A DNA stretch of 64,000 bases from Massilia cavernae (GTDB lineage: Bacteria > Pseudomonadota > Gammaproteobacteria > Burkholderiales > Burkholderiaceae_D): NCBI RefSeq assembly GCF_003590855.1, contig NZ_QYUP01000127.1:1-64000 (forward strand), in the 5' to 3' direction. Each line of letters begins with the position of its first letter. The first letter of the stretch is position 1. This document shows, piece by piece, positions 1 to 64,000 of the stretch. The notes below the pieces were generated by a model. It worked only from the letters and a program-made list of their open reading frames with translations. It was not told the origin of the DNA and ran no database searches. The translations under genes and the position numbers were made by a program.

Positions 1-1098
1 CCGCAGCGCGGGTAGCAAGGACACCGGCGGCAGGTCGGCCGCCACCAGCTGGCCCAGAAGCTCAAGCAGCACGTAGTGCGCGCCGAAGCCCACCAGCACC
101 CCGGCCAGGCTGCCGGCCAGTCCCACCAGCGTGAATTCGACCAGGTACAGCACCGTCACCTGGTTTTGCGTCAGCCCGAGGCAGCGCAGCATGGCGCAGG
201 CGTCGAGGTGGCGCAGCATGAAGCGGCGCGCGGCCATCGCCACCGCCACCGCGGCCAGCATCGCCGTCAGCAGGCCGACCAGCGACAGGAAGCGGTCGGC
301 GCGGTCGAGCGTCGACTGCATTTCGGGCCGGCCGTTCTGCAGCGATTCGATACGCACGCCCTTGACTTTTTCGCTGGCGATGTGGGCCTTCAGCCAGGTT
401 TCGTAGGCTGCCACGTCCGCCATGTCGTTGTTCGATCGCGCCGCTACCTGCAGGCGCCAGGTCACGCGCGAGCCGGTGTCCACCAGCTTGGTGGCCGCCA
501 AGTCGTCCATCGCCAGCATCACGCGCGGGGCGAAATTGACGAAGGAAGCGCCGCGGTCCGGTTCGGATGCGATCGCCTGCGCGATCCGGAAATCCTTGTC
601 GCCCAGCGTGAGGGTGCCGCCCACCTTGGCGCCCAGCATGGTCAGGATCGCCGGGTCGACCCACACCGTGCCGCGTTCCGGAATGCGGTCGGTGGCAATG
701 CCGCGCGCTTCGGCGGCCTGCTCCGGGTCGGTGTTGAGCCTGACCTTGCCGCGCAGCGGATAACCTTTGGTGACCGCCTTGATGGCCGACAGCTGCGCCT
801 TCGACTGCTCGCCCTCGCCAGCCTGCGCCATGCTGGGGAAGTTCACGGTATCGGCCAACACCAGCCCACGCCGTTCGGCTTCGGCCCGCCATTCCGGCTT
901 GACCGGCTGGTCGGACGCGATCAGCAGGTCGGCGCCCAGCAGCTGGTGGGCGTCGCGGTTGAGGCCCGTGCGCATGCGGTCGATGAAGAAGCCGACCGCC
1001 GACAGCGCCGATACGGCGACGATCAGGGCAATCAGCAGGAATCGCAGTTCGCCCGCGCGCCAGTCGCGCGCGGTCATGCGCAGGGATTGAATCAGCAT
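1..1098 (-). CDS. FtsX-like ABC transporter permease (N-terminal part, cut by window edge)
   Basis: The frame is open from an ATG at 1098 leftwards for 366 codons and leaves the window without a stop, so only the N-terminal part is seen. A hydrophobic segment at residues 20-39 is followed by a long periplasmic region. A second membrane segment near residues 277-296 is followed by a short cytoplasmic loop (LRHLDACAMLRCLGLT) of the kind seen in FtsX/MacB permeases just before the next helix. The architecture fits the YbbP-type permease of about 800 residues, which partners a small ATPase; that ATPase is not in view. It starts 7 nt after the stop of the deaminase gene, so the two are probably co-transcribed. 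The substrate cannot be told from sequence. Confidence 0.85.
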   Translation of the reverse strand, partial: MLIQSLRMTARDWRAGELRFLLIALIVAVSALSAVGFFIDRMRTGLNRDAHQLLGADLLIASDQPVKPEWRAEAERRGLVLADTVNFPSMAQAGEGEQSKAQLSAIKAVTKGYPLRGKVRLNTDPEQAAEARGIATDRIPERGTVWVDPAILTMLGAKVGGTLTLGDKDFRIAQAIASEPDRGASFVNFAPRVMLAMDDLAATKLVDTGSRVTWRLQVAARSNNDMADVAAYETWLKAHIASEKVKGVRIESLQNGRPEMQSTLDRADRFLSLVGLLTAMLAAVAVAMAARRFMLRHLDACAMLRCLGLTQNQVTVLYLVEFTLVGLAGSLAGVLVGFGAHYVLLELLGQLVAADLPPVSLLPALR

Positions 1099-1105
1099 GT
1101 GGTTC

Positions 1106-2741
<1,636 letters not shown>

Positions 2742-4664
2742 ATGACCATTTTTGACAACTACGCAGCTCGCTACGAACGTACCCGCGAGGAGGAATATTC
2801 CCTCACCGAGTACTTGGCTCTGTGCAAAAAAGATCCAATGACCTATGCCAGCGCCCCGGAGCGAATGCTAGCCGCCATCGGCGAGCCTATCCTGGTCGAC
2901 ACGCGTAACGACACCCGCCTGTCGCGCATCTTCGCCAACAAGGTCATCAAGCTCTACCCTGCCTTCAAGGACTTCTACGGCATGGAAGAAGTGATCGAGC
3001 AAGTGGTGTCCTACTTCCGCCACGCGGCGCAAGGGCTGGAAGAGCGCAAGCAGATCCTCTACCTGCTCGGCCCCGTCGGCGGCGGCAAGTCGTCGATCGC
3101 CGAAAAACTCAAGCAGCTGATGGAACAGGTGCCGTTCTACTGCCTGAAAGGTTCGCCGGTGAACGAATCGCCGCTCGGCCTGTTCAACGAGGAAGAGGAC
3201 GGCGTCATCCTCGAAGAAGACTACGGCATCCCGCGCCGCTACCTGCGCACCATCCCGAGCCCGTGGGCGGTCAAGCGCCTGCACGAGTTCAACGGCGACA
3301 TCAACAAGTTCCGCGTGGTCAAGCGCTACCCCTCGGTGCTCAGGCAGGTCGCCATCTCGAAAACCGAGCCGGGCGACGAGAACAACCAGGACATTTCCTC
3401 GCTGGTCGGCAAGGTCGACATCCGCAAGCTCGAAGACTACGCCCAGGACGATCCGGACGCCTACAGCTATTCGGGCGGCTTGTGCCTCGGCAACCAGGGC
3501 CTGATGGAATTCGTCGAGATGTTCAAGGCGCCGATCAAGGTGCTGCACCCGCTGCTGACGGCCACCCAGGAAAGCAACTACAAGGGCACCGAGGGCTTCG
3601 GCGCGATCCCGTTCGAGGGCATCGTGCTGGCCCACTCGAACGAATCGGAATGGAAGACCTTCCGCAACAACCGCAACAACGAGGCTTTCCTCGACCGTAT
3701 CTACATCGTCAAGGTGCCCTACTGCCTGCGGGTGTCGGACGAGATCCACATCTACGAGAAACTGATCCGCAATTCCTCGCTCGACAAGGCGCCGTGCGCG
3801 CCCGGAACGATGAAGATGATGGCGCAGTTCGCGATCCTGTCGCGCCTGAAGGACCCGGAAAACTCGAGCATCTTCTCCAAGATGCTGGTCTACGACGGCG
3901 AAAACCTGAAGGACACCGACCCGAAAGCCAAGTCGATCCACGAATACGTCGATTACGCCGGCGTGGACGAAGGCATGAACGGCTTGTCGACCCGCTTCGC
4001 CTTCAAGATCCTGTCCAAGGTCTTTAACTTCGACAACACCGAGGTGGCGGCCAATCCGGTGCACCTGCTGTACGTGCTCGAGCAGCAGATCGAGCGCGAG
4101 CAGTTCGCGCCGGAAACCGAACAGCGCTACTTCTCGTATATCAAGGAGCACCTGGCGCAGCGTTATGTCGACTTCATCGGCAAGGAGATCCAGACCGCCT
4201 ACCTCGAAAGCTATTCGGAGTACGGCCAGAACATCTTCGACCGCTACGTCACGTTTGCCGATTTCTGGATCCAAGACCAGGAATTCCGCGATCCGGACAC
4301 CGGCGAGAGCTTCGACCGCGAAGCCCTGAACGCCGAACTGGAAAAGATCGAGAAGCCGGCCGGCATCTCCAACCCGAAGGATTTCCGCAACGAGATCGTC
4401 AACTTCGGCCTGCGCGCGCGCGCAACCAACGGCGGGAAGAACCCGGCGTGGACCAGCTACGAGAAGTTCCGTACCGTGATCGAGAAGAAAATGTTCTCGA
4501 ACACAGAGGAGCTGCTGCCAGTGATCTCGTTCAATGCGAAGGCCAGTGCGGAAGACGCCAACAAGCACGCCGACTTCGTCGCGCGCATGGTGGAGAAGGG
4601 CTATACTGCCAAGCAGGTGCGCCTGCTGTGCGAATGGTACCTGCGCGTGCGCAAATCGTCGTAA
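2742..4664 (+). CDS. prkA: PrkA serine protein kinase (AAA+ domain)
   Basis: The 640-residue product is colinear with E. coli PrkA (YeaG). An N-terminal AAA+ domain has Walker A GPVGGGKSS at residues 110-118, and the C-terminal PrkA domain ends in the conserved LLCEWYLRVRKSS. PrkA is a cytoplasmic kinase/ATPase linked to stationary phase, nitrogen starvation and, in Bacillus, sporulation. The frame stays open upstream to a GTG at 2709, but the ATG at 2742 is preferred. It has AAAGGA 7 nt upstream, and the protein then begins MTIFDNY, matching the family start. It is the first gene of the classic prkA-yeaH-spoVR trio. Confidence 0.97.
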   Translation: MTIFDNYAARYERTREEEYSLTEYLALCKKDPMTYASAPERMLAAIGEPILVDTRNDTRLSRIFANKVIKLYPAFKDFYGMEEVIEQVVSYFRHAAQGLEERKQILYLLGPVGGGKSSIAEKLKQLMEQVPFYCLKGSPVNESPLGLFNEEEDGVILEEDYGIPRRYLRTIPSPWAVKRLHEFNGDINKFRVVKRYPSVLRQVAISKTEPGDENNQDISSLVGKVDIRKLEDYAQDDPDAYSYSGGLCLGNQGLMEFVEMFKAPIKVLHPLLTATQESNYKGTEGFGAIPFEGIVLAHSNESEWKTFRNNRNNEAFLDRIYIVKVPYCLRVSDEIHIYEKLIRNSSLDKAPCAPGTMKMMAQFAILSRLKDPENSSIFSKMLVYDGENLKDTDPKAKSIHEYVDYAGVDEGMNGLSTRFAFKILSKVFNFDNTEVAANPVHLLYVLEQQIEREQFAPETEQRYFSYIKEHLAQRYVDFIGKEIQTAYLESYSEYGQNIFDRYVTFADFWIQDQEFRDPDTGESFDREALNAELEKIEKPAGISNPKDFRNEIVNFGLRARATNGGKNPAWTSYEKFRTVIEKKMFSNTEELLPVISFNAKASAEDANKHADFVARMVEKGYTAKQVRLLCEWYLRVRKSS

Positions 4665-4715
4665 CGCGGCATGCGGGGGCCGGCGCCATGCGCCGCCCCG
4701 CCCCGCTTTTGAAGC

Positions 4716-4721
4716 AGGAGG
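4716..4721 (+). promoter_or_regulatory. Strong ribosome-binding site deciding a TTG start (yeaH)
   Basis: AGGAGG sits 6 nt before TTG at 4728. An ATG at 4723 is only 1 nt from this site and runs into a stop after two codons, so TTG is the usable start. Confidence 0.7.
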
Positions 4722-4727
4722 CATGCT

Positions 4728-5996
4728 TTGACTCACCTCATCGACCGACGCTTGCAAGGTAAAAACAAGTCAGCGATCAACCGGGAGCGCTTCCTACGGC
4801 GTTACAAGAGCCAGATCAAGGATGCCGTCGGGCGCGCAATCAAAGGCCGCTCGATTACCGACATTGAAAACGGCGAGAAGGTCTCCATCCCCGTCAAGGA
4901 CGTTGGCGAGCCGCATTTCGGCCACGCCCACGGCGGCGTGTGGGAGACCGTCAACCCCGGCAATACCGAGTACCAGAAAGGCGACCAGTTCAACCGGCCG
5001 CGCAGCGGAGGCGGCGCCGGCCGCGGCCGCGCCGGCAACAGCGAGGAGACCACCCAGGACGACTTCATGTTCGAACTCACCCGCGAAGAGTTCATGAACT
5101 ATTTCTTCGAGGACCTTGAGCTGCCGAACATGGTCAAGACGCAGCTGACCAAGACCCCGGAGTTCAGGAACCAGCGCGCGGGCTACAACATCTCGGGCAC
5201 GCCGTCCAACATCCACGTGCTGCGCTCGCTGCGCGGGGCACTGGGGCGGCGCATCGCCGTCGGCGGCAGCTCGCGCAAGGAAATGGCGCGGCTCGAGTTC
5301 GAGGTCGAGCGCCTGCTCGACCAGGGCGTGTCCGAAACCGACCCGCGGGTGCTCGAGCTGAAGCAGGAGATCCACCGCCTGAACTTGCGCCTGCTGGCGA
5401 TCCCCTTCATCGACCCGTTCGACCTGCGCTACAGCAACCGCATCAAGGTGCCCAAGCCGAGCACCCAGGCCGTGATGTTCTGCATCATGGACGTGTCGGG
5501 CTCCATGGACGAAGGCCGCAAGGATACCGCCAAGCGCTTCTTCATCCTGCTCTACCTGTTCCTCAAGCGCGCCTACGACAAGATCGACGTGGTGTTCATC
5601 CGCCACCATACCGCCGCGGCCGAGGTCGACGAGAACGAGTTCTTCCATTCGCGCGAGTCGGGCGGCACGGTGGTGTCGTCGGCGCTGCACCTGCTGCAGA
5701 AGATCATCGGCGAGCGCTACTCCAACGGCGACTGGAACAGCTACGTGGCGCAGGCGTCGGACGGCGACAACTGGGACAACGATTCGGTGCTGTGTAAGCA
5801 GCTGTTAAATAACACCATCATGCCGGAAGTTCAGTACTACACTTATGTGGAGATCACCGATGGCCCGCAGCAAAACCTGTGGGAGCAATATACCGAAGTC
5901 GCGGACCACCACCGCAACTTCGCGATGCAGAAGATCGTCACGCCGGCCGACATCTATCCGGTGTTCCGCGAACTGTTCAAGAAGCAGGTGAAATAG
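4728..5996 (+). CDS. yeaH: YeaH/YhbH family protein (VWA domain)
   Basis: The 422-residue product aligns end to end with the DUF444/YeaH family, partner of PrkA. It has a basic N-terminus (THLIDRRLQGKNKS), a Gly/Arg-rich low-complexity stretch at residues 92-103 and a von Willebrand A-like domain. The metal-site motif is DVSGS at residues 255-259. The start is TTG with a perfect AGGAGG six bases upstream, and from that codon the protein matches the family N-terminus. It lies 63 nt downstream of prkA and one base before the spoVR start. The exact biochemical role of the family is unresolved; it works with PrkA in starvation responses. Confidence 0.95.
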   Translation: MTHLIDRRLQGKNKSAINRERFLRRYKSQIKDAVGRAIKGRSITDIENGEKVSIPVKDVGEPHFGHAHGGVWETVNPGNTEYQKGDQFNRPRSGGGAGRGRAGNSEETTQDDFMFELTREEFMNYFFEDLELPNMVKTQLTKTPEFRNQRAGYNISGTPSNIHVLRSLRGALGRRIAVGGSSRKEMARLEFEVERLLDQGVSETDPRVLELKQEIHRLNLRLLAIPFIDPFDLRYSNRIKVPKPSTQAVMFCIMDVSGSMDEGRKDTAKRFFILLYLFLKRAYDKIDVVFIRHHTAAAEVDENEFFHSRESGGTVVSSALHLLQKIIGERYSNGDWNSYVAQASDGDNWDNDSVLCKQLLNNTIMPEVQYYTYVEITDGPQQNLWEQYTEVADHHRNFAMQKIVTPADIYPVFRELFKKQVK

Positions 5997-5997
5997 C

Positions 5998-7539
5998 ATG
6001 AACGCCGCAATGCCACGAGAACCGAAACACCCGCGCGCGCTGCCCGAGCAGTCGGAGTGGACCTTCGACCTGATCGAACACGCGCACGAGGAAATCCGCC
6101 GGGTCGCCAGCAAGTTCGGGCTCGACACCTATCCCAACCAGCTCGAGATCATCACCGCCGAGCAGATGATGGACGCCTACACCTCGGTCGGCATGCCCGT
6201 GTCGTACAACCACTGGTCGTTCGGCAAGCATTTCCTGACCACGGAAAAAAGCTACAAGCGCGGCCAGATGGGCCTGGCATATGAAATCGTCATCAACTCG
6301 AATCCCTGCATCGCCTACCTGATGGAGGAAAACAGCCTGACCATGCAGGCGCTGGTGATCGCCCACGCCGCCTACGGCCACAACTCCTTCTTCAAGGGCA
6401 ACTACCTGTTCCGCACCTGGACCGACGCCGACGCCATCGTCGACTACATGGTGTTTGCCAAGAACTACATCGCCGAGTGCGAGCGGCGCCACGGCATCGA
6501 CGCGGTCGAGCTGCTGCTCGATTCCTGCCATGCCCTGCAGAATTACGGGGTCGACCGCTACAAGCGCCCGGCCAAGCTGTCGATGGCGCAGGAAAACGCG
6601 CGCCAGAAGGAACGCGAAGAATACGCCCAGTCCCAGGTCAACGCCCTGTGGCGCACGGTGCCGCGGCGCGACGAGGAAGTCGCCAACGAGGCGATTCCGC
6701 GCTTCCCGCCCGAGCCCGAGGAAAACCTGCTGTACTTCATCGAGAAATATGCGCCGCTGCTGGAACCCTGGCAGCGCGAGCTGGTGCGCATCACGCGCAA
6801 GATCTCGCAGTACTTCTACCCGCAGCGCCAGACCCAGGTGATGAACGAGGGCTGGGCCACCTTCTGGCACTACACGATTTTGCAGGAACTATATAAAGAG
6901 GGGGTGGTCGGCGAAGGCTTCATGCTGGAATTCCTGCAGAGCCATACCAACGTCGTCTACCAGCCGCCCGCCACCAGCCCGCACTACAGCGGCATCAACC
7001 CGTATGCGCTGGGCTTCGCCATGATGAGCGACATACGGCGCATCTGCGAAGACCCGACGCCCGAGGACCGCGAATGGTTCCCGGATATCGCCGGCAGCGA
7101 CTGGCAAAAGACGCTCGACTTCGCGATGCGCAATTTCAAGGACGAGAGCTTCATCGCCCAGTACCTGTCGCCCAAGCTGATCCGCGACTTCCACTTCTTC
7201 GCCGTGCTCGACGACGACAAGCACGAGAAGCTGACGGTGTCGGCCATCCACGACGAGAGCGGCTACCGCTACGTGCGGCGCCAGCTGGCCGAACAGTACA
7301 ACCTCGGCAACCGCGAGCCGAACATCCAGGTATGGCAGGTTAATACACGGGACGACCGTGCGCTGACCCTGCGCCATACCCAGTTCCAGCGCCGCCCGCT
7401 GAACCAGCAGGCCCAGGAAGTGCTGCGCCACGTGGCCCGCCTGTGGGGTTTCGACGTCCGGCTCGAGACGGTCGACCCCACCGGACATGTGGTCAGTTCG
7501 CTGGAAGTCAAGCGCGAGAAACGCCAGCGCGAGTATTGA
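5998..7539 (+). CDS. spoVR: SpoVR family protein
   Basis: The 513-residue product is a full-length SpoVR/YcgB protein: SVGMPVSYNHWSFGKHF near residues 62-78, HAAYGHNSFF near 122-131, and NEGWATFWH near 282-290. These conserved His/Glu stretches resemble a metal-binding site. Bacillus SpoVR is needed for spore cortex formation. In non-sporulating proteobacteria the gene is joined to prkA and yeaH, and its biochemical function is unknown. The ATG lies immediately after the yeaH stop, implying translational coupling. Confidence 0.95.
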   Translation: MNAAMPREPKHPRALPEQSEWTFDLIEHAHEEIRRVASKFGLDTYPNQLEIITAEQMMDAYTSVGMPVSYNHWSFGKHFLTTEKSYKRGQMGLAYEIVINSNPCIAYLMEENSLTMQALVIAHAAYGHNSFFKGNYLFRTWTDADAIVDYMVFAKNYIAECERRHGIDAVELLLDSCHALQNYGVDRYKRPAKLSMAQENARQKEREEYAQSQVNALWRTVPRRDEEVANEAIPRFPPEPEENLLYFIEKYAPLLEPWQRELVRITRKISQYFYPQRQTQVMNEGWATFWHYTILQELYKEGVVGEGFMLEFLQSHTNVVYQPPATSPHYSGINPYALGFAMMSDIRRICEDPTPEDREWFPDIAGSDWQKTLDFAMRNFKDESFIAQYLSPKLIRDFHFFAVLDDDKHEKLTVSAIHDESGYRYVRRQLAEQYNLGNREPNIQVWQVNTRDDRALTLRHTQFQRRPLNQQAQEVLRHVARLWGFDVRLETVDPTGHVVSSLEVKREKRQREY

Positions 7540-7560
7540 CACTCCATAGTGAGTAGTGGT

Positions 7561-7597
7561 CCGGGTATGCCGTTTACTCATACCCGGCACCCCTTTT
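7561..7597 (+). terminator. Candidate terminator after spoVR
   Basis: A 9-bp perfect stem, CCGGGTATG (7561-7569) pairing with CATACCCGG (7579-7587), has a 9-nt loop and is followed by CACCCCTTTT. It lies 21 nt after the spoVR stop. Confidence 0.55.
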
Positions 7598-8004
7598 CCC
7601 ACCCCGCCGCCCCTCCCTTTCGCCATTTCAAACGAACGCCCCCGTTCGCCGGATTTGGCTATATTTACGGACGCGAATAAACCCGTCAGAACAATATTTG
7701 CATATTTTAAATTGACACGAATCAATATTTTTCACAACCGCATCGAATGCAAATTTTCCACGCCAGAAACATCCGACGGCCATTCCATAGCGAGGCAAGC
7801 CAGCGATTCGTTATAATTTATAAGCTTCCCGCCAGCGGCCCCCGCCGTACAGCCCAAATCTCCTCGTTTTGGGGGTGCAAAAACATATGTGAAAAAAAGA
7901 ATTCGTAGGTATAATTCTTTGATGTCCCGGATGCGGCTCAAGCTTTTGTCGTGTTTTGTGGGTTTGGTAGCAACAAAAAAGAGTTGGTATTGGAGAAAGC
8001 AGGC
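7598..8004. other. Intergenic region upstream of tonB
   Basis: About 400 bp of AT-rich DNA lie between the spoVR terminator and tonB. It holds a TATAAT at 7910-7915 that may be the tonB -10 box, although no good -35 lies 16-18 bp upstream. I looked for a Fur box (GATAATGATAATCATTATC-like) and saw none that I would call. Confidence 0.4.
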
Positions 8005-8664
8005 ATGAATTTTTCGCATGAAAAGGACCCCGGTAAGAATGTCACTGGCATCGCGGTCGTTGTCCTCCTCCACGCATTGGTGGCTTGGGGCATCGTCAGC
8101 GGTCTGGGGACCCGGATGGTCACTAAGATGGCCGAAGCCGTGGAGACAAAAATTATTGAAGAGGTAGCGCCTCCGCCACCACCGGAAGCGCCGCCGCCGC
8201 CACCACCGCCGGAAATGAAGGCCCCGCCGCCTCCATTCATCCCGCCGGTCGAAGTGAACGTGCAGCAGCCTCCGCCGGTACAGAACACGATCTCGCAAGC
8301 GACGAACGTGAAGCCGGCGACCAACGAGCTTGCCCCACCGGCGCCGCCAGCACCAGCCGCGCCTGTAGCCAAAACCGCCGGACCAGCTCGCATCGCAGCG
8401 GTTGCCGATTTCAGCACTTGCGCAAAACCAGAGTGGCCTAAAGCCTCCCTGCGCAACGAAGAAACCGGCACCGTTACCCTGCAGTTCCTGATCGGCGTCG
8501 ATGGTCGTGTGGCAGATTCCAAGATCGTCAAGTCGAGCGGCTTCCGCGATCTGGACAGGGCGGCTGTAACCGGCATTTCCAAATGCAAGTTTAAGCCAGG
8601 TATGAATGACGGCAAACCGGAACAAGCTTGGATGACAATGCAATACGTCTGGACGCTGGAATAA
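8005..8664 (+). CDS. tonB: TonB-family energy transducer
   Basis: The 219-residue product has a short cytoplasmic N-terminus, one membrane anchor (residues ~12-31, GIAVVVLLHALVAWGIVSGL), a long proline-rich periplasmic spacer (PPPPPEAPPPPPPP near residues 53-66) and a C-terminal TonB domain. It couples the inner-membrane proton-motive force to outer-membrane TonB-dependent receptors. The frame is open upstream to a GTG at 7951. I choose the ATG at 8005 because GGAG lies 9 nt upstream and the protein then starts MNFSHEKDPGKN, typical for this group. Two cysteines in the C-terminal domain could form a disulfide. exbB and two exbD genes follow. Confidence 0.93.
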   Translation: MNFSHEKDPGKNVTGIAVVVLLHALVAWGIVSGLGTRMVTKMAEAVETKIIEEVAPPPPPEAPPPPPPPEMKAPPPPFIPPVEVNVQQPPPVQNTISQATNVKPATNELAPPAPPAPAAPVAKTAGPARIAAVADFSTCAKPEWPKASLRNEETGTVTLQFLIGVDGRVADSKIVKSSGFRDLDRAAVTGISKCKFKPGMNDGKPEQAWMTMQYVWTLE

Positions 8665-8746
8665 AAACCGAGACCTCGGTCTCAACACTGTGATTTTCGT
8701 TGTCGTTACGTTCAGCGAACTGATTATTTTAAATTTTGGAGGAAGC

Positions 8747-9673
8747 ATGTTTAAGAATACCCGTTTGTCCGCTCTGCTCGCGGCTGTCCTGTTCTCGATC
8801 ACAGCAGCCGGCGCGCTGGTATCCGCACCAGCGTTCGCGGACGCGCCTGCAGCACCAGCAACTGAAGCGGCAGCTCCAGCGGCTGAAGCTCCTGCAGCCG
8901 ATGCAGCAGCTCCTGCAGCCGACGCAGCAGCTCCAGCAGCAGCTGAAGTCACTCCTGGCGAAAAAGAAGAAGTCAAGAACCCATACGGCATCGAAGCCCT
9001 GTGGGAAGAAGGCGACTTCGTTTCGAAAGGCACCCTGATCATCCTGTCGCTGATGTCGATGGGTTCGTGGTACATCCTGATCACCAAGCTGATCGACCAG
9101 GCCAAGATCATGAAGCAGTCGAAAGAAACCCAGGCCAAGTTCTGGAAAGCTTCGTCGATCGCCGCTGGTTCGGCCCAGCTGAAAGAAGGCAGCCCGTTCC
9201 GCTTCATCGCTGAAACCGGCACCAAGGCAACCGCACACCACGACGGCGCCCTGCTCGAGCAGATCGACCTGTCGACCTGGGTGACGATGTCGATCCAGCG
9301 CGCTGTTGAGAAAGTTCAGTCGCGCCTGCAAGACGGCCTGTCGTTCCTGGCAACCGTTGGTTCGACCGCACCGTTCATCGGTCTGTTCGGTACCGTTTGG
9401 GGCATCTACAACGCACTGACCGCCATCGGCATGTCCGGTAACGCGTCGATCGACAAGGTTGCAGGTCCAGTTGGTGAAGCACTGATCATGACCGCCTTCG
9501 GTCTGTTCGTTGCAGTTCCAGCGGTTCTGGGCTACAACTGGCTGGTTCGCCGCAACAAGTCGGCAATGGAAGATGTTCGTTCCTTCAGCGCAGACGTGCA
9601 CTCGGTACTGATCTCGGGCGCAATGTCCACCAGCGAAGCAGGTCGTGCTGCTGGTGCTAAAAAGATTGGGTAA
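8747..9673 (+). CDS. exbB: ExbB proton-channel protein with Ala/Pro-rich periplasmic extension
   Basis: The 308-residue product belongs to the MotA/TolQ/ExbB family. It begins with a signal peptide-like segment (residues 1-31) and an Ala/Pro-rich low-complexity extension with PAADAAA repeats (about residues 32-68). The three-helix channel core follows, with the conserved stretch TVGSTAPFIGLFGTVWGIYN and a last helix ending near LGYNWLVRR. ExbB pentamers with ExbD dimers form the proton channel powering TonB. An open frame exists upstream from 8690, but the ATG at 8747 is preceded by GGAGGA, which settles the start. exbD follows after 3 nt. Confidence 0.93.
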   Translation: MFKNTRLSALLAAVLFSITAAGALVSAPAFADAPAAPATEAAAPAAEAPAADAAAPAADAAAPAAAEVTPGEKEEVKNPYGIEALWEEGDFVSKGTLIILSLMSMGSWYILITKLIDQAKIMKQSKETQAKFWKASSIAAGSAQLKEGSPFRFIAETGTKATAHHDGALLEQIDLSTWVTMSIQRAVEKVQSRLQDGLSFLATVGSTAPFIGLFGTVWGIYNALTAIGMSGNASIDKVAGPVGEALIMTAFGLFVAVPAVLGYNWLVRRNKSAMEDVRSFSADVHSVLISGAMSTSEAGRAAGAKKIG

Positions 9674-9676
9674 ATC

Positions 9677-10114
9677 ATGTCAATGAGCGTCGGCTCCGAT
9701 ACCGGAGAAGAAGATGCAGTGATGTCAGAGATCAACACGACGCCGCTCGTCGACATTATGTTGGTTCTGCTCATCATCTTCCTGATTACGAGCCCGGTGG
9801 TACTGAAGCTGCAGAAGGTTGAGCTGCCGAAGGAAACCAACCAGGCACTGAAAAGTAAACCTACTAACGTCAACATCGTTGTTAACAAAGATGGCGACAT
9901 GTATTTCAACCAGAAGCGCCTGGCTGACACCACGGAGCTGTTCGAATTCCTGAAGCAGGAATCGGTCAAGCTTCCTCAGCCGGAAGTACACATTCGTGGC
10001 GACCAGGATACCCGCTACGAATTTGTCGGCAAGGTGATCTACACGGCACAGCGTGCTGGGATTCAGAAGGTTGGGTTCATTACCGAACCACCAGATAAAA
10101 CTGGCGGCCGTTAA
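9677..10114 (+). CDS. exbD: ExbD/TolR family protein, first copy
   Basis: The 145-residue product has the standard ExbD layout. A short cytoplasmic tail leads to one membrane helix (residues ~22-42) carrying the essential proton-binding aspartate (D26 in TTPLVDIMLVL), and then a periplasmic domain. It begins 3 nt after exbB, so it is translationally coupled to it and is the likely primary partner of this ExbB. Confidence 0.93.
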   Translation: MSMSVGSDTGEEDAVMSEINTTPLVDIMLVLLIIFLITSPVVLKLQKVELPKETNQALKSKPTNVNIVVNKDGDMYFNQKRLADTTELFEFLKQESVKLPQPEVHIRGDQDTRYEFVGKVIYTAQRAGIQKVGFITEPPDKTGGR

Positions 10115-10129
10115 TTCCCCTTCCTCCGC

Positions 10130-10157
10130 GCCGGACCTGCCTACAGGGCAGCCCGGC
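10130..10157 (+). other. Intercistronic hairpin between the two exbD genes
   Basis: GCCGG...CTGCC pairs with GGCAG...CCGGC around a TACAG loop, giving two 5-bp helices with a small internal loop. There is no T-tract, so it more probably affects mRNA stability or processing than termination. Confidence 0.35.
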
Positions 10158-10191
10158 ACGGTGAAGTCCCAACATTGATGAAGGAAACATT

Positions 10192-10620
10192 ATGAGTATG
10201 AGTGTCGGTTCTCCAAAAGCTGGTGGCGATCCGGAACCAATGATGGAAATGAACATGACCCCCTTGATCGACGTTATGTTGGTCTTGATTATCATGTTGA
10301 TCATCACGATTCCGAAGCAAAACCACTCGGTCAATCTGAACATGCCAGTTGGCACCCCACCGCCAAGCAACATCAAGCCGGTCGTCGTTACCATCGACGT
10401 CGACTTCGATGGCACTATCCTGTGGGATGGCCAGGTTGTTCCAGATCGTGCTACGCTGGAATCGAAGCTTGCTTCGGTCGCGGCGATGGCCGACCAGCCG
10501 GAAGTGCATCTGCGTCCTAATAAGTTGGTGGCATACAAGTCTGTCGCCGGTGTCATGGCCTCTGCCCAGCGTCTTGGTGTAACCAAGATCGGCATGGTCG
10601 GCAACGAGCAGTTCCAGTAA
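10192..10620 (+). CDS. exbD: ExbD/TolR family protein, second copy
   Basis: The 142-residue product also begins MSMSVGS like the upstream copy and has the membrane aspartate (D27 in MTPLIDVMLVL). The periplasmic part is clearly diverged (for example TPPPSNIKPVVVTIDVD), so this is an old paralogue and not a recent duplication. Paired exbD genes are known in Xanthomonas and several beta-proteobacteria, where the second copy can serve selected receptors. It is separated from copy one by 77 bp. Confidence 0.92.
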   Translation: MSMSVGSPKAGGDPEPMMEMNMTPLIDVMLVLIIMLIITIPKQNHSVNLNMPVGTPPPSNIKPVVVTIDVDFDGTILWDGQVVPDRATLESKLASVAAMADQPEVHLRPNKLVAYKSVAGVMASAQRLGVTKIGMVGNEQFQ

Positions 10621-10663
10621 GCCGCTATCGTTTGTTTGACGTACCACGCAGGGGTTCCTGTGA

Positions 10664-10696
10664 GAAACAGCAGGGATTCCCTGCTGTTTCGCTTTT
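10664..10696 (+). terminator. Intrinsic terminator after exbD2
   Basis: A perfect 12-bp stem (GAAACAGCAGGG pairing with CCCTGCTGTTTC) has a 3-nt ATT loop and is followed by GCTTTT. It lies 44 nt after the exbD2 stop and 17 nt before the next ATG, so it either ends the exb operon or attenuates read-through into the TPR gene. Confidence 0.65.
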
Positions 10697-10712
10697 GATT
10701 GAAAGAAAACCA

Positions 10713-11942
10713 ATGATCAAATCCCGCATCGCGCACCTCGGCCTCGTCCTGGCCGCACTCGGTTTTACCGCGGCAAGCCCAGTCATCGGACTGTCCGTCG
10801 CCCATGCCGCTGAAACGGTACGCCCTGAAATCGGCGGCCCGCTGCAAAACGCCCAGAAGATGATGAAGTCGGGCAACGCCAAAGGCGCCCTCGCCGAGCT
10901 GCACAAGCTCGACAACGTCGGCGGCAAGACCCCGAACGAGAACTACCTGATCGAGCGCGTGCGCGCTGCTGCGGCCTCGTCCGCCGGCGACTACGACACC
11001 GCCGCCAAGGCGTTCGAAAGCCTGATCGCCTCGGGCAAGCTGTCCGGCGCCGAAAAAGCGCAATTCTCCGAAGGCCTGATCGGCATCTACATGCGCGCCC
11101 GCGACTTCGGCAAGGCCAACGCCGCGATCGAACGCCAGCTGAAGGACCGCGAAGATCCGAAGCTGCGCGCCTACCTGATCCAGAACCTGATCTCGATGGG
11201 CAAGACCGGCGACGCCACCCGCCTGCTGCAGGCCGAGATGCGCTCCTACGAGAAATCGGGCCGCGTACCGCCTGAAGACCAGCTGCAAATGCTGTCGAGC
11301 ATCCAGAACAAGTCGGGCGACAAGGCCGGCTACATGAACACCGTCGAAAAGCTGGCTGCCCACTATCCGAAGGAAAGCTACTGGCTGATCCTGCTGAACG
11401 GCATTTCGGCCAAGCCCGGCTTCTCGCAGCGCCTGTCGATCGACGTCCTGCGCCTGCGCATGCAGCACAACATGCTGAAAAAGCCGAACGACTACATGGA
11501 ACTGTCCCAGCTGGTCCTGCGTGACGGCGCGGCCGGCGAAGGCGTCAAGGTCATCAACCGCGGCTACAAGGAAGGCATCCTGGGTGTCGGCCCCGATGCC
11601 GCCCGTCACCAGCGCCTGAAGGACCTGGCCGAGAAGAACCTGGCCGAGACCAAGACCAAGGCAGCGGCGCAGGAAGCCGAGCTGGTCAAGGCTGGCGACA
11701 AGGACGGCCTGGTTGCCCTGGGCTACGCACTGGTACAGGCTGGCGATACCGCCAAGGGCCTGGCGATGATGGAAGCTGCCATCAAGGCCGGCGACCTGAA
11801 GCGTCCGGACGACGCCAAGCTGCGCCTGGGCCAGGCTTACGCCACGGCCGGCAAGAAGTCGCAAGCGATCTCGGCCTTCCGTTCGGTTGGCGGCAAGGAA
11901 GGCGCCGCCGACGTCGCCCGCTACTACGCGATGTCGCTGTAA
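10713..11942 (+). CDS. Exported tetratricopeptide-repeat protein
   Basis: The 409-residue product has a signal peptide (residues 1-32, ending AHAAET) and a mostly helical body with degenerate TPR units throughout (for example around residues 40-130 and 310-400). A periplasmic scaffold or assembly role is likely, but the partner is unknown. Its position directly behind tonB-exbB-exbD-exbD suggests a link to TonB-dependent uptake. The frame is open upstream to 10632, but that segment would run through the terminator hairpin at 10664-10690, so the ATG at 10713 (with GAAAG upstream) is the real start. Confidence 0.8.
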   Translation: MIKSRIAHLGLVLAALGFTAASPVIGLSVAHAAETVRPEIGGPLQNAQKMMKSGNAKGALAELHKLDNVGGKTPNENYLIERVRAAAASSAGDYDTAAKAFESLIASGKLSGAEKAQFSEGLIGIYMRARDFGKANAAIERQLKDREDPKLRAYLIQNLISMGKTGDATRLLQAEMRSYEKSGRVPPEDQLQMLSSIQNKSGDKAGYMNTVEKLAAHYPKESYWLILLNGISAKPGFSQRLSIDVLRLRMQHNMLKKPNDYMELSQLVLRDGAAGEGVKVINRGYKEGILGVGPDAARHQRLKDLAEKNLAETKTKAAAQEAELVKAGDKDGLVALGYALVQAGDTAKGLAMMEAAIKAGDLKRPDDAKLRLGQAYATAGKKSQAISAFRSVGGKEGAADVARYYAMSL

Positions 11943-11966
11943 CCGATCCGGAAAACCGTATCAGGG

Positions 11967-12000
11967 AAGCGCTGCCCGCGAAAGCCGGCAGCGCTTTTTT
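11967..12000 (+). terminator. Intrinsic terminator after the TPR gene
   Basis: AAGCGCTGCC (11967-11976) pairs with GGCAGCGCTT (11987-11996) and runs into a T6 tract, 25 nt after the stop codon. Confidence 0.8.
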
Positions 12001-12096
12001 ATTGCCCAAAGGCCCACGCTGGCCCCTTGGGATGTGCAACGCGCAACTTGACCGTATAATCCACTATTTAGCACCAGTTTTCCGGCCCCAGGAACA

Positions 12097-13068
12097 ATGA
12101 AGGTATTTCGCGGACTTCCCAACGACAGGGCGCGCGCCCCCTGTGCTCTCACGATCGGCAACTTTGACGGTGTCCACCGCGGCCACCAGGCATTGTTGGC
12201 GCGCGTGCGCGCTGCCGCGTCCCGCCTCGGCATCGAAGCGGCCGTGATGACCTTCGAACCCCATCCGCGCGAGTTCTTCGCCGAACGCATGGGTGACGTC
12301 TCCAAGGCGCCGAAACGCATCGCCAACCTGCGCGACAAGCTCGAATCGCTGGAGAACGCCGGCATCGACCGCGTCATCGTCGAACACTTCAACGCCCACT
12401 TTGCATCGATCACGCCGGAAGACTTCACCAGCCGCGTGCTGGTCGACGGCCTGCACGTGAAGTGGCTGATGATCGGCGAGGACTTCTGCTACGGCGCCAA
12501 ACGCGCCGGCAATGTCGAGATGCTGAAGGAAGCAGGCCGCCGCCACGGCTTCGAAGTCGAGACCCTGCCCACCGTGATGCATGGCGACCACCGCATCTCG
12601 TCGTCGGCCGTACGCAGCGCGCTGGCCGCGGGCGAGCTCGATACGGCGCGCCAGCTGCTCGGCCACTCCTACTACATGTCCGGCCACGTGATCCACGGCC
12701 AGAAGCTGGGCCGCACGCTCGGCTTCCCAACCCTGAACCTGCGCGTCGCCCACCGCCCCACCCTGTCCGGCATCTTCGTGGTGCAGGTGCATGGCCTGGC
12801 CGCGCACCCGCTGCCCGCCGTCGCCAGCCTTGGCGTGCGCCCGACCGTGGACGACAGCGGCCGCGTGCTGCTCGAGGTGCACCTGTTCGACTACGCCGAA
12901 TCCTGCTACGGCAAGCTGGTTCGGGTCGAGTTCCTCGACAAAATCCGCGACGAGGAAAAGTTCGACGACCTCGCCACGCTCACCGCCGCCATCGCGCGCG
13001 ACACCAGCCAGGCGCGCGACTACTTCGCGCAACGCGCCGGCGCCCTCACCGCCACCGACCGAATTTGA
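12097..13068 (+). CDS. ribF: Bifunctional riboflavin kinase / FAD synthetase
   Basis: The 323-residue product makes FMN from riboflavin and then FAD. The N-terminal nucleotidyltransferase domain has TIGNFDGVHRGHQALL near residues 19-34 and the later HRISSSAVRSAL motif. The C-terminal riboflavin kinase domain has GHVIHGQKLGRTLGFPTLNL. Length is normal for the family. It heads the ribF-ileS-lspA block conserved in proteobacteria. The 57 bp to the ileS frame suggest co-transcription. Confidence 0.96.
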   Translation: MKVFRGLPNDRARAPCALTIGNFDGVHRGHQALLARVRAAASRLGIEAAVMTFEPHPREFFAERMGDVSKAPKRIANLRDKLESLENAGIDRVIVEHFNAHFASITPEDFTSRVLVDGLHVKWLMIGEDFCYGAKRAGNVEMLKEAGRRHGFEVETLPTVMHGDHRISSSAVRSALAAGELDTARQLLGHSYYMSGHVIHGQKLGRTLGFPTLNLRVAHRPTLSGIFVVQVHGLAAHPLPAVASLGVRPTVDDSGRVLLEVHLFDYAESCYGKLVRVEFLDKIRDEEKFDDLATLTAAIARDTSQARDYFAQRAGALTATDRI

Positions 13069-13137
13069 GCGGGACTTCTCGCCGCGCCGCGGCCAGCAAG
13101 ACTCCCCGAAACCGCATACACACGATTGAAGAAAAAC

Positions 13138-16038
13138 ATGTCCGATACCAGCAAGCCAGCACAGAACACGCAAGCCCCGAAGGGCGCCAAGAAACCTGAA
13201 AGCAAATACCCGGTCAACATGACCGACACCCCGTTCCCGATGCGCGGCGACCTCGCCAAGCGCGAGCCGGGCTGGGTCAAGCAGTGGCAGGACAAGAAAG
13301 TCTACGAGCGCGTGCGCAAGGCCGCCAAGGGCCGCCCGATGTTCGTGCTGCACGACGGTCCTCCGTACGCCAACGGCGACATCCACCTCGGCCACGCGGT
13401 CAACAAGATCCTGAAGGACATGGTCATCAAGTCGCGCACCATCGCCGGCTTCGACGCGCCTTACGTGCCGGGCTGGGATTGCCACGGCATGCCGATCGAA
13501 ATCCAGATCGAAAAACAGTACGGAAAGAACCTGCCGACCGCCGACGTCCTGACCAAGGCGCGCGCCTACGCGCACGAGCAGATCGACCGCCAGCGCAAGG
13601 ATTTCATCCGCCTCGGCGTGCTGGGCGAGTGGGACAACCCGTACATGACGATGGCCTTCCGCAACGAGGCGGACGAACTGCGCTCGCTCGGCAAGATGCT
13701 CGAAAAGGGCTATGTCTACCGCGGCCTGAAGCCGGTCAACTGGTGCTTCGACTGCGGCTCGGCGCTGGCCGAAGCGGAAGTGGAATACCAGGACAAGCGC
13801 GACCCGGCGATCGACGTCGGCTTCCCGTTCGCCGAACCTGAAAAGCTGGCGGCCGCCTTCGGCCTGCCTGCCCTGCCGGCGGGCGACGGCTTCATCGTGA
13901 TCTGGACCACCACCCCGTGGACCATCCCGTCCAACCAGGCGCTCAACGTCAACCCGGAAATCACCTACGCGCTGGTCGAAACGACCCGCGACGGCAAGCC
14001 GCTGCTGCTGATCCTGGCAAAAGACCTGGTCGAATCCTGCCTGCAGCGCTACAAGCTGGAAGGCCGCATCGCCGCCGAAACCCTGGGCGAAAAGCTGGGC
14101 GGCATCGAGTTCAAGCACCCGCTGCACGCCGCAGCAAAGTTCTACGACCGCCGCTCGCCGATGTACCTGGCCGACTACGTCACCACCGAAAGCGGCACCG
14201 GCGTGGTCCACTCCGCGCCAGCCTACGGCCAGGACGACTTCATCTCGTGCAAGGCGCACGGCATGAACGACGACGAGATCCTGACCCCGGTGATGGGCGA
14301 CGGCCGCTTCGCCTCGACCCTGCCGCTGTTCGGCGGCATGACGATCTGGGAAGCCTCCAAGCCGATCTGCAATGCGCTGACCGAAGCCGGCGCCCTGTTC
14401 GAACTGAAGATGTTCGACCACAGCTACATGCACTGCTGGCGCCACAAGACCCCGATCGTCTACCGCGCCACCTCGCAGTGGTTCGCCGGCATGGACATCA
14501 CTCCAAAAGAAGGCGGCAAGTCGCTGCGCGAAACCGCGCTCGAAGGCATCGCCAAGACCCAGTTCTTCCCTGACTGGGGCCAGGCGCGCCTGCATGGCAT
14601 GATCGCCAACCGTCCCGACTGGACCCTGTCGCGCCAGCGCCAGTGGGGCGTGCCGATGGCCTTCTTCATCCACAAGGAAACCGGCGAGCTGCACCCGGAT
14701 ACCCCGGCGCTGCTGGAAAAGGTCGCCCAGCTGATCGAAAAGGAAGGCATCGACGCCTGGCTGCGCGTCGAGCCGAAGGACTTCCTGGCCGGCGCGGACG
14801 CCGATATGTACATCAAGAACAAGGACACGCTGGACGTGTGGTTCGACTCCGGTACCACGCACCAGACCGTGCTGCGCGGCTCGCATGGGGCCCAGTCGCA
14901 GTTCCCGGCCGACCTGTACCTTGAAGGCTCGGACCAGCACCGCGGCTGGTTCCACTCCTCGCTGCTGACGTCCTCGATGCTCAACGGCCAGCCGCCATAC
15001 AAGGCGCTGCTGACCCACGGCTTCACCGTCGACGCCGAAGGCAAGAAGATGTCCAAGTCGCTCGGTAACACGCTGGCGCCGCAGAAGATCTCCGACACCC
15101 TCGGCGCCGACATCCTGCGCCTGTGGGTGGCCTCGACCGACTACACCGGCGAACTGTCTATCGGCGACGAGATCCTCAAGCGCGTGACCGAATCGTACCG
15201 CCGCATCCGCAACACCCTGCGCTTCCTGCTGGCGAACACCTCCGACTTCGACGCCGTGAAAAACGCGGTGCCGGTTTCCGAGATGCTCGAGATCGACCGC
15301 TACGCCATCGCCAGCATGGCGGTGCTGCAGGCCGACATCGGCAAGCACTACGAATCGTTCGAGTTCCACCCGGTCGTCGCGCGCCTGCAGAACTACTGCT
15401 CGGAAGACCTGGGCGGCTTCTACCTCGACATCCTGAAGGACCGCCTGTACACCACCGGCATCGACTCGCATGCCCGCCGCTCGGCCCAGACCGCGCTGTG
15501 GCACATCACGCAAAGCCTGCTGCGCCTGATGGCGCCGATGCTGTCGTTCACCGCGGAAGAAGCATGGGCGGTGTTCGCCGGCGAACAGGCATACAAGGAC
15601 AGCGACGAAACCATCTTCACGCAGACCTCGTGGAACCTGCCGGAGGTGCCGGACGCCGCCACCCTGCTGGCCAAGTACGCCACCCTGCGCGAAGTGCGCG
15701 CCGAAGTGACCAAGCAGCTGGAAGAAGTGCGCGGCTCGGGCGCCATCGGCTCGTCGCTGCAGGCGGAACTGGCGATCAAGGCCAGCGGCGACAAGTACAA
15801 GGCGCTGGCAAGCCTGGACGACGACCTGAAGTTCGTCTTCATCACCTCCGCTGCGAAGGTCGAGGAAGTGGCCGGCGACGCCGATGAAGCCGTCACGGTG
15901 ACGCCGTCCGAAGCGGCCAAGTGCGAGCGCTGCTGGCACTACCGCGCCGACGTCGGTACCCACGCCGACCACGCCGGCCTGTGCGGCCGGTGCTACGGCA
16001 ACCTGTTCGGCAGCGGCGAAAAGCGCGCGTTCGCATAA
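13138..16038 (+). CDS. ileS: Isoleucyl-tRNA synthetase
   Basis: The 966-residue class I synthetase charges tRNA-Ile. The HIGH-type motif is HLGH at residues 83-86 and KMSKS lies at 637-641. The C-terminal zinc finger is intact ([12 protein letters not shown] ... CGRCYGNL). The editing domain region ([15 protein letters not shown]) is present. The frame opens at a TTG at 13126, but the ATG at 13138, giving MSDTSKPAQ, is the natural start. It is flanked by ribF and lspA in the common order. Confidence 0.97.
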
Positions 16039-16056
16039 TCCACCACAAGACGACCA

Positions 16057-16572
16057 ATGGCCACCAAAAAAACGACCACGTTCTCCTCCTCGCACTCGCG
16101 CTCCAGCCTCGCACCATGGCTGGGAATCGCGGCCATCGTCATCCTGCTCGACCAGATCACCAAGATCACCATCGAAAAACTGTTCGTGTATGGCGAGGAG
16201 CGGGTCGTCACCTCGTTCTTCAACCTGGTGCTGGCCTATAACCGCGGCGCCGCCTTCAGCTTCCTGTCCAACGAAAGCGGCTGGCAGCGCTACTTCTTCA
16301 CCGCCATCGGCATCGTGGCGGTAGGCTTCATTGTCTACCTGCTGCGCAAGCACGCGGGCCAGCGCCTGTTCTGCTGGGCGCTGGCGCTGATCATGGGCGG
16401 CGCGGTCGGCAACGTGATCGACCGCATGGCCTACGGCCACGTAATCGACTTCCTCGATTTCCACTTCGGCAGCCTGGGCCACTTCCCGGCCTTTAACATC
16501 GCCGATATGGCCATCTCTCTGGGAGCGATCCTGTTCATCTACGATGAACTGCGGCGCGTCAACAAGCAGTAA
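16057..16572 (+). CDS. lspA: Lipoprotein signal peptidase (signal peptidase II)
   Basis: The 171-residue, four-helix inner-membrane aspartic protease cleaves prolipoprotein signal peptides. Conserved blocks are seen: DQITK in the first region, [10 protein letters not shown], the first catalytic Asp in GNVIDRM..GHVIDF and the second in [11 protein letters not shown]. It lies 18 nt after ileS. In E. coli the next genes would be fkpB and ispH; here that pair lies about 26 kb away at 41702-43122 and coaBC follows instead. Confidence 0.96.
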
Positions 16573-16585
16573 CAAGGAGCGTCAC

Positions 16586-17812
16586 ATGACGATGGACCTG
16601 AAGGGTAAGAAAATCGTCCTCGGCCTGTCCGGCGGGGTAGCCTGCTACAAGGCCGCGGAACTGTGCCGCGAGCTGACGAAGGAAGGCGCGGCGGTGCAGG
16701 TCGTGATGACCGACGCCGCCACCCACTTCATCACCGCGGTGACGATGCAGGCGCTGTCCGGCCGCACCGTGTACACCGACCAGTGGGACCCGCGCATGGC
16801 CAACAACATGGCCCACATCGACCTGACCCGCGACGCCGACGCGATCCTGGTCGCGCCCTGCTCCGCCGATTTCATCCGCAAGCTGGCGCACGGCGTCTGC
16901 GACGACCTGCTGTCGACCCTGTGCCTGGCGCGGCCGCGCCGCCTGCCGCTGCTGGTGGCGCCGGCGATGAACGTCGAGATGTGGGAAAACCCTGCCACCC
17001 AGCGCAACGTCGCCCAGTTGCTGGCCGACGGCGTGTGCATCTTCGGCCCAGCGGCCGGCGAACAGGCGTGCGGCGAAGTAGGCCTGGGCCGCATGCTCGA
17101 ACCGTCCGACCTGCTCGAAGAACTGGTCGCCTCCTTCCAGCCCAAGGTATTGGCGGGCAAGCGCGTGCTGCTGACGGCCGGTCCGACCTTCGAGGCGATC
17201 GATCCGGTGCGCGGCATCACCAACCTTTCGTCCGGCAAAATGGGCTACTCGATCGCCCGCGCCGCACGCGAAGCGGGCGCCGAGGTCACCCTGGTGTCCG
17301 GCCCCACCACCCTGCCGACGCCGCACGGCGTGCGCCGCATCGACGTGCGCAGCGCCGCCCAGATGCACGAAGCGGTGATGGACCACATCGGCGGCCAGCA
17401 CATCTTCGTCGGCGTGGCGGCGGTGGCCGATTGGCGCGTGACCAATGCCAGCGACCAGAAGATGAAAAAGCAGGACGACGGCGCCACGCCCCGCCTCGAG
17501 TTCGAGCAGAACCCGGACATCCTGGCGTCGGTGGCGGCCACTACCTCGATCTCGGGCTGGCCCTATTGCGTCGGCTTCGCGGCCGAATCGGAAAACCTGG
17601 TCGAATACGGCGCGATCAAACGCGAGAAGAAAGGCATTCCCCTGTTGGTCGGCAATATCGGCCACCATACCTTCGGGCAGGATGACAACACGATCGTGCT
17701 GTTCGACGAGAGCGGCCACACCGTGCTGCCCCGCGCCGACAAGCTCACGCTGGCGCGCCAGCTGATTTCAGAAATCGCAAAGCGCATCGAACAGCGCTCC
17801 CTGCTCAAATAA
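16586..17812 (+). CDS. coaBC: Bifunctional phosphopantothenoylcysteine decarboxylase / phosphopantothenate-cysteine ligase
   Basis: The 408-residue CoA-biosynthesis enzyme has two domains. The N-terminal flavin-dependent CoaC domain ([33 protein letters not shown] with the active-site Cys) is followed by the C-terminal CoaB ligase domain ([32 protein letters not shown]). The frame extends upstream into lspA, but AAGGAG at 16574-16579, 6 nt before the ATG at 16586, fixes the start. dut follows after 16 nt, an arrangement common in bacteria. Confidence 0.96.
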
Positions 17813-17828
17813 GAAGACACGCAAATAC

Positions 17829-18278
17829 ATGAAGACCATCGACGTAAAGATCCTCGACCCCCGCATGAAGGACCAGCTGCCGGCCTACGCGACGCCCGGC
17901 AGCGCGGGGCTGGACCTGCGCGCCTGCCTCGACCACCCGGTCACCATCGAGCCTGGCCAGACCATCCTGGTGCCGACCGGCCTGGCGATCCACGTCGCCG
18001 ATCCTGGCTATGCCGCCATGATCCTGCCGCGCAGCGGCATGGGTCACAAGAACGGCATTGTTCTGGGGAATCTGGTAGGCTTGATTGACTCCGACTATCA
18101 GGGTCAACTGATGGTCTCGACCTGGAACCGCGGCCAGGCTGCCTTTACGCTGAACCCGATGGAGCGCCTTGCGCAGCTGATCATCGTGCCTGTCCTGCAG
18201 GTTGGTTTCAAGGTCGTGGACGATTTCGATGCGAGTGAACGCGGTGCCGGAGGCTTTGGAAGCACCGGCAAACAATAA
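17829..18278 (+). CDS. dut: Deoxyuridine 5'-triphosphate nucleotidohydrolase (dUTPase)
   Basis: The 149-residue trimeric dUTPase supplies dUMP and keeps uracil out of DNA. The five dUTPase motifs are recognisable: [45 protein letters not shown], and the C-terminal GGFGSTGK. It follows coaBC in the same operon. Confidence 0.97.
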
Positions 18279-18293
18279 TAAGTGAGGATAGCC

Positions 18294-19382
18294 ATGACCC
18301 GTCTCGTCGGTCGCTGCCCGGCATTACTGGGCATATCAATCGCAGTACTTTTGTCGGCCTGCCAGACCATCGCGCCAAGTGCGCCCGTCACGCCGGCGCC
18401 CCAGCCGGCAGGCCCGGCCGAGGAAGCCAGGCCTGTCATTACGCCGCGCATCGCGGCAGCAGCCCAGACGCTGACGAAAATGGCGCAGCTCCAGGACCGC
18501 CTGTACCGCGTGGCGGCGCCGCTGCTGATCAAGAACACGGAGCTGTGCAAGAGCCACGCGCGCAACCTGCTCGGCTTCACGGCCAAGAACCGCTACTTCT
18601 ACCCCGGCGAATACAACGAAGCGGCGCACCTCGCGCTGGACATGGGCGAGCGCATGCAGGTGACCGGCGTACTGGCCGGCAGCGGCGCCGCCAGGGCCGG
18701 GCTGAACGTGGGCGACCGCCTTGTCACCGCAGGCGGCAAACCGCTGCCGACCGGCCAGCGCGCGGTGTCGTCGGCCGGCTCGGTACTGGGTGCGCTGGTG
18801 CGCAACCAGTCCACCGTGGCGTTCGGGATCGAGCGCGACGCGAAGGAAAAGCAGCTGTCGGTGCCGGTCACCCGCGCCTGCAGCTTCGGCATCGAGCTTG
18901 GCAACGCGGACAATGTGAACTCGTATGCGGACGGGCAGCGCGTAATGGTCACGCGCGGGATGATCAGCTTCGCCGATGACGACGACGAACTGGCCTACGT
19001 CATGGCCAAGGGCATGGCCCACAATGCGCTGAACCACGCGTCGAAGGAACGCAACGCCGGCACCATCGGCTCGATCATCGAGAACCTGAAGAGCGTGCGT
19101 CCGGATACCTCGATGCTGATCGGCAGTGGCGGCATCAAGCCGATGCCGCAGGAACTCGATGCCGCGGCAGATGCACTGAGCCTGTACATGCTGGCGCGCG
19201 CGGGCTACAAGATCGACGACGCATCGTCGTTCTGGAAGCGGCTGGCGTCGACCCATCCGGCCACGGTGCTCAATGGGTATGTGGCGAACCACCCGTCGAC
19301 GGCTTACCGCGTTGCGGTGATCGACAGGATCGTGGCCGACATCAAGGCGAAGAAGGCAGCGGGCCAGCCGCTGATGCCGTAA
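18294..19382 (+). CDS. M48-like PDZ lipoprotein with degenerate zinc site (probable pseudo-peptidase)
   Basis: The 362-residue product starts at ATG 18294 (GAGGA 6 nt upstream; an in-frame GTG at 18282 overlaps that site). A lipobox-like LLSAC in the signal peptide predicts a lipoprotein. A PDZ-like region (VTGVLAGSGAARAGLNVGDRLVTAGG) lies near residues 122-147. The fold resembles M48 peptidases, but where HExxH is expected it reads K239-G-M-A-H243, so the first His and the catalytic Glu are gone. The downstream Glu ligand also appears as Asp (DAAAD motif before ALSLYMLARAGY). I infer loss of proteolytic activity and a possible scaffold or regulatory role. Confidence 0.75.
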   Translation: MTRLVGRCPALLGISIAVLLSACQTIAPSAPVTPAPQPAGPAEEARPVITPRIAAAAQTLTKMAQLQDRLYRVAAPLLIKNTELCKSHARNLLGFTAKNRYFYPGEYNEAAHLALDMGERMQVTGVLAGSGAARAGLNVGDRLVTAGGKPLPTGQRAVSSAGSVLGALVRNQSTVAFGIERDAKEKQLSVPVTRACSFGIELGNADNVNSYADGQRVMVTRGMISFADDDDELAYVMAKGMAHNALNHASKERNAGTIGSIIENLKSVRPDTSMLIGSGGIKPMPQELDAAADALSLYMLARAGYKIDDASSFWKRLASTHPATVLNGYVANHPSTAYRVAVIDRIVADIKAKKAAGQPLMP

Positions 19383-19393
19383 AACACCCGGAA

Positions 19394-19420
19394 GTCGTTT
19401 CCGGCAATGCCGGAAACGAC
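19394..19420. terminator. Hairpin between convergent genes
   Basis: A perfect 12-bp stem (GTCGTTTCCGGC pairing with GCCGGAAACGAC) has an AAT loop and lies 12 nt after the stop of the M48-like gene, facing the small gene on the other strand. No T-tract is present on either side, so it may act as a bidirectional weak terminator or transcript-end stabiliser. Confidence 0.5.
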
Positions 19421-19437
19421 GGCTCAGCGGTACAGGT

Positions 19438-19572
19438 CTAGCTCGGAAAATCCGGGAAAAACTTCGCCATCACAAACGTCAGCACGCCCAGCATGGCGAC
19501 GGTTCCAACCAGCACCAGCAACAAACGGCCGAACTTCGGCGAGCCGTCGTCTTTTTTTGTATCATTGGTCAT
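19438..19572 (-). CDS. Small single-pass membrane protein (44 aa)
   Basis: On the minus strand an ATG at 19572 opens 44 codons to a TAG at 19438-19440. The product begins MTNDTKKDDGSPKFG, has one strongly hydrophobic segment (RLLLVLVGTVAMLGVLTFVM) and ends AKFFPDFPS. A good ribosome site (AGGTGGAAG) precedes the start by a few bases. The basic/hydrophilic head, single helix and short tail look like a real membrane microprotein. It sits between the M48-like gene (convergent) and the XdhC-like gene (divergent). I do not recognise the family and no function is offered. Confidence 0.65.
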   Translation of the reverse strand: MTNDTKKDDGSPKFGRLLLVLVGTVAMLGVLTFVMAKFFPDFPS

Positions 19573-19616
19573 CTTCCACCTGCACTGTTGTTAAGTGCTC
19601 AGTATATTCGATCCCG

Positions 19617-20624
19617 ATGGACAGCATAGACCTCGAAGTCCTCAAGACCGCCGCCCGCTGGATCGACGCCGGGCACCGCGTTGAACTTGTCACCGTCATC
19701 AAGACCTGGGGCTCCAGCCCGCGCCCGATCGGCGCCACGCTGGCCATCTGCGACGACGGCTGCGTGGTCGGCTCGGTTTCTGGCGGTTGCATCGAGGACG
19801 ACCTGATCGACCGCGTGCGCCAGCAGGGCATCACCCGCACCGCTCCCGAGATCGTCAGCTATGGCATCACCGCCGACGAAGCCCACCGCTTCGGACTTCC
19901 CTGCGGCGGCACCATCGAACTGGCCATCGAACCGCTCTCCGGCTCCAGCAAGATCGCGGAACTGCTCGCGCGGCTGGAACAGCACGAACTGGTGGCCCGC
20001 AACGTCAACCTCGACACCGGAGCAGTCACCCTCGACACCGCGCAAGCCGGCGCAGCGCAGCGCATAGAAGGCCGGGTGCTCACCACCATCCACGGCCCGC
20101 GCTGGCGCCTGCTCATCATCGGCGCCGGCCAGCTGTCGCGCTTCCTGGCGCAGGTGGCCACGGCGATGGACTACCACGTTACCGTATGCGATCCGCGCGA
20201 AGAATACCGCGCCGGCTGGCAGCTGCCTGGCGTGCGGCTGGTGCACAGCATGCCCGACGACCTGGTGATCGAATCGCGGCTCGACGTCCGCAGCGCGGTC
20301 GTCGCCCTCACCCACGACCCCAAGCTGGACGATCTCGCGCTAATGGAGGCGCTGAAGTCGGACGCCTTCTACGTCGGCGCGATCGGCTCGCGCATGAACA
20401 ACGCCAAGCGGCGCGAACGCCTCAGGGAATTCGACCTCAACGACGAGCAGCTGGCACGCCTGCACGGCCCGATCGGCCTTTATATCGGCAGCAAGACCCC
20501 GGCCGAAATCGCGATCTCGATCATGGCCGAACTCACCGCCGTCAAGAACGGCGTGCCGCAGCAGCTGCGCATGGCGCATGCCGACGGCGCCGGCGAGGCG
20601 ACATCGGACGTCTGCGCGCGCTAG
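19617..20624 (+). CDS. XdhC/CoxI family protein
   Basis: The 335-residue product has the XdhC/CoxI N-terminal domain (TWGSSPRPIGATLAI; VGSVSGGCIEDDL) and a C-terminal Rossmann-type domain (LLIIGAGQLSRFLAQVA; FYVGAIGSRMNNAKRRERL). Family members insert or sulfurate molybdenum cofactor in xanthine dehydrogenase and CO dehydrogenase-type enzymes. No such oxidase is encoded nearby, so the client enzyme is unknown. The open frame extends back to 19407, but the ATG at 19617 gives the family N-terminus and leaves room for the divergent small gene. Confidence 0.88.
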   Translation: MDSIDLEVLKTAARWIDAGHRVELVTVIKTWGSSPRPIGATLAICDDGCVVGSVSGGCIEDDLIDRVRQQGITRTAPEIVSYGITADEAHRFGLPCGGTIELAIEPLSGSSKIAELLARLEQHELVARNVNLDTGAVTLDTAQAGAAQRIEGRVLTTIHGPRWRLLIIGAGQLSRFLAQVATAMDYHVTVCDPREEYRAGWQLPGVRLVHSMPDDLVIESRLDVRSAVVALTHDPKLDDLALMEALKSDAFYVGAIGSRMNNAKRRERLREFDLNDEQLARLHGPIGLYIGSKTPAEIAISIMAELTAVKNGVPQQLRMAHADGAGEATSDVCAR

Positions 20625-20705
20625 CCAATTCAAAAGCAAGAACCGGCTTTCCGGACGCAGGCCGGCATCCGACAATAACAACATCAAGAAACGGGACACC
20701 CAAAG

Positions 20706-21608
20706 ATGAACACTGCCAGCATGCTCCGCCTCGTAACGCTCGCCGCGATCTGGGGCAGCTCATTCCTGTTCATGCGGATCGCCGCACCAGTGCTGGGACC
20801 GGCCGTGCTGATCGAATACCGCGTCGGCTTCGCCGCCGTGTTCCTCGCCATCGTCGGCTTCTTCCTCCACAAGCGCCTCGACCTGCGCGCCAACTGGAAG
20901 CACTACCTTGTGCTTGGCCTGCTCAACTCCGCCCTGCCCTTCCTGCTGTTCGCCTACGCCGCGCGCACCCTGTCCGCTTCGGTGCTGTCGGTGCTGAACG
21001 CCACCGCGCCGATGTGGGGCGCCCTGATCGGCGCGCTGTGGTCGCGCCAGGCCATCTCCGGGCGCAGCGCGCTGGGCCTGATCCTCGGCACCGCGGGCGT
21101 CGCGCTGCTGGTCGGTTTCGACCAGGTGACCTCGCTCCCCGGCGCCGGCATCGCGATCTGCGCCGCGCTGGTCGCGGCAATCTGCTACAGCATCGCCAGC
21201 GCCTATGCGCGCACGGCGAAAAGCGTGGAGCCGTTCGCCAATGCCCACGGCAGCATGTGGGCCGCCACCCTGCTCGTGATCCCGGTGCTGCCGTTCTTTC
21301 CCGCACCGGCCGAGCCGACCATCGGCATCATGGGCGCCGCGCTCGCACTGGGCCTCATGTGCACCGGCATCGCTTACGTCCTCTACTTCAAGCTGATCCA
21401 GGACGTCGGTCCGACTTCCGCGCTGACGGTCACCTTCCTCAATCCCCTGTTCGGCATCCTGTGGGGCGCGCTGTTCCTGGACGAAGTGGTCGGCTGGCAC
21501 ACCATCCTCGGCGCGGCCATCGTCATCACCGGCACGGCGCTGGTCACCGGCTTCAAGCCAGCCTTCCTGAGCCGTGCTATCGTTTCGCCCTCGCCCAAGA
21601 CCAAGTAA
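20706..21608 (+). CDS. DMT-superfamily (EamA) transporter
   Basis: The 300-residue product has about ten hydrophobic helices arranged as two EamA repeats. The first repeat starts LAAIWGSSFLFMRIA, with the conserved ARTLSASVLSVLNATAPMW. The second has the matching GPTSALTVTFLNPLFGILWGALFLDEVVG near residues 230-260. These are inner-membrane drug/metabolite exporters; the substrate cannot be predicted. The next gene begins 3 nt after its stop, suggesting co-translation with the glycosylase. Confidence 0.9.
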   Translation: MNTASMLRLVTLAAIWGSSFLFMRIAAPVLGPAVLIEYRVGFAAVFLAIVGFFLHKRLDLRANWKHYLVLGLLNSALPFLLFAYAARTLSASVLSVLNATAPMWGALIGALWSRQAISGRSALGLILGTAGVALLVGFDQVTSLPGAGIAICAALVAAICYSIASAYARTAKSVEPFANAHGSMWAATLLVIPVLPFFPAPAEPTIGIMGAALALGLMCTGIAYVLYFKLIQDVGPTSALTVTFLNPLFGILWGALFLDEVVGWHTILGAAIVITGTALVTGFKPAFLSRAIVSPSPKTK

Positions 21609-21611
21609 GGC

Positions 21612-22508
21612 ATGCCCTTGCAGCAGATATCGATCGAACTTCCAGAAGGCTACCGCAGCGCGGACGTCATGGCTTTCCACGGCCGAGATGCCGAAGGCGT
21701 GGCCGAACAGGTAGCGCCCGGCCGCATCCGCAAGGGCGTCGTTCTCGACGATATTCCGGTCGCGCTGGACATCGCACTGGCGCCACGCCGCGCGACGATC
21801 GACATCGACGCGGGTGGCGCGCTCACGCAGCGCGCGTCGCAGCTGCTGGACGATGCGCTGCTCAACATTCTCGGCTTGCGCATCGATCCGGAACCCTTCC
21901 TGCGTGCGTCTGCCGGCGACCCACTGCTGGGCCCTGTCGTGCAGCGCAATGCGGGCCTGCGCATCGTGCAGTCGGCCACCATTTTCGAAGCGCTCACCTG
22001 GGCCATCATCGGCCAGCAGATCAACCTGAACTTCGCGATCGCGCTGCGCCGCACCTTCATCGTGCAGGCAGGCCGCCAGCACGCCAGCGGATTGTGGTGC
22101 TACCCTGAAGCGGCCGACGTGGCGAAGCTGTCGGTGGAAGACCTGACGACGCGGAAGTTCTCGCGCTCGAAAGCCGAGACCCTGCTGCGGCTCGCGCAGC
22201 TGGTCGACGACGGCGCCCTGTCGCTCGAACGCAGCGACGACATCGAACACGTGTCGGCCTCGCTACTAGCCGTAAAAGGAATCGGCCCGTGGACCGTCAA
22301 TTACGCGTTGCTGCGCGGCTACGGCTATCCCGACTGTTCGCTGCACGGCGACGTCGCGATCCGCGCCGCCTTCCAGCGCCTGCTGGGCGAGGACAGCAAG
22401 CCGGACATGCCGCGCACCGAAGCGCTGCTGGCGCGTTACAAACCGCACCGCACGATGGCTGCGGCACATCTCTGGGCAAGCCTGAATACTCCCAACGAAC
22501 AGTCCTGA
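21612..22508 (+). CDS. alkA: DNA-3-methyladenine glycosylase II (AlkA-type)
   Basis: The 298-residue product is a helix-hairpin-helix base-excision glycosylase. It has an AlkA N-terminal domain, then LTWAIIGQQINLNFAIALRR and the HhH motif AVKGIGPWTVNYALLRG. The catalytic Asp lies in the downstream segment (SLHGDVAIRAAFQ). It removes alkylated purines from DNA. Coupling to an EamA exporter (3-nt gap) is an arrangement I cannot explain functionally. There is no Ada-type regulator next to it. Confidence 0.88.
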   Translation: MPLQQISIELPEGYRSADVMAFHGRDAEGVAEQVAPGRIRKGVVLDDIPVALDIALAPRRATIDIDAGGALTQRASQLLDDALLNILGLRIDPEPFLRASAGDPLLGPVVQRNAGLRIVQSATIFEALTWAIIGQQINLNFAIALRRTFIVQAGRQHASGLWCYPEAADVAKLSVEDLTTRKFSRSKAETLLRLAQLVDDGALSLERSDDIEHVSASLLAVKGIGPWTVNYALLRGYGYPDCSLHGDVAIRAAFQRLLGEDSKPDMPRTEALLARYKPHRTMAAAHLWASLNTPNEQS

Positions 22509-22573
22509 TTTACTTGATGCAAAGCCTCTGACATGGTTCATTCAAGATCCTCGCGCACTCGCAGAACATCCGC

Positions 22574-22602
22574 TTGAATTCGCTGTCCAATCCTGATACG
22601 TT
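22574..22602 (+). promoter_or_regulatory. Candidate promoter of the small RHH/membrane gene pair
   Basis: TTGAAT (22574-22579) and TACGTT (22597-22602) lie 17 bp apart, 38 bp before the ATG of the 70-residue protein. The -35 is good and the -10 weak. Confidence 0.35.
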
Positions 22603-22639
22603 GAATGAAGCGATTGCCCAAGCTCTGTAGGAGTAAGTC

Positions 22640-22852
22640 ATGGATACGAAGGTTTACAAAGCATCTGTCGAATTGAGGGAAGCTGATTTTAAAGTGCTCG
22701 AGCAACTCGCCGCCTCCCGCAATGTGAGCACCGCCGACATCCTGCGAGATGCCTTGGCCAATTTCATTTTTATCGATAAGGCCAAGAGAAACGGGCACAC
22801 CCTACTGATCGAAGACAAGAATCAGAACCTTCAACAAGTCTTCTTCCAGTAA
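22640..22852 (+). CDS. Small ribbon-helix-helix-like protein (70 aa)
   Basis: The 70-residue protein has a beta strand-like start (KVYKASVELREADFKVL) and two short helices (EQLAASRNVSTADILRDALANFIFIDKAK), the pattern of CopG/Arc-type DNA-binding proteins. Its C-terminal tail is hydrophilic (LIEDKNQNLQQVFFQ). AGGAG lies 6 nt before the ATG. It is followed after 16 nt by a small membrane protein and is probably co-transcribed with it. The pairing could be an antitoxin- or repressor-like regulator with its effector, but this is inference; I do not recognise the pair. Confidence 0.6.
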   Translation: MDTKVYKASVELREADFKVLEQLAASRNVSTADILRDALANFIFIDKAKRNGHTLLIEDKNQNLQQVFFQ

Positions 22853-22868
22853 TTTCAATAGGTGGCCC

Positions 22869-23204
22869 ATGAATGACCATGAGACCAAGAAGGTATCGAC
22901 GGGCCATGACGTCGCTTCTCCGCCTATATCGCCACCGCCGGTCAGCGCGATCCCGACAAGGCAGTACAACCATCAGAAGGAACAGGAGAAGGCACGTCGC
23001 AACGTTGCGTACTGGTTAGTCTGGATCGTCGCGTCCATCATTTTTCTTGCATTTGCGTATTTATGGACCTTACCGCTAACCCGAGGAACGAGGGAATACG
23101 TCGATAACCTCGTGCAGGTACTCCAAATCGTTTTTGCACCCATCATTACGTTGGCCGGGACCGCCATTGGCTACTATTTCGGCGCGAACGCCTCCCAGCG
23201 TTAG
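22869..23204 (+). CDS. Small two-helix membrane protein (111 aa)
   Basis: This 111-residue protein has a proline-rich cytoplasmic N-terminus (ASPPISPPPVSAIPTRQ) and a charged linker. One hydrophobic helix lies at residues ~47-67 (VAYWLVWIVASIIFLAFAYLW) and a second at ~84-106 (VLQIVFAPIITLAGTAIGYYFG). The last motif recurs in small membrane proteins of unknown function. AGGTGG precedes the ATG. It sits behind the RHH-like gene and converges on the initiator tRNA. No function is assigned. Confidence 0.6.
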   Translation: MNDHETKKVSTGHDVASPPISPPPVSAIPTRQYNHQKEQEKARRNVAYWLVWIVASIIFLAFAYLWTLPLTRGTREYVDNLVQVLQIVFAPIITLAGTAIGYYFGANASQR

Positions 23205-23270
23205 GCTGGGCAGTCCAGTCCCACAAGCGGCTTCCTACTCACGGCTTAGAAAAGAACCCAACGCCCAAAA

Positions 23271-23309
23271 TCGAAAAAGCCGCTGACCCTTTCCAGGATC
23301 AACGGCTTT
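23271..23309 (-). terminator. Intrinsic terminator of the initiator tRNA
   Basis: Read on the minus strand, a 14-bp stem (AAAGCCGTTGATCC with GGGTCAGCGGCTTT, two G-U pairs, TGGAAA loop) runs into a T5 tract just downstream of the tRNA. Confidence 0.85.
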
Positions 23310-23315
23310 AGAATT

Positions 23316-23392
23316 TGGTTGCGGGGACAGGATTTGAACCTGTGACCTTCGGGTTATGAGCCCGACGAGCTGCCAGACTGCTCCACCCCGCG
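23316..23392 (-). tRNA. Initiator tRNA-fMet (anticodon CAU)
   Basis: The 77-nt cloverleaf includes the encoded CCA. Initiator hallmarks are present: an unpaired C1 opposite A72, and three consecutive G-C pairs in the anticodon stem around the CTCATAA loop. The T-loop GTTCAAATC is standard. Promoter and terminator are both visible, so it is a single-gene transcript. Confidence 0.97.
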
Positions 23393-23404
23393 TCTGATGC
23401 AATC

Positions 23405-23433
23405 ATTATACGGCCGTTTGCCCAATTAGGCAA
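23405..23433 (-). promoter_or_regulatory. Promoter of the initiator tRNA
   Basis: On the minus strand TTGCCT (23428-23433) and a perfect TATAAT (23405-23410) are 17 bp apart. The -10 ends 12 bp before the tRNA 5' end. Confidence 0.75.
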
Positions 23434-23553
23434 TGTTAATCCCAACAAGATGCGCGATAGCATCGAACCATGGCCGGCAACACAGCCTTGTGCGAGCGGC
23501 ACGGCAGGCGCAATCGGTGTAAAGTAAGCGAAATATTATTCTTTGTGCGATCT

Positions 23554-24135
23554 ATGAAATTTTGTTCCGAGTGTGCCCATCCTGTCGACCTGCGCGTTCC
23601 TGAGGGCGACAACCGGCCACGCTACGTGTGCGGGCAGTGCGAGGCAATCCATTATCAAAATCCCAAACTGGTGGTCGGCTCGATTCCGGTGTGGGAGAAC
23701 GACGGCGAACTGAAGGTCCTGCTGTGCAAGCGCGCGATCGAACCGCGCTACGGCTACTGGACCCTGCCCGCCGGCTTCATGGAGAACGAAGAGACCACGG
23801 CGCAGGCCGCGCAGCGTGAAACCGAAGAGGAAGCCGGCGCCCACGTCGAGCTGGGCGAACTGTTCACCTTGCTCAACGTTGCCCAGGTTCATCAGGTTCA
23901 CCTGTTCTACCTTGCCCGCCTGATCGACCTGGACTTCGCGCCCGGCATCGAGAGCCTGGACGTGCAGCTGTTCGCCGAGGATGAAATTCCGTGGGACGAC
24001 CTGGCCTTCCCCACTGTACGCACCACGCTGGAACTGTTCTTCGCCGACCGCGTCAAAATGCGTGAGGGCGGAAGCTATGGTTTCCACAGCCGTGACCTCG
24101 TGCGCTCGATGCGCATGTCCAGCGACGCCAGTTAA
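23554..24135 (+). CDS. Nudix hydrolase with N-terminal zinc ribbon
   Basis: The 193-residue product has a zinc-ribbon head (CSEC at residues 4-7, CGQC near 27-30) and a complete Nudix box, G(x5)E(x7)RETEEEAGA, at about residues 74-96. This is the NADH pyrophosphatase-like/YfcD-type layout; the likely substrate is a nucleoside diphosphate derivative. The frame opens earlier, at 23470, but the ATG at 23554 places the zinc ribbon at the N-terminus as in the family. The next gene, aat, starts 10 nt after its stop. Confidence 0.88.
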
Positions 24136-24145
24136 AGCAGCAATC

Positions 24146-24874
24146 ATGATTCCGTGGCTTGAAACGACAACGCCGTTCCCCGACGTGTCCGAGGCTTTGA
24201 CGATCGACGCGCCGGGCCTGCTTGCCGCCGGCGCCGACCTGTCGCCGCAGCGCCTGCTTTCGGCCTACCGCAACGGCATCTTCCCGTGGTTTTCCGAAGG
24301 CCAGCCCATCCTGTGGTGGAGCACCGACCCGCGCATGGTGCTGCGCACCGAAAATTTCCGTATCAGCGACAGCATGCGCAAGACATTGCGCCGCGTCGAC
24401 CGCAGCATGCAGCACGGCGGCCGCTGGCAGATCCGCTTCGACTGCGCCTTCGAGCGCGTGATGCGCGCCTGCGCCGCCCCGCGCCGCGACGGGCCCGGCA
24501 CCTGGATCTCCGAGGAAATCATCAGCGGCTACACCGGCCTGCACGCGCTCGGCTACGCGCACTCGTCCGAAGTCTGGCTCGACGGCAAGCTGGTTGGCGG
24601 CGCCTACGGCGTTTGCATCGGCCGCATGTTCTACGGCGAGTCGATGTTCGCCCACGTCACCGACGCCTCCAAGATCGCGCTGGCCTACCTGGTGGCCTTC
24701 CTGCGCAGCCAGGGCGTGGGCATGATCGACTGCCAGCAGGAAACCGGCCACCTGGCCTCGCTGGGCGCCGCGCCGATCCCGCGCAGCGCCTTCCTGGAGC
24801 ATTTGCGGGCCGCGATCCGGCAGCCAGAGATCGAGCAGTGGACCCCGGCGCCGCCCTTGACGGACGCGCGCTAA
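24146..24874 (+). CDS. aat: Leucyl/phenylalanyl-tRNA-protein transferase
   Basis: The 242-residue product adds Leu or Phe from charged tRNA to N-terminal Arg/Lys of proteins, creating N-degrons for ClpS/ClpAP. Family blocks are clear: [27 protein letters not shown] near residues 39-65, [32 protein letters not shown] in the middle, and [14 protein letters not shown] near 193. The ATG at 24146 gives the normal N-terminus ([12 protein letters not shown]). bpt follows after 62 nt, so the two N-end-rule transferases form one unit. Confidence 0.95.
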
Positions 24875-24936
24875 TACCGGCAAACTTTCGCTACAATAGG
24901 ACGACGGGAAATCCAACGGCACCGGAAAGAAACAGC

Positions 24937-25665
24937 ATGACGCACCTGAACGACTTGCCTTTCGCCACGCTGCAGTTCTACACCACCGCGCCGTATCCGT
25001 GCAGCTACCTCGACGCGCGCCACGCGCGCTCGCAGGTCGCCACCCCCTCCCACCTGATCAACGCCGACGTTTATTCCGAGCTCGTCAAGAACGGTTTTCG
25101 CCGCAGCGGCATCTTCACCTACCGCCCCTATTGCGACGGCTGCCACGCCTGCATCCCGGTGCGGGTCAAGGCCGACCAGTTCAAGCCCAACCGCGGCCAG
25201 CGCCGGGCCTGGGCGCGCCATTCCGCGCTGGTGGCCAGCGTCGCCAACCTGAGCTTCTCGGACGAACACTACGCGCTCTACCTGCGCTACCAGACCACCC
25301 GCCACCCCGGCGGCGGCATGGACCAGGACAGCCGCGACCAGTACGCCCAGTTCCTGTTGCAAAGCCGGGTCAACACCCGCCTGGTCGAATTCCGCGACCC
25401 GGAAGGCGTGCTGCGCATGGTTTCGATCATCGACGTGCTGTCCGACGGTCTGTCGTCGGTGTACACCTTTTTCGACCCGGACGTGCCGGGCGCCTCCTTC
25501 GGCACCTACAACGTCATGTGGCAGATCGGCCAGGCGCGCGAGCTCGGCCTGCCCCACGTCTACCTGGGCTACTGGATCGAGCAAAGCCCCAAAATGGCCT
25601 ACAAGATCAATTTCCGCCCGCTCGAAGCGCGCATCAACGGCAGCTGGGGACTGCTCGGCAAGTAG
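24937..25665 (+). CDS. bpt: Aspartate/glutamate leucyltransferase (Bpt/Ate family)
   Basis: The 242-residue product carries the Ate/Bpt N-terminal domain with cysteines in APYPCSYL and [12 protein letters not shown], and the C-terminal domain with [39 protein letters not shown]. Bacterial Bpt transfers Leu to N-terminal Asp/Glu, feeding the same N-end-rule pathway as Aat immediately upstream. The ATG at 24937 gives the expected start; a much longer open frame through the aat region is a reading-frame shadow. Confidence 0.94.
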
Positions 25666-25720
25666 CCGCGGGGTAACGGCGCGGGGTAAAATGCCGTTCC
25701 GTTTCAAGCTGAGTACCCCC

Positions 25721-26770
25721 ATGTCCCAAAAACTGCTGTACGCAATGGCCCGCCCGCTGCTGTTCGCACTCGACGCCGAGTCGGCCCACAACCTGACCCT
25801 GCCCGCACTGCGCACCGCCGCCTCGCTCGGCCTTGCCGGCGCCATCCGCAAGCCCGATCCCGACCCGCGCACGGTCATGGGCATCACCTTCCCCAATCCG
25901 GTCGGCCTCGCGGCGGGCCTGGACAAGGATGGCAGGTACATCGACGGACTGGCGGCCCTTGGTTTCGGCTTCATCGAGATCGGCACGGTGACGCCGCGCG
26001 CGCAGCCGGGCAATCCCAGGCCGCGCATGTTCCGCCTGCCCCGCAAGCAGGCCATCATCAACCGCATGGGCTTCAACAACGGCGGCGTCGATGCTTTCGT
26101 GGCCAACGTGCAGGCCTCGCGCTTCTACCAGAACAAGGAAGGCGTGCTGGGACTGAACATCGGCAAGAACGCCGACACGCCGATCGAGCGCGCGGCAGAC
26201 GACTACCTGCATTGCCTTGAAAAGGTCTACCCGTACGCCAGCTACGTCACGGTCAACATTTCGTCGCCGAACACCAAGAACCTGCGCCAGTTGCAGGACG
26301 CGTCCGAACTCGACACCCTGCTCTCCCGGCTGAAGGAAGCGCAGGCGCGCCTGGCCGACCAGCACAAGCGCTACGTGCCGCTGACGCTGAAGATCGCGCC
26401 GGACATCGACGGGGAACAGATCAAGAACATCGCCGACGCACTGCTGCGCCACAAGATCGACGGCGTCATCGCCACCAACACCACCACCGACCGCCGCGAC
26501 GTCGAGCGCGAACACCACGGCACCGAAGCGGGCGGCCTGTCGGGCGCCCCGGTGTTCCAGCAATCGAATATCGTGGTACGCGCATTGCACCGCGAACTGG
26601 GCGGCGCGGTGCCGATCATCGGCGTCGGCGGCATCATGCGCGGCGAGGACGCGAAGGAAAAAATGCGTGCCGGCGCATCGCTGGTGCAGGTGTACAGCGG
26701 CCTGATTTACGCAGGCCCGGCGCTGGTGCGCGACTGCGCGAAGGCGCTCAAGGGAGTCCAGCCAAAATGA
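25721..26770 (+). CDS. pyrD: Dihydroorotate dehydrogenase (quinone), class 2
   Basis: The 349-residue product is a membrane-associated flavoenzyme of pyrimidine synthesis. The N-terminal amphipathic helix is typical of class 2 ([16 protein letters not shown]). Flavin and substrate motifs follow: [48 protein letters not shown] with the catalytic Ser, and IGVGGI. The frame also has an ATG at 25691, which would add ten residues; the ATG at 25721 fits the family better. The last four bases overlap the next gene's ATG. Confidence 0.94.
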
Positions 26771-27813
26771 AGCGCGTGAAGCTGGGCGCCAGCACGCTCG
26801 AGGTGACGCCGATCTGCCTGGGGACCATGACCTTCGGCGAGCAGAACACCGAAGAACAGGCGCACAGCCAGCTCGATTATGCGCTCGAGCGCGGCATCAA
26901 CTTCATCGACACAGCCGAGATGTACCCGGTGATGCCGCGGCCAACGACGCAAGGCTCGACCGAACGCTTCATCGGCTCGTGGCTGAAGAAGACCGGCAAG
27001 CGTGACCGCGTGGTGCTGGCCACCAAGGTGGCGGGGCCGAACGCCGCGATGCACTGGATCCGCAACGGCAAGAACAACCTCGATGCGGCGAATATCCGCG
27101 CCGCGGTCGAATCGAGCCTGAAGCGGCTGCAGACCGACTACATCGACCTGTACCAGATGCACTGGCCAAGCCGGAACGTGCCGGTGTTCGGCGCCACCGC
27201 TTTCGATCCAGGCAATGAGCGAGCAAGCGTGGCGATCGAAGACACGCTGGCCGTGCTGGGCAGCCTGGTCGACGAGGGCAAGATCCGCTATATCGGCGTA
27301 TCGAACGAAAGCTGCTGGGGCGTCAGCGAATATGTGAAGCAGGCCGAAAACAAGGGCCTGCCGCGCATCGCCACGATCCAGAACCTGTACAACCTGGCCG
27401 CGCGCGGCTTCGAGACCAGCCTGCTGGACGAGACCTGCATGCGCGAGTACGTCAGCCTGCTGGCCTACAGCCCGCTGGCGTTCGGGCAGTTGAGCGGGAA
27501 GTACATGGACAACCCGCATGCACACGGCAGGCTGACCATTTTCCCGCCGACCTGGAGTCCGCGCTACCTGCGGCCAGCTGTGCTGCACGCCGTGAAGGAA
27601 TACGCGGCGCTGGCGCGCGCCCACGGCATGACGCCGGCACAGATGGCGCTTGCGTGGTGCTATTCGAGGTGGTTCGTCGCATCGACCATCATCGGCGCTA
27701 CGACGCTGGAACAGCTGAAAGAGAACATCGACGCGGCGCAGCTTACGCTGTCGAGGGATGTGGTGGACGCGATCGACGCGATCCATGCGCGGATCACCAA
27801 TCCGGGGCAATGA
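26767..27813 (+). CDS. Aldo/keto reductase (Tas-like)
   Basis: The 348-residue TIM-barrel oxidoreductase has the catalytic tetrad visible: Asp and Tyr in [11 protein letters not shown] (about residues 45-55), Lys in VLATKVAGP and His in LYQMHWPSR. The long insert and [14 protein letters not shown] resemble E. coli Tas. It uses NADPH; the carbonyl substrate is unknown. Its ATG overlaps the pyrD stop (ATGA), so the two are translationally coupled. Confidence 0.92.
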
Positions 27814-27822
27814 ACGATCAGA

Positions 27823-27915
27823 CGTAGGGCGGATAAGCGCAAGCGCATCCGCCGATTGCACGCGTCTACGTGATGCATGCAAATGGCGGATGCGCTTGCG
27901 CTTATCCGCCCTACG
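27823..27915. repeat. Dispersed palindromic element, copy A (perfect 31-bp inverted repeats)
   Basis: Left arm 27823-27853 (CGTAGGGCGGATAAGCGCAA and on) and right arm 27885-27915 are perfect 31-bp inverted repeats around a 31-nt centre. The element fills the gap between the convergent aldo/keto reductase and cysA genes, beginning 10 nt after the reductase stop. A sister copy lies at 50790-50881, with related half-units at 44556-44708. It has no coding capacity and behaves like a REP/MITE-type repeat; it could also serve as a bidirectional terminator. Confidence 0.9.
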
Positions 27916-27942
27916 CGTCCCCGGCGAATATTTCGCGGATGA

Positions 27943-29016
27943 TTAAATCGCGGCGCCCTGGTCCACAAACACCTGCATCCGGCGCGGCCTGACCAGCAGC
28001 GTCTCCCCTTCCTTCAATCCCAGCTGCGCGAAGCGCTCGTTCGGAATCACCGCCTCGATCAGCTGCGCATTGTCATCGCGCTCCAGGTCCAGCTGCGCCA
28101 GCGGCCCGATCGCATGCGCGCGGCGCAGCTTGACGACAATGCCCTCCCCACCCGCGACGTAGCGGTCGACATCGAGATCATGCGGCCGCACATAGGCGAT
28201 GCCTTTCCCGTCCTGCACTTCCGCATGGTCCGGCACATCGAAATTCACGCCGCCGCTGGCCATCACACCTTCGTGCACACGCCCGTGGAACAGGTTCACA
28301 TTGCCCAGGAAGCTGTACACGAACGGCGACGCCGGGTTGTTGTACACCGAGTCCGGCGTGCCAAGCTGTTCCACCCTCCCCTTGTTCATCAACACCACTT
28401 GGTCCGCCACTTCCAGCGCTTCTTCCTGGTCGTGGGTGACGAAGATGCTGGTGACGTGCAGTTCGTCATGCAGGCGGCGCAGCCAGCGGCGCAGTTCCTT
28501 GCGCACCTTGGCGTCGAGCGCGCCGAACGGTTCGTCCAGCAGCAGCACGCGCGGTTCGACCGCGAGTGCGCGCGCCAGCGCGATGCGCTGCCGCTGGCCG
28601 CCCGACAGCTGCGGCGGATAGCGGTCGCCCAGCCAGTCCAGCTGCACCAGGTCCAGCAGCTGGTGCACCTTGTGGCGGATCTGCTCCTCGTTCGGGCGCT
28701 CGCTGCGCGGCTTGACGCGCAGGCCGAAGGCGACGTTCTCGAACACGGTCATGTGCTTGAACAACGCGTAATGCTGGAACACGAAGCCGACCTGGCGCTC
28801 GCGCACGTGGCGCGCGGAGGCGTCCTCGCCGTCGAGCAGCACCTGGCCCGAGTCCGGATGCTCGAGGCCCGCGATAATGCGCAGCAGAGTCGTCTTGCCG
28901 CAGCCGGAAGGTCCCAGCAGCGCGGTCAGTTCGCCCGCGGGGAACTGCAGCGATACGTTGTCGAGGGCGGTGAATTGGCCGAACTGCTTGCGGATGTTGT
29001 TGACTTCGATCGTCAT
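27943..29016 (-). CDS. cysA: Sulfate/thiosulfate ABC transporter, ATPase CysA
   Basis: The 357-residue product has a full ABC ATPase domain: Walker [10 protein letters not shown] near residues 36-44, signature [15 protein letters not shown], Walker [13 protein letters not shown] and an H-loop in [12 protein letters not shown]-terminal TOBE-like regulatory domain follows (YVRPHDLDV ... [12 protein letters not shown]). It energises sulfate uptake with CysT and CysW, which are encoded immediately upstream. The ATG at 29016 lies one base beyond the cysW stop; an upstream in-frame extension is not supported. Confidence 0.94.
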
Positions 29017-29017
29017 G

Positions 29018-29932
29018 TCAGTGCTCCAGGTTGCGTGCTGCGGCGTCGGTCGACATGCTCTCGTGGAGACGCCATTCGACAAAGGACTTGATTGCCAGGG
29101 TCACCAGCGCCAGCAATGCCAGCAGCGAGGCGACCGCGAAAGCAGCCGCGAAGTTGTATTCGTTGTAAAGGATTTCGACGTGCAGCGGCATGGTGTTGGT
29201 CTCGCCGCGGATGTGGCCCGACACCACCGAGACCGCGCCGAACTCGCCCATCGCGCGGGCGTTACACAAGATCACGCCGTACAGCAGGCCCCATTTGATG
29301 TTGGGCAGCGTCACGCGCCAGAAGGTGCTCCAGCCCGATGCGCCCAGCACCAGCGCAGCTTCCTCTTCCTCGGTGCCCTGCGCCTGCATCAGCGGGATCA
29401 GCTCGCGCGCCACGAACGGGAAGGTGATGAACACGGTGGCGAGGACGATGCCGGGCACCGCGAACAGGATCTTGATGTCGTGCTCCATCAGCCAGGCGCC
29501 GAACCAGCCTTCGGCGCCGAACATCAGCACGTAGATCAGGCCCGCGATCACCGGCGACACCGAGAACGGCAGGTCGATCAGGGTCAGCAGGATACTCTTG
29601 CCGCGGAATTCGAACTTGGCGATGCACCACGCCGCGCACACGCCGAACACGAGGTTCAGCGGCACCGAGATGGCTGCGGCGATCAGGGTCAGCTTGATGG
29701 CCGAAATGGCGTCCGGGTCGACGATGGAGGCACGGTAGGCTTCCCAGCCCTTGGCGAAGGCCTGCACGAAGACAGCCACCAGCGGCACGAACAGGAACAG
29801 CGTCAGGAACACCAGCGCGATGGAAATCAGGGTGATACGCACCCACGCCGGTTCGAACACGTTCGACGTGGTCGGCAGTTCGCCGCGGCGCACCGGCGCC
29901 GCCTGCGGTTTGGAGTCGAGGACGGCGCTCAT
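29018..29932 (-). CDS. cysW: Sulfate ABC transporter permease CysW
   Basis: The 304-residue permease has six hydrophobic helices and the EAA-type coupling loop [24 protein letters not shown] near residues 185-208. The tail [31 protein letters not shown] is characteristic of CysW. The start at 29932 overlaps the cysT stop as ATGA, which decides it over an in-frame ATG at 29959. It pairs with CysT in the membrane. Confidence 0.94.
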
Positions 29933-30780
29933 TTCTTGCCTGCCCTTCTGCGGGTCCATGCCTGCAGCAGGTTAATCGCCAGCAGCAGGAGGAAGGACAC
30001 CACCAGCATCACCACCGCGATCGCGGTCGCGCCGGTGTAGTCGTACTGTTCCAGCTTGGTGATGATGAACAGCGGCGTGATCTCGGACACCAGCGGCAGG
30101 TTGCCGGCGATGAAAATCACCGAGCCGTATTCGCCGGTGGCGCGCGCAAAGGCGAGCGCGAAGCCGGTCAGCAGCGCGGGCACGATGCTCGGGAAGACCA
30201 CGCGCGAGAAGGTCTGGAACGACGAGGCGCCCAGGCTGGCGGCGGCTTCCTCGAGCTCGCGCTCGGCCTCCTCCAGCACCGGCTGCACGGTGCGCACCAC
30301 GAACGGCAGGCCGATGAAGGTCAGCGCCACCACCACGCCCAGCGGCGAGAAGGCGACCTTGATGCCGAGCGGGTCGAGATACTGGCCGATCCAGCCGTTG
30401 TTGGCGTACAGCGCGGTCAGCGTGATGCCCGCCACCGCGGTCGGCAGTGCGAACGGCAGATCGACCAGCGCGTCGATGAAGCGCTTGCCGGGGAAGCTGT
30501 AGCGCACCAGCACCCAGGCGACGATGCCGCCGAAGATGACGTTGATGAAGGCGCCGATCAGCGATGCGCCGAAGGTCAGGCGGTAGGATGCCATCACCCG
30601 CTCGGATGTGACGGCGCTCCAGAATGCCTCCCACGTCATCGTGAAGGTCTTCAGGAATACCGCCGACAGCGGGATCAGGACGATCAGCGCCAGGTAAAGG
30701 ATGGTAAAGCCGAGCGTCAGGCCGAAGCCGGGCATCACCCGGTACGGCGCCGCGCGCGGCTTCAGGTTGGGTACAGACAT
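29929..30780 (-). CDS. cysT: Sulfate ABC transporter permease CysT (CysU)
   Basis: The 283-residue permease has six hydrophobic helices, the coupling loop [25 protein letters not shown] near residues 177-201 and the CysT-typical [25 protein letters not shown]. It is the first gene of cysT-cysW-cysA. The periplasmic binding protein (CysP/Sbp) that normally precedes cysT is absent here; the next gene upstream is a TauE/SafE permease. The binding protein must be encoded elsewhere. Confidence 0.94.
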
Positions 30781-30853
30781 TTGGCGTCCTCTTGTTCAGT
30801 AATCGTGCTGATAAGGAACAATCGTCTCACGCAGTGATCATAAAGCAAACGAA

Positions 30854-30868
30854 GCAAATGTCATTTGC
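30854..30868. promoter_or_regulatory. Palindrome upstream of cysT
   Basis: GCAAATG-T-CATTTGC is a perfect 7-bp inverted repeat with one central base, 74-88 bp before the cysT ATG, in an AT-richer patch. It is a plausible regulator site; the regulator is not identified. Confidence 0.35.
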
Positions 30869-30910
30869 ATAGACGATTCATGTCTGTGGCCCGTGCGCGC
30901 CAGCGCCGCC

Positions 30911-31684
30911 TCAGTAGATCAGCTTGGCGGCGACGCCGGTCAGGGTCATGGCCAGCAGGGCGCGCAGGAAGCGTTCCGGCACCGCGCGCGCTATCCAGGA
31001 GCCGAGCGTGATGCCCGGCACGGAGCCGATCAGCAGCGTGAACAGCAGGGTCCAGTTAATCGAGCCCAGCCACCAGTGGCCGACGGCGGCGATGGCGGTC
31101 AGGGGCACCGCGTAGGCGATGTCGGTGCCGGCCACTTCGGCCGAGCTGAGGCGTGGATAGAGCATGACCAGCAAGGTCGCGCCGATGGCCCCGGCGCCGA
31201 TCGAGGAAACCGTGACCAGGATGCCGAGCACGGCGCCGGACACGATGGTGGCGGTGGCCAGCGCCCTGCCCTTCAGCTGGCGTCCCGGCCTGGCGTTGAT
31301 CCACGCCAGCATCTTGCCCTTGAACAGCAAGGCGACGACGGTCAGCAGGACCGATCCGGCGATCGAGTAGCGGATGAGCTGGCCCATCTCGGGGGTCAGG
31401 GTGCCGAAGTACTTGAGGCCGGCCGTGGCCACCAGTGCGGCGGGCAAGGCGCCGATGCACAGCAGCTTGACGATGTCCCAGTGGACAGTGCCGCGCAGGC
31501 GGTGGGTGAAGGTGCCGAAGCCCTTGGTGATGGAGGCGAAAGCGAGGTCGGTGCCGACCGCGACCGACGGCGGCACGCCGAACAGCAGGGTCAGGAGCGG
31601 CGTCATCAGCGAACCGCCGCCAACGCCGGTCATCCCGACCAGCAGGCCGACCGCAAAGCCGGAAATTACGTATGTCAGCAACAT
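30911..31684 (-). CDS. Sulfite exporter TauE/SafE family permease
   Basis: The 257-residue product has eight or so hydrophobic helices in two repeats, each starting with a glycine-rich turn: GLLVGMTGVGGGSLMTPLL near residues 13-31 and ILVTVSSIGAGAIGATLLVMLYP near 155-177. The family moves sulfite, sulfoacetate or similar organosulfur anions. Its position directly upstream of the sulfate importer genes, in the same orientation with a 130-bp gap, supports a sulfur role, although separate promoters are likely. Confidence 0.88.
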   Translation of the reverse strand: MLLTYVISGFAVGLLVGMTGVGGGSLMTPLLTLLFGVPPSVAVGTDLAFASITKGFGTFTHRLRGTVHWDIVKLLCIGALPAALVATAGLKYFGTLTPEMGQLIRYSIAGSVLLTVVALLFKGKMLAWINARPGRQLKGRALATATIVSGAVLGILVTVSSIGAGAIGATLLVMLYPRLSSAEVAGTDIAYAVPLTAIAAVGHWWLGSINWTLLFTLLIGSVPGITLGSWIARAVPERFLRALLAMTLTGVAAKLIY

Positions 31685-31821
31685 GGAGAGCCCCTAGAGT
31701 GACGTCCAGCTTAAAGGGGCTCAGCCGTAATCCAAACAACAGCTTCCTCATTTACTTATGCGGGTTTGGGGCGGAGTTGCCTGGCGGCACTACGAAACCG
31801 AAGGCCGCCAGTTGCGCAGAT

Positions 31822-32460
31822 TTACTTGTTCGGCTGCGGCGTGATACGCAAATACGGCTTCGGCGCCTTGAACCCCTTCGGATACTTCTGCTTGATGACC
31901 TCCGGATCCTGCACGGTCAGCGGAATGATCACGTCATCGCCATCCTGCCAGTTGCCCGGCGTCGCCACCGCATGGCTGTCGGTCAGCTGCAGTGCGTCGA
32001 TCACGCGCAGCACCTCGTCGAAGTTGCGCCCCGTGCTCATCGGGTAGGTGATCGACAGGCGCACCTTCTTGTTCGGGTCGATCACGAACAGCGAGCGCAC
32101 GGTCGCGGTGGCCGACATCTCGGGATGGATCATGTCGTACAGCGTGGACACCTTGCGGTCGGCGTCGGCAATGATCGGGAACCCGACCACCGTTTGCTGG
32201 GTCTCTTCGATATCCTTGATCCAGGTGTTGTGCGACTCGGCCGCGTCGACCGACAGCGCGATCGCCTTGACGTTGCGCTTGTCAAACTCCGGCTTGAGCT
32301 TCGCCGTCAGCCCCAGCTCGGTGGTGCAGACCGGCGTGAAATCGGCCGGATGCGAGAACAGGACCGACCACGAATCGCCAGCCCACTCATGGAAACGGAT
32401 CTTGCCGATCGAGGAATCCTGTTCGAAATCAGGTGCGGTATCGCCCAAGCGTAAAGTCAT
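31822..32460 (-). CDS. 1-Cys peroxiredoxin (Prx6 type)
   Basis: The 212-residue thiol peroxidase has peroxidatic C45 in SHPADFTPVCTTELG. The long C-terminal domain (VATPGNWQDGDDVIIPLTV ... PKGFKAPKPYLRITP) defines the Prx6/1-Cys group. It reduces peroxides in the cytoplasm. Two in-frame ATGs exist. The one at 32460 has GGAG 6 nt upstream and yields the family start MTLRLGDTAPDF, whereas the ATG at 32475 has no ribosome site. Confidence 0.95.
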   Translation of the reverse strand: MTLRLGDTAPDFEQDSSIGKIRFHEWAGDSWSVLFSHPADFTPVCTTELGLTAKLKPEFDKRNVKAIALSVDAAESHNTWIKDIEETQQTVVGFPIIADADRKVSTLYDMIHPEMSATATVRSLFVIDPNKKVRLSITYPMSTGRNFDEVLRVIDALQLTDSHAVATPGNWQDGDDVIIPLTVQDPEVIKQKYPKGFKAPKPYLRITPQPNK

Positions 32461-32466
32461 CGTAAA

Positions 32467-32470
32467 CTCC
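32467..32470 (-). promoter_or_regulatory. Ribosome site deciding the peroxiredoxin start
   Basis: GGAG on the minus strand lies 6 nt before the ATG at 32460 and inside the longer alternative frame, favouring the shorter protein. Confidence 0.6.
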
Positions 32471-32553
32471 GTCATGGAAAAGTTAAGGGGAAATCAATAA
32501 TAGCAAGAATGCCAGCAAGGCATTGTGCGACGACCCGATTTTCCCAGAACCTG

Positions 32554-32940
32554 TCAATAGAAGCGGTTGAACAACACGACGATCCACGATATGGCGGCGA
32601 TGGCCATGGCGACCGCGACTGCGGCGCTGCCGAGGTCCTTGGCGTTCTTCGACAGCGGGTGGCGTTCCAGCGAAATGCGGTCGATCACCGCTTCGATGGC
32701 GGAATTGATGAGTTCGACGGTGAGCACGAACAGCATGACGGCGATCAGGAAAGCCTTCTGGAACGCCGAGATCGGCAACAGCAGCGCGGCGATGGTGCCG
32801 ATGATAACCACCACCACTTCCTGGCGGAAGGCGTGCTCGTGTCGCCATGCGGTGCGGAAACCGTCCATCGTGTTGCGCACGGCGCCGCTGATGCGGCCGA
32901 GGCCGCCCTTGCTCTTGAATTCGCTAACCGGTTGTTCCAT
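32554..32940 (-). CDS. dgkA: Diacylglycerol kinase (prokaryotic DgkA type)
   Basis: The 128-residue integral membrane kinase has three helices (about residues 42-60, 62-78 and 105-124). The family signatures RHEHAFRQE and ELINSAIEAVIDRIS contain the acidic active-site residues. DgkA phosphorylates diacylglycerol released by periplasmic glucan and LPS modification, returning it to phospholipid synthesis. It is divergent from the IclR gene. Confidence 0.95.
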   Translation of the reverse strand: MEQPVSEFKSKGGLGRISGAVRNTMDGFRTAWRHEHAFRQEVVVVIIGTIAALLLPISAFQKAFLIAVMLFVLTVELINSAIEAVIDRISLERHPLSKNAKDLGSAAVAVAMAIAAISWIVVLFNRFY

Positions 32941-33056
32941 GGAGTGTTTTCAAAGAATCATGTAGTACACCATTATGCCCCGCGCGGCGCAAAATATACA
33001 TCGCCAGCCGCACAACATTATGGACGCGCTTCGTTGCCTTATCGTTTCACGATATG

Positions 33057-33078
33057 GTATAAAGTGTTTAACTTATAC
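33057..33078. promoter_or_regulatory. Candidate operator/promoter of the IclR-family gene
   Basis: GTATAA and TTATAC form inverted 6-bp arms with a 10-bp centre, overlapping a TATAAA-like -10 18 bp before the iclR ATG. Just upstream lies ATCGT-TTC-ACGAT. IclR proteins commonly repress their own promoter, so this is a plausible autoregulatory site. Confidence 0.4.
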
Positions 33079-33095
33079 TGCACCGCACCAACCAC

Positions 33096-33878
33096 ATGAT
33101 GAAAATGGAATCAGTCGAACCCGCAAAAACATCGATCCAGGTCATCGAACGCATGGTGGCACTGCTCGACGCCCTGGCCACCTATGCCGACCCGGTCAGC
33201 CTGAAGGAGTTGTCGAAGGTCTCCGGGCTGCACCCTTCCACCGCGCACCGCATCCTGAACGACATGGTAGTCACGCGCTTCGTCGACCGGGTCGAACCCG
33301 GCACCTACCGCCTCGGCATGCGCCTGCTGGAACTGGGCAATGTGGTCAAGAGCCGCCTGTCTGTGCGGGAGGCGGCGCTGGACTTCATGCGCGCACTGCA
33401 CAAGAAAACCCAGCAGACCATCAACCTGTCGGTCCGCCAGGGCGACGAGATCGTCTACATCGACCGCGCTTTTTCCGAGCGTTCCGGCATGCAGGTGGTG
33501 CGTGCGATCGGCGGGCGCGGCCCGCTGCACCTGACCTCGACCGGCAAGCTGTTCCTGTCGGTGGACGAACCGAAAGCCATCCGCGCCTATGCGACGCGCA
33601 CCGGCCTGGCCGGCCACAACAAGAATTCGATCACCGACCTCGCCAGGCTCGAACGCGAGCTGAGCCTGGTGCGCGCACGCGGCTACGCGCGCGACAACGA
33701 AGAGCTGGAACTGGGTGTGCGCTGCATGGCGGCCGGCATCCATGACGATTCCGGCAAGCTGGTGGCGGGTCTGTCGATCTCGGCGCCGGCCGACCGCCTG
33801 CAGGAAGAATGGCTCGAGGACCTGGTGACGACCGCCAGCCAGATTTCGGCGACGCTGGGCTACACGCCAGTGCGCTGA
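33096..33878 (+). CDS. IclR-family transcriptional regulator
   Basis: The 260-residue product has an N-terminal winged helix-turn-helix (SLKELSKVSGLHPSTAHRILNDMV, about residues 35-58) and a C-terminal ligand-binding IclR domain with GRGPLHLTSTGKLFLS and the ELELGVRCMAAGIHD segment. These regulators sense small carboxylates or aromatic catabolites. No catabolic cluster is adjacent, so the ligand is unknown. It is divergent from dgkA. Confidence 0.93.
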   Translation: MMKMESVEPAKTSIQVIERMVALLDALATYADPVSLKELSKVSGLHPSTAHRILNDMVVTRFVDRVEPGTYRLGMRLLELGNVVKSRLSVREAALDFMRALHKKTQQTINLSVRQGDEIVYIDRAFSERSGMQVVRAIGGRGPLHLTSTGKLFLSVDEPKAIRAYATRTGLAGHNKNSITDLARLERELSLVRARGYARDNEELELGVRCMAAGIHDDSGKLVAGLSISAPADRLQEEWLEDLVTTASQISATLGYTPVR

Positions 33879-33891
33879 ATTCAGGGAAATT

Positions 33892-34968
33892 CTAGGACAG
33901 GCCGGGCGGCTTGAGCGCTTCAAGCCAGCGCCGCATGCGTCCCGCGTCCGCGGTGCGCGACTGCTTGCCCTTGGAATCGAGGAACACCATGATCACGGCG
34001 CGGCCCTGGATGATCGTCTGCATCACCAGGCAGCGCCCTGCTTCGTTGATGAAGCCGGTTTTCTGCAGGCCGATGTCCCAGTCGGGGAGCGAGACCAGCT
34101 TGTTGGTATTGCGGTACTGCACAGGGCGGCCGCTTGCGGCCACGACCGAACCCGGGTCGGTCGAGAACTCGCGCAACAGCGGCTGCTGGTGCGCGACCAT
34201 GACCAGCTTGGCCAGGTCGCGTGCGCTTGCCACGTTGCGGCTCGACAGTCCGCTCGAATCGACATAGTGAGTGTCGCTCATGCCCAGTTCATGGGCCTTC
34301 TCATTCATCTTTGCAACAAAGCCGTGGATGCCGCCCGGATAGTTACGGCCCAGTGCGGCGGCGGCGCGGTTTTCCGAGCTCATCAGCGCAATGTGCAGCA
34401 GCTCGCGGCGGCTCAGGCGCGCACCCACGCGCAGGCGCGAGGTAGTGAACTTTTCGCGGTCGACGTCGTCATCGGTGATCGTCAGCATCTCGTCCATGTC
34501 CTGCTGCGCTTCAACGACAATCAAGCCCGTCATCAGCTTGGTGATCGAGGCGATCGGCAGGGCGACGTTGGCGTTCTTTTCGAACAGCACTTCGGAATTG
34601 GTCTGGTCGAGCACCAGTGCGACGCTGGAAGCGAGGGCGAGCGGATCGCGGGTGAGGTTGAGGCCGGCCTTGTCGCCCGCGGTCATCGAACGGATGACGG
34701 GCGCGGCGGTGTATACGCGCTGGTGCACCACCTTGCGCTTGCCGTTTTTCAATGTGATCACGCGGCGCACAACGCTGCCGCGGCTGCTGACCGTGACCCG
34801 TTTGGATACCGCTTCCTTGCGCTTGTAGCGTTGCTTTTTGGCGGCGCTCTTCTTGACCGTAGATTTTTTGACAATCGTGGAGCCGCCGCGCTGCTCGACC
34901 TTGGCCGCCTCGGCGGGGGTCAGCACGAATAGCAGGGAGATAAATGCACCCAACGCTAACTTGAACAT
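33892..34968 (-). CDS. pbpG: Low-molecular-weight penicillin-binding protein (D-alanyl-D-alanine endopeptidase/carboxypeptidase)
   Basis: The 358-residue product has a signal peptide (residues 1-21, ending AEAA) and a Lys/Arg-rich linker (about residues 30-80). The serine peptidase S11 domain has all active-site motifs: SITK near residue 141, SSEN near 198 and KTG near 307 (QKTGF). It trims or hydrolyses peptidoglycan peptides in the periplasm. The very basic linker, with VKKSTVKKSAAKKQRYKRKE, is typical of beta-proteobacterial PbpG-like proteins and may bind the cell wall. Confidence 0.93.
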   Translation of the reverse strand: MFKLALGAFISLLFVLTPAEAAKVEQRGGSTIVKKSTVKKSAAKKQRYKRKEAVSKRVTVSSRGSVVRRVITLKNGKRKVVHQRVYTAAPVIRSMTAGDKAGLNLTRDPLALASSVALVLDQTNSEVLFEKNANVALPIASITKLMTGLIVVEAQQDMDEMLTITDDDVDREKFTTSRLRVGARLSRRELLHIALMSSENRAAAALGRNYPGGIHGFVAKMNEKAHELGMSDTHYVDSSGLSSRNVASARDLAKLVMVAHQQPLLREFSTDPGSVVAASGRPVQYRNTNKLVSLPDWDIGLQKTGFINEAGRCLVMQTIIQGRAVIMVFLDSKGKQSRTADAGRMRRWLEALKPPGLS

Positions 34969-35008
34969 CTGGAATTCCTATGAAGCTCTCGGATTTACTT
35001 CTAGTTGC

Positions 35009-35036
35009 AGTGTAGCAAGGCACTCGGCAATCACAA
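35009..35036 (-). promoter_or_regulatory. Candidate promoter of the PBP gene
   Basis: On the minus strand TTGTGA (35031-35036) and TACACT (35009-35014) are separated by 16 bp, about 40 bp before the ATG at 34968. Confidence 0.45.
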
Positions 35037-35122
35037 GCAATTTAACATTTCTCGAAAGCATGGTGCAATAGTGCAAGGCGTGTGCGCAACAATTTTCTGC
35101 CCGCTGACGACAGTATACGCCT

Positions 35123-35818
35123 TTACTCCAAAAACCGGGTAAAGCCCGAGACTGGCTCGCGCTCTGTAACAAGGCTGTTTTCAATCTTGCCAGGGTCGGC
35201 AAAACCGAGCGCCATGCCGCACACGACCATCTCTGTTCCAGGCAGCCCAAGCTGTTCCGCGATGATGCGGTGGAACTGGGTGAAAGCTGCCTGCGGGCAA
35301 GTGTCGAGCCCGCGTCCGCGCGCGGCCACCATGATGTTCTCCAGGAACATCCCGTAGTCCAGCCATGAGCCCTGCTCCATCACGCGGTCGATGGTAAAGA
35401 TCAGACCAACGGGAGCGTCAAAAAATCTGTAGTTGCGCGCATGCTGCGCGGCCATGCCCGCCTTGTTGTCGCGGCTCAGGCCGAGCAGCGCATACAGGTC
35501 CCAGCCCACCTTGCGGCGGCGGTCGATGTAGGGCGACACCCATTCGCGCGGGTAATAGGTGTACTCTTCGCTGTGCTTGCCGGCGGCCGCAGGATCGGCG
35601 TAGGCGTCCGTGATGGCATCCGACAGGCGTTCCCTGGCGGCGCCGGTCAGCACATACACTTTCCACGGCTGGGTATTGGTGCCCGACGGCGCGCGCGCGG
35701 ACACCTCCAGGATGCGTTCGATGTCCTCGCGCGCGACCGGTTTCGGCAGGAAGGCGCGGATCGAACGGCGCGACGCGATGGCCGCGTCCACCATTTCCTG
35801 TTGCTTGCTTGAAATCAT
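35123..35818 (-). CDS. Nitroreductase-family protein
   Basis: The 231-residue flavoprotein has the FMN-binding blocks RRSIRAFLPKPV near residues 17-28, SARAPSGTNTQPWKVYVL near 40-57 and LGFADPG near the C-terminus. It reduces nitro compounds or quinones with NAD(P)H; the physiological substrate is unknown. AGGAGGAGC directly precedes the ATG at 35818, settling the start within a longer open frame. It lies 8 nt downstream of the EamA-family transporter, so they form an operon. Confidence 0.9.
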   Translation of the reverse strand: MISSKQQEMVDAAIASRRSIRAFLPKPVAREDIERILEVSARAPSGTNTQPWKVYVLTGAARERLSDAITDAYADPAAAGKHSEEYTYYPREWVSPYIDRRRKVGWDLYALLGLSRDNKAGMAAQHARNYRFFDAPVGLIFTIDRVMEQGSWLDYGMFLENIMVAARGRGLDTCPQAAFTQFHRIIAEQLGLPGTEMVVCGMALGFADPGKIENSLVTEREPVSGFTRFLE

Positions 35819-35826
35819 TGCTCCTC

Positions 35827-36732
35827 CTATTTTTTGACAACGCATATCACGCCGAGAACGGCCACCATCATGCCGGCCACGCCGGCCAGGCCTAGCGCCT
35901 CGCCGAACACCGCCCACGCCATCAGCGCGGTGGTCGGCGGGGTCAGGTACAGCAGGCTGGTCACCGAGGTCGCTTCGTTGCGGCTCAACAGCTTGAATAG
36001 CAGGAAAATGGCGCCGATGGACAGCGCAAGCGAGGACCACAGCAGCGAACCGACGAATTCAGGCGTCCATTTTACTGTGGCAATACCCGGACCGAGATCT
36101 TCGAACAGCACTGCCAGCGGCAACAGCACCGCCACCGTCGCCGCGAACTGCACCGCGGTCCCGGTACGCAGGTCGAACCGCGGGCAGAAATGGCGCTGGT
36201 ACATGGTGCCGGCCGTGATCGACAGCAGTGCCAGCAGGCAGAAACCGATCGCCAGCGGCGACAGGCCCGACAGGTTGATTTTCGAATATACGACCAGGCC
36301 GACGCCGGCCAGGCCAAGGGCCAGCCCCAGCCATTGGCGCGGCTTGACCGACTCGCCGATCAGGGGCGCGGCGGCGGCGGTCAGGATGGGCTGGAGGCCG
36401 ACGATCAGCGCCGACAGCCCGGCCGGCATGCCGAGCTTGATCGCGCACCAGACGCCGCCAAGGTAGCCGGCCTGCAGCAGCACGCCGGCGACGGCAAGGT
36501 GGCCGATGTTGCCGCTCGGCCAAGGCGCGCGCGCAAGGACAACCCATGGAAGCAGCAGTAGCAGCACGAGCACACAGCGCAGCAGCAGGAAGGTCAGGGG
36601 CGGCGCATACGGCAGGCCGAACTTGGCAACGATGAATCCCGTGCTCCACAGAAAGACGAAAAAGACAGGGAGTGGGGACAACCACGCCGCAGTGTGGCGC
36701 GGCGCAACATTATTTACGTCGATGTTTGACAT
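35827..36732 (-). CDS. DMT-superfamily (EamA) transporter
   Basis: The 301-residue protein has ten predicted helices in two EamA repeats: FVFLWSTGFIVAKFGLPYAPPLTFLLLRC at the start, and SLLYLTPPTTALMAWAVFGEALGLAG near residues 255-280. The substrate is unknown. It is the first gene of a two-gene unit with the nitroreductase and is oriented away from the phasin gene. Confidence 0.9.
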   Translation of the reverse strand: MSNIDVNNVAPRHTAAWLSPLPVFFVFLWSTGFIVAKFGLPYAPPLTFLLLRCVLVLLLLLPWVVLARAPWPSGNIGHLAVAGVLLQAGYLGGVWCAIKLGMPAGLSALIVGLQPILTAAAAPLIGESVKPRQWLGLALGLAGVGLVVYSKINLSGLSPLAIGFCLLALLSITAGTMYQRHFCPRFDLRTGTAVQFAATVAVLLPLAVLFEDLGPGIATVKWTPEFVGSLLWSSLALSIGAIFLLFKLLSRNEATSVTSLLYLTPPTTALMAWAVFGEALGLAGVAGMMVAVLGVICVVKK

Positions 36733-36917
36733 GGATCAATACGCATGGGCTAGCAAAATGGCCGATGCGCCACGTCAGCGGGGCTAAAGCGCAAGAAACC
36801 GAGTCTAGCATGCCCCGCATTTCAGCATTGAAGGTGGTCATTTCTCCTATGAAACTGGAGTTTTCACCGACTTCCACTACCCTTTGTGCATATCGAAAAG
36901 TTGCATAGAGGCTATCA

Positions 36918-36932
36918 TGTTGCGCCGCACAA
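36918..36932 (+). promoter_or_regulatory. Operator-like repeat 1 at the phasin promoter
   Basis: TGTTGCGCCGCACAA recurs with one mismatch at 36974-36988. It sits just upstream of the -35 box. PhaR, the usual repressor of phasin genes, binds GC/TGC-type sites in this position in other bacteria, so a PhaR site is inferred. Confidence 0.5.
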
Positions 36933-36939
36933 GAATGTC

Positions 36940-36967
36940 TTGACTTGTCATTTGATTTCATTAAAAT
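36940..36967 (+). promoter_or_regulatory. Promoter of the phasin gene
   Basis: TTGACT (36940-36945) and TAAAAT (36962-36967) are 16 bp apart, giving a start near 36975 and a leader of about 97 nt. Confidence 0.6.
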
Positions 36968-36972
36968 ATGAA

Positions 36973-36996
36973 TTGTTGCGACGCACAATGCAACAA
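36973..36996 (+). promoter_or_regulatory. Operator-like repeat 2 over the phasin start site
   Basis: TTGTTGC (36973-36979) and GCAACAA (36990-36996) are inverted arms; within them TGTTGCGACGCACAA repeats site 1. It covers the predicted transcription start, an ideal place for a repressor. Confidence 0.5.
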
Positions 36997-37071
36997 CGAA
37001 TAACGAGTCTGCTTCACCGGTCAATCCAGCAACATTAATCGACAAAATCACCACACATCTGGAGAACACAT

Positions 37072-37638
37072 ATGTTTGCATTCCCTGAGCAGTTTTCGAA
37101 CGCTACCAAAGCCAACCTGGATGCCCAATTCGCGATGCTGACTTCCCTGACCTCGAAAGCATTCGAAGGCATGGAAAAGCTGGTTGAACTGAACATCACC
37201 GCCGCCAAGGCAACGCTGGAAGAGTCCGCGCAGACCGCCAAGCAGCTGCTGTCGGCAAAAGATCCACAAGAATTCTTCTCGCTGTCCGCAGCACAAGCCC
37301 AGCCAGCCGCAGAGAAAGCGATTTCCTACGGCCGCCAGGTGGCAGCGATCGCTTCGGGCGCACAGGCTGAGTTCAGCCGCGCTGCCGAAGAGCAAATCGC
37401 CGAAACCAACCGCAAGGTCATCTCGCTGGTTGACGAAGTCACCCGCAACGCGCCAGCTGGTTCGGAAAACGCTGTTGCCGCATTCAAGGCTGGCCTGAGC
37501 AACGCCAACGCCGGCTACGAGCAGTTCAGCAAGACCGCCAAGCAGGCAGTTGAAGTGGTGGAAGCCAACGTCAACGCAGCAGTGAACCAGTTCTCGCAAG
37601 TTGCGGAAAAGGTTGCAGCACGCGCCGGCGCTAAGTAA
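37072..37638 (+). CDS. phaP: Phasin (polyhydroxyalkanoate granule protein)
   Basis: The 188-residue, almost entirely helical protein has no signal peptide and begins [20 protein letters not shown], as beta-proteobacterial phasins do. The Phasin_2 domain covers about residues 8-110 and an Ala-rich coiled segment follows. Phasins coat PHB granules and control their size and number. It is monocistronic, with its own promoter, operator-like repeats and terminator. No PHB synthase gene lies in the window. Confidence 0.95.
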
Positions 37639-37670
37639 TTCGATGTAAAAGCCGGTGACGGCTTGAAGTG

Positions 37671-37704
37671 AAAAATGCCTCGCGATGCGAGGCATTTTTG
37701 TTTT
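37671..37704 (+). terminator. Intrinsic terminator after phasin
   Basis: A perfect 13-bp stem (AAAAATGCCTCGC with GCGAGGCATTTTT) with a GAT loop is followed by GTTTT, 32 nt after the stop. Confidence 0.85.
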
Positions 37705-37754
37705 GTACGGCGTATCCGCCCTAACGGTCACGGCAGGGCGAACGGCTGGATTCC

Positions 37755-38477
<723 letters not shown>

Positions 38478-38478
38478 G

Positions 38479-39249
38479 TTAGTGGGCCGTTCCCAGGTAG
38501 GCTGCAATCACAGCCGGATTTTGTTGAATTTCGGCCGGCAGGCCTTCCGCGATGGGCTTGCCGTACTCGAGCACGGTAATGCGGTCGCACAGGCCCATCA
38601 TCAATTTCACGTCGTGCTCGATCAGCAGCACGGTCTTGCCTTCGTTCTTGATCTTGACCAGCAGCTCGCGCAGCGCCAGCTTCTCGGTCGCGTTCATGCC
38701 CGCCGCCGGTTCGTCCAGCGCCAGCAGTTTCGGGTCGGTCGCCAGTGCGCGCGCGATCTCCAGGCGGCGCTGGTCGCCGTAGGACAGGAACTTCGAGGTG
38801 CGCTTGGCGAACTCGCCGATGCCGACGAAGTCCAGCAGCTCCTGCGCGCGGCGGCGGATCATCGCCTCTTCCTGGCGCGCGGCCTTGTGGCGGAAGACCG
38901 CGCCGAACACGCCCTGGTGGGTGCGCACGTGGCAGCCGACCATGACGTTCTCCAGCGCGGTCATCTCGCCGAACAGGCGGATGTTCTGGAAGGTGCGGGC
39001 GATGCCGGCCTTGGCCACTTCGTGCGGGGCCGACGGCGAATACGGCTTGCCGGCCAGCTCGAAGGTGCCCGTGTCCGGCTGGTACAGGCCGGTGATCACG
39101 TTGAAGAAGGTGGTCTTGCCGGCGCCGTTAGGGCCGATCAGGCCGTAGATCTGGCCTTCCATGATCTTGATGCCGACGTCGGTCAGCGCCTGCAGGCCGC
39201 CGAAGCGCTTGTTCACGCCGGCAATGTTCAGAAGAATCTTGTCGCTCAT
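38479..39249 (-). CDS. livG: Branched-chain amino-acid ABC transporter ATPase LivG
   Basis: The 256-residue ABC ATPase has Walker A GPNGAGKTT near residues 39-47 and the LivG-specific KAGIARTFQNIRLFGEMTALENVMVG segment. The signature region is LSYGDQRRLEIARALA and Walker B LLALDEPAAGMN; the tail PAVIAAYLG is typical. The start is the ATG at 39249, as the long upstream frame overlaps livM. It forms a heterodimer with LivF. Confidence 0.94.
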   Translation of the reverse strand: MSDKILLNIAGVNKRFGGLQALTDVGIKIMEGQIYGLIGPNGAGKTTFFNVITGLYQPDTGTFELAGKPYSPSAPHEVAKAGIARTFQNIRLFGEMTALENVMVGCHVRTHQGVFGAVFRHKAARQEEAMIRRRAQELLDFVGIGEFAKRTSKFLSYGDQRRLEIARALATDPKLLALDEPAAGMNATEKLALRELLVKIKNEGKTVLLIEHDVKLMMGLCDRITVLEYGKPIAEGLPAEIQQNPAVIAAYLGTAH

Positions 39250-39272
39250 TTCTGGTCTTCCTTGCTTGGCGC

Positions 39273-40481
39273 TCAGGCCGGAAACACGTCTGGCTTGTTG
39301 GTCTCGGCCGCCTGCGGGCGGTCTTCGTGCTTCGGCGACGGCCACAGGCCGGCCGGGCGCAGCAGCATGATCAGCACCATCGCCAGGCCGTACAGCAGCA
39401 GGCGCAGCACTTCGGCTTCGATCAGCACCTTGCCGAACACGGCGTTCTGGAACGGCTCGACCGTGTGGCGCAGCACTTCAGGCAGCGCGGCCAGCAGGAT
39501 GCCGCCGACGATCACGCCCGGGATGTGGCCGATACCGCCCAGCACCACCATCGCCAGCACCGCGATCGATTCCATCAGCGAGAACGATTCCGGCGACACG
39601 AAGCCCTGGAACGACGCGAACATGGCGCCGGCGATGCCGCCGAACGAGGCGCCCATCGAGAATGCCAGCAGCTTGACGTTGCGGGTATTGATGCCCATCG
39701 CCTTGGCGGCGATCTCGTCTTCGCGGATCGCCACCCAGGCACGGCCCAGGCGCGAATGCTGCAGGCGCGCGGTCATGAAGATGGTGGCGATGCACAGCGC
39801 CAGGAACAGGAAGTAGTAGGCATTCACCGACGGCATCGCGAAGCTGCCGATGTAGACGGTCGCCTTCGAGCCCGCTTCACCGGCCAGCGATACGCCGAAG
39901 ATGCGGATCGGGTCGATCATGTTGATGCCCTGCGGACCGTTGGTGAAGTTGATCGGGTCGTTCAGGTTGTTCATGAAGATACGGATGATCTCGCCGAAGC
40001 CCAAGGTCACGATGGCCAGGTAGTCGCCGCGCAGTTTCAGGGTCGGGGCGCCGAGGATCGCGCCGAACAGCGCGGCGATGCCGGCCGCCAGCGGCACGAT
40101 GAACCAGACCGACAGGTGGATGCCGGTCTCGGTGATCTCCGGACCCATCACCGCGACCAGCCATTCCCCGAGCACGGGGTATTGGTAGACGACGGATTCG
40201 AGCAGGGCCGCGAACTGCGGCGAGGCCAGCAGGCCGGTCAGGTAGGCGCCCACCGCGAAGAAGGCGATGTAGCCCAGGTCCAGCAGGCCGGCAAATCCGA
40301 CCACGATGTTCAGGCCCAGCGCCAGCATGATGTACAGCAGCGCGATGTCGACGATGCGGACCCAGGAGTTACCGAACTGCTGGGCAAAGAATGGGAACAC
40401 CAGCAGCAGCGCCAGCACGATGGCCATGCTGGCATAGGCCTTGCGCGGATTGTGTTCGACGTCGAAAGAGAGGAGTTTCAT
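39273..40481 (-). CDS. livM: Branched-chain amino-acid ABC transporter permease LivM
   Basis: The 402-residue permease has about ten hydrophobic helices. Family motifs include GLNIVVGFAGLLDLGYIAFFAVGAY near residues 56-80, LRGDYLAIVTLGFGEIIRI in the middle and the coupling loop GRAWVAIREDEIAAKAMGI. It ends in a hydrophilic tail. It lies 18 nt downstream of livH. The substrate-binding protein (LivJ/K) is not encoded in this operon. Confidence 0.94.
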   Translation of the reverse strand: MKLLSFDVEHNPRKAYASMAIVLALLLVFPFFAQQFGNSWVRIVDIALLYIMLALGLNIVVGFAGLLDLGYIAFFAVGAYLTGLLASPQFAALLESVVYQYPVLGEWLVAVMGPEITETGIHLSVWFIVPLAAGIAALFGAILGAPTLKLRGDYLAIVTLGFGEIIRIFMNNLNDPINFTNGPQGINMIDPIRIFGVSLAGEAGSKATVYIGSFAMPSVNAYYFLFLALCIATIFMTARLQHSRLGRAWVAIREDEIAAKAMGINTRNVKLLAFSMGASFGGIAGAMFASFQGFVSPESFSLMESIAVLAMVVLGGIGHIPGVIVGGILLAALPEVLRHTVEPFQNAVFGKVLIEAEVLRLLLYGLAMVLIMLLRPAGLWPSPKHEDRPQAAETNKPDVFPA

Positions 40482-40499
40482 GGTCAGTGTCCTTTCCTG

Positions 40500-41429
40500 T
40501 TACGCACGGTCGGCAACACGTTCGCCCATGATGCCGGACGGACGGATGGTCAGGACGATGATCAGCACCACGAAGGCGAAGATGTCCTGGTAATGGCTGC
40601 CGAGGAAGCCGCCGGTCAGGTCGCCGATGTAGCCCGCGCCCATCGCTTCGATCAGGCCCAGCAGGATGCCGCCGATCATCGCGCCGTAGATGTTGCCGAT
40701 GCCGCCCAGCACCGCGGCCGAGAAGGCCTTCAGGCCGGGCAGGAAGCCCATCGCGAACTGGATCGACGAATAGTTGGCGCCCCACATCACGCCCGCGACC
40801 GCGGCCAGCGCAGCGCCGATGGCGAAGGTAGCGACAATCACCTTATTGGAGTCAACGCCCATCAGGCCCGCGACGCGCGGGTTCTCGGCGGTGGCGCGCA
40901 TGGCGCGGCCCATCTTGGTTTTTTCGACCAGCAGCACCAGGCCGCCCATCGACAAGGACGCCAGCGCCAGCAGCAGCACCTGGGTTTGCGAAATGACTGC
41001 GCCGCCGATGGCGATCGGATCCGACGACAGCAGCTGCGGGAACGGCAGCGGATTGCGGCCCCAGATCATCATGGCGAAGGTGGTGAGGAGGGTCGACACG
41101 CCGATCGCGGTGATCAGCGGAGCCAGGCGCGGCGCATTGCGCAGGCGGCGGTAGGCGACGCGTTCGATGATGATGTTGACCAGCATGCAGACCGGGATGG
41201 CGCCTGCGATCGCGATGGCCAGCTGCACCGCGCCCGGCAGGCCGGGCATGAAGACGTCGAGCAGCTTAAGTATCGACAAGCCAACCATGGCGCCGATCAT
41301 GAGTACGTCGCCGTGAGCGAAGTTGATCAGGTTCAGGACGCCGTACACCATCGTGTAGCCCAGTGCGACGAGGGCATACATACTGCCCAGCACCAGACCA
41401 TTGATAATCTGTTGGATAAAGGTATCCAT
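40500..41429 (-). CDS. livH: Branched-chain amino-acid ABC transporter permease LivH
   Basis: The 309-residue permease has eight helices and typical LivH sequences: QQIINGLVLGSMYALVALGYTMVYGVLNLINFAHGD at the start and GRAMRATAENPRVAGLMGV in the coupling loop. It is the first gene of the liv operon. Translation starts at 41429 behind AGAGG, only 33 nt after the T-tract of a strong terminator-like hairpin. This suggests transcription attenuation in the leader. Confidence 0.94.
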   Translation of the reverse strand: MDTFIQQIINGLVLGSMYALVALGYTMVYGVLNLINFAHGDVLMIGAMVGLSILKLLDVFMPGLPGAVQLAIAIAGAIPVCMLVNIIIERVAYRRLRNAPRLAPLITAIGVSTLLTTFAMMIWGRNPLPFPQLLSSDPIAIGGAVISQTQVLLLALASLSMGGLVLLVEKTKMGRAMRATAENPRVAGLMGVDSNKVIVATFAIGAALAAVAGVMWGANYSSIQFAMGFLPGLKAFSAAVLGGIGNIYGAMIGGILLGLIEAMGAGYIGDLTGGFLGSHYQDIFAFVVLIIVLTIRPSGIMGERVADRA

Positions 41430-41701
41430 GGTTCGCTTGCCTCTTTTATTATCTATCTAATAAAAACGGCACCCCGGAGGATATCTCCGGTGGTGCCGCT
41501 CATGGCCTGACGCCGCCTCACAAACTTCGCATCCCCATGGGATCACGCGCTATTGCTTCAACCGCACCCCCACCGGGCGCGCGAGGATAACGCGGGCCTG
41601 GCTACAAATTTTTCGAGCGTCGCCATGATAGCGAGGTTTCGTGAAAACTAACACCGGAAAATTACCTCTCTACCAAATATTCTCTTGTCGAATGTAAATA
41701 C
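41430..41701 (-). other. Structured leader region upstream of livH
   Basis: Read on the minus strand, TATCAT (41625-41630) could be a -10 box, giving a leader of about 190 nt. It contains a GATCCC-ATG-GGGAT hairpin (near 41530-41545) and ends in the intrinsic terminator at 41462-41498. A 16-codon frame overlaps that terminator but has no good ribosome site. No known riboswitch class was recognised. Confidence 0.45.
41462..41498 (-). terminator. Intrinsic terminator/attenuator before livH (or end of ispH)
   Basis: On the minus strand CGGCACC-CGGAG-type arms form a 12-bp two-part stem (7+5 bp with a small bulge, 5-nt loop) followed by T5. It lies 200 nt after the ispH stop and 33 nt before the livH ATG, leaving too little room for a promoter downstream. 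Confidence 0.75.
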
Positions 41702-42655
41702 TCATTCGGCTTGCGGCGCCGCTTTGGCGCCATCCAGGCCCTTCGGCAAGGGGAAGGTCACGTGCTCCTCGACGCCTTCGAGGGCGCGGACGCTGCGCGC
41801 GCCCAGCTGCTTGAGGCGGTCGATCACGGCCTGCACCAGCACTTCAGGGGCCGAAGCGCCGGCGGTGACGCCGATGCGCTGCTTGCCTTCGAGCCATTGC
41901 GGGTCGATCTGGTCGGCGTTGTCGACCATATAGGCGGGCGTTCCCATCTTTTGCGCCACTTCGCGCAGGCGGTTCGAATTCGAGCTGTTCGGGCTGCCGA
42001 CCACGACCACCACTTCCACCTGCGGCGCCATGAACTTGACGGCTTCCTGGCGGTTGGTGGTGGCGTAGCAGATATCGCCCTTCTTCGGCTCGATGATGTT
42101 CGGGAAGCGCAGCTTGAGCGCGGCGATGATGTCGGCGGTATCGTCGACCGACAGCGTGGTCTGGGACACGTAGGCCAGCTCGTTGGGGTTGTTCACCTGG
42201 AGCGTGGCGACGTCGGCCACGGTCTCGACCAGGTGCATGCCCTGTTCGGTCTGGCCCATGGTGCCTTCGACTTCCGGGTGGCCGTCGTGGCCGATCATGA
42301 CGATCTCGCAGCCCTGCTTGCGCATCTTGGCCACTTCCACGTGTACCTTGGTGACCAGCGGGCAGGTCGCGTCGAAAATCTTCAGGCCGCGGCGCTCGGC
42401 TTCGGCACGCACGGCTTTCGAGACGCCGTGGGCCGAGAACACCAGCGTATTGCCGGCCGGGACGTCATCGAGTTCCTCGATGAAGATCGCGCCCTTGTTG
42501 CGCAGGTCGTCCACCACATAGGCGTTGTGGACGATTTCGTGGCGCACGTAGATCGGCGCACCGAACTGCTGCAGCGCGCGTTCGACGATTTCGATGGCGC
42601 GGTCGACGCCGGCACAGAAGCCGCGCGGCTGGGCCAGGAGAATTTCGTTATTCAT
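41702..42655 (-). CDS. ispH: 4-hydroxy-3-methylbut-2-enyl diphosphate reductase
   Basis: The 317-residue iron-sulfur enzyme catalyses the last step of the MEP isoprenoid pathway. The three cluster cysteines are present: GFCAGV (C14), DATCPLV (about C96) and ICYATTNRQ (about C197). Conserved HE and SAHG motifs are also seen ([16 protein letters not shown]). It follows the FKBP-type isomerase gene after 11 nt, the fkpB-ispH pairing seen across proteobacteria. Confidence 0.96.
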
Positions 42656-42666
42656 GGAGTATCCAG

Positions 42667-43122
42667 TTACAAAACCGAGATCAGGTTGACTTCGAACTTG
42701 AGGGTCTGGCCCGCCAGCGGATGGTTGAAATCGAAGATGGCGGTATCGTCGCCGATTTCGCGCAGAACGCCGGCGAAACGGCCGCCGCCGGGCGCGGCGA
42801 AGTCGACCAGGTCGCCCACCTTGTAACCGGCGTCCGGCGCCGAGTTCTCATCCAGCGTGGCGCGCGACACCGCCTGCACCAATTCCGGGCTGCGTTCGCC
42901 GAAGCCCTGCGCCGGGGTCAGCACGAAAGTCTTGTGGGTGCCTTCCGGCAGGCCGAGCAGGCAGGCCTCCAGCGCCGGGGCAAGCTGGCCCTGGCCCAGC
43001 ATCAGCGTCGCCGGGTTCCCGCCGAAAGTAGTAATCAGATCAGTACCGTCGAGCGACGCGAGCCGATAATGCAGCGTGAGGTAGGAAGACTCATTGACAA
43101 CAGGGGCGGTGGCGTTCGACAT
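42667..43122 (-). CDS. fkpB: FKBP-type peptidyl-prolyl isomerase (SlpA/FkpB)
   Basis: The 151-residue cytoplasmic prolyl isomerase/chaperone begins [16 protein letters not shown] and contains the SlyD/SlpA-type insert ([42 protein letters not shown]). The C-terminal strands [15 protein letters not shown] match FkpB. The chosen ATG at 43122 gives the family N-terminus ([13 protein letters not shown]). It has no strong ribosome site, and an in-frame ATG at 43191 is an alternative. Confidence 0.9.
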
Positions 43123-43207
43123 AGTGGTGGCAAAAATCGGGAATCCGTTATTGTAAGCCACTGCGGCGCTCGCCGGTTCATGCACAGCCATTTGGATCGA
43201 TGCGACG

Positions 43208-43882
43208 ATGGGAATCAAGGACTGGCCCGAACACCTGCGGCCGCGCGAACGCCTGATCCGGGACGGTGCCCCTGCGCTGTCCGACCAGGAATTGCTGGCC
43301 GTATTCCTGCGCGTGGGCGTCAGGGGCCGCAGCGCGGTCGACCTCGGCTGCGACCTGATTACGCGTTTCGGCTCGCTGGGCGGCATGTTCAGCGCCAGCC
43401 TGCGCGATTTCGCCGCAGTGCCGGGGCTGGGCGCGGCCAAGTACGCCCAGCTGCAGGCGGTGATGGAACTGGCCCAGCGCGCCATCGCGGAACAACTGCG
43501 CTCGGGCGATTTGTTGACTTCCCCCGCCGCCGTGCGCAGTTACCTCAGTATGCGCCTGGGGCGCCAGCATCATGAATCCTTCCTGGTGATGTTCCTGGAT
43601 GTGAAAAACCGGCTGGTCGAATGCGAGGAACTGTTCACCGGCACGCTGACCCACACCAGCGTCTACCCGCGCGAGGTGGTGAAGAAGGCGCTGGCGCACA
43701 ACGCGGCCAGCGTCATGTTGGTCCACAACCACCCTTCCGGCGTAGCCGAACCCAGCGACTGCGACCTGATGCTGACGCGGGCGCTGGTGCAGGCGCTGGC
43801 CCTGGTCGACGTGCGGGTGCTGGATCACTTTGTTGTCGCCGGGCCACATGTCCATTCCTTCGCCGAGCACGGGCAGATGTAA
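43208..43882 (+). CDS. radC: RadC family protein (MPN/JAMM domain)
   Basis: The 224-residue product has an N-terminal helix-hairpin-helix region ([27 protein letters not shown]) and a C-terminal JAMM metal site ([18 protein letters not shown]). Despite its name, RadC has no proven DNA-repair role and its activity is uncertain. It diverges from fkpB with 85 bp between the starts and lies upstream of rpmBG, as in E. coli (radC-rpmB-rpmG). Confidence 0.94.
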
Positions 43883-43985
43883 GCGCCTGCTGTGTAGAAA
43901 CCTATGCAAATCAAGGGTGTTGCGCTGATTTTACAATTGTTAAATTCATGAATCAGCTTAAGACACTATTGTTTTTCGCAAGTGA

Positions 43986-44015
43986 TTGATTCCGTGATGG
44001 TTTTCACGCTATACT
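43986..44015 (+). promoter_or_regulatory. Promoter of rpmB-rpmG
   Basis: TTGATT (43986-43991) and TATACT (44010-44015) are 18 bp apart, 40 bp before the rpmB ATG, in an AT-rich stretch after radC. Confidence 0.65.
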
Positions 44016-44054
44016 CTCGTTTTTCCAATTTTGGATATTTTCAAGGAGTGCGCT

Positions 44055-44291
44055 ATGGCACGTGTTTGCCAAGTTACTGGAAAGGGCGTGATGGTTGGCA
44101 ACAACGTATCGCACGCTAACAACAAAACCAAACGTCGTTTCCTGCCTAACCTGCAGAACCGCCGTATCTTCGTAGAGTCGGAAAACCGCTGGGTCTCCCT
44201 GCGTTTGTCTAACGCCGGCCTGCGCGTCATCGACAAAGTGGGCATCGACGCCGTTCTGGCTGACATGCGCGCTCGTGGCGAAAAAGTATAA
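44055..44291 (+). CDS. rpmB: 50S ribosomal protein L28
   Basis: The 78-residue basic protein begins [29 protein letters not shown], the L28 signature, and ends in the conserved helix ([16 protein letters not shown]). AAGGAG precedes the ATG at 44055; the eight-codon upstream extension is not used. rpmG follows after 14 nt. Confidence 0.97.
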
Positions 44292-44305
44292 ATTAGGGAG
44301 CTATC

Positions 44306-44473
44306 ATGGCAAAAACTGGCCGCGACAAAATCAAGCTGGAATCGACTGCAGGTACGGGTCACTTCTACACCACCGACAAGAACAAGCGCACGATGCCTGC
44401 GAAAATGGAGATCATGAAGTTCGATCCTAAAGCACGCAAGCACGTGATGTACAAGGAAACCAAGATCAAGTAA
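44306..44473 (+). CDS. rpmG: 50S ribosomal protein L33 (cysteine-free form)
   Basis: The 55-residue protein begins [20 protein letters not shown] and ends [11 protein letters not shown]. The CxxC pairs that bind zinc in the zinc form of L33 are absent ([23 protein letters not shown] contains no Cys), so it is the zinc-independent C-minus type. AGGGAG lies 8 nt before the ATG. It is co-transcribed with rpmB. Confidence 0.97.
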
Positions 44474-44498
44474 TTCTGATCGGGTATTCGGTACGAAG

Positions 44499-44530
44499 AA
44501 AAGCCGCAGACGAAAGTTTGCGGCTTTTTT
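44499..44530 (+). terminator. Intrinsic terminator of rpmB-rpmG
   Basis: AAAAGCCGCA (44499-44508) pairs with TGCGGCTTTT (44519-44528) and runs into T6, 25 nt after the rpmG stop. Confidence 0.85.
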
Positions 44531-44555
44531 GTTTTTGGACCACTGACCTCAAACC

Positions 44556-44708
44556 GGCGGATAACGCGCTGCGCGCTTTTCCGCCCCTACGAACACCGGG
44601 AACAATTGCGTCATTTGCCATGGCGAATCGGCGGATGCGCTCCGCTTATCCGCCCTACGCCACTATGAGAGACACGTAGGGGGGATAAGTGCGCAGCACG
44701 CATCCACC
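44556..44708. repeat. Degenerate cluster of the dispersed palindromic element (copy B)
   Basis: Three related half-units are seen: 44556-44591 (GGCGGATAACGCGC...CCCCTACG), 44630-44659 (GGCGGATGCGCTCCGCTTAT and on) and, inverted, 44675-44708 (CGTAGGGGGGATAAGTGCGC and on). Units two and three form an imperfect palindrome around a 15-nt centre. The same arms occur intact at 27823-27915 and 50790-50881. It fills the gap between rpmG and the desaturase gene. Confidence 0.75.
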
Positions 44709-44718
44709 TTTCCCACAT

Positions 44719-44749
44719 AAAAAAACGGCTTCCTCGGAAGCCGTTTTTT
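44719..44749 (-). terminator. Intrinsic terminator of the desaturase gene (bidirectional)
   Basis: AAAAAACGGCTTCC and GGAAGCCGTTTTTT are perfect inverted repeats around TC, with A/T runs on both flanks, so it can work on either strand. It lies 19 nt after the desaturase stop. Confidence 0.85.
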
Positions 44750-44767
44750 CACTTGAAGCCGTATGTA

Positions 44768-45979
44768 TTAAGCGTAACTGCGCAGCCTCAGCGAGAAGTC
44801 CTGCAGCGCCTTGATCTTGGATGCCTCGGCACGCGCGCACCAGTCCTGCAGTTGGTGCAGCAGCTGGTCGCGGGTGAAGTGCGAACGCTCCCAGATCGCG
44901 CCCAGTTCCACACGCATGTGGTGCATGGTTTCCAGCGCCTTGCTGTGCTCGAACACCTGTCCCAGTTGCAGTTTGTGCGGCGCTTCCAGCTTGGCCGGTT
45001 CGCGCTGCATCAGCTTGCGCGACGACCTCAGGAAACGCTTCTCGAATGCAGCCTTGTGGCGCAGGTGCTCGACTTCCTCGCTCCATGCATGCTTGACCGA
45101 CTTGGCATACTTGGCCATCACGTCATAACGGTTCGCGATCACCGATTGCAGCGTATCGAAGTCAGGCACTTGCTTGCCGTGTTCGAACACCGGCTTCGGC
45201 GCCACTTTCTTGACCTTCGCCAGGCCCAGCATTTCCAGGCCGCGGATGTAGGCCCAGCCGATGTCGATCTCGTACCACTTCGACGACAGCTTGGCCGAGG
45301 TGGCGTAGGTGTGGTGGTTGTTGTGCAATTCTTCGCCGCCGATCAGGATGCCGAACGGGATGATGTTGGTAGCGGCATCGGCGCAATCGTAATTGCGGTA
45401 GCCCCACCAGTGGCCAATACCGTTGATGACGCCAGCGGCCATGACCGGGATCCACATCATCTGGATCGCCCAGATGGTGATGCCGATAACGCCGAACAGC
45501 GCAACGTTGAGGATCAGCTGGATGACGACACCGGCCCAGCTGTACTTGGTGTACAGGTTGCGCTCGATCCAGTCGTTCGGCGTGCCGTGGCCATATTTTT
45601 CCATGGTCTCGAGGTTCTTCGATTCCGCGCGATACAGCTCCGCGCCTTCGAAGAAGACCTTCTTGATGCCGCGGGTGACCGGGCTGTGCGGATCTTCCTC
45701 GGTGTCGCACTTGGCGTGGTGCTTGCGGTGGATCGCCGCCCATTCCTTGGTGACCTGGCCGGTGGTGAGCCACAGCCAGAAACGGAAGAAATGGCTTGGA
45801 ATCGCGTGCAGGTCCAGCGCACGGTGCGCCTGGTGGCGGTGCAGGTAGATCGTGACTGCTGCGATGGTGATATGGGTGACGATCAGGGTGTAGATTACAA
45901 CTTGCCAACCTGAGAGACCGACGATGCCGGTCGAGAGAAACGCGAGGACGGTATCCAGAGTGTTGCTTAACAAATTCAT
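44768..45979 (-). CDS. Acyl-CoA/acyl-lipid fatty-acid desaturase
   Basis: The 403-residue membrane diiron enzyme has all three His boxes: HRHQAHR (about residues 47-53), HRKHHAKC (about 84-91) and EELHNNHH near 217-224. Hydrophobic helix pairs lie between them. It introduces a double bond (probably delta-9) into membrane acyl chains, adjusting fluidity. A C-terminal charged, helical extension of over 100 residues follows the catalytic core; extensions of this type occur in beta-proteobacterial homologues and their role is unclear. It has its own terminator. Confidence 0.92.
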   Translation of the reverse strand: MNLLSNTLDTVLAFLSTGIVGLSGWQVVIYTLIVTHITIAAVTIYLHRHQAHRALDLHAIPSHFFRFWLWLTTGQVTKEWAAIHRKHHAKCDTEEDPHSPVTRGIKKVFFEGAELYRAESKNLETMEKYGHGTPNDWIERNLYTKYSWAGVVIQLILNVALFGVIGITIWAIQMMWIPVMAAGVINGIGHWWGYRNYDCADAATNIIPFGILIGGEELHNNHHTYATSAKLSSKWYEIDIGWAYIRGLEMLGLAKVKKVAPKPVFEHGKQVPDFDTLQSVIANRYDVMAKYAKSVKHAWSEEVEHLRHKAAFEKRFLRSSRKLMQREPAKLEAPHKLQLGQVFEHSKALETMHHMRVELGAIWERSHFTRDQLLHQLQDWCARAEASKIKALQDFSLRLRSYA

Positions 45980-46017
45980 TACTGCTCCAAAATGGTGGCT
46001 TCATCCCACCACGTGGC

Positions 46018-46030
46018 TTGCGTTTCGCAA
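46018..46030. promoter_or_regulatory. Palindrome upstream of the desaturase gene
   Basis: TTGCG-TTT-CGCAA lies 39-51 bp before the desaturase ATG and just downstream of a TAAAAT that could be its -10 box, where a fluidity-sensing repressor could bind. The regulator is unknown. Confidence 0.3.
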
Positions 46031-46087
46031 CGTGCAGGGAACCCACATTTTACGCTGATTAGTGATGCACGGCACGAATGTCACCAA

Positions 46088-47413
46088 TCATTTGCTGTCG
46101 AGCGTGGCTGCCTTATCGAGTAGTACATCGAATCGCGGGTCGGCAAGGCGCAGTTCGCGCGTAGCGCGAGGGAGCGTCACGCCTTCCGCTTGCAGTAATG
46201 ACCAGATCTTCAGGTTCGCTTCCGACAATACTTCACCTTTGCTCTTGTCCGGATCCTGGATCCACATGCCGACTTCGAGCAGCAGGCCGTCGGGCGTAAA
46301 GCGCAGCAGGAAAGCTTCCGGCGCCGGCTCCTGCATCACGCGCTTCACGCCGCGGCAGGTCTCCACGATTTGCGGCAGCAGGCTTGCGAGGTCGGTATCG
46401 AAGCCAACGATGACTTCGGTGACAAGCCGCGTCTTGCGGTCGGTGAACGAGGAGTTGATGACCGCGCCCGACACCAGCATTTCGTTCGGCACTACCGACT
46501 CGGTGCCATCGACGCTGCGCAGCACCGTGTAGCGGGTGTTGATGCGCGCCACCTTGCCGCTGTATTTGTCGACGGTGATGTTGTCGCCGATGGCCAGGCT
46601 GCGTTCGAGCAGGATCACGAAGCCCGACACGTAATTGCTGGCGATCTTTTGCAAGCCGAGGCCGAGGCCGACGCCGAGCGCGCCGCCGAACACCGACAGC
46701 ACCGTCAGGTCGATGCCCACCTGCTGCAGGCTGAACAGCACCGCGACGACAATCAGGATCGCGCGCCCGATGCGGGCCATCGCCACGCGCAGCGAGGTGT
46801 GCATGCCCTCCATGCCCATCAGGCGCTCTTCCAGCGCGGTGCCGGCCCACAGCGCCAGCATCAGCAGCACCACCACCGACACCACGGCCTGGATCGCCAT
46901 CGCCAGCGAGATGTCGCTGCGCCCGAGCGGCAGTTTGGTGCCGTTGAGGAAAGCGATTATGTCCGGCCACAGCCCGGCCAGGTATAGCGCCACGCCGGCC
47001 CATACCAGCAGCGCGAAGATCTTTTCGAAGGTGACGAGTGCCGCGCCCAGTTGCCCGCGCCGCGCGAACACGCGCTGCAGCAGGTAGAACGCGGTGCGGA
47101 TCACGGCCAGCGACGCGAAGATCGGAAGTGCAACCTTGAGCAGGCTGACGTTATGCAGGAAGTTGACCAGCACCAGCTTGACGCCCCAGACCAGCGCCGC
47201 GATCAGGAGCGGCGTGAGGATCTGGGCGAAGCTGACGAAGCCGGCGCGTACCAGGGCGGCATGCCCTTCCACGCCCTCGGCACGCCGGCTCCGGATGGCG
47301 CGCGCCATGAACCAGCCCAGCGCCACGCAAACGACGATCGCCGCCACCTGCCATAGCACGCCCGGATCGCGTATATCGTTGACCAGGTCGGTAAGCAGGT
47401 TTGACAGCGGCAT
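46088..47413 (-). CDS. Mechanosensitive ion channel of the MscS family
   Basis: The 441-residue protein has several N-terminal helices (around residues 20-37, 62-86, 93-112, 127-149 and 172-193). The MscS core pore helix (VLSVFGGALGVGLGLGLQKIASNYVSGFVILLERS) is followed by the beta domain (VPNEMLVSGAVINSSFTD) and the C-terminal alpha/beta domain. It releases solutes at hypo-osmotic shock. It is the last gene of purN-rsmB-mscS, 14 nt after rsmB. Confidence 0.92.
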   Translation of the reverse strand: MPLSNLLTDLVNDIRDPGVLWQVAAIVVCVALGWFMARAIRSRRAEGVEGHAALVRAGFVSFAQILTPLLIAALVWGVKLVLVNFLHNVSLLKVALPIFASLAVIRTAFYLLQRVFARRGQLGAALVTFEKIFALLVWAGVALYLAGLWPDIIAFLNGTKLPLGRSDISLAMAIQAVVSVVVLLMLALWAGTALEERLMGMEGMHTSLRVAMARIGRAILIVVAVLFSLQQVGIDLTVLSVFGGALGVGLGLGLQKIASNYVSGFVILLERSLAIGDNITVDKYSGKVARINTRYTVLRSVDGTESVVPNEMLVSGAVINSSFTDRKTRLVTEVIVGFDTDLASLLPQIVETCRGVKRVMQEPAPEAFLLRFTPDGLLLEVGMWIQDPDKSKGEVLSEANLKIWSLLQAEGVTLPRATRELRLADPRFDVLLDKAATLDSK

Positions 47414-47427
47414 AGGCGGCGCCTTTC

Positions 47428-48732
47428 TTATTCGTCGGTTGCAGTTTCTTCGTCGGCTTCAACAGCCTTGACAGGCTTGACCATCTTCTTGCGCTCAAGT
47501 ACAGCAGCGAAGAAGCCGTCGGTCTGGTGCTTGTGCGGCAGCAGCTTCAGGTAGTCGCCCATTTCCAGGTCGATCTTCTGTTCCGCGAGTACCTTATTCA
47601 TCGGCACCAGCTCGAAATCGTCGTGCGAAGCAAGGAACTGCTCGATCACGCGGTCGTTCTCTTCATCCAGCAGCGAGCAGGTGGCGTACACCAGGCGGCC
47701 GCCGCCCTTGAGCAGGCGCGCTGCGCCGTCGAGGATGGCTACCTGCTTGTCGTGCATCTCGGTCACGGCTTCCGGCTTCTGGCGCCACTTGACGTCAGGA
47801 TTGCGGCGCAAGGTGCCCATGCCGCTGCAAGGCGCGTCAACCAGCACGCGGTCGATCTTGCCGGCCAGGCGCTTGATCTTGGCGTCGCGTTCGTGTGCGA
47901 TCTGCACCGGGTGCACGTTCGACAGGCCGCTGCGCGCCAGGCGCGGCTTCAGCTTGGCCAGGCGCTTCTCGGACACGTCGAAAGCGTACAGGCGGCCGGT
48001 ATTGCGCATCGCCGCGCCCAGCGCCAGCGTCTTGCCGCCCGCGCCCGCGCAGAAGTCGACCACCATCTCGCCGCGCTTGGCGCCGACGATCTGCGACAGC
48101 ACCTGGCTGCCCTCGTCCTGCACTTCGATCGCGCCGCTCTTGAACAGCGGCAGGTTCTGCAGTGCCGGCTTCCGCAGCACGCGCAGGCCCAGCGGTGCAT
48201 AAGGCATCGGCTCGGCGGCGATCGGCGCTTGCGCCAGTTCCGCCACCACGTCGTCGCGGTTGGCCTTGATCGAATTGACGCGCAGGTCCAGCGGCGCAGG
48301 CTGGTTGAGCGCCTCGGCCAGCTTCAGCGTTTCTTCCTCGCCGTACTGGCCGACGAATTTATCGTACAGCCACTGCGGCAGGTTCGAGCGCTTGGCCGCC
48401 GGGATCAGGCTGCGGTCGATTTCCTTGATGCGTGCCAGGAATTCGGTTTCTTCCTCGGTCAGGCCGCCGAGAGAATCGACACCCATCGCTTCGGCCAGGC
48501 CAAGGATGGTCAGGCGGCGCATGCCGTTGCCCGAACCGGCGAAGTCGGTGAAGAAGTTCTTGTTGCGCAGGACTGCGTAGACACCTTCGGCGATGGCGCC
48601 GCGTTCGCGGCCGCCCAGCCGTGGGTGGTCCTTGAAATAGCGCGACAGGGTGGTGTCGGCAGGCGCCGAAAAACGCAAAATCTCGCGCAGTACTTCTTCT
48701 GTGTTCGCGAGGATCGCTGGTGGCAGTCTCAT
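47428..48732 (-). CDS. rsmB: 16S rRNA (cytosine-C5)-methyltransferase, RsmB/Sun family
   Basis: The 434-residue product has an N-terminal NusB-like helical domain (about residues 1-140) and a C-terminal SAM methyltransferase domain: DFCAGAGGKTLALGA (motif I), VDAPCSGMGTLRRNPDVKW (motif IV with its Cys) and VYATCSLLDEEN (catalytic Cys, motif VI). It methylates a cytosine in 16S rRNA; E. coli RsmB modifies C967. AAGGA precedes the ATG. purN lies 12 nt upstream and mscS 14 nt downstream. Confidence 0.9.
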   Translation of the reverse strand: MRLPPAILANTEEVLREILRFSAPADTTLSRYFKDHPRLGGRERGAIAEGVYAVLRNKNFFTDFAGSGNGMRRLTILGLAEAMGVDSLGGLTEEETEFLARIKEIDRSLIPAAKRSNLPQWLYDKFVGQYGEEETLKLAEALNQPAPLDLRVNSIKANRDDVVAELAQAPIAAEPMPYAPLGLRVLRKPALQNLPLFKSGAIEVQDEGSQVLSQIVGAKRGEMVVDFCAGAGGKTLALGAAMRNTGRLYAFDVSEKRLAKLKPRLARSGLSNVHPVQIAHERDAKIKRLAGKIDRVLVDAPCSGMGTLRRNPDVKWRQKPEAVTEMHDKQVAILDGAARLLKGGGRLVYATCSLLDEENDRVIEQFLASHDDFELVPMNKVLAEQKIDLEMGDYLKLLPHKHQTDGFFAAVLERKKMVKPVKAVEADEETATDE

Positions 48733-48744
48733 GTAATTCCTTGG

Positions 48745-49362
48745 TTAGATATTTGCTGTGTCGGCGATGCGGACGCCGCCGCCGACGATGCTGAGCCGGT
48801 CCTCGACAAACAGCCGGATGGCGAGCGGATACAGCTTGTGTTCTTCGACCAGTACGCGCGCCGACAGGGTGTCTTCCGTGTCGCCGGGCAGCACCGGTAC
48901 TTTTACCTGCACCACGACCGGGCCGTGGTCGAGTTCGGCGGTGACGAAGTGCACCGTCGCGCCATGCTCGGCAACGCGGGCGTTGATCGCCTGCTGGTGC
49001 GTATCCAGGCCCGGGAACAGCGGCAGCAGCGACGGGTGGATGTTCAGCAGGCGGCCTTCGTAATGCTCGACGAAAGGCGCGGTCAGGATGCGCATGAAGC
49101 CAGCCAGCACGACGAGGTCGGGCGCAAAGCCATCGATTACTTCCTGCAATTTGGCGTCGAACTGGTCGCGCGTGGGGAAATCCTTGTTTGCGACCACGGC
49201 GGTTGGAATGCCGTGCGCCTGGGCGAATTCGAGACCCTTGGCGTCCGCCTTGTTGCTGATAACGGCGGCGATACGTGCCGGCCAGGCTTCGGATTGAGCT
49301 GCGCGCACGACAGCTTCCATGTTGCTGCCGCGGCCGGAAATGAGGATGACAATGTTTTTCAT
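48745..49362 (-). CDS. purN: Phosphoribosylglycinamide formyltransferase
   Basis: The 205-residue formyl-THF-dependent enzyme catalyses step three of purine synthesis. Signatures are ISGRGSNMEAV near the N-terminus, VLAGFMRIL, NIHPSLLPLFPGLDTHQQAI containing the catalytic Asn/His, and the Asp in AELDHGPVVVQ. I use the ATG at 49362 (MKNIVILISGRGSN); an ATG at 49371 in the same frame adds three residues and cannot be excluded because neither has a strong ribosome site. It heads the purN-rsmB-mscS operon. Confidence 0.94.
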   Translation of the reverse strand: MKNIVILISGRGSNMEAVVRAAQSEAWPARIAAVISNKADAKGLEFAQAHGIPTAVVANKDFPTRDQFDAKLQEVIDGFAPDLVVLAGFMRILTAPFVEHYEGRLLNIHPSLLPLFPGLDTHQQAINARVAEHGATVHFVTAELDHGPVVVQVKVPVLPGDTEDTLSARVLVEEHKLYPLAIRLFVEDRLSIVGGGVRIADTANI

Positions 49363-49465
49363 GGCGCACATTGTACCCCGGCCCACAGGCCGAACCAAGG
49401 AAACGGGCCAAAAATGATGCGGCGCAGCATACACTTTCTGCGCCACCGGATAGTGCGATTGAAGC

Positions 49466-49864
49466 TTATTCGAACGAGTAAAAGACGCGGAACGGGACTT
49501 TTTTCTCGGCCCAGTAGTCGGCGGCGTCACGGAAGACGTCGAGCAGGGTTTCGCGCGCTTCCTTGTCGAATTTTTGCGTATTTGGCAATTGCTCAAGCAC
49601 AACAATGAAGCCTGGCTGCTGGCCGGCCTTGAAGATGGTATCGGTCAGCGACACGCGAAGCGCTTCGAAGTTCTTGCTGGCCTGCTTGGGAAAATGGAAG
49701 TTCTCGCCAATGCGCGCACACACTTGCTGTTTGGTCAACGTATCGGCGCAGTGAGCGTACAGAAAGTGCTGCCCCAGGCGAGCGGCCTCCTCCTGCAGCT
49801 CCGTCACACGGAACGCACGAATGGACTGCACTAGGTTGGGCGGCACTGTTATAAACAAACTCAT
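49466..49864 (-). CDS. Barstar-family protein (RNase inhibitor-like), no barnase partner seen
   Basis: The 132-residue product has the barstar fold pattern. An N-terminal strand and helix (FLYAHCADTLTKQQVCARIGENFHFP) lead to the loop and helix FPKQASKNFEALRVSLTD and a strand-helix-strand end (GFIVVLEQLPNT ... DYWAEKKVPFRVFYSFE). Barstars bind and block barnase-type RNases or related toxins. GAGGGAAAA sits directly before the ATG at 49864; the longer frame to 49993 is not supported. No ribonuclease gene is adjacent, so its partner is elsewhere or it has another role. Confidence 0.75.
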   Translation of the reverse strand: MSLFITVPPNLVQSIRAFRVTELQEEAARLGQHFLYAHCADTLTKQQVCARIGENFHFPKQASKNFEALRVSLTDTIFKAGQQPGFIVVLEQLPNTQKFDKEARETLLDVFRDAADYWAEKKVPFRVFYSFE

Positions 49865-50245
49865 TTTTCCCTCAAGTCGACCTGATGAACGGGGTGTTTT
49901 TTCTTGTATTGAATGCTGATGCGCTACGCGCTCGCTGCTGCGATCGCTTGTCTCCTTGGTTGGTTGCCACGCGCCAATATATCCCTGAATCATATAAGGG
50001 TAACGTTTTGTGGTAGTTGAATCAACCCGAATGTGATCACGGACGCAAGATTTGTGAAAATATGGAATGTATTGGCTTAAAAGAAGTCTGATTTCAGCGA
50101 TATCCTCGAAATGGGCGTCGATCGTGGCGTCTTATCGTGCTGTTACATTTTGTTGCCACATGGATCATGGATGAACCCTGCGCAGTATTAATATGAGAAC
50201 TGGGTCAGTAACCATGCAGTCCAACGAATACAAGCGAGGTTCAAA
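49865..50245. other. Intergenic region between barstar and glycine-zipper genes
   Basis: Some 380 bp of AT-rich DNA lie between divergent genes. I found no open frame with a ribosome site, no RNase remnant and no clear hairpin terminator. Confidence 0.5.
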
Positions 50246-50776
50246 ATGAACGCACAAGCAAAATTGATGATCGCCGCGATGGGCGTTTGCGCCCTCCCGC
50301 TGGCCCAGGCGCAGGTAGCCGAGTTTGAAGATTTTGGCCACGTCACCCGTGTCCAGCCGCGCGTCGAACGCTACAGCCAGCCGCGCCAGGAATGCCGTAC
50401 CGAATACGTGCAGGTACCGGTAGCGCAGCAACCGCAGCGCAGCGCCGGCGGCGCCATCCTTGGCGCGCTGGCGGGCGGCGTGATCGGCAACCAGGTTGGC
50501 GGCGGCTCGGGCCGTGCGGCAGCGACCGCGGCCGGCGTGCTGGCCGGCGCCGCGATTGGCGACCAGGTGTCGAACGCCAACCGTGCGGCGCCGCCTCCGG
50601 GTTATCAGGAACAAGCCGTGCGTCAATGCCGCACCGTGGATTCGTTCGAATCCCGCAATGTGGGCTACGACGTGACTTACGATTACCGTGGCCGCACTTA
50701 TACGACCTTAATGCCGCGCGATCCGGGCAACCGTGTGCGCCTGCGCGTTTCGGTCGAGCCGGACGAGCGCCAGTAA
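50246..50776 (+). CDS. Exported glycine-zipper 2TM domain protein
   Basis: The 176-residue product has a signal peptide (residues 1-22, ending AQAQ). A conserved surface-antigen-like part with paired Cys (RQECRTEYVQVPV ... VRQCRTVDSF) follows. The central glycine zipper (AGGAILGALAGGVIGNQVGGGSG ... AGVLAGAAIGDQV) can insert into membranes. It belongs to the Rickettsia 17-kDa antigen-like group of envelope proteins; the precise role is unknown. A palindromic repeat begins 14 nt after its stop. Confidence 0.85.
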   Translation: MNAQAKLMIAAMGVCALPLAQAQVAEFEDFGHVTRVQPRVERYSQPRQECRTEYVQVPVAQQPQRSAGGAILGALAGGVIGNQVGGGSGRAAATAAGVLAGAAIGDQVSNANRAAPPPGYQEQAVRQCRTVDSFESRNVGYDVTYDYRGRTYTTLMPRDPGNRVRLRVSVEPDERQ

Positions 50777-50789
50777 TAAGTTAGCAACC

Positions 50790-50881
50790 CGTAGGGCGGA
50801 TAAGCGGAGCGCATCCGCCAAATGCATGCGATATCGTGACGCGTGCGTTTGGCGGATGCGCTTTCGCTTATCCGCCCTACG
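50790..50881. repeat. Dispersed palindromic element, copy C
   Basis: Arms 50790-50819 and 50851-50881 are inverted repeats of 30/31 bp that differ at two positions, around a 31-nt centre. The arms match those at 27823-27915. The centre also matches that copy in inverse orientation (TGCATGC...GACGCGTGC), so the whole unit of about 92 bp is one mobile-type element. It separates the glycine-zipper gene from the aminopropyltransferase-like gene, whose -10 TATAAT (50905-50910) lies just beyond it. Confidence 0.9.
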
Positions 50882-50934
50882 TTTTTCTGGATACGCGCAC
50901 ACGATATAATGCGCCCACTCAACCAGGCCGCATC

Positions 50935-51717
50935 ATGCTCATCAAACGCAAATCCATCGAACAAGCCGAATCGTCCCGCAAGCCCGCGCGCAAACCAAAA
51001 TTTGCACCTGTCACCCTATCCGAACAGGACGGCGTCCGCTACCTCCACTTCGGCACCGAATGGGTTCAAGGCGCGATGCGCATCCGCAAGCCCGACTGGC
51101 CTGAACTCGAATACGCGCAGCAAATGATGGCCTGGACGCTGTTCATCAAAGAACCGCGCAACATCGCCCAGCTCGGCCTCGGCACTGCCACCCTCACCAA
51201 GTTCTGCTATCGCCAGTTCCCCGACGCGAACGTCACCGCCGTCGAACTGAACGACGCCGTCATCAACATCTGCGCGTCGATGTTCAAGCTGCCGGCGAAC
51301 GATGAGCGCCTGAACGTGGTCGAAATGGATGCGATGGACTTCGTCAACGACGATGCCAACCACGGCGCCTTCGACGTACTGCAATGCGACCTGTACGACG
51401 CCACCGCGCGCGGCCCAGTGCTCGACACGCCCGAGTTCTACCAGGCCTGCAACGCCTGCCTGGCCGACGGCGGTATCATGACGGTCAACCTGTTTGGCGA
51501 CCACCCGAGCTTCGCGAAAAACTTCAAGGCGATGAAGTTCGCCTTCGCTCATGTAATTTGCCTGCCTGAAGTGCATGATGGTAATGTTGTCGCGATCTGC
51601 TTCCGCGACCGCCCGGCTCTCGACATCGAGGCGCTGCAGGCGCGTGCCGCGGAGATCGTCGCCGCGACCAAGCTGCCCGCCAAATCGTGGGTCAAGGGCA
51701 TCCAGTCAGCAGAATAA
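50935..51717 (+). CDS. Spermidine synthase-like (aminopropyltransferase/methyltransferase fold) protein
   Basis: The 260-residue Rossmann-fold protein has the spermidine-synthase core: nucleotide-binding LGLGTATLTKFCYRQFPDANVTAVELNDAVINIC near residues 85-118, and acidic residues in DAMDFVND and LQCDLYDAT. It lacks the normal N-terminal beta domain of SpeE and may have another substrate. The open frame runs back into the palindromic repeat, so the ATG at 50935 is used. It is followed after 29 nt by the secretion-type ATPase gene. Confidence 0.8.
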   Translation: MLIKRKSIEQAESSRKPARKPKFAPVTLSEQDGVRYLHFGTEWVQGAMRIRKPDWPELEYAQQMMAWTLFIKEPRNIAQLGLGTATLTKFCYRQFPDANVTAVELNDAVINICASMFKLPANDERLNVVEMDAMDFVNDDANHGAFDVLQCDLYDATARGPVLDTPEFYQACNACLADGGIMTVNLFGDHPSFAKNFKAMKFAFAHVICLPEVHDGNVVAICFRDRPALDIEALQARAAEIVAATKLPAKSWVKGIQSAE

Positions 51718-51734
51718 CCAACCGCAGCGCCCGC

Positions 51735-51740
51735 AGGAGG
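51735..51740 (+). promoter_or_regulatory. Strong ribosome-binding site deciding a TTG start (GspE/PilB-like gene)
   Basis: AGGAGG lies 6 nt before TTG at 51747. No ATG or GTG in frame near the expected N-terminus has a comparable site. Confidence 0.65.
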
Positions 51741-51746
51741 AACGGC

Positions 51747-53570
51747 TTGAACGCAGATGTGAAACCAGCAGCGCCAAAACCGGCGGCGGCCCAGCCAAGG
51801 GCTCCCCGCTCGCTCGACCTCCAGACGATTTTTTCGTGGCTGCTTGCCGACGGCATCGTCGAAAAAGCCAACGTCAAAACCAACTTCACCCAGGCCCAGG
51901 CCATCCTGAAAAACGCGGTCGGCTCGATGCACCCGCTATCGGCCGCGGCCCAGTGCAAGCTGATCTCCGCGCAACCGCCGCACCGCCTGATGACGCTCGA
52001 CCTGCTGACGGAATACGCCGCCAGCAAAGTCGGCCTGCCGTTCGTGCGCATCGACCCACTGAAGATCGACTTCACCAAAGTGGCGGACGTAATGTCCGCC
52101 AGCTACGCGGCGCGCTTCAACATCCTGCCGCTGGAACTCACCGGCACCACGCTGACGGTGGCCACGGCCGACCCGTTCTCGCACGAATGGGAAGCCGAGA
52201 TTGCCAAGATCTCGCGCCGCAAGATCCAGCTGGCGATGGCCAACCCGCTCGACATCGCGCAGTACATTTCGCAGTTCTTCAGCCTGGCCAAATCGATCAA
52301 GGACGCCAACAAGTCGACCGGCCAGGACGTCGCGCTGCGCAACAACTTCGAGCAGCTGGTTGAACTGGGCAAGTCGAACAAGCAGGTCGATGCCAACGAC
52401 CAGCACATCGTCAACATCGTCGATTGGCTGTGGCAGTACGCGTTCGAACAGCGCGCCTCGGACATCCACCTGGAACCGAAGCGCGACATGGCCGTCATCC
52501 GCTTCCGCATCGACGGCGTGCTGCACCAGGTGTACCAGGTGCCGGCGGTGGTGATGATCGCGATGACCGCGCGCATCAAGCTGCTCGGACGCATGGACGT
52601 GATCGAAAAGCGGCGCCCGCAGGATGGCCGCATCAAGACGCGCACCAGCGGCGGCCAGGAAGTGGAGCTGCGCCTGTCGACGATGCCAACCGCGTTCGGC
52701 GAAAAGCTGGTGATGCGTATCTTCGACCCCGAAGTGGTGGTCAAGACGCTGCCGGAACTCGGTTTCCCGCTCGACGACGCGCGCCGCTGGGACGAACTGA
52801 CCGCCAAGCCGCACGGCATCATCCTCGTCACCGGTCCTACCGGTTCGGGCAAGACGACCACGCTGTACACCACGCTCAAGGCGCTGGCCACGTCCGAAGT
52901 GAACGTGTGTACGGTGGAAGACCCGATCGAGATGGTGGAAGCATCGTTCAACCAGATGCAGATACAGCCCGGCATCGACCTGTCGTTCGCTGACGGCGTG
53001 AAGGCGTTGATGCGGCAGGACCCGGACATCATCATGGTCGGCGAGATCCGCGACCTCGGCACCGCCGAAATGGCGATCCAGGCCGCGCTGACCGGTCACC
53101 TTGTGCTGTCGACGCTGCACACAAACGACGCGCCGTCTGCCGTGATGCGGCTGCTGGAACTTGGCGTGCCCTACTACCTGCTGGAGGCGACGCTGGTCGG
53201 CATCATGGCGCAGCGACTGGTGCGTACGCTGTGCCCGCACTGCAAGGCGCTCGATGGCGAGATCAGCGACGAGGTGTGGCAAAGCATCGGCGGCTCGTGG
53301 AACATCCAGAAGCCGTCGCCGATGTACCGCCCGATCGGCTGCCCGGAATGCCGGCAGACCGGCTATCGTGGCCGTACCGGCATCTACGAGCTGCTGACGA
53401 TCACCGAAGACTTCACCAAGCGCATCAGCGAAGAAACCGACCTGATCGCACTGCGCCAGCAAAGCGTGGCCGACGGCATGAAGCCGCTGCGCATCGCGGG
53501 CGCGTACAAGATCATCGAAGGGGTAACCACGGCGGACGAAGTATTGAAGGTGACGGCGGCACTGACCTGA
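51747..53570 (+). CDS. GspE/PilB-type secretion ATPase
   Basis: The 607-residue ATPase is of the type II secretion/type IV pilus class. The N-terminal MshEN-like domain (about residues 60-190) is followed by the ATPase core with Walker A GPTGSGKTT at residues 363-371, an Asp box (VCTVEDPIEM), Walker B (DPDIIMVGEIRD) and a His box (LSTLHTNDAPSA). The C-terminal tetracysteine zinc site is CPHC ... CPEC. TTG is the start, given AGGAGG six bases before it. No pilC, pilD, gspF or pilin genes are adjacent, so it is a solitary motor gene whose partners lie elsewhere. Confidence 0.9.
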   Translation: MNADVKPAAPKPAAAQPRAPRSLDLQTIFSWLLADGIVEKANVKTNFTQAQAILKNAVGSMHPLSAAAQCKLISAQPPHRLMTLDLLTEYAASKVGLPFVRIDPLKIDFTKVADVMSASYAARFNILPLELTGTTLTVATADPFSHEWEAEIAKISRRKIQLAMANPLDIAQYISQFFSLAKSIKDANKSTGQDVALRNNFEQLVELGKSNKQVDANDQHIVNIVDWLWQYAFEQRASDIHLEPKRDMAVIRFRIDGVLHQVYQVPAVVMIAMTARIKLLGRMDVIEKRRPQDGRIKTRTSGGQEVELRLSTMPTAFGEKLVMRIFDPEVVVKTLPELGFPLDDARRWDELTAKPHGIILVTGPTGSGKTTTLYTTLKALATSEVNVCTVEDPIEMVEASFNQMQIQPGIDLSFADGVKALMRQDPDIIMVGEIRDLGTAEMAIQAALTGHLVLSTLHTNDAPSAVMRLLELGVPYYLLEATLVGIMAQRLVRTLCPHCKALDGEISDEVWQSIGGSWNIQKPSPMYRPIGCPECRQTGYRGRTGIYELLTITEDFTKRISEETDLIALRQQSVADGMKPLRIAGAYKIIEGVTTADEVLKVTAALT

Positions 53571-53619
53571 TTTTTGGACAGTCCGCAGAAATACCCTAGC
53601 GCAATCACGAATCGCAGGC

Positions 53620-53625
53620 TATAAT
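53620..53625 (+). promoter_or_regulatory. Candidate -10 box of tRNA-Lys
   Basis: TATAAT lies 12 bp before the tRNA. The matching -35 region (near 53597-53602) is poor. Confidence 0.45.
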
Positions 53626-53636
53626 GCTGCCTCTTC

Positions 53637-53712
53637 GGGTCGTTAGCTCAGCTGGTAGAGCAGCGGACTTTTAATCCGTTGGTCGCAGGTTCGAATCCCG
53701 CACGGCCTACCA
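53637..53712 (+). tRNA. tRNA-Lys (anticodon UUU)
   Basis: The 76-nt cloverleaf includes an encoded CCA. The anticodon loop CTTTTAA reads UUU, the D-loop is AGCTCAGCTGGTAGAG and the T-loop is GGTTCGAATCC. The acceptor stem pairs GGGTCGT with ACGGCCT (two G-U pairs). Confidence 0.96.
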
Positions 53713-53734
53713 CGAATACAGAAGTAAGCAAATG

Positions 53735-53766
53735 AAGCAGTTACGAGTGATCGTGACTGCTTTTTT
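53735..53766 (+). terminator. Intrinsic terminator of tRNA-Lys
   Basis: AAGCAGTTACGA pairs with TCGTGACTGCTT (12 bp, one G-U, GTGA loop) and runs into T6, 22 nt after the tRNA. Confidence 0.85.
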
Positions 53767-53905
53767 GTTTTGGGGCGCTGATAGGTTTTTTATCGCGTGA
53801 TCAGCGGCCAAAACTACATCCCGCCTCTAAACTCGTCGTTCCCGGGATGGGTGCCTCGCCACTTCCAGTCGACTGCACCCGCACCTCTTCTGGCAACGTT
53901 GCATC

Positions 53906-54199
53906 TCAACGTGACTTCAGCCACTCCCTAAGAACATCGTTCATGCGCGTTTGCCAGCCAGCGCCAGTAGCTTTGAAAGCCTCCAGCACGTCGGCATCAA
54001 ACCGGATCGTTGTGCTGACCTTGGTCCCGCTGCCTATCGGACGCCCGCGCCGCTTTCCTAACTCTGCGCACGCTTCCTCGCGCGATACGATCTTCTCGCC
54101 GACTCTCCATTCGCCTTTCTCAAAAAATTCGTCTGTCAGCTCGGGAGCATCGTCAGGGTCAACCCAAGGCTCTTTCGAATTCGGCGATTTCACGTTCAT
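53906..54199 (-). CDS. brnA: BrnA-type antitoxin
   Basis: The 97-residue protein has an acidic N-terminal half (WVDPDDAPELTDEFFEKGEW) and a C-terminal ribbon-helix-helix region (KVSTTIRFDADVLEAFKATGAGWQTRMNDVLREWL) typical of BrnA. It neutralises the BrnT RNase and represses the operon. Its start lies 41 nt inside the end of the toxin gene, so translation is coupled. The order toxin-antitoxin is the standard one for brnTA. Confidence 0.9.
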   Translation of the reverse strand: MNVKSPNSKEPWVDPDDAPELTDEFFEKGEWRVGEKIVSREEACAELGKRRGRPIGSGTKVSTTIRFDADVLEAFKATGAGWQTRMNDVLREWLKSR

Positions 54200-54431
54200 T
54201 TGCTTTCCTCATGCTAATGATTCTTCGCGTCCCGCCACGCGGTGTCCACACGACGACTATGACCCGATCGTCCAACAAGCCGACAGTCATACGCCGGGGC
54301 TCGCCATAGTCCCGGCGGTCGTCGTCAAGCGTCATGGTTACACCTGCGAAAACTTCGTTCGCACGTGCGAAATCCAAACCTCTTTCAATAAGTGCCTTGG
54401 CACGTTTTGCCGGATCGAAGCTAAGCTTCAT
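54159..54431 (-). CDS. brnT: BrnT-type toxin (RelE-like RNase)
   Basis: The 90-residue protein has the BrnT pattern: KLSFDPAKRAKALIERGLDFARANEVFAG, then DDDRRDYGEPRRMTVGLLDDRVIVVVWTPRGGTRRIISMRKANERE. The RRIISMRKAN motif carries the basic catalytic residues. BrnT cleaves mRNA to stop growth under stress. It is first in the operon with brnA. The locus sits behind tRNA-Lys in a short accessory pocket. Confidence 0.9.
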   Translation of the reverse strand: MKLSFDPAKRAKALIERGLDFARANEVFAGVTMTLDDDRRDYGEPRRMTVGLLDDRVIVVVWTPRGGTRRIISMRKANEREIAEFERALG

Positions 54432-54564
54432 TGATTATTGTAGTAACAGAAATAGGATGTGCCAGTGTTTTGTGCACTTGCACCTTACTACCGTTCCTTT
54501 TCTACACCTCACGATAGATCAAGATTGGTTGACGCTTGCCAAGGCCGAGACCTAGATTGCTCCA

Positions 54565-54894
54565 ATGCAAAAATCAAACGTCGAGCCATCCTCAGCTTTC
54601 AACGATCCCATTGCCCTGTCCGACTACGCTGAAAAAACTCGGCGCCTCGTCCCGGGCTGGTCCGACCTGCAAAAAATGACGGCTTTGCTGGTCGCCGAGC
54701 GAGCGCAGGAACAAGCCAGCGTCCTCGTCGTCGGAGCAGGTGGTGTCGAATTGGCAGCCTTGGCGGAAACGTCACCACAATGGCATTTCGTGGGTGTCGA
54801 TCAGGCGGCCCAGGTGGTCACCCGCTTCCTGCGCGACCGCCGGATCCTGGCCCGCACCAAGGCCTTCCGCGCGAGTGCGATCGGCCTCGCTTGA
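54565..54894 (+). pseudogene. Truncated SAM-dependent methyltransferase remnant
   Basis: The 109-residue frame begins like a class I methyltransferase of about 230 residues: ALSDYAEKTRRLVPGWSDLQKMTALLVAERA, then motif I VLVVGAGGVELAALAE and HFVGVDQAAQ. After residue ~85 the similarity ends in an unrelated-looking tail (VVTRFLRDRRILARTKAFRA) and a stop; the rest of the fold is missing. This looks like a deletion remnant, and it may be untranslated. It lies between brnT and a signal-peptide protein. Confidence 0.55.
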
Positions 54895-55096
54895 GCGATC
54901 AAAGCATTGTTCGACTTATACGTTTTTCCGACCTATATTGCATGTAAGCGGGGCCGCGGTTTGATGGTCCCGCTGGCGAGCAATATACTATGCAATAACT
55001 GACGAACCAGCGTCCCCGGCCGCCAACAGTCAGTCACCCCGCTCGTCGAGTGGCTTTGCGTCGACGGCCTCCAGGCAACGGTTCAGGAGGTGCGTC

Positions 55097-55537
55097 ATGA
55101 AACGCTTATTATTCCTGTCCGGCTTCGCCGCCGCCATGGCATTCAGCCCAGTGGCCCTGGCCCAATCCGACATCAGCAAAGTCACCATTCCACGCGTTCC
55201 CGAAACGATCGAGCTTCCGGCCAAGTACAGCAGGATCTGGGCCGGTGAATTCGAGACGCTGCTGGGTTCATACGATCTGTCGAATGGCGATACCCTTACC
55301 CTGACCAAACGGGTCAACCGCAAATACATCCAGGTAGGCGACATGCCGAAAGCCGAGGTGGTCGCGGTCAATGACTATGACTTCGTCGCTCTCGACAAAC
55401 GCTACCGTGTGGTGCTGCAGGAACCAATGTTCGGCGATGTCACCGGCTACCTGCTGATCGACCGCAGCAAGACGATGTCGCGCGACCTGTCCTCGATCGA
55501 ACCGCAGATCCAGTCCTACGGATTCGCTGCACGATAA
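55097..55537 (+). CDS. Exported protein of unknown function (146 aa)
   Basis: The 146-residue protein has a clear signal peptide (residues 1-22, MKRLLFLSGFAAAMAFSPVALA, cleaved before QSD) and a predicted beta-rich mature part (YDLSNGDTLTLTKRVNRKYIQVG; RYRVVLQEPMFGDVTGYLLID). AGGAGG sits 6 nt before the ATG. No cysteine is present in the mature protein. I do not recognise a family; a small periplasmic beta protein is the best description. Confidence 0.75.
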   Translation: MKRLLFLSGFAAAMAFSPVALAQSDISKVTIPRVPETIELPAKYSRIWAGEFETLLGSYDLSNGDTLTLTKRVNRKYIQVGDMPKAEVVAVNDYDFVALDKRYRVVLQEPMFGDVTGYLLIDRSKTMSRDLSSIEPQIQSYGFAAR

Positions 55538-55621
55538 CAACTGGAAGGAAGTATTACGAATTACGACAATTCATTGCAATTGATTTCGCAGGAGAACTAC
55601 GTTGCCATTTAAAATGGCAAC

Positions 55622-56404
55622 ATGAATATTGATCTGCTTGTTTCCGCGCTAACCCACGTCATCCTGCTTCCGCCGGTATGCCTGGTATTGGGGATCGCGG
55701 CCGGCATGCTGCTACGGCGCTGGAAACCGCGCGCGGGGCGCATGCTGGCGGTGGCCAGCGCATCCATCCTCCTGGTGCTCAGTACGGTAGCCGGGGCGCG
55801 GATGCTGATGTGGCCGCTGCTGGAACATGCGCCCGTGCTCGCCACCGGCGACACCGGCGGCGCCGGCGCCATCGTGGTGCTGGCCGCTGGCCGCATCGAA
55901 CACGCCCCCGAGTACGGCGGGCGGGACGTTCCCGACCTGACCACCCTGGCGCGCCTGCGCTATGGCGCCCACCTTCAGCACCTGACCGGCTTGCCGCTTC
56001 TTGTCACCGGCGGCAACGCCTCGCCCGACGGCGTCCACGAAGCGAAAGCCCAGACCATGGCGCGGGTCCTGCGCGACGACTTCCGCACGCCGGTGGCGTG
56101 GGTGGAAGCTGCCTCGGAAACGACCGCGCAAAACGCCTCGCGCTCCGCCAGGATTTTGAAAGACAACAAGGTCGGCCGCATCCTGCTGGTGACCGACGCC
56201 CTGCACATGGCGCGCGCCGCGCGTGTGTTTGCCGCCACCGGCCTCGAGGTGGTCCCGGCGCCCACCATGTTCCACGGCGCCGGCAAACTGGCGGCGCTCG
56301 ACTTCATTCCAAGTGCGGCCGGACTGCACATGTCCTGGTACGCCAGCTACGAGCTCGCCGGCCTGGCCTGGTACCGGCTGCGCGAACTCACACGTCCCGA
56401 TTAA
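55622..56404 (+). CDS. YdcF/ElyC/SanA family membrane protein (DUF218)
   Basis: The 260-residue protein has two N-terminal helices (residues ~9-30 and ~42-68) and a periplasmic DUF218 domain: AIVVLAAGRIEHAPEYGGRD, LLVTGGNASPDG, EAASETTAQNASRSARIL and LLVTDALHMARAARVFAATGLEVVPAPT. Related proteins (ElyC, SanA) affect envelope integrity. The catalytic role of the domain is unproven. The next gene begins 8 nt after its stop, so it forms a pair with the beta-helix protein. Confidence 0.88.
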   Translation: MNIDLLVSALTHVILLPPVCLVLGIAAGMLLRRWKPRAGRMLAVASASILLVLSTVAGARMLMWPLLEHAPVLATGDTGGAGAIVVLAAGRIEHAPEYGGRDVPDLTTLARLRYGAHLQHLTGLPLLVTGGNASPDGVHEAKAQTMARVLRDDFRTPVAWVEAASETTAQNASRSARILKDNKVGRILLVTDALHMARAARVFAATGLEVVPAPTMFHGAGKLAALDFIPSAAGLHMSWYASYELAGLAWYRLRELTRPD

Positions 56405-56412
56405 GAACGCAC

Positions 56413-57843
56413 ATGCAAAAGAAACGACGGACTTCACCGTTCAAGAAAATCCTGTTCACCTTGCTGACCCTGGTGCTGCTGTCCGCCGGCGGCGTCGCCT
56501 GGTTCCTGGAAAGCGCCGCGGTGCCGCCACGCCAGATGGGGCCCTACATCGAACGGCGCGCCTCCGGGCACCGTTTCGACCAGCTGGGCGTGCTGGCGGC
56601 GCGCAAGCTCGACGACCTCGACCGCGGCGCCGGCATGGGCGACCTGCCGCCGCTGCGCATCGGCGCCCAGGCCGATGCCGTGGCGCCCGCCAGGCCTGGC
56701 CAGGTGGTGATGGTGACCACGCCGGACGCCGCGGTCAAGGCCATCGAAAAGGCCCATCCGGGCGATATCGTCACCTTCGCGCCCGGCGTCTACCTGTTCA
56801 GCGGCCGCCCCTACATCGCGACCAGCAGCGCCGAGGGCGTGACGGTACGCGCCGAGCGTGCCGGCACGGTGCGCATCGAACTGGCGATCACCGAAGGCTT
56901 CCTGGTCACTTCGTCCGGCTGGACCTTCGAGAACCTGCACATCCGCGGCGCCTGCGCCGCGCAGGAGGCCTGCGACCATGCCTTCCACGTGGTCGGCCGC
57001 GGCAAGGGCTTCGTCGCGCGCAACAACACCATCACCGATTTCAACGCCCACTTCAAAATCAACGGCAACGCCGGATCCTTCCCGGACGACGGCCTCATCG
57101 AGAACAATACGATCAGCAACAGCAGCGTGCGCGCGACCGGCACGGCGGTAACGCCGATCGACCTGGTCGCCGCCAGCAACTGGACGGTGCGCGGCAACCT
57201 GATCACCGACTTCATCAAGCGCGGCGGCGACCGCATCAGCTACGGCGGATTCTTCAAGGGCGGCGGCAGCGGCAACAGCTTCACGCGCAACGTCGTCATC
57301 TGCGAAAACCTGCTGCACGGCGCCAGGGGCCAGAGGGTCGGCCTGTCGCTTGGCGGCGGGGGCAGCGGTCCCGAGTTCTGCCGCGACAAACGCTGCCTGA
57401 CCGAACAGGATCGCGGCGTGATCGAAGCGAACCTGATCGCGTCGTGCTCGGACGAGGGCATCTACCTGAACCGCTCCGCCGCCAGCACAGTCACCCACAA
57501 TACCTTGCTCGACACGGCCGGCATGTCGGCGCGCTGGCCCGAGAGCACCGCCGACGTGCACGGCAACATCGTGGACGGCCGCATCAACGCGCGCGACGGC
57601 GCCCTGCTGCGCGCCAGCGACAACCTGGACACCGGCGTCACCCGCCTGTTCACCGGAGCCCACCCCTTGCGCGACCTGTACGCCGCTCCCCAGCGTCTCG
57701 ACCTGCGCTGGAGCGAGCAGGCGCCGCGCCGCGACAAGGCTGGCGCCGATGAAAAGGCGGCAAGCGACCTGTGCGGCACGGCGCGGCCCGCCACGCCGGC
57801 CTATGGGGCCTTCGAAGACTTTTCCGCATGCCTGTTGAAATAG
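56413..57843 (+). CDS. Membrane-anchored right-handed parallel beta-helix protein
   Basis: The 476-residue protein has one N-terminal helix (residues ~10-32) as signal anchor. A parallel beta-helix of pectate-lyase/alginate-lyase type follows, with repeated units such as FENLHIRGAC, VARNNTITDFNAHFKINGN, IENNTISNSSVRAT, VRGNLITDF and VIEANLIASCSDEGIYLN. A polysaccharide lyase or binding role is likely, but catalytic residues cannot be assigned. A longer open frame upstream, through the YdcF gene, is a shadow. It is coupled to the YdcF gene. Confidence 0.82.
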   Translation: MQKKRRTSPFKKILFTLLTLVLLSAGGVAWFLESAAVPPRQMGPYIERRASGHRFDQLGVLAARKLDDLDRGAGMGDLPPLRIGAQADAVAPARPGQVVMVTTPDAAVKAIEKAHPGDIVTFAPGVYLFSGRPYIATSSAEGVTVRAERAGTVRIELAITEGFLVTSSGWTFENLHIRGACAAQEACDHAFHVVGRGKGFVARNNTITDFNAHFKINGNAGSFPDDGLIENNTISNSSVRATGTAVTPIDLVAASNWTVRGNLITDFIKRGGDRISYGGFFKGGGSGNSFTRNVVICENLLHGARGQRVGLSLGGGGSGPEFCRDKRCLTEQDRGVIEANLIASCSDEGIYLNRSAASTVTHNTLLDTAGMSARWPESTADVHGNIVDGRINARDGALLRASDNLDTGVTRLFTGAHPLRDLYAAPQRLDLRWSEQAPRRDKAGADEKAASDLCGTARPATPAYGAFEDFSACLLK

Positions 57844-57916
57844 GCATGGATTTCACGACCGGCGGTTTTGCCCCGGTATAATTTTTCGACTTTATTTTTG
57901 CCAAGGTAAGCCTGAC

Positions 57917-59629
57917 ATGACCAAACCGATCAAATACGCCGCCCTCTGTTCGCTGTCGCTGCTGCTGGCGGCCTGCGGAAGCGACAGCGCCACCGATGCG
58001 CCGGCCACCACCGCGACCGCGTCGCGCGTGTCCGCGCAAACCAGCCAGGTCGAGGTCAGCGCTTACCACGACGTGGTGCAGCGCATCTACGTGGGCTACT
58101 TCGGCCGTCCGGCCGACGCCGGCGGCCTGGCCTTCTTCGCCGGGCGCTTCCGCGACCTCGGTGCGCCGACCAACATCGCCGACATGAGCATCGCCTACGG
58201 TAACAACGCCGACATCCGCGCCCTGATCGACGTGTTCGGCACCAGCGCCGAATCGCAGGCGCTGTATGCGGGCGACAACAGCGTCTTCATCGACGCCATC
58301 TACAGCAACCTGTTCGGCCGCGCCGCGGACCAGGTAGGCAAGGACTTCTGGACCGACGCGATCAACAAGGCCACGTCACGCGGGCCCGCGCCGCGATCCA
58401 GATCATGTCCGGCGCGCAGGGCACCGACGCCGACATCGTCGCCAAGAAGGCTGTGGTGGCGGGCAGCTTCACCACCTCGCTCAACTCGCCGCAGCGTTCG
58501 CTGGCCTACGACGGCCTGGCCGCCAACGTCATCGTGCGCAACCTGCTCGGCTCGGTGGGCTGTCCACCGACACCGCCGCCTTCCAGGGCAGCATCGATTC
58601 CACCTTGGGCACGCTGGTGGCCCAGCTTGGCGCGCAGGGCTTCTACGCCGGCCGCCTGACCGGCAACGGCAACCTGTACAACTCACTGGTACTGGAAAAC
58701 GGCCAGTACTGGGCCTTCTACGCCAGCGGCGGCGCCACCGTCGTGACGCCGACCTCCTTCCTGCAGGGCCAGGGCAACTCCAACAGCGGCGTATTCGCCG
58801 CGCCCGACACCAAGGACTTCGGCCCGGCCCCGCATCGGCGGCCGCCGTCAGCTCCCAGTATTCGCCGCTGGCCAGCCTCAACGGCTCGATCACGGTTGGC
58901 GGCAGTTCCATTCCCTTCACCAGCACCGGTTTCCCGGAAAGCGGCTATGTGTACAACACGCCGGCCAGGCTGTCCGAGGTGGCGGGCAGCTACCGCATGA
59001 GCGGCACGCTGGGCGTGCACAATACGACGATTGCCGCGGACGGCAGCTTCAACGCGTCCCTCGGCGCGTGTAACTATTCGGGCCGGCTGACGCCGCGCGC
59101 CTCGGGCAAGAACGTGTTCGACGCCAGCTGGACCTTCGGCGCCGGCACCTGCCCGCTGTCGGGCCAGACCGGCACCGGCGTGGCGCTCAGCTACATCCCG
59201 GTCGCTGGCGGCACGCGCCTGGTGACCATCGCCGTGACCAATGCCGCGCGCACCACCGGCACCATCATGGCCAGCCTGCCGCCGGCGCTGGCAGCGCTGG
59301 GCGTCACCGACACCGTCGCCGGCGCAGGCGCCGAAGCGACGAACGGCAAGGTGCTCACCGTGAACTACACCGGCTGGCTGTATAACCCCTACGCCGCGGA
59401 CAAGCACGGCGCGCAGTTCGACACCTCGATCGGCAAGACCCCGTTTGTCTTCAGGCTCGGTAACGGCAACGTGATCAAGGGCTGGGACCAGGGCATGGTC
59501 GGCATGAAGGTGGGCGGCAAGCGTATCCTGGCGATCCCGTCGTCGCTGGGCTATGGCGCCATGGGCAGCGGCTCGATCCCGCCGAACTCGGACCTGATCT
59601 TCGAAGTCGAGCTGATCAGCGTCAACTAG
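57917..59629 (+). CDS. DUF4214 lipoprotein fused to FKBP-type prolyl isomerase, with three apparent one-base frameshifts
   Basis: One uninterrupted frame (570 codons) runs from a lipoprotein signal ([12 protein letters not shown]) through a DUF4214 domain (residues ~48-150) to a C-terminal FKBP domain ([13 protein letters not shown] ... [29 protein letters not shown]). Between about 58370 and 58830 the translated frame is nonsense (Arg/Pro-rich). Sensible protein continues in the other two frames: [20 protein letters not shown], then [17 protein letters not shown]. Three single-base losses, near 58367, 58561 and 58834, explain this and together restore the frame. They may be assembly errors or a genuine lesion; the family-like protein would be about 571 residues. 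Confidence 0.65.
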
Positions 59630-60386
59630 TCCCCTTCCTCCCGGCGATGGTGTCGAACAGGTCTATCGGCATCGGAAACACCACCGTCGAGGTCTTGTCG
59701 CTGGCCAGCGTGGTCAGGGTTTGCATGTAGCGCAGCTGCATCGCCCCGGCCTGCTGGGACAGCACCTGGGCTGCCTGCATCAGTTTCTCCGATGCCTGCA
59801 GCTCGCCTTCAGCATGGATCACCTTTGCGCGCCGTTCGCGCTCGGCCTCGGCCTGGCGCGCGATGGCGCGGATCATCGACTCGTCCAGGTCGACATGCTT
59901 GATCTCCACGTTGGCCACCTTGATGCCCCAGGCGTCGGTCTGGGCGTCGAGCACCTGCTGGATGTCGATGTTGAGGCGTTCGCGCTCGGCCAGCATGTCG
60001 TCCAGCTCGTGCTTGCCCAGCACCGAGCGCAGGGTGGTCTGCGCCAGCTGGCTGGTCGCCTCCAGGAAGTTGGCCACCTGGATGATGGCGCGCGCCGGAT
60101 CGATGACGCGGAAGTACAGCACCGCATTCACCTTGACCGACACGTTGTCGCGCGAGATCACGTCCTGGGTCGGTACGTCCAGCACGATGGTGCGCAGGTC
60201 GACCCGCACCATTTGCTGCACCACCGGGATCAGGAGGATCAGCCCCGGCCCCTTGACGCGCCAGAAGCGTCCCAGCTGGAACACCACGCCGCGCTCGTAC
60301 TCGCGCAGGATGCGCACCGACATCGCGAACAACGCCGCCACGAGCATCACCAGCAATCCCGCGCCGAATCCGATTTCAAGAATCAT
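59622..60386 (-). CDS. SPFH/Band 7 protein (slipin)
   Basis: The 254-residue protein has an N-terminal membrane segment (residues ~5-26) and an SPFH domain: [38 protein letters not shown], then [24 protein letters not shown] charged coiled region follows ([26 protein letters not shown]). It forms membrane microdomain assemblies with an NfeD protein, encoded directly upstream and overlapping by ATGA at 60383-60386. Its last 8 bases overlap the 3' end of the convergent FKBP gene. Confidence 0.93.
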
Positions 60387-61876
60387 GATCGTTCTCCCTG
60401 TTGTTGGTAGTCCACCGGCGTCACCATGAGCAGCGGCCCGCTGCGCCCCACCACCTTCACCTTTTGCCCGCGCATCAAAGGCGCCGCGCTGGCGACGCGC
60501 CAGGTTTCGCCACCGACGTTGGCCCACCCTTCGCCGCCGATGCTCGCGTCCAGCATCTCGGCCACTTCGCCAAGCAGTGCCGACGGCCCCCCCGCCACTG
60601 CACGCCTTCGCGTTCGCAGCGCCACGCCGGCCGTCGCGGCGATCAGGATCGCGCTCGTCACCGCCACCGCCGCCACCAGCCCGACCGGGATGCCGTAGTC
60701 GGGCAGGTCCGTGTCGATCAGCATCAGCGCACCCGCCACGAAGGCCACCACGCCGCCAAGGCCAAGCACGCCGAAGCTGGGCAGGAAGGCCTCGCCCACC
60801 ATGAACGCGAGGCCGAGCATGATGAAAGCCAGGCCGGCGTAATTAACGGGAAGTAGCTGCAAGCCATACAGGCCGAGCAGCAGGCAGAGCGCGCCGATGA
60901 CGCCCGGCGCCACCGCGCCCGGGCTCATGAATTCGAACAGCATGCCGTAGATACCCAGCGTCATGAGGAGCAGCGCGATGCTGGGATTGGTCAGTACCGA
61001 CAGCACCCGCGTGCGCCAGTCGGGCTGGGCCGCTTCGACCGGCGCGCCACGCGTGGCGAGCTTCACTTCACGGCCAAGCACGGTCAGGACGCGGCCATCG
61101 ACTTGCGCGGCGAGCGCCGGCAGGTCGGACGCCACCAGGTCGATCACCTTGAGCTTGAGCGCATCGTCCGCGGACAGGCTGAGCGACTCGCGCACCGAGC
61201 GCTCGGCCCATTCGGCATTGCGCCCACGCATTTGCGCCAGGCCGCGCAGGTAGGCGGCGGCGTCGTTGAGATGCTTGCGTTCCATCGCCCCGCCGCCGGC
61301 CGGCTCCTTCTTGTCGGCGCCCTCCTTGTCGGCCGGCGCGGAAGGGCCGGGTACGGGACTGCCGGGGCCACCCGGGCCGCCCGGACCGATGCCGACCTGC
61401 ACCGGCGTGGCCGCGCCGATGTTGGTTCCCGGCGCCATGGCCGCGATATGGCTGGCGTAGACGATGTAGGTACCCGCGCTCGCAGCGCGCGCGCCGCCGG
61501 GGGCGACGTAGCTTGCCACCGGCAGCGACGAATTGAGGATAGCCTTGATGATGTCGCGCATGGCGGTGTCGAGGCCGCCGGGCGTATCGATCCGGAGGAT
61601 GACAAGCTGTTTGCCGTCGCGCGCCGCGCGTGCGATGCCGCGTACCACGTAGTCGGCGTTGGCCGGGCCGATGGCGCCGTCGATCGTCAGCACGGCGATG
61701 GGTGGGGCCGCCGTCGGTCGGGCCGCCGTCGACTGGGCCGCGATCGGCGGGGCTGCCGTCGGCGGGGCGGCGCTCGGCTGCGCGGCATTCGCTGCAGGTA
61801 TGCAAATGAGCATCAGCAGGACAGCAGCCAACGCGCGCAGCATGGCCGCCGCGTGCTCGCCAGAATGTCGGAACAT
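60383..61876 (-). CDS. NfeD-family membrane serine protease (ClpP-class)
   Basis: The 497-residue product has a signal peptide (about residues 1-31), a Pro/Ala-rich stretch with AAPPTAAPP-type repeats (32-58) and a ClpP-like protease domain ([13 protein letters not shown]; catalytic Ser in [15 protein letters not shown]; conserved MERKHLND). Four or five membrane helices (about residues 295-425) lead to a C-terminal OB-fold NfeD domain ([12 protein letters not shown] ... KVKVVGRSG). Together with the slipin it forms the stomatin-operon pair, in which the protease can cleave the stomatin partner. Their start/stop overlap implies coupled translation. Confidence 0.92.
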
Positions 61877-62037
61877 AGGCCCCTCCCGTGAAGCAACGCA
61901 TGCCCCACTGTCCGGTTGGCAGCCGGGCCGGAAATCAGGTTCCGGACGGGGCTACCGGCGCCGGCCAGTGGTCGGGTTACCGTCGTTGCCCGGCAGGGGG
62001 CAACGAATACATTGTAGTCAGCTTGAGCCGGGTTTGC

Positions 62038-62874
62038 TTAGACCAGCAGCGCCGCACTCATCGATTTCACCTCGTCGGCCGATTCCTTGAGAATGCTGGC
62101 CAGCGTCTCGCCGTCGAGCACGAAATCGAGCACGGAATCCTCATGGCTCGGCAGCTCCTTGGGGGGCGCGGACAGCGGCGAGTGCACCGGCGAAAACTGG
62201 TTGGCCAGCACCAGTGTGTCGAGCAAGGTGCTCGGCGGCATGCTGATCCAGGCGCCGCGCAGCCCTTCGATGGCGGTGCGCACGGGTTCGGGCACTGCCA
62301 GCTTTTTCAGGACCTCACGGCTGACGACTTCTTCGCACAACTCCGACCATTTTTCGGGATCCTCTTCCAACAGGCCCGGGAATTCGTCGGCGCGCGACAG
62401 CAGGTAGAAGCCGCCCACTTCGTGCATGATGGCAGCGAACATCGCGGTATCCGGGTTGACGAAGGTAACGCGGCGCGCGAGCACCTGTGCCAGCGCGGCA
62501 ACGTGCGCCGTGTGCTGCCACAACTGCTCGGCCTTGGCGCGGATGGCGGGGTCGACGATCCGGCTGCCGAACTGGCGCACGACCAGGCCCGCCACCAGCG
62601 TCTGCAGGGCGCGGTAGCCGACCCGCATCACGGCAGCGCGGGCATTGGTGATCGGCGTGTCGCTGCTGTTGTACGCGGCCGAATTGGCAAGCGCAACGGT
62701 ACGTGCGGCAAGCTGAGGCTCGGACAGCACGAGTTTGATGGCATCCTCGATATGGCAATCGGGATTATCGAGGGCAAGCTGCAGGCGCAGGGCGGCGTTC
62801 ACGCTGGTGGGGAAGGTCATTTCCCCGCGCGCGGCCTGGGCGGCAATGTAGCCAAAGGCTTCTAGTCTGTTCAC
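62038..62874 (-). CDS. HDOD-domain protein
   Basis: The product has an HDOD domain covering almost its full length: FPTSVNAALRLQLALDNPDCHIEDAIKLVLSEPQLAARTVALANSAAY near the start and HTAHVAALAQVLARRV with MFAAIMHEVGGFYLLS in the middle. HDOD proteins are signalling domains in two-component and c-di-GMP networks; no output partner is adjacent. I start at the GTG at 62874 (VNRLEAFGYIAAQ), which resembles relatives. An ATG at 62901 would place a TATAAT promoter box inside the gene. The predicted transcript start is next to the GTG, so the mRNA may be leaderless. Confidence 0.8.
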   Translation of the reverse strand: MNRLEAFGYIAAQAARGEMTFPTSVNAALRLQLALDNPDCHIEDAIKLVLSEPQLAARTVALANSAAYNSSDTPITNARAAVMRVGYRALQTLVAGLVVRQFGSRIVDPAIRAKAEQLWQHTAHVAALAQVLARRVTFVNPDTAMFAAIMHEVGGFYLLSRADEFPGLLEEDPEKWSELCEEVVSREVLKKLAVPEPVRTAIEGLRGAWISMPPSTLLDTLVLANQFSPVHSPLSAPPKELPSHEDSVLDFVLDGETLASILKESADEVKSMSAALLV

Positions 62875-62881
62875 GGCAAAA

Positions 62882-62887
62882 ATTATA
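62882..62887 (-). promoter_or_regulatory. Candidate -10 box of the HDOD gene
   Basis: TATAAT on the minus strand ends 7 bp before the GTG start at 62874, so a transcript starting 6-7 bases downstream would have almost no leader. The -35 region is weak. Confidence 0.4.
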
Positions 62888-62950
62888 ACCCGCCATGCCA
62901 ATGCTGCCCCACAATCCCGCCGCTGTTCCGCGCTGCATTGGCCCGGCCGT

Positions 62951-62983
62951 AAAAAGGGAAGCCGGTACCAAGCGGCCTCCCTT
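62951..62983 (-). terminator. Intrinsic terminator of the BON-domain gene
   Basis: On the minus strand AAGGGAGGCCG pairs with CGGCTTCCCTT (11 bp, one G-U) and runs into T5, 17 nt after the stop. Confidence 0.8.
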
Positions 62984-63000
62984 GCGATGCTCAGGCCAAA

Positions 63001-63960
63001 TTACTTGACCTTGATCGAACTCTTGACGCTGGTAACGCCCTTGACCTCCTTGGCCAGGCGCACCGCCCTGTCGGCGTCGGCCTTCGAGTCGACGAAGCCG
63101 CTCAGCATCACGACGCCGTTCTCGGTCTCGACGTGGATCGACATCGCGCTCAGGTCCGGCTCCCTGACCAGGTCGGCCTTGATCTTGGTGGTGATTACCG
63201 CATCGGCAACGTTCTCCTTGGTCTTGGCGGCGATATTTCTCGTCGTGGAGGCAACCACGTCGCCGGCGCGCTCGGTCTTGCTGGCGGCTGTATCGGCCAT
63301 GCGCTCGGTACGGTCGGCAGCGCGTTCAGCGGCGCTTTCGGTACGCTGCGCAACGGTGCTGGTAGCGGCCGCTGCGCGGTCGGTTGCGAGGTCGGTACGG
63401 TCGGCGATGGTTTTGCCTTCATGCGTGATCAGGCACCCCGTGGTCGGCTGGCCGCCGACCTGCGCGCACTTGTCGACGGCGGCGGCTTTGGCCGGATCGC
63501 GCGTATCGGTGCCGGTGACCGGGCTGGCCCGGCTGGTGCTGGCGACGGCCATGTTGCGGTCGGCCTTGGCATCGGCCAGCGCTGCGGTGTGGACCGAGCG
63601 CGCGGTGCTCTTGCAGCTGTCTTTTTCCGCACCGCTCATGTCGGCGCACTTGGTCTTGGCCAGCGAATAGTCGGCGTCGGCCAGCGAAGTGCGGGCCTTG
63701 GTGCGGTCTTTCTTGGTGTCCTTGTACTGGGCGACGGCGTCGGCTTCGGCGCGCGCGCGGGCAACCTTGGCTTCCTCGACGCAGACCTTGCGCGCGTTGC
63801 CGCTCATGCTGGCACAGGTGGAAGTGGCGGCCTTGTAATCGGCCGCAGCCTTTTGCGTCATGTTGCGATATGCGGCCGGATCGCTGGGCGACTCGGCGGC
63901 CTGGGCTGCAAAGCTGGTGCCGATCGCAGCAGCCAGCATTGTCGCGGCAAGAGATTTCAT
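63001..63960 (-). CDS. Exported BON-domain protein with CX10C repeats and LEA-like helix
   Basis: The 319-residue product has a signal peptide (residues 1-22, ending AQAAE). Three CX10C motifs follow (C49-C60, C105-C116, C165-C176). The first two lie in a repeated segment of about 56 residues (DYKAATSTCASMSG / DYSLAKTKCADMSG). Residues ~185-255 form a charged Ala-rich amphipathic helix (TDRAAAATSTVAQRTESAAE and on), recalling LEA-like stress proteins. The C-terminal BON domain (about 256-319; TTKIKADLVREPDL, VVMLSGFVDSKADADRAVRLA) is OsmY-like and binds membranes. An osmotic-stress envelope role is inferred. Confidence 0.85.
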   Translation of the reverse strand: MKSLAATMLAAAIGTSFAAQAAESPSDPAAYRNMTQKAAADYKAATSTCASMSGNARKVCVEEAKVARARAEADAVAQYKDTKKDRTKARTSLADADYSLAKTKCADMSGAEKDSCKSTARSVHTAALADAKADRNMAVASTSRASPVTGTDTRDPAKAAAVDKCAQVGGQPTTGCLITHEGKTIADRTDLATDRAAAATSTVAQRTESAAERAADRTERMADTAASKTERAGDVVASTTRNIAAKTKENVADAVITTKIKADLVREPDLSAMSIHVETENGVVMLSGFVDSKADADRAVRLAKEVKGVTSVKSSIKVK

Positions 63961-64000
63961 GGCGATGTCCCTTCATGTGTATTGTTGGTACATGATTTAA

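Follow-up and report, generated by a model that had tools for sequence, protein, structure and literature searches.

Background

Genes that step from one reading frame to another have been collected in the GeneTack survey, whose authors expect unclustered frameshifted genes with homologue confirmation to be sequencing errors and not true indels (Antonov et al. 2013, PMC3711429). The case treated here lies at 57917-59629, on the forward strand, of a window of 64,000 nucleotides (positions 1 to 64,000 of contig NZ_QYUP01000127.1, assembly GCF_003590855.1) from Massilia cavernae. It resembles these GeneTack cases in having its frame steps in one genome and intact homologues elsewhere, but it differs from them in combining three steps in one gene with a restored frame, to which a plain ORF caller would be blind. 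Gene-fragmenting errors of draft long-read assemblies (PMC12007338) are likewise small, and ORFs are broken or altered by them, as comparison with reference genomes shows; the break rate of M. cavernae was measured differently from that of those drafts.

The closest counterparts of the gene itself are its orthologues in M. soli (NZ_JAFBIL020000007.1, 569 aa) and M. agrisoli (NZ_JAJHPV010000013.1, 567 aa), which share with it the gene neighbourhood, both Pfam domains and 51-72% identity per block, but which run in one frame throughout. A third orthologue, also of 569 aa, is found in the relative G008. Single-frame reading and a shared neighbourhood are thus features of all three genomes in which an orthologue was found, and a conserved frame transition, looked for among them, was absent. 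Thirteen of 16 other species, two of these 13 being incomplete genomes, gave no match to the gene at E 1e-60.

Domains and putative function of the DUF4214-FKBP gene

As read, the ORF encodes 570 aa with a lipoprotein-like start (recognised by eye from the sequence), a DUF4214 domain and an FKBP_C domain. In profile searches, FKBP_C (PF00254, residues 473-567) reaches 98.3 bits against a curated cut-off of 21.1, and DUF4214 (PF13946) also passes, with 38.2 bits against 23.2. The latter match, however, stops at profile position 55, compared with 63-65 in the three relatives, whose bit scores are 48.4-53.6. The intact protein would be a putative membrane-anchored folding helper, carrying DUF4214 on its N-terminal side and predicted to act as a peptidyl-prolyl isomerase of the FKBP type, as suggested by the family and domain names and by the lipobox-like start. 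The predicted structure of the intact M. soli protein, obtained with two input sequences, has a mean pLDDT of 33, and in a literature search DUF4214 and FKBP were not found named together in one paper.

The ORF as read contains an Arg/Pro-rich centre (residues ~153-306, an open shadow reading of 154 codons) in which Arg and Pro make up 36% of residues, and where GC3 is only 0.57, with an odd codon pattern. An earlier note on this DNA had called this centre spurious, and its conservation in relatives, the result that would have refuted the note's reading, was sought in the three orthologues. The equivalent shadow frames carry two stops in G008, four in M. soli and three in M. agrisoli, so that the centre is not conserved in the three relatives and is, on the evidence of these sequences, spurious.

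Location and sense of the frame breaks

When the G008 and M. soli orthologues are placed on the window by tblastn, they fall into four blocks in successive frames, returning to the first (57917-58369; 58315/58366 to 58557/58599; 58560-58832; 58823-59623), with identities of 60-61%, 56-67%, 57-63% and 52-56%, respectively, and with frame steps near 58370, 58558 and 58834. The M. agrisoli orthologue was merged by tblastn into a single poor alignment of 39%, but matches all four blocks when these are compared one by one. A codon-phase model, applied without aligning this gene, switches at 58373, 58561 and 58835; it was trained on 107 genes from relatives, among which their own copy of the DUF4214-FKBP gene may be included. 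Both methods therefore agree with the earlier note, which had described good protein sequence passing through three frames in order and back to the first, with breaks near 58367, 58561 and 58834, each in a short G/C run and each explained by one missing base.

On the forward strand, block 1 (57917..58369, frame A) holds the lipobox-like start and most of DUF4214, and is 60% identical to G008, 61% to M. soli and 72% to M. agrisoli. The first break, located to within a few bases at 58366..58375, leads into block 2 (58375..58557), which contains the end of DUF4214 and the part that follows it, free of stops and with 64-70% identity to the three relatives. The second break (58554..58561, in a short G run) is followed by block 3 (58560..58832), the start of the middle region, equally stop-free and with 53-63% identity to the same three. 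The third break (58826..58835, in C/G runs) returns the reading to frame A in block 4 (58835..59629), where the remaining middle region and FKBP_C (E 6.2e-29) are found, at 51-58% identity. All three breaks were placed by tblastn and the codon-phase model, and each is a -1 step, that is, one base lost or two gained. Fixed tblastn anchors enclose 453 bp in the window and 456 bp in both G008 and M. soli, a net deficit of three bases, one per junction. The earlier expectation, that a homologue with three more bases would be intact in a single frame, was borne out to the base by two of the three orthologues (G008 and M. soli), and all three are single-frame.

The junctions hold short G/C runs of about 2-4 bases, which could speak for phase variation or for programmed frameshifting at each of the three. 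This reading can be practically discarded: the three one-frame orthologues need no shift and already contradict it, typical phase variation needs longer runs than these, and we know of no gene with three programmed shifts.

Conservation and age of the losses

Blocks 2 and 3, which are out of frame in the ORF as read, show 53-70% identity to the relatives, compared with 51-72% for the outer blocks 1 and 4. Within the four blocks, each taken in its own frame, no stop was found, and the GC3 values are 0.91, 0.97, 0.93 and 0.92. Since conservation differs little among the four blocks, which are stop-free and of own-frame GC3 0.91-0.97, the three losses would be either very recent or absent from the cell altogether; an old pseudogene is expected to have drifted.

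A genuine pseudogene, the main rival to consensus error, would have to be very recent, the accessory lipoprotein function having been lost and three one-base deletions having followed soon after. We regard this as unlikely, although it keeps appreciable weight, as the genus seems able to do without the gene, given that no match at E 1e-60 was obtained in 13 of the 16 other species. Relaxed constraint and additional disabling changes were looked for in the four blocks, and neither excess divergence nor internal stops appeared; moreover, every one of the three changes is a -1 step, and neither a stop by substitution nor a larger loss is among them.

The same data bear on the idea of a compensated functional variant, in which two further losses were selected after the first for bringing back the FKBP domain, the protein acquiring a new Arg/Pro-rich centre or linker of ~150 residues. 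Its attraction lies in the end-to-end open reading and the intact FKBP domain, but about 150 residues would have been replaced and DUF4214 cut short (the 38.2 bits given above), blocks 2 and 3 retain the codon pattern of the old frames, and a centre of this kind is precluded in the three relatives by the stops in the relatives' shadow frames. This variant is accordingly held to be very improbable.

Frame breaks elsewhere in the draft

The draft assembly amounts to 5.44 Mb in 201 contigs, is 93.65% complete, and includes the contig of the window at 66.9 kb. Frame breaks without a nearby stop were surveyed with the codon-phase model in 79 stretches (1.226 Mb, 967 kb called coding), the window included. 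Nineteen breaks were found in 15 genes, three of them in the DUF4214-FKBP gene and 16 in 14 others; 15 of the 19 are -1 steps and four belong to the other class. As the model recovered only 26 of 60 planted one-base losses, the true counts are probably higher. With the same model, three relatives gave no break in 279 kb coding and contig C5 of G002 gave one in 746 kb coding; six stretches are common to both controls, which, given also the source of the training genes, are only partly independent. The M. cavernae assembly is therefore richer in breaks than a comparable one (19 in 967 kb against one in 746 kb), a comparison that may flatter the relatives, because the training genes came from the stretches of the first control and partly from those of the second, in which 40 of the 46 G002 stretches lie outside the training.

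Homology supports seven of the 15 broken genes, that is, the DUF4214-FKBP gene and six of the other 14. In a presumably nuclease-like gene on C17 (L098 16930-17711), one base is missing at five places within ~780 bases when the DNA, at 85% identity, is compared with that of three relatives; in one of these, the fifth place lies among other gaps. The C140 gene, which we take to be FemAB-like, cleanly lacks one base at one place and has a net deficit of one at another, again against three relatives. In the presumed fliF-like gene of C19 (L100 18203-18221; these three names were given by eye from the sequence), the break falls near codon 76-81, with 72% and 91% identity to a relative on its two sides. 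Its 89% overall identity to that relative argues against reading the breaks as pseudogene formation.

Single breaks were found in a PAS-GGDEF-EAL gene (C23, L062 6988), an M13 peptidase gene (C15, L096 3105) and a GGDEF gene (C52, L131 7168), in which the EAL, M13 and GGDEF domains, respectively, continue into the next frame. That several broken genes are of this signalling or accessory kind (GGDEF, EAL, M13 peptidase) would suit a recent pseudogene, as would a DUF4214 paralogue with an in-frame TAG on C164. Support is loose for a GGDEF-EAL gene (C14, L095 16242), where GGDEF is truncated at the break and EAL is complete beyond it, and weak for the C31 gene, where DUF885 stays under its cut-off; six further genes (in L065, L093, L094, L099, L116 and L130) are candidates flagged by the phase model. 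Some of these eight may be neighbouring genes.

Two observations on C164 are recorded separately. A PAS-like gene (L065 1203-1961) seems to continue, beyond a frame step, into an EAL-like end, with an internal loss being possible and the domains named by eye. The TAG of the DUF4214 paralogue (L091 2044-2046, on a contig of ~15.9 kb) lies in its N-terminal part, and a DNA search of G002, G004 and G008 brought no closer copy of this paralogue, only its flank and the DUF4214-FKBP gene at 64-68%.

Other candidates were discarded. Frame changes at 21014-22487 and 32524-33875 of the window, seen against G004, arise where G004 ORFs span two neighbouring genes, the G002 ORFs there being one-frame. A looser early phase model also flagged 47414 of the window (a 14-base run), C140 1408 and C164 1203, which are absent from the final model. 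GC drop-out as a cause was not borne out, since the broken genes have a mean GC of 0.659 against 0.646, a value reached by 24% of random draws and not significant. Further, in a census of isolated one-base DNA gaps, most lay outside called coding and relative-against-relative numbers were similar; among the coding gaps, only the C19 case is convincing.

The other genes of the window had been thought intact, and the comparison of 53, 50 and 25 genes with G002, G004 and G008, respectively, upholds this, both flags being those against G004 rejected above. No other broken gene was found in the compared part of the window's contig, and among 128 genes matched to G002 (146 kb) one changed frame. These G002 comparisons left the DUF4214-FKBP gene itself unflagged, tblastn having drawn, in the window comparison, a single long and weak alignment across the breaks. 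Because the compared contig genes are clean and only one of the 128 is shifted, errors in the draft would need to be confined locally and to occur in clusters.

Probable origin of the false reading

The earlier note had left the choice between local sequence error and a compensated pseudogene, a choice that the comparisons uphold, and the breaks elsewhere in the assembly favour error over pseudogene. We consider it probable that the draft carries a local error of sequencing or assembly consensus and that the gene is intact in the organism, since the breaks are scattered over unrelated genes and locally clustered there, and conservation is undiminished here. M. cavernae would then possess an intact, one-frame DUF4214-FKBP lipoprotein gene, of which ~470 bases would be represented in the draft by poor consensus, with three single bases dropped in short G/C runs. 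These losses would sum to one codon by luck and, the shadow reading being free of stops, a gene caller would report an ORF of full length whose centre is false. On this view, the bases would be missing from the assembly only.

How much luck would be needed can be gauged from comparable placements. Of 3000 placed at random in G002 genes, 173 leave the shadow reading open, as do 358 of 4018 at GC3 >= 0.92, so that openness alone is met in 6-9% of cases, a proportion that can also be counted in favour of the compensated variant. Chance would not often produce three losses that restore the frame together with a shadow reading open for 154 codons, an argument weakened by the fact that the gene was noticed because of this very coincidence. 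It is owing to this rarity that the pseudogene and the compensated variant retain some weight beside consensus error.

Concluding remarks

A full-length ORF can conceal several lesions that cancel each other, and the M. cavernae draft calls for careful use, with 15 frame-broken genes flagged in 1.2 Mb, seven of them with homology support. Most likely, the frame-broken gene with its Arg/Pro-rich centre is not a real biological feature. If the losses were true, the locus would give a rare glimpse of protein sequence newly arising through a compensated frameshift.
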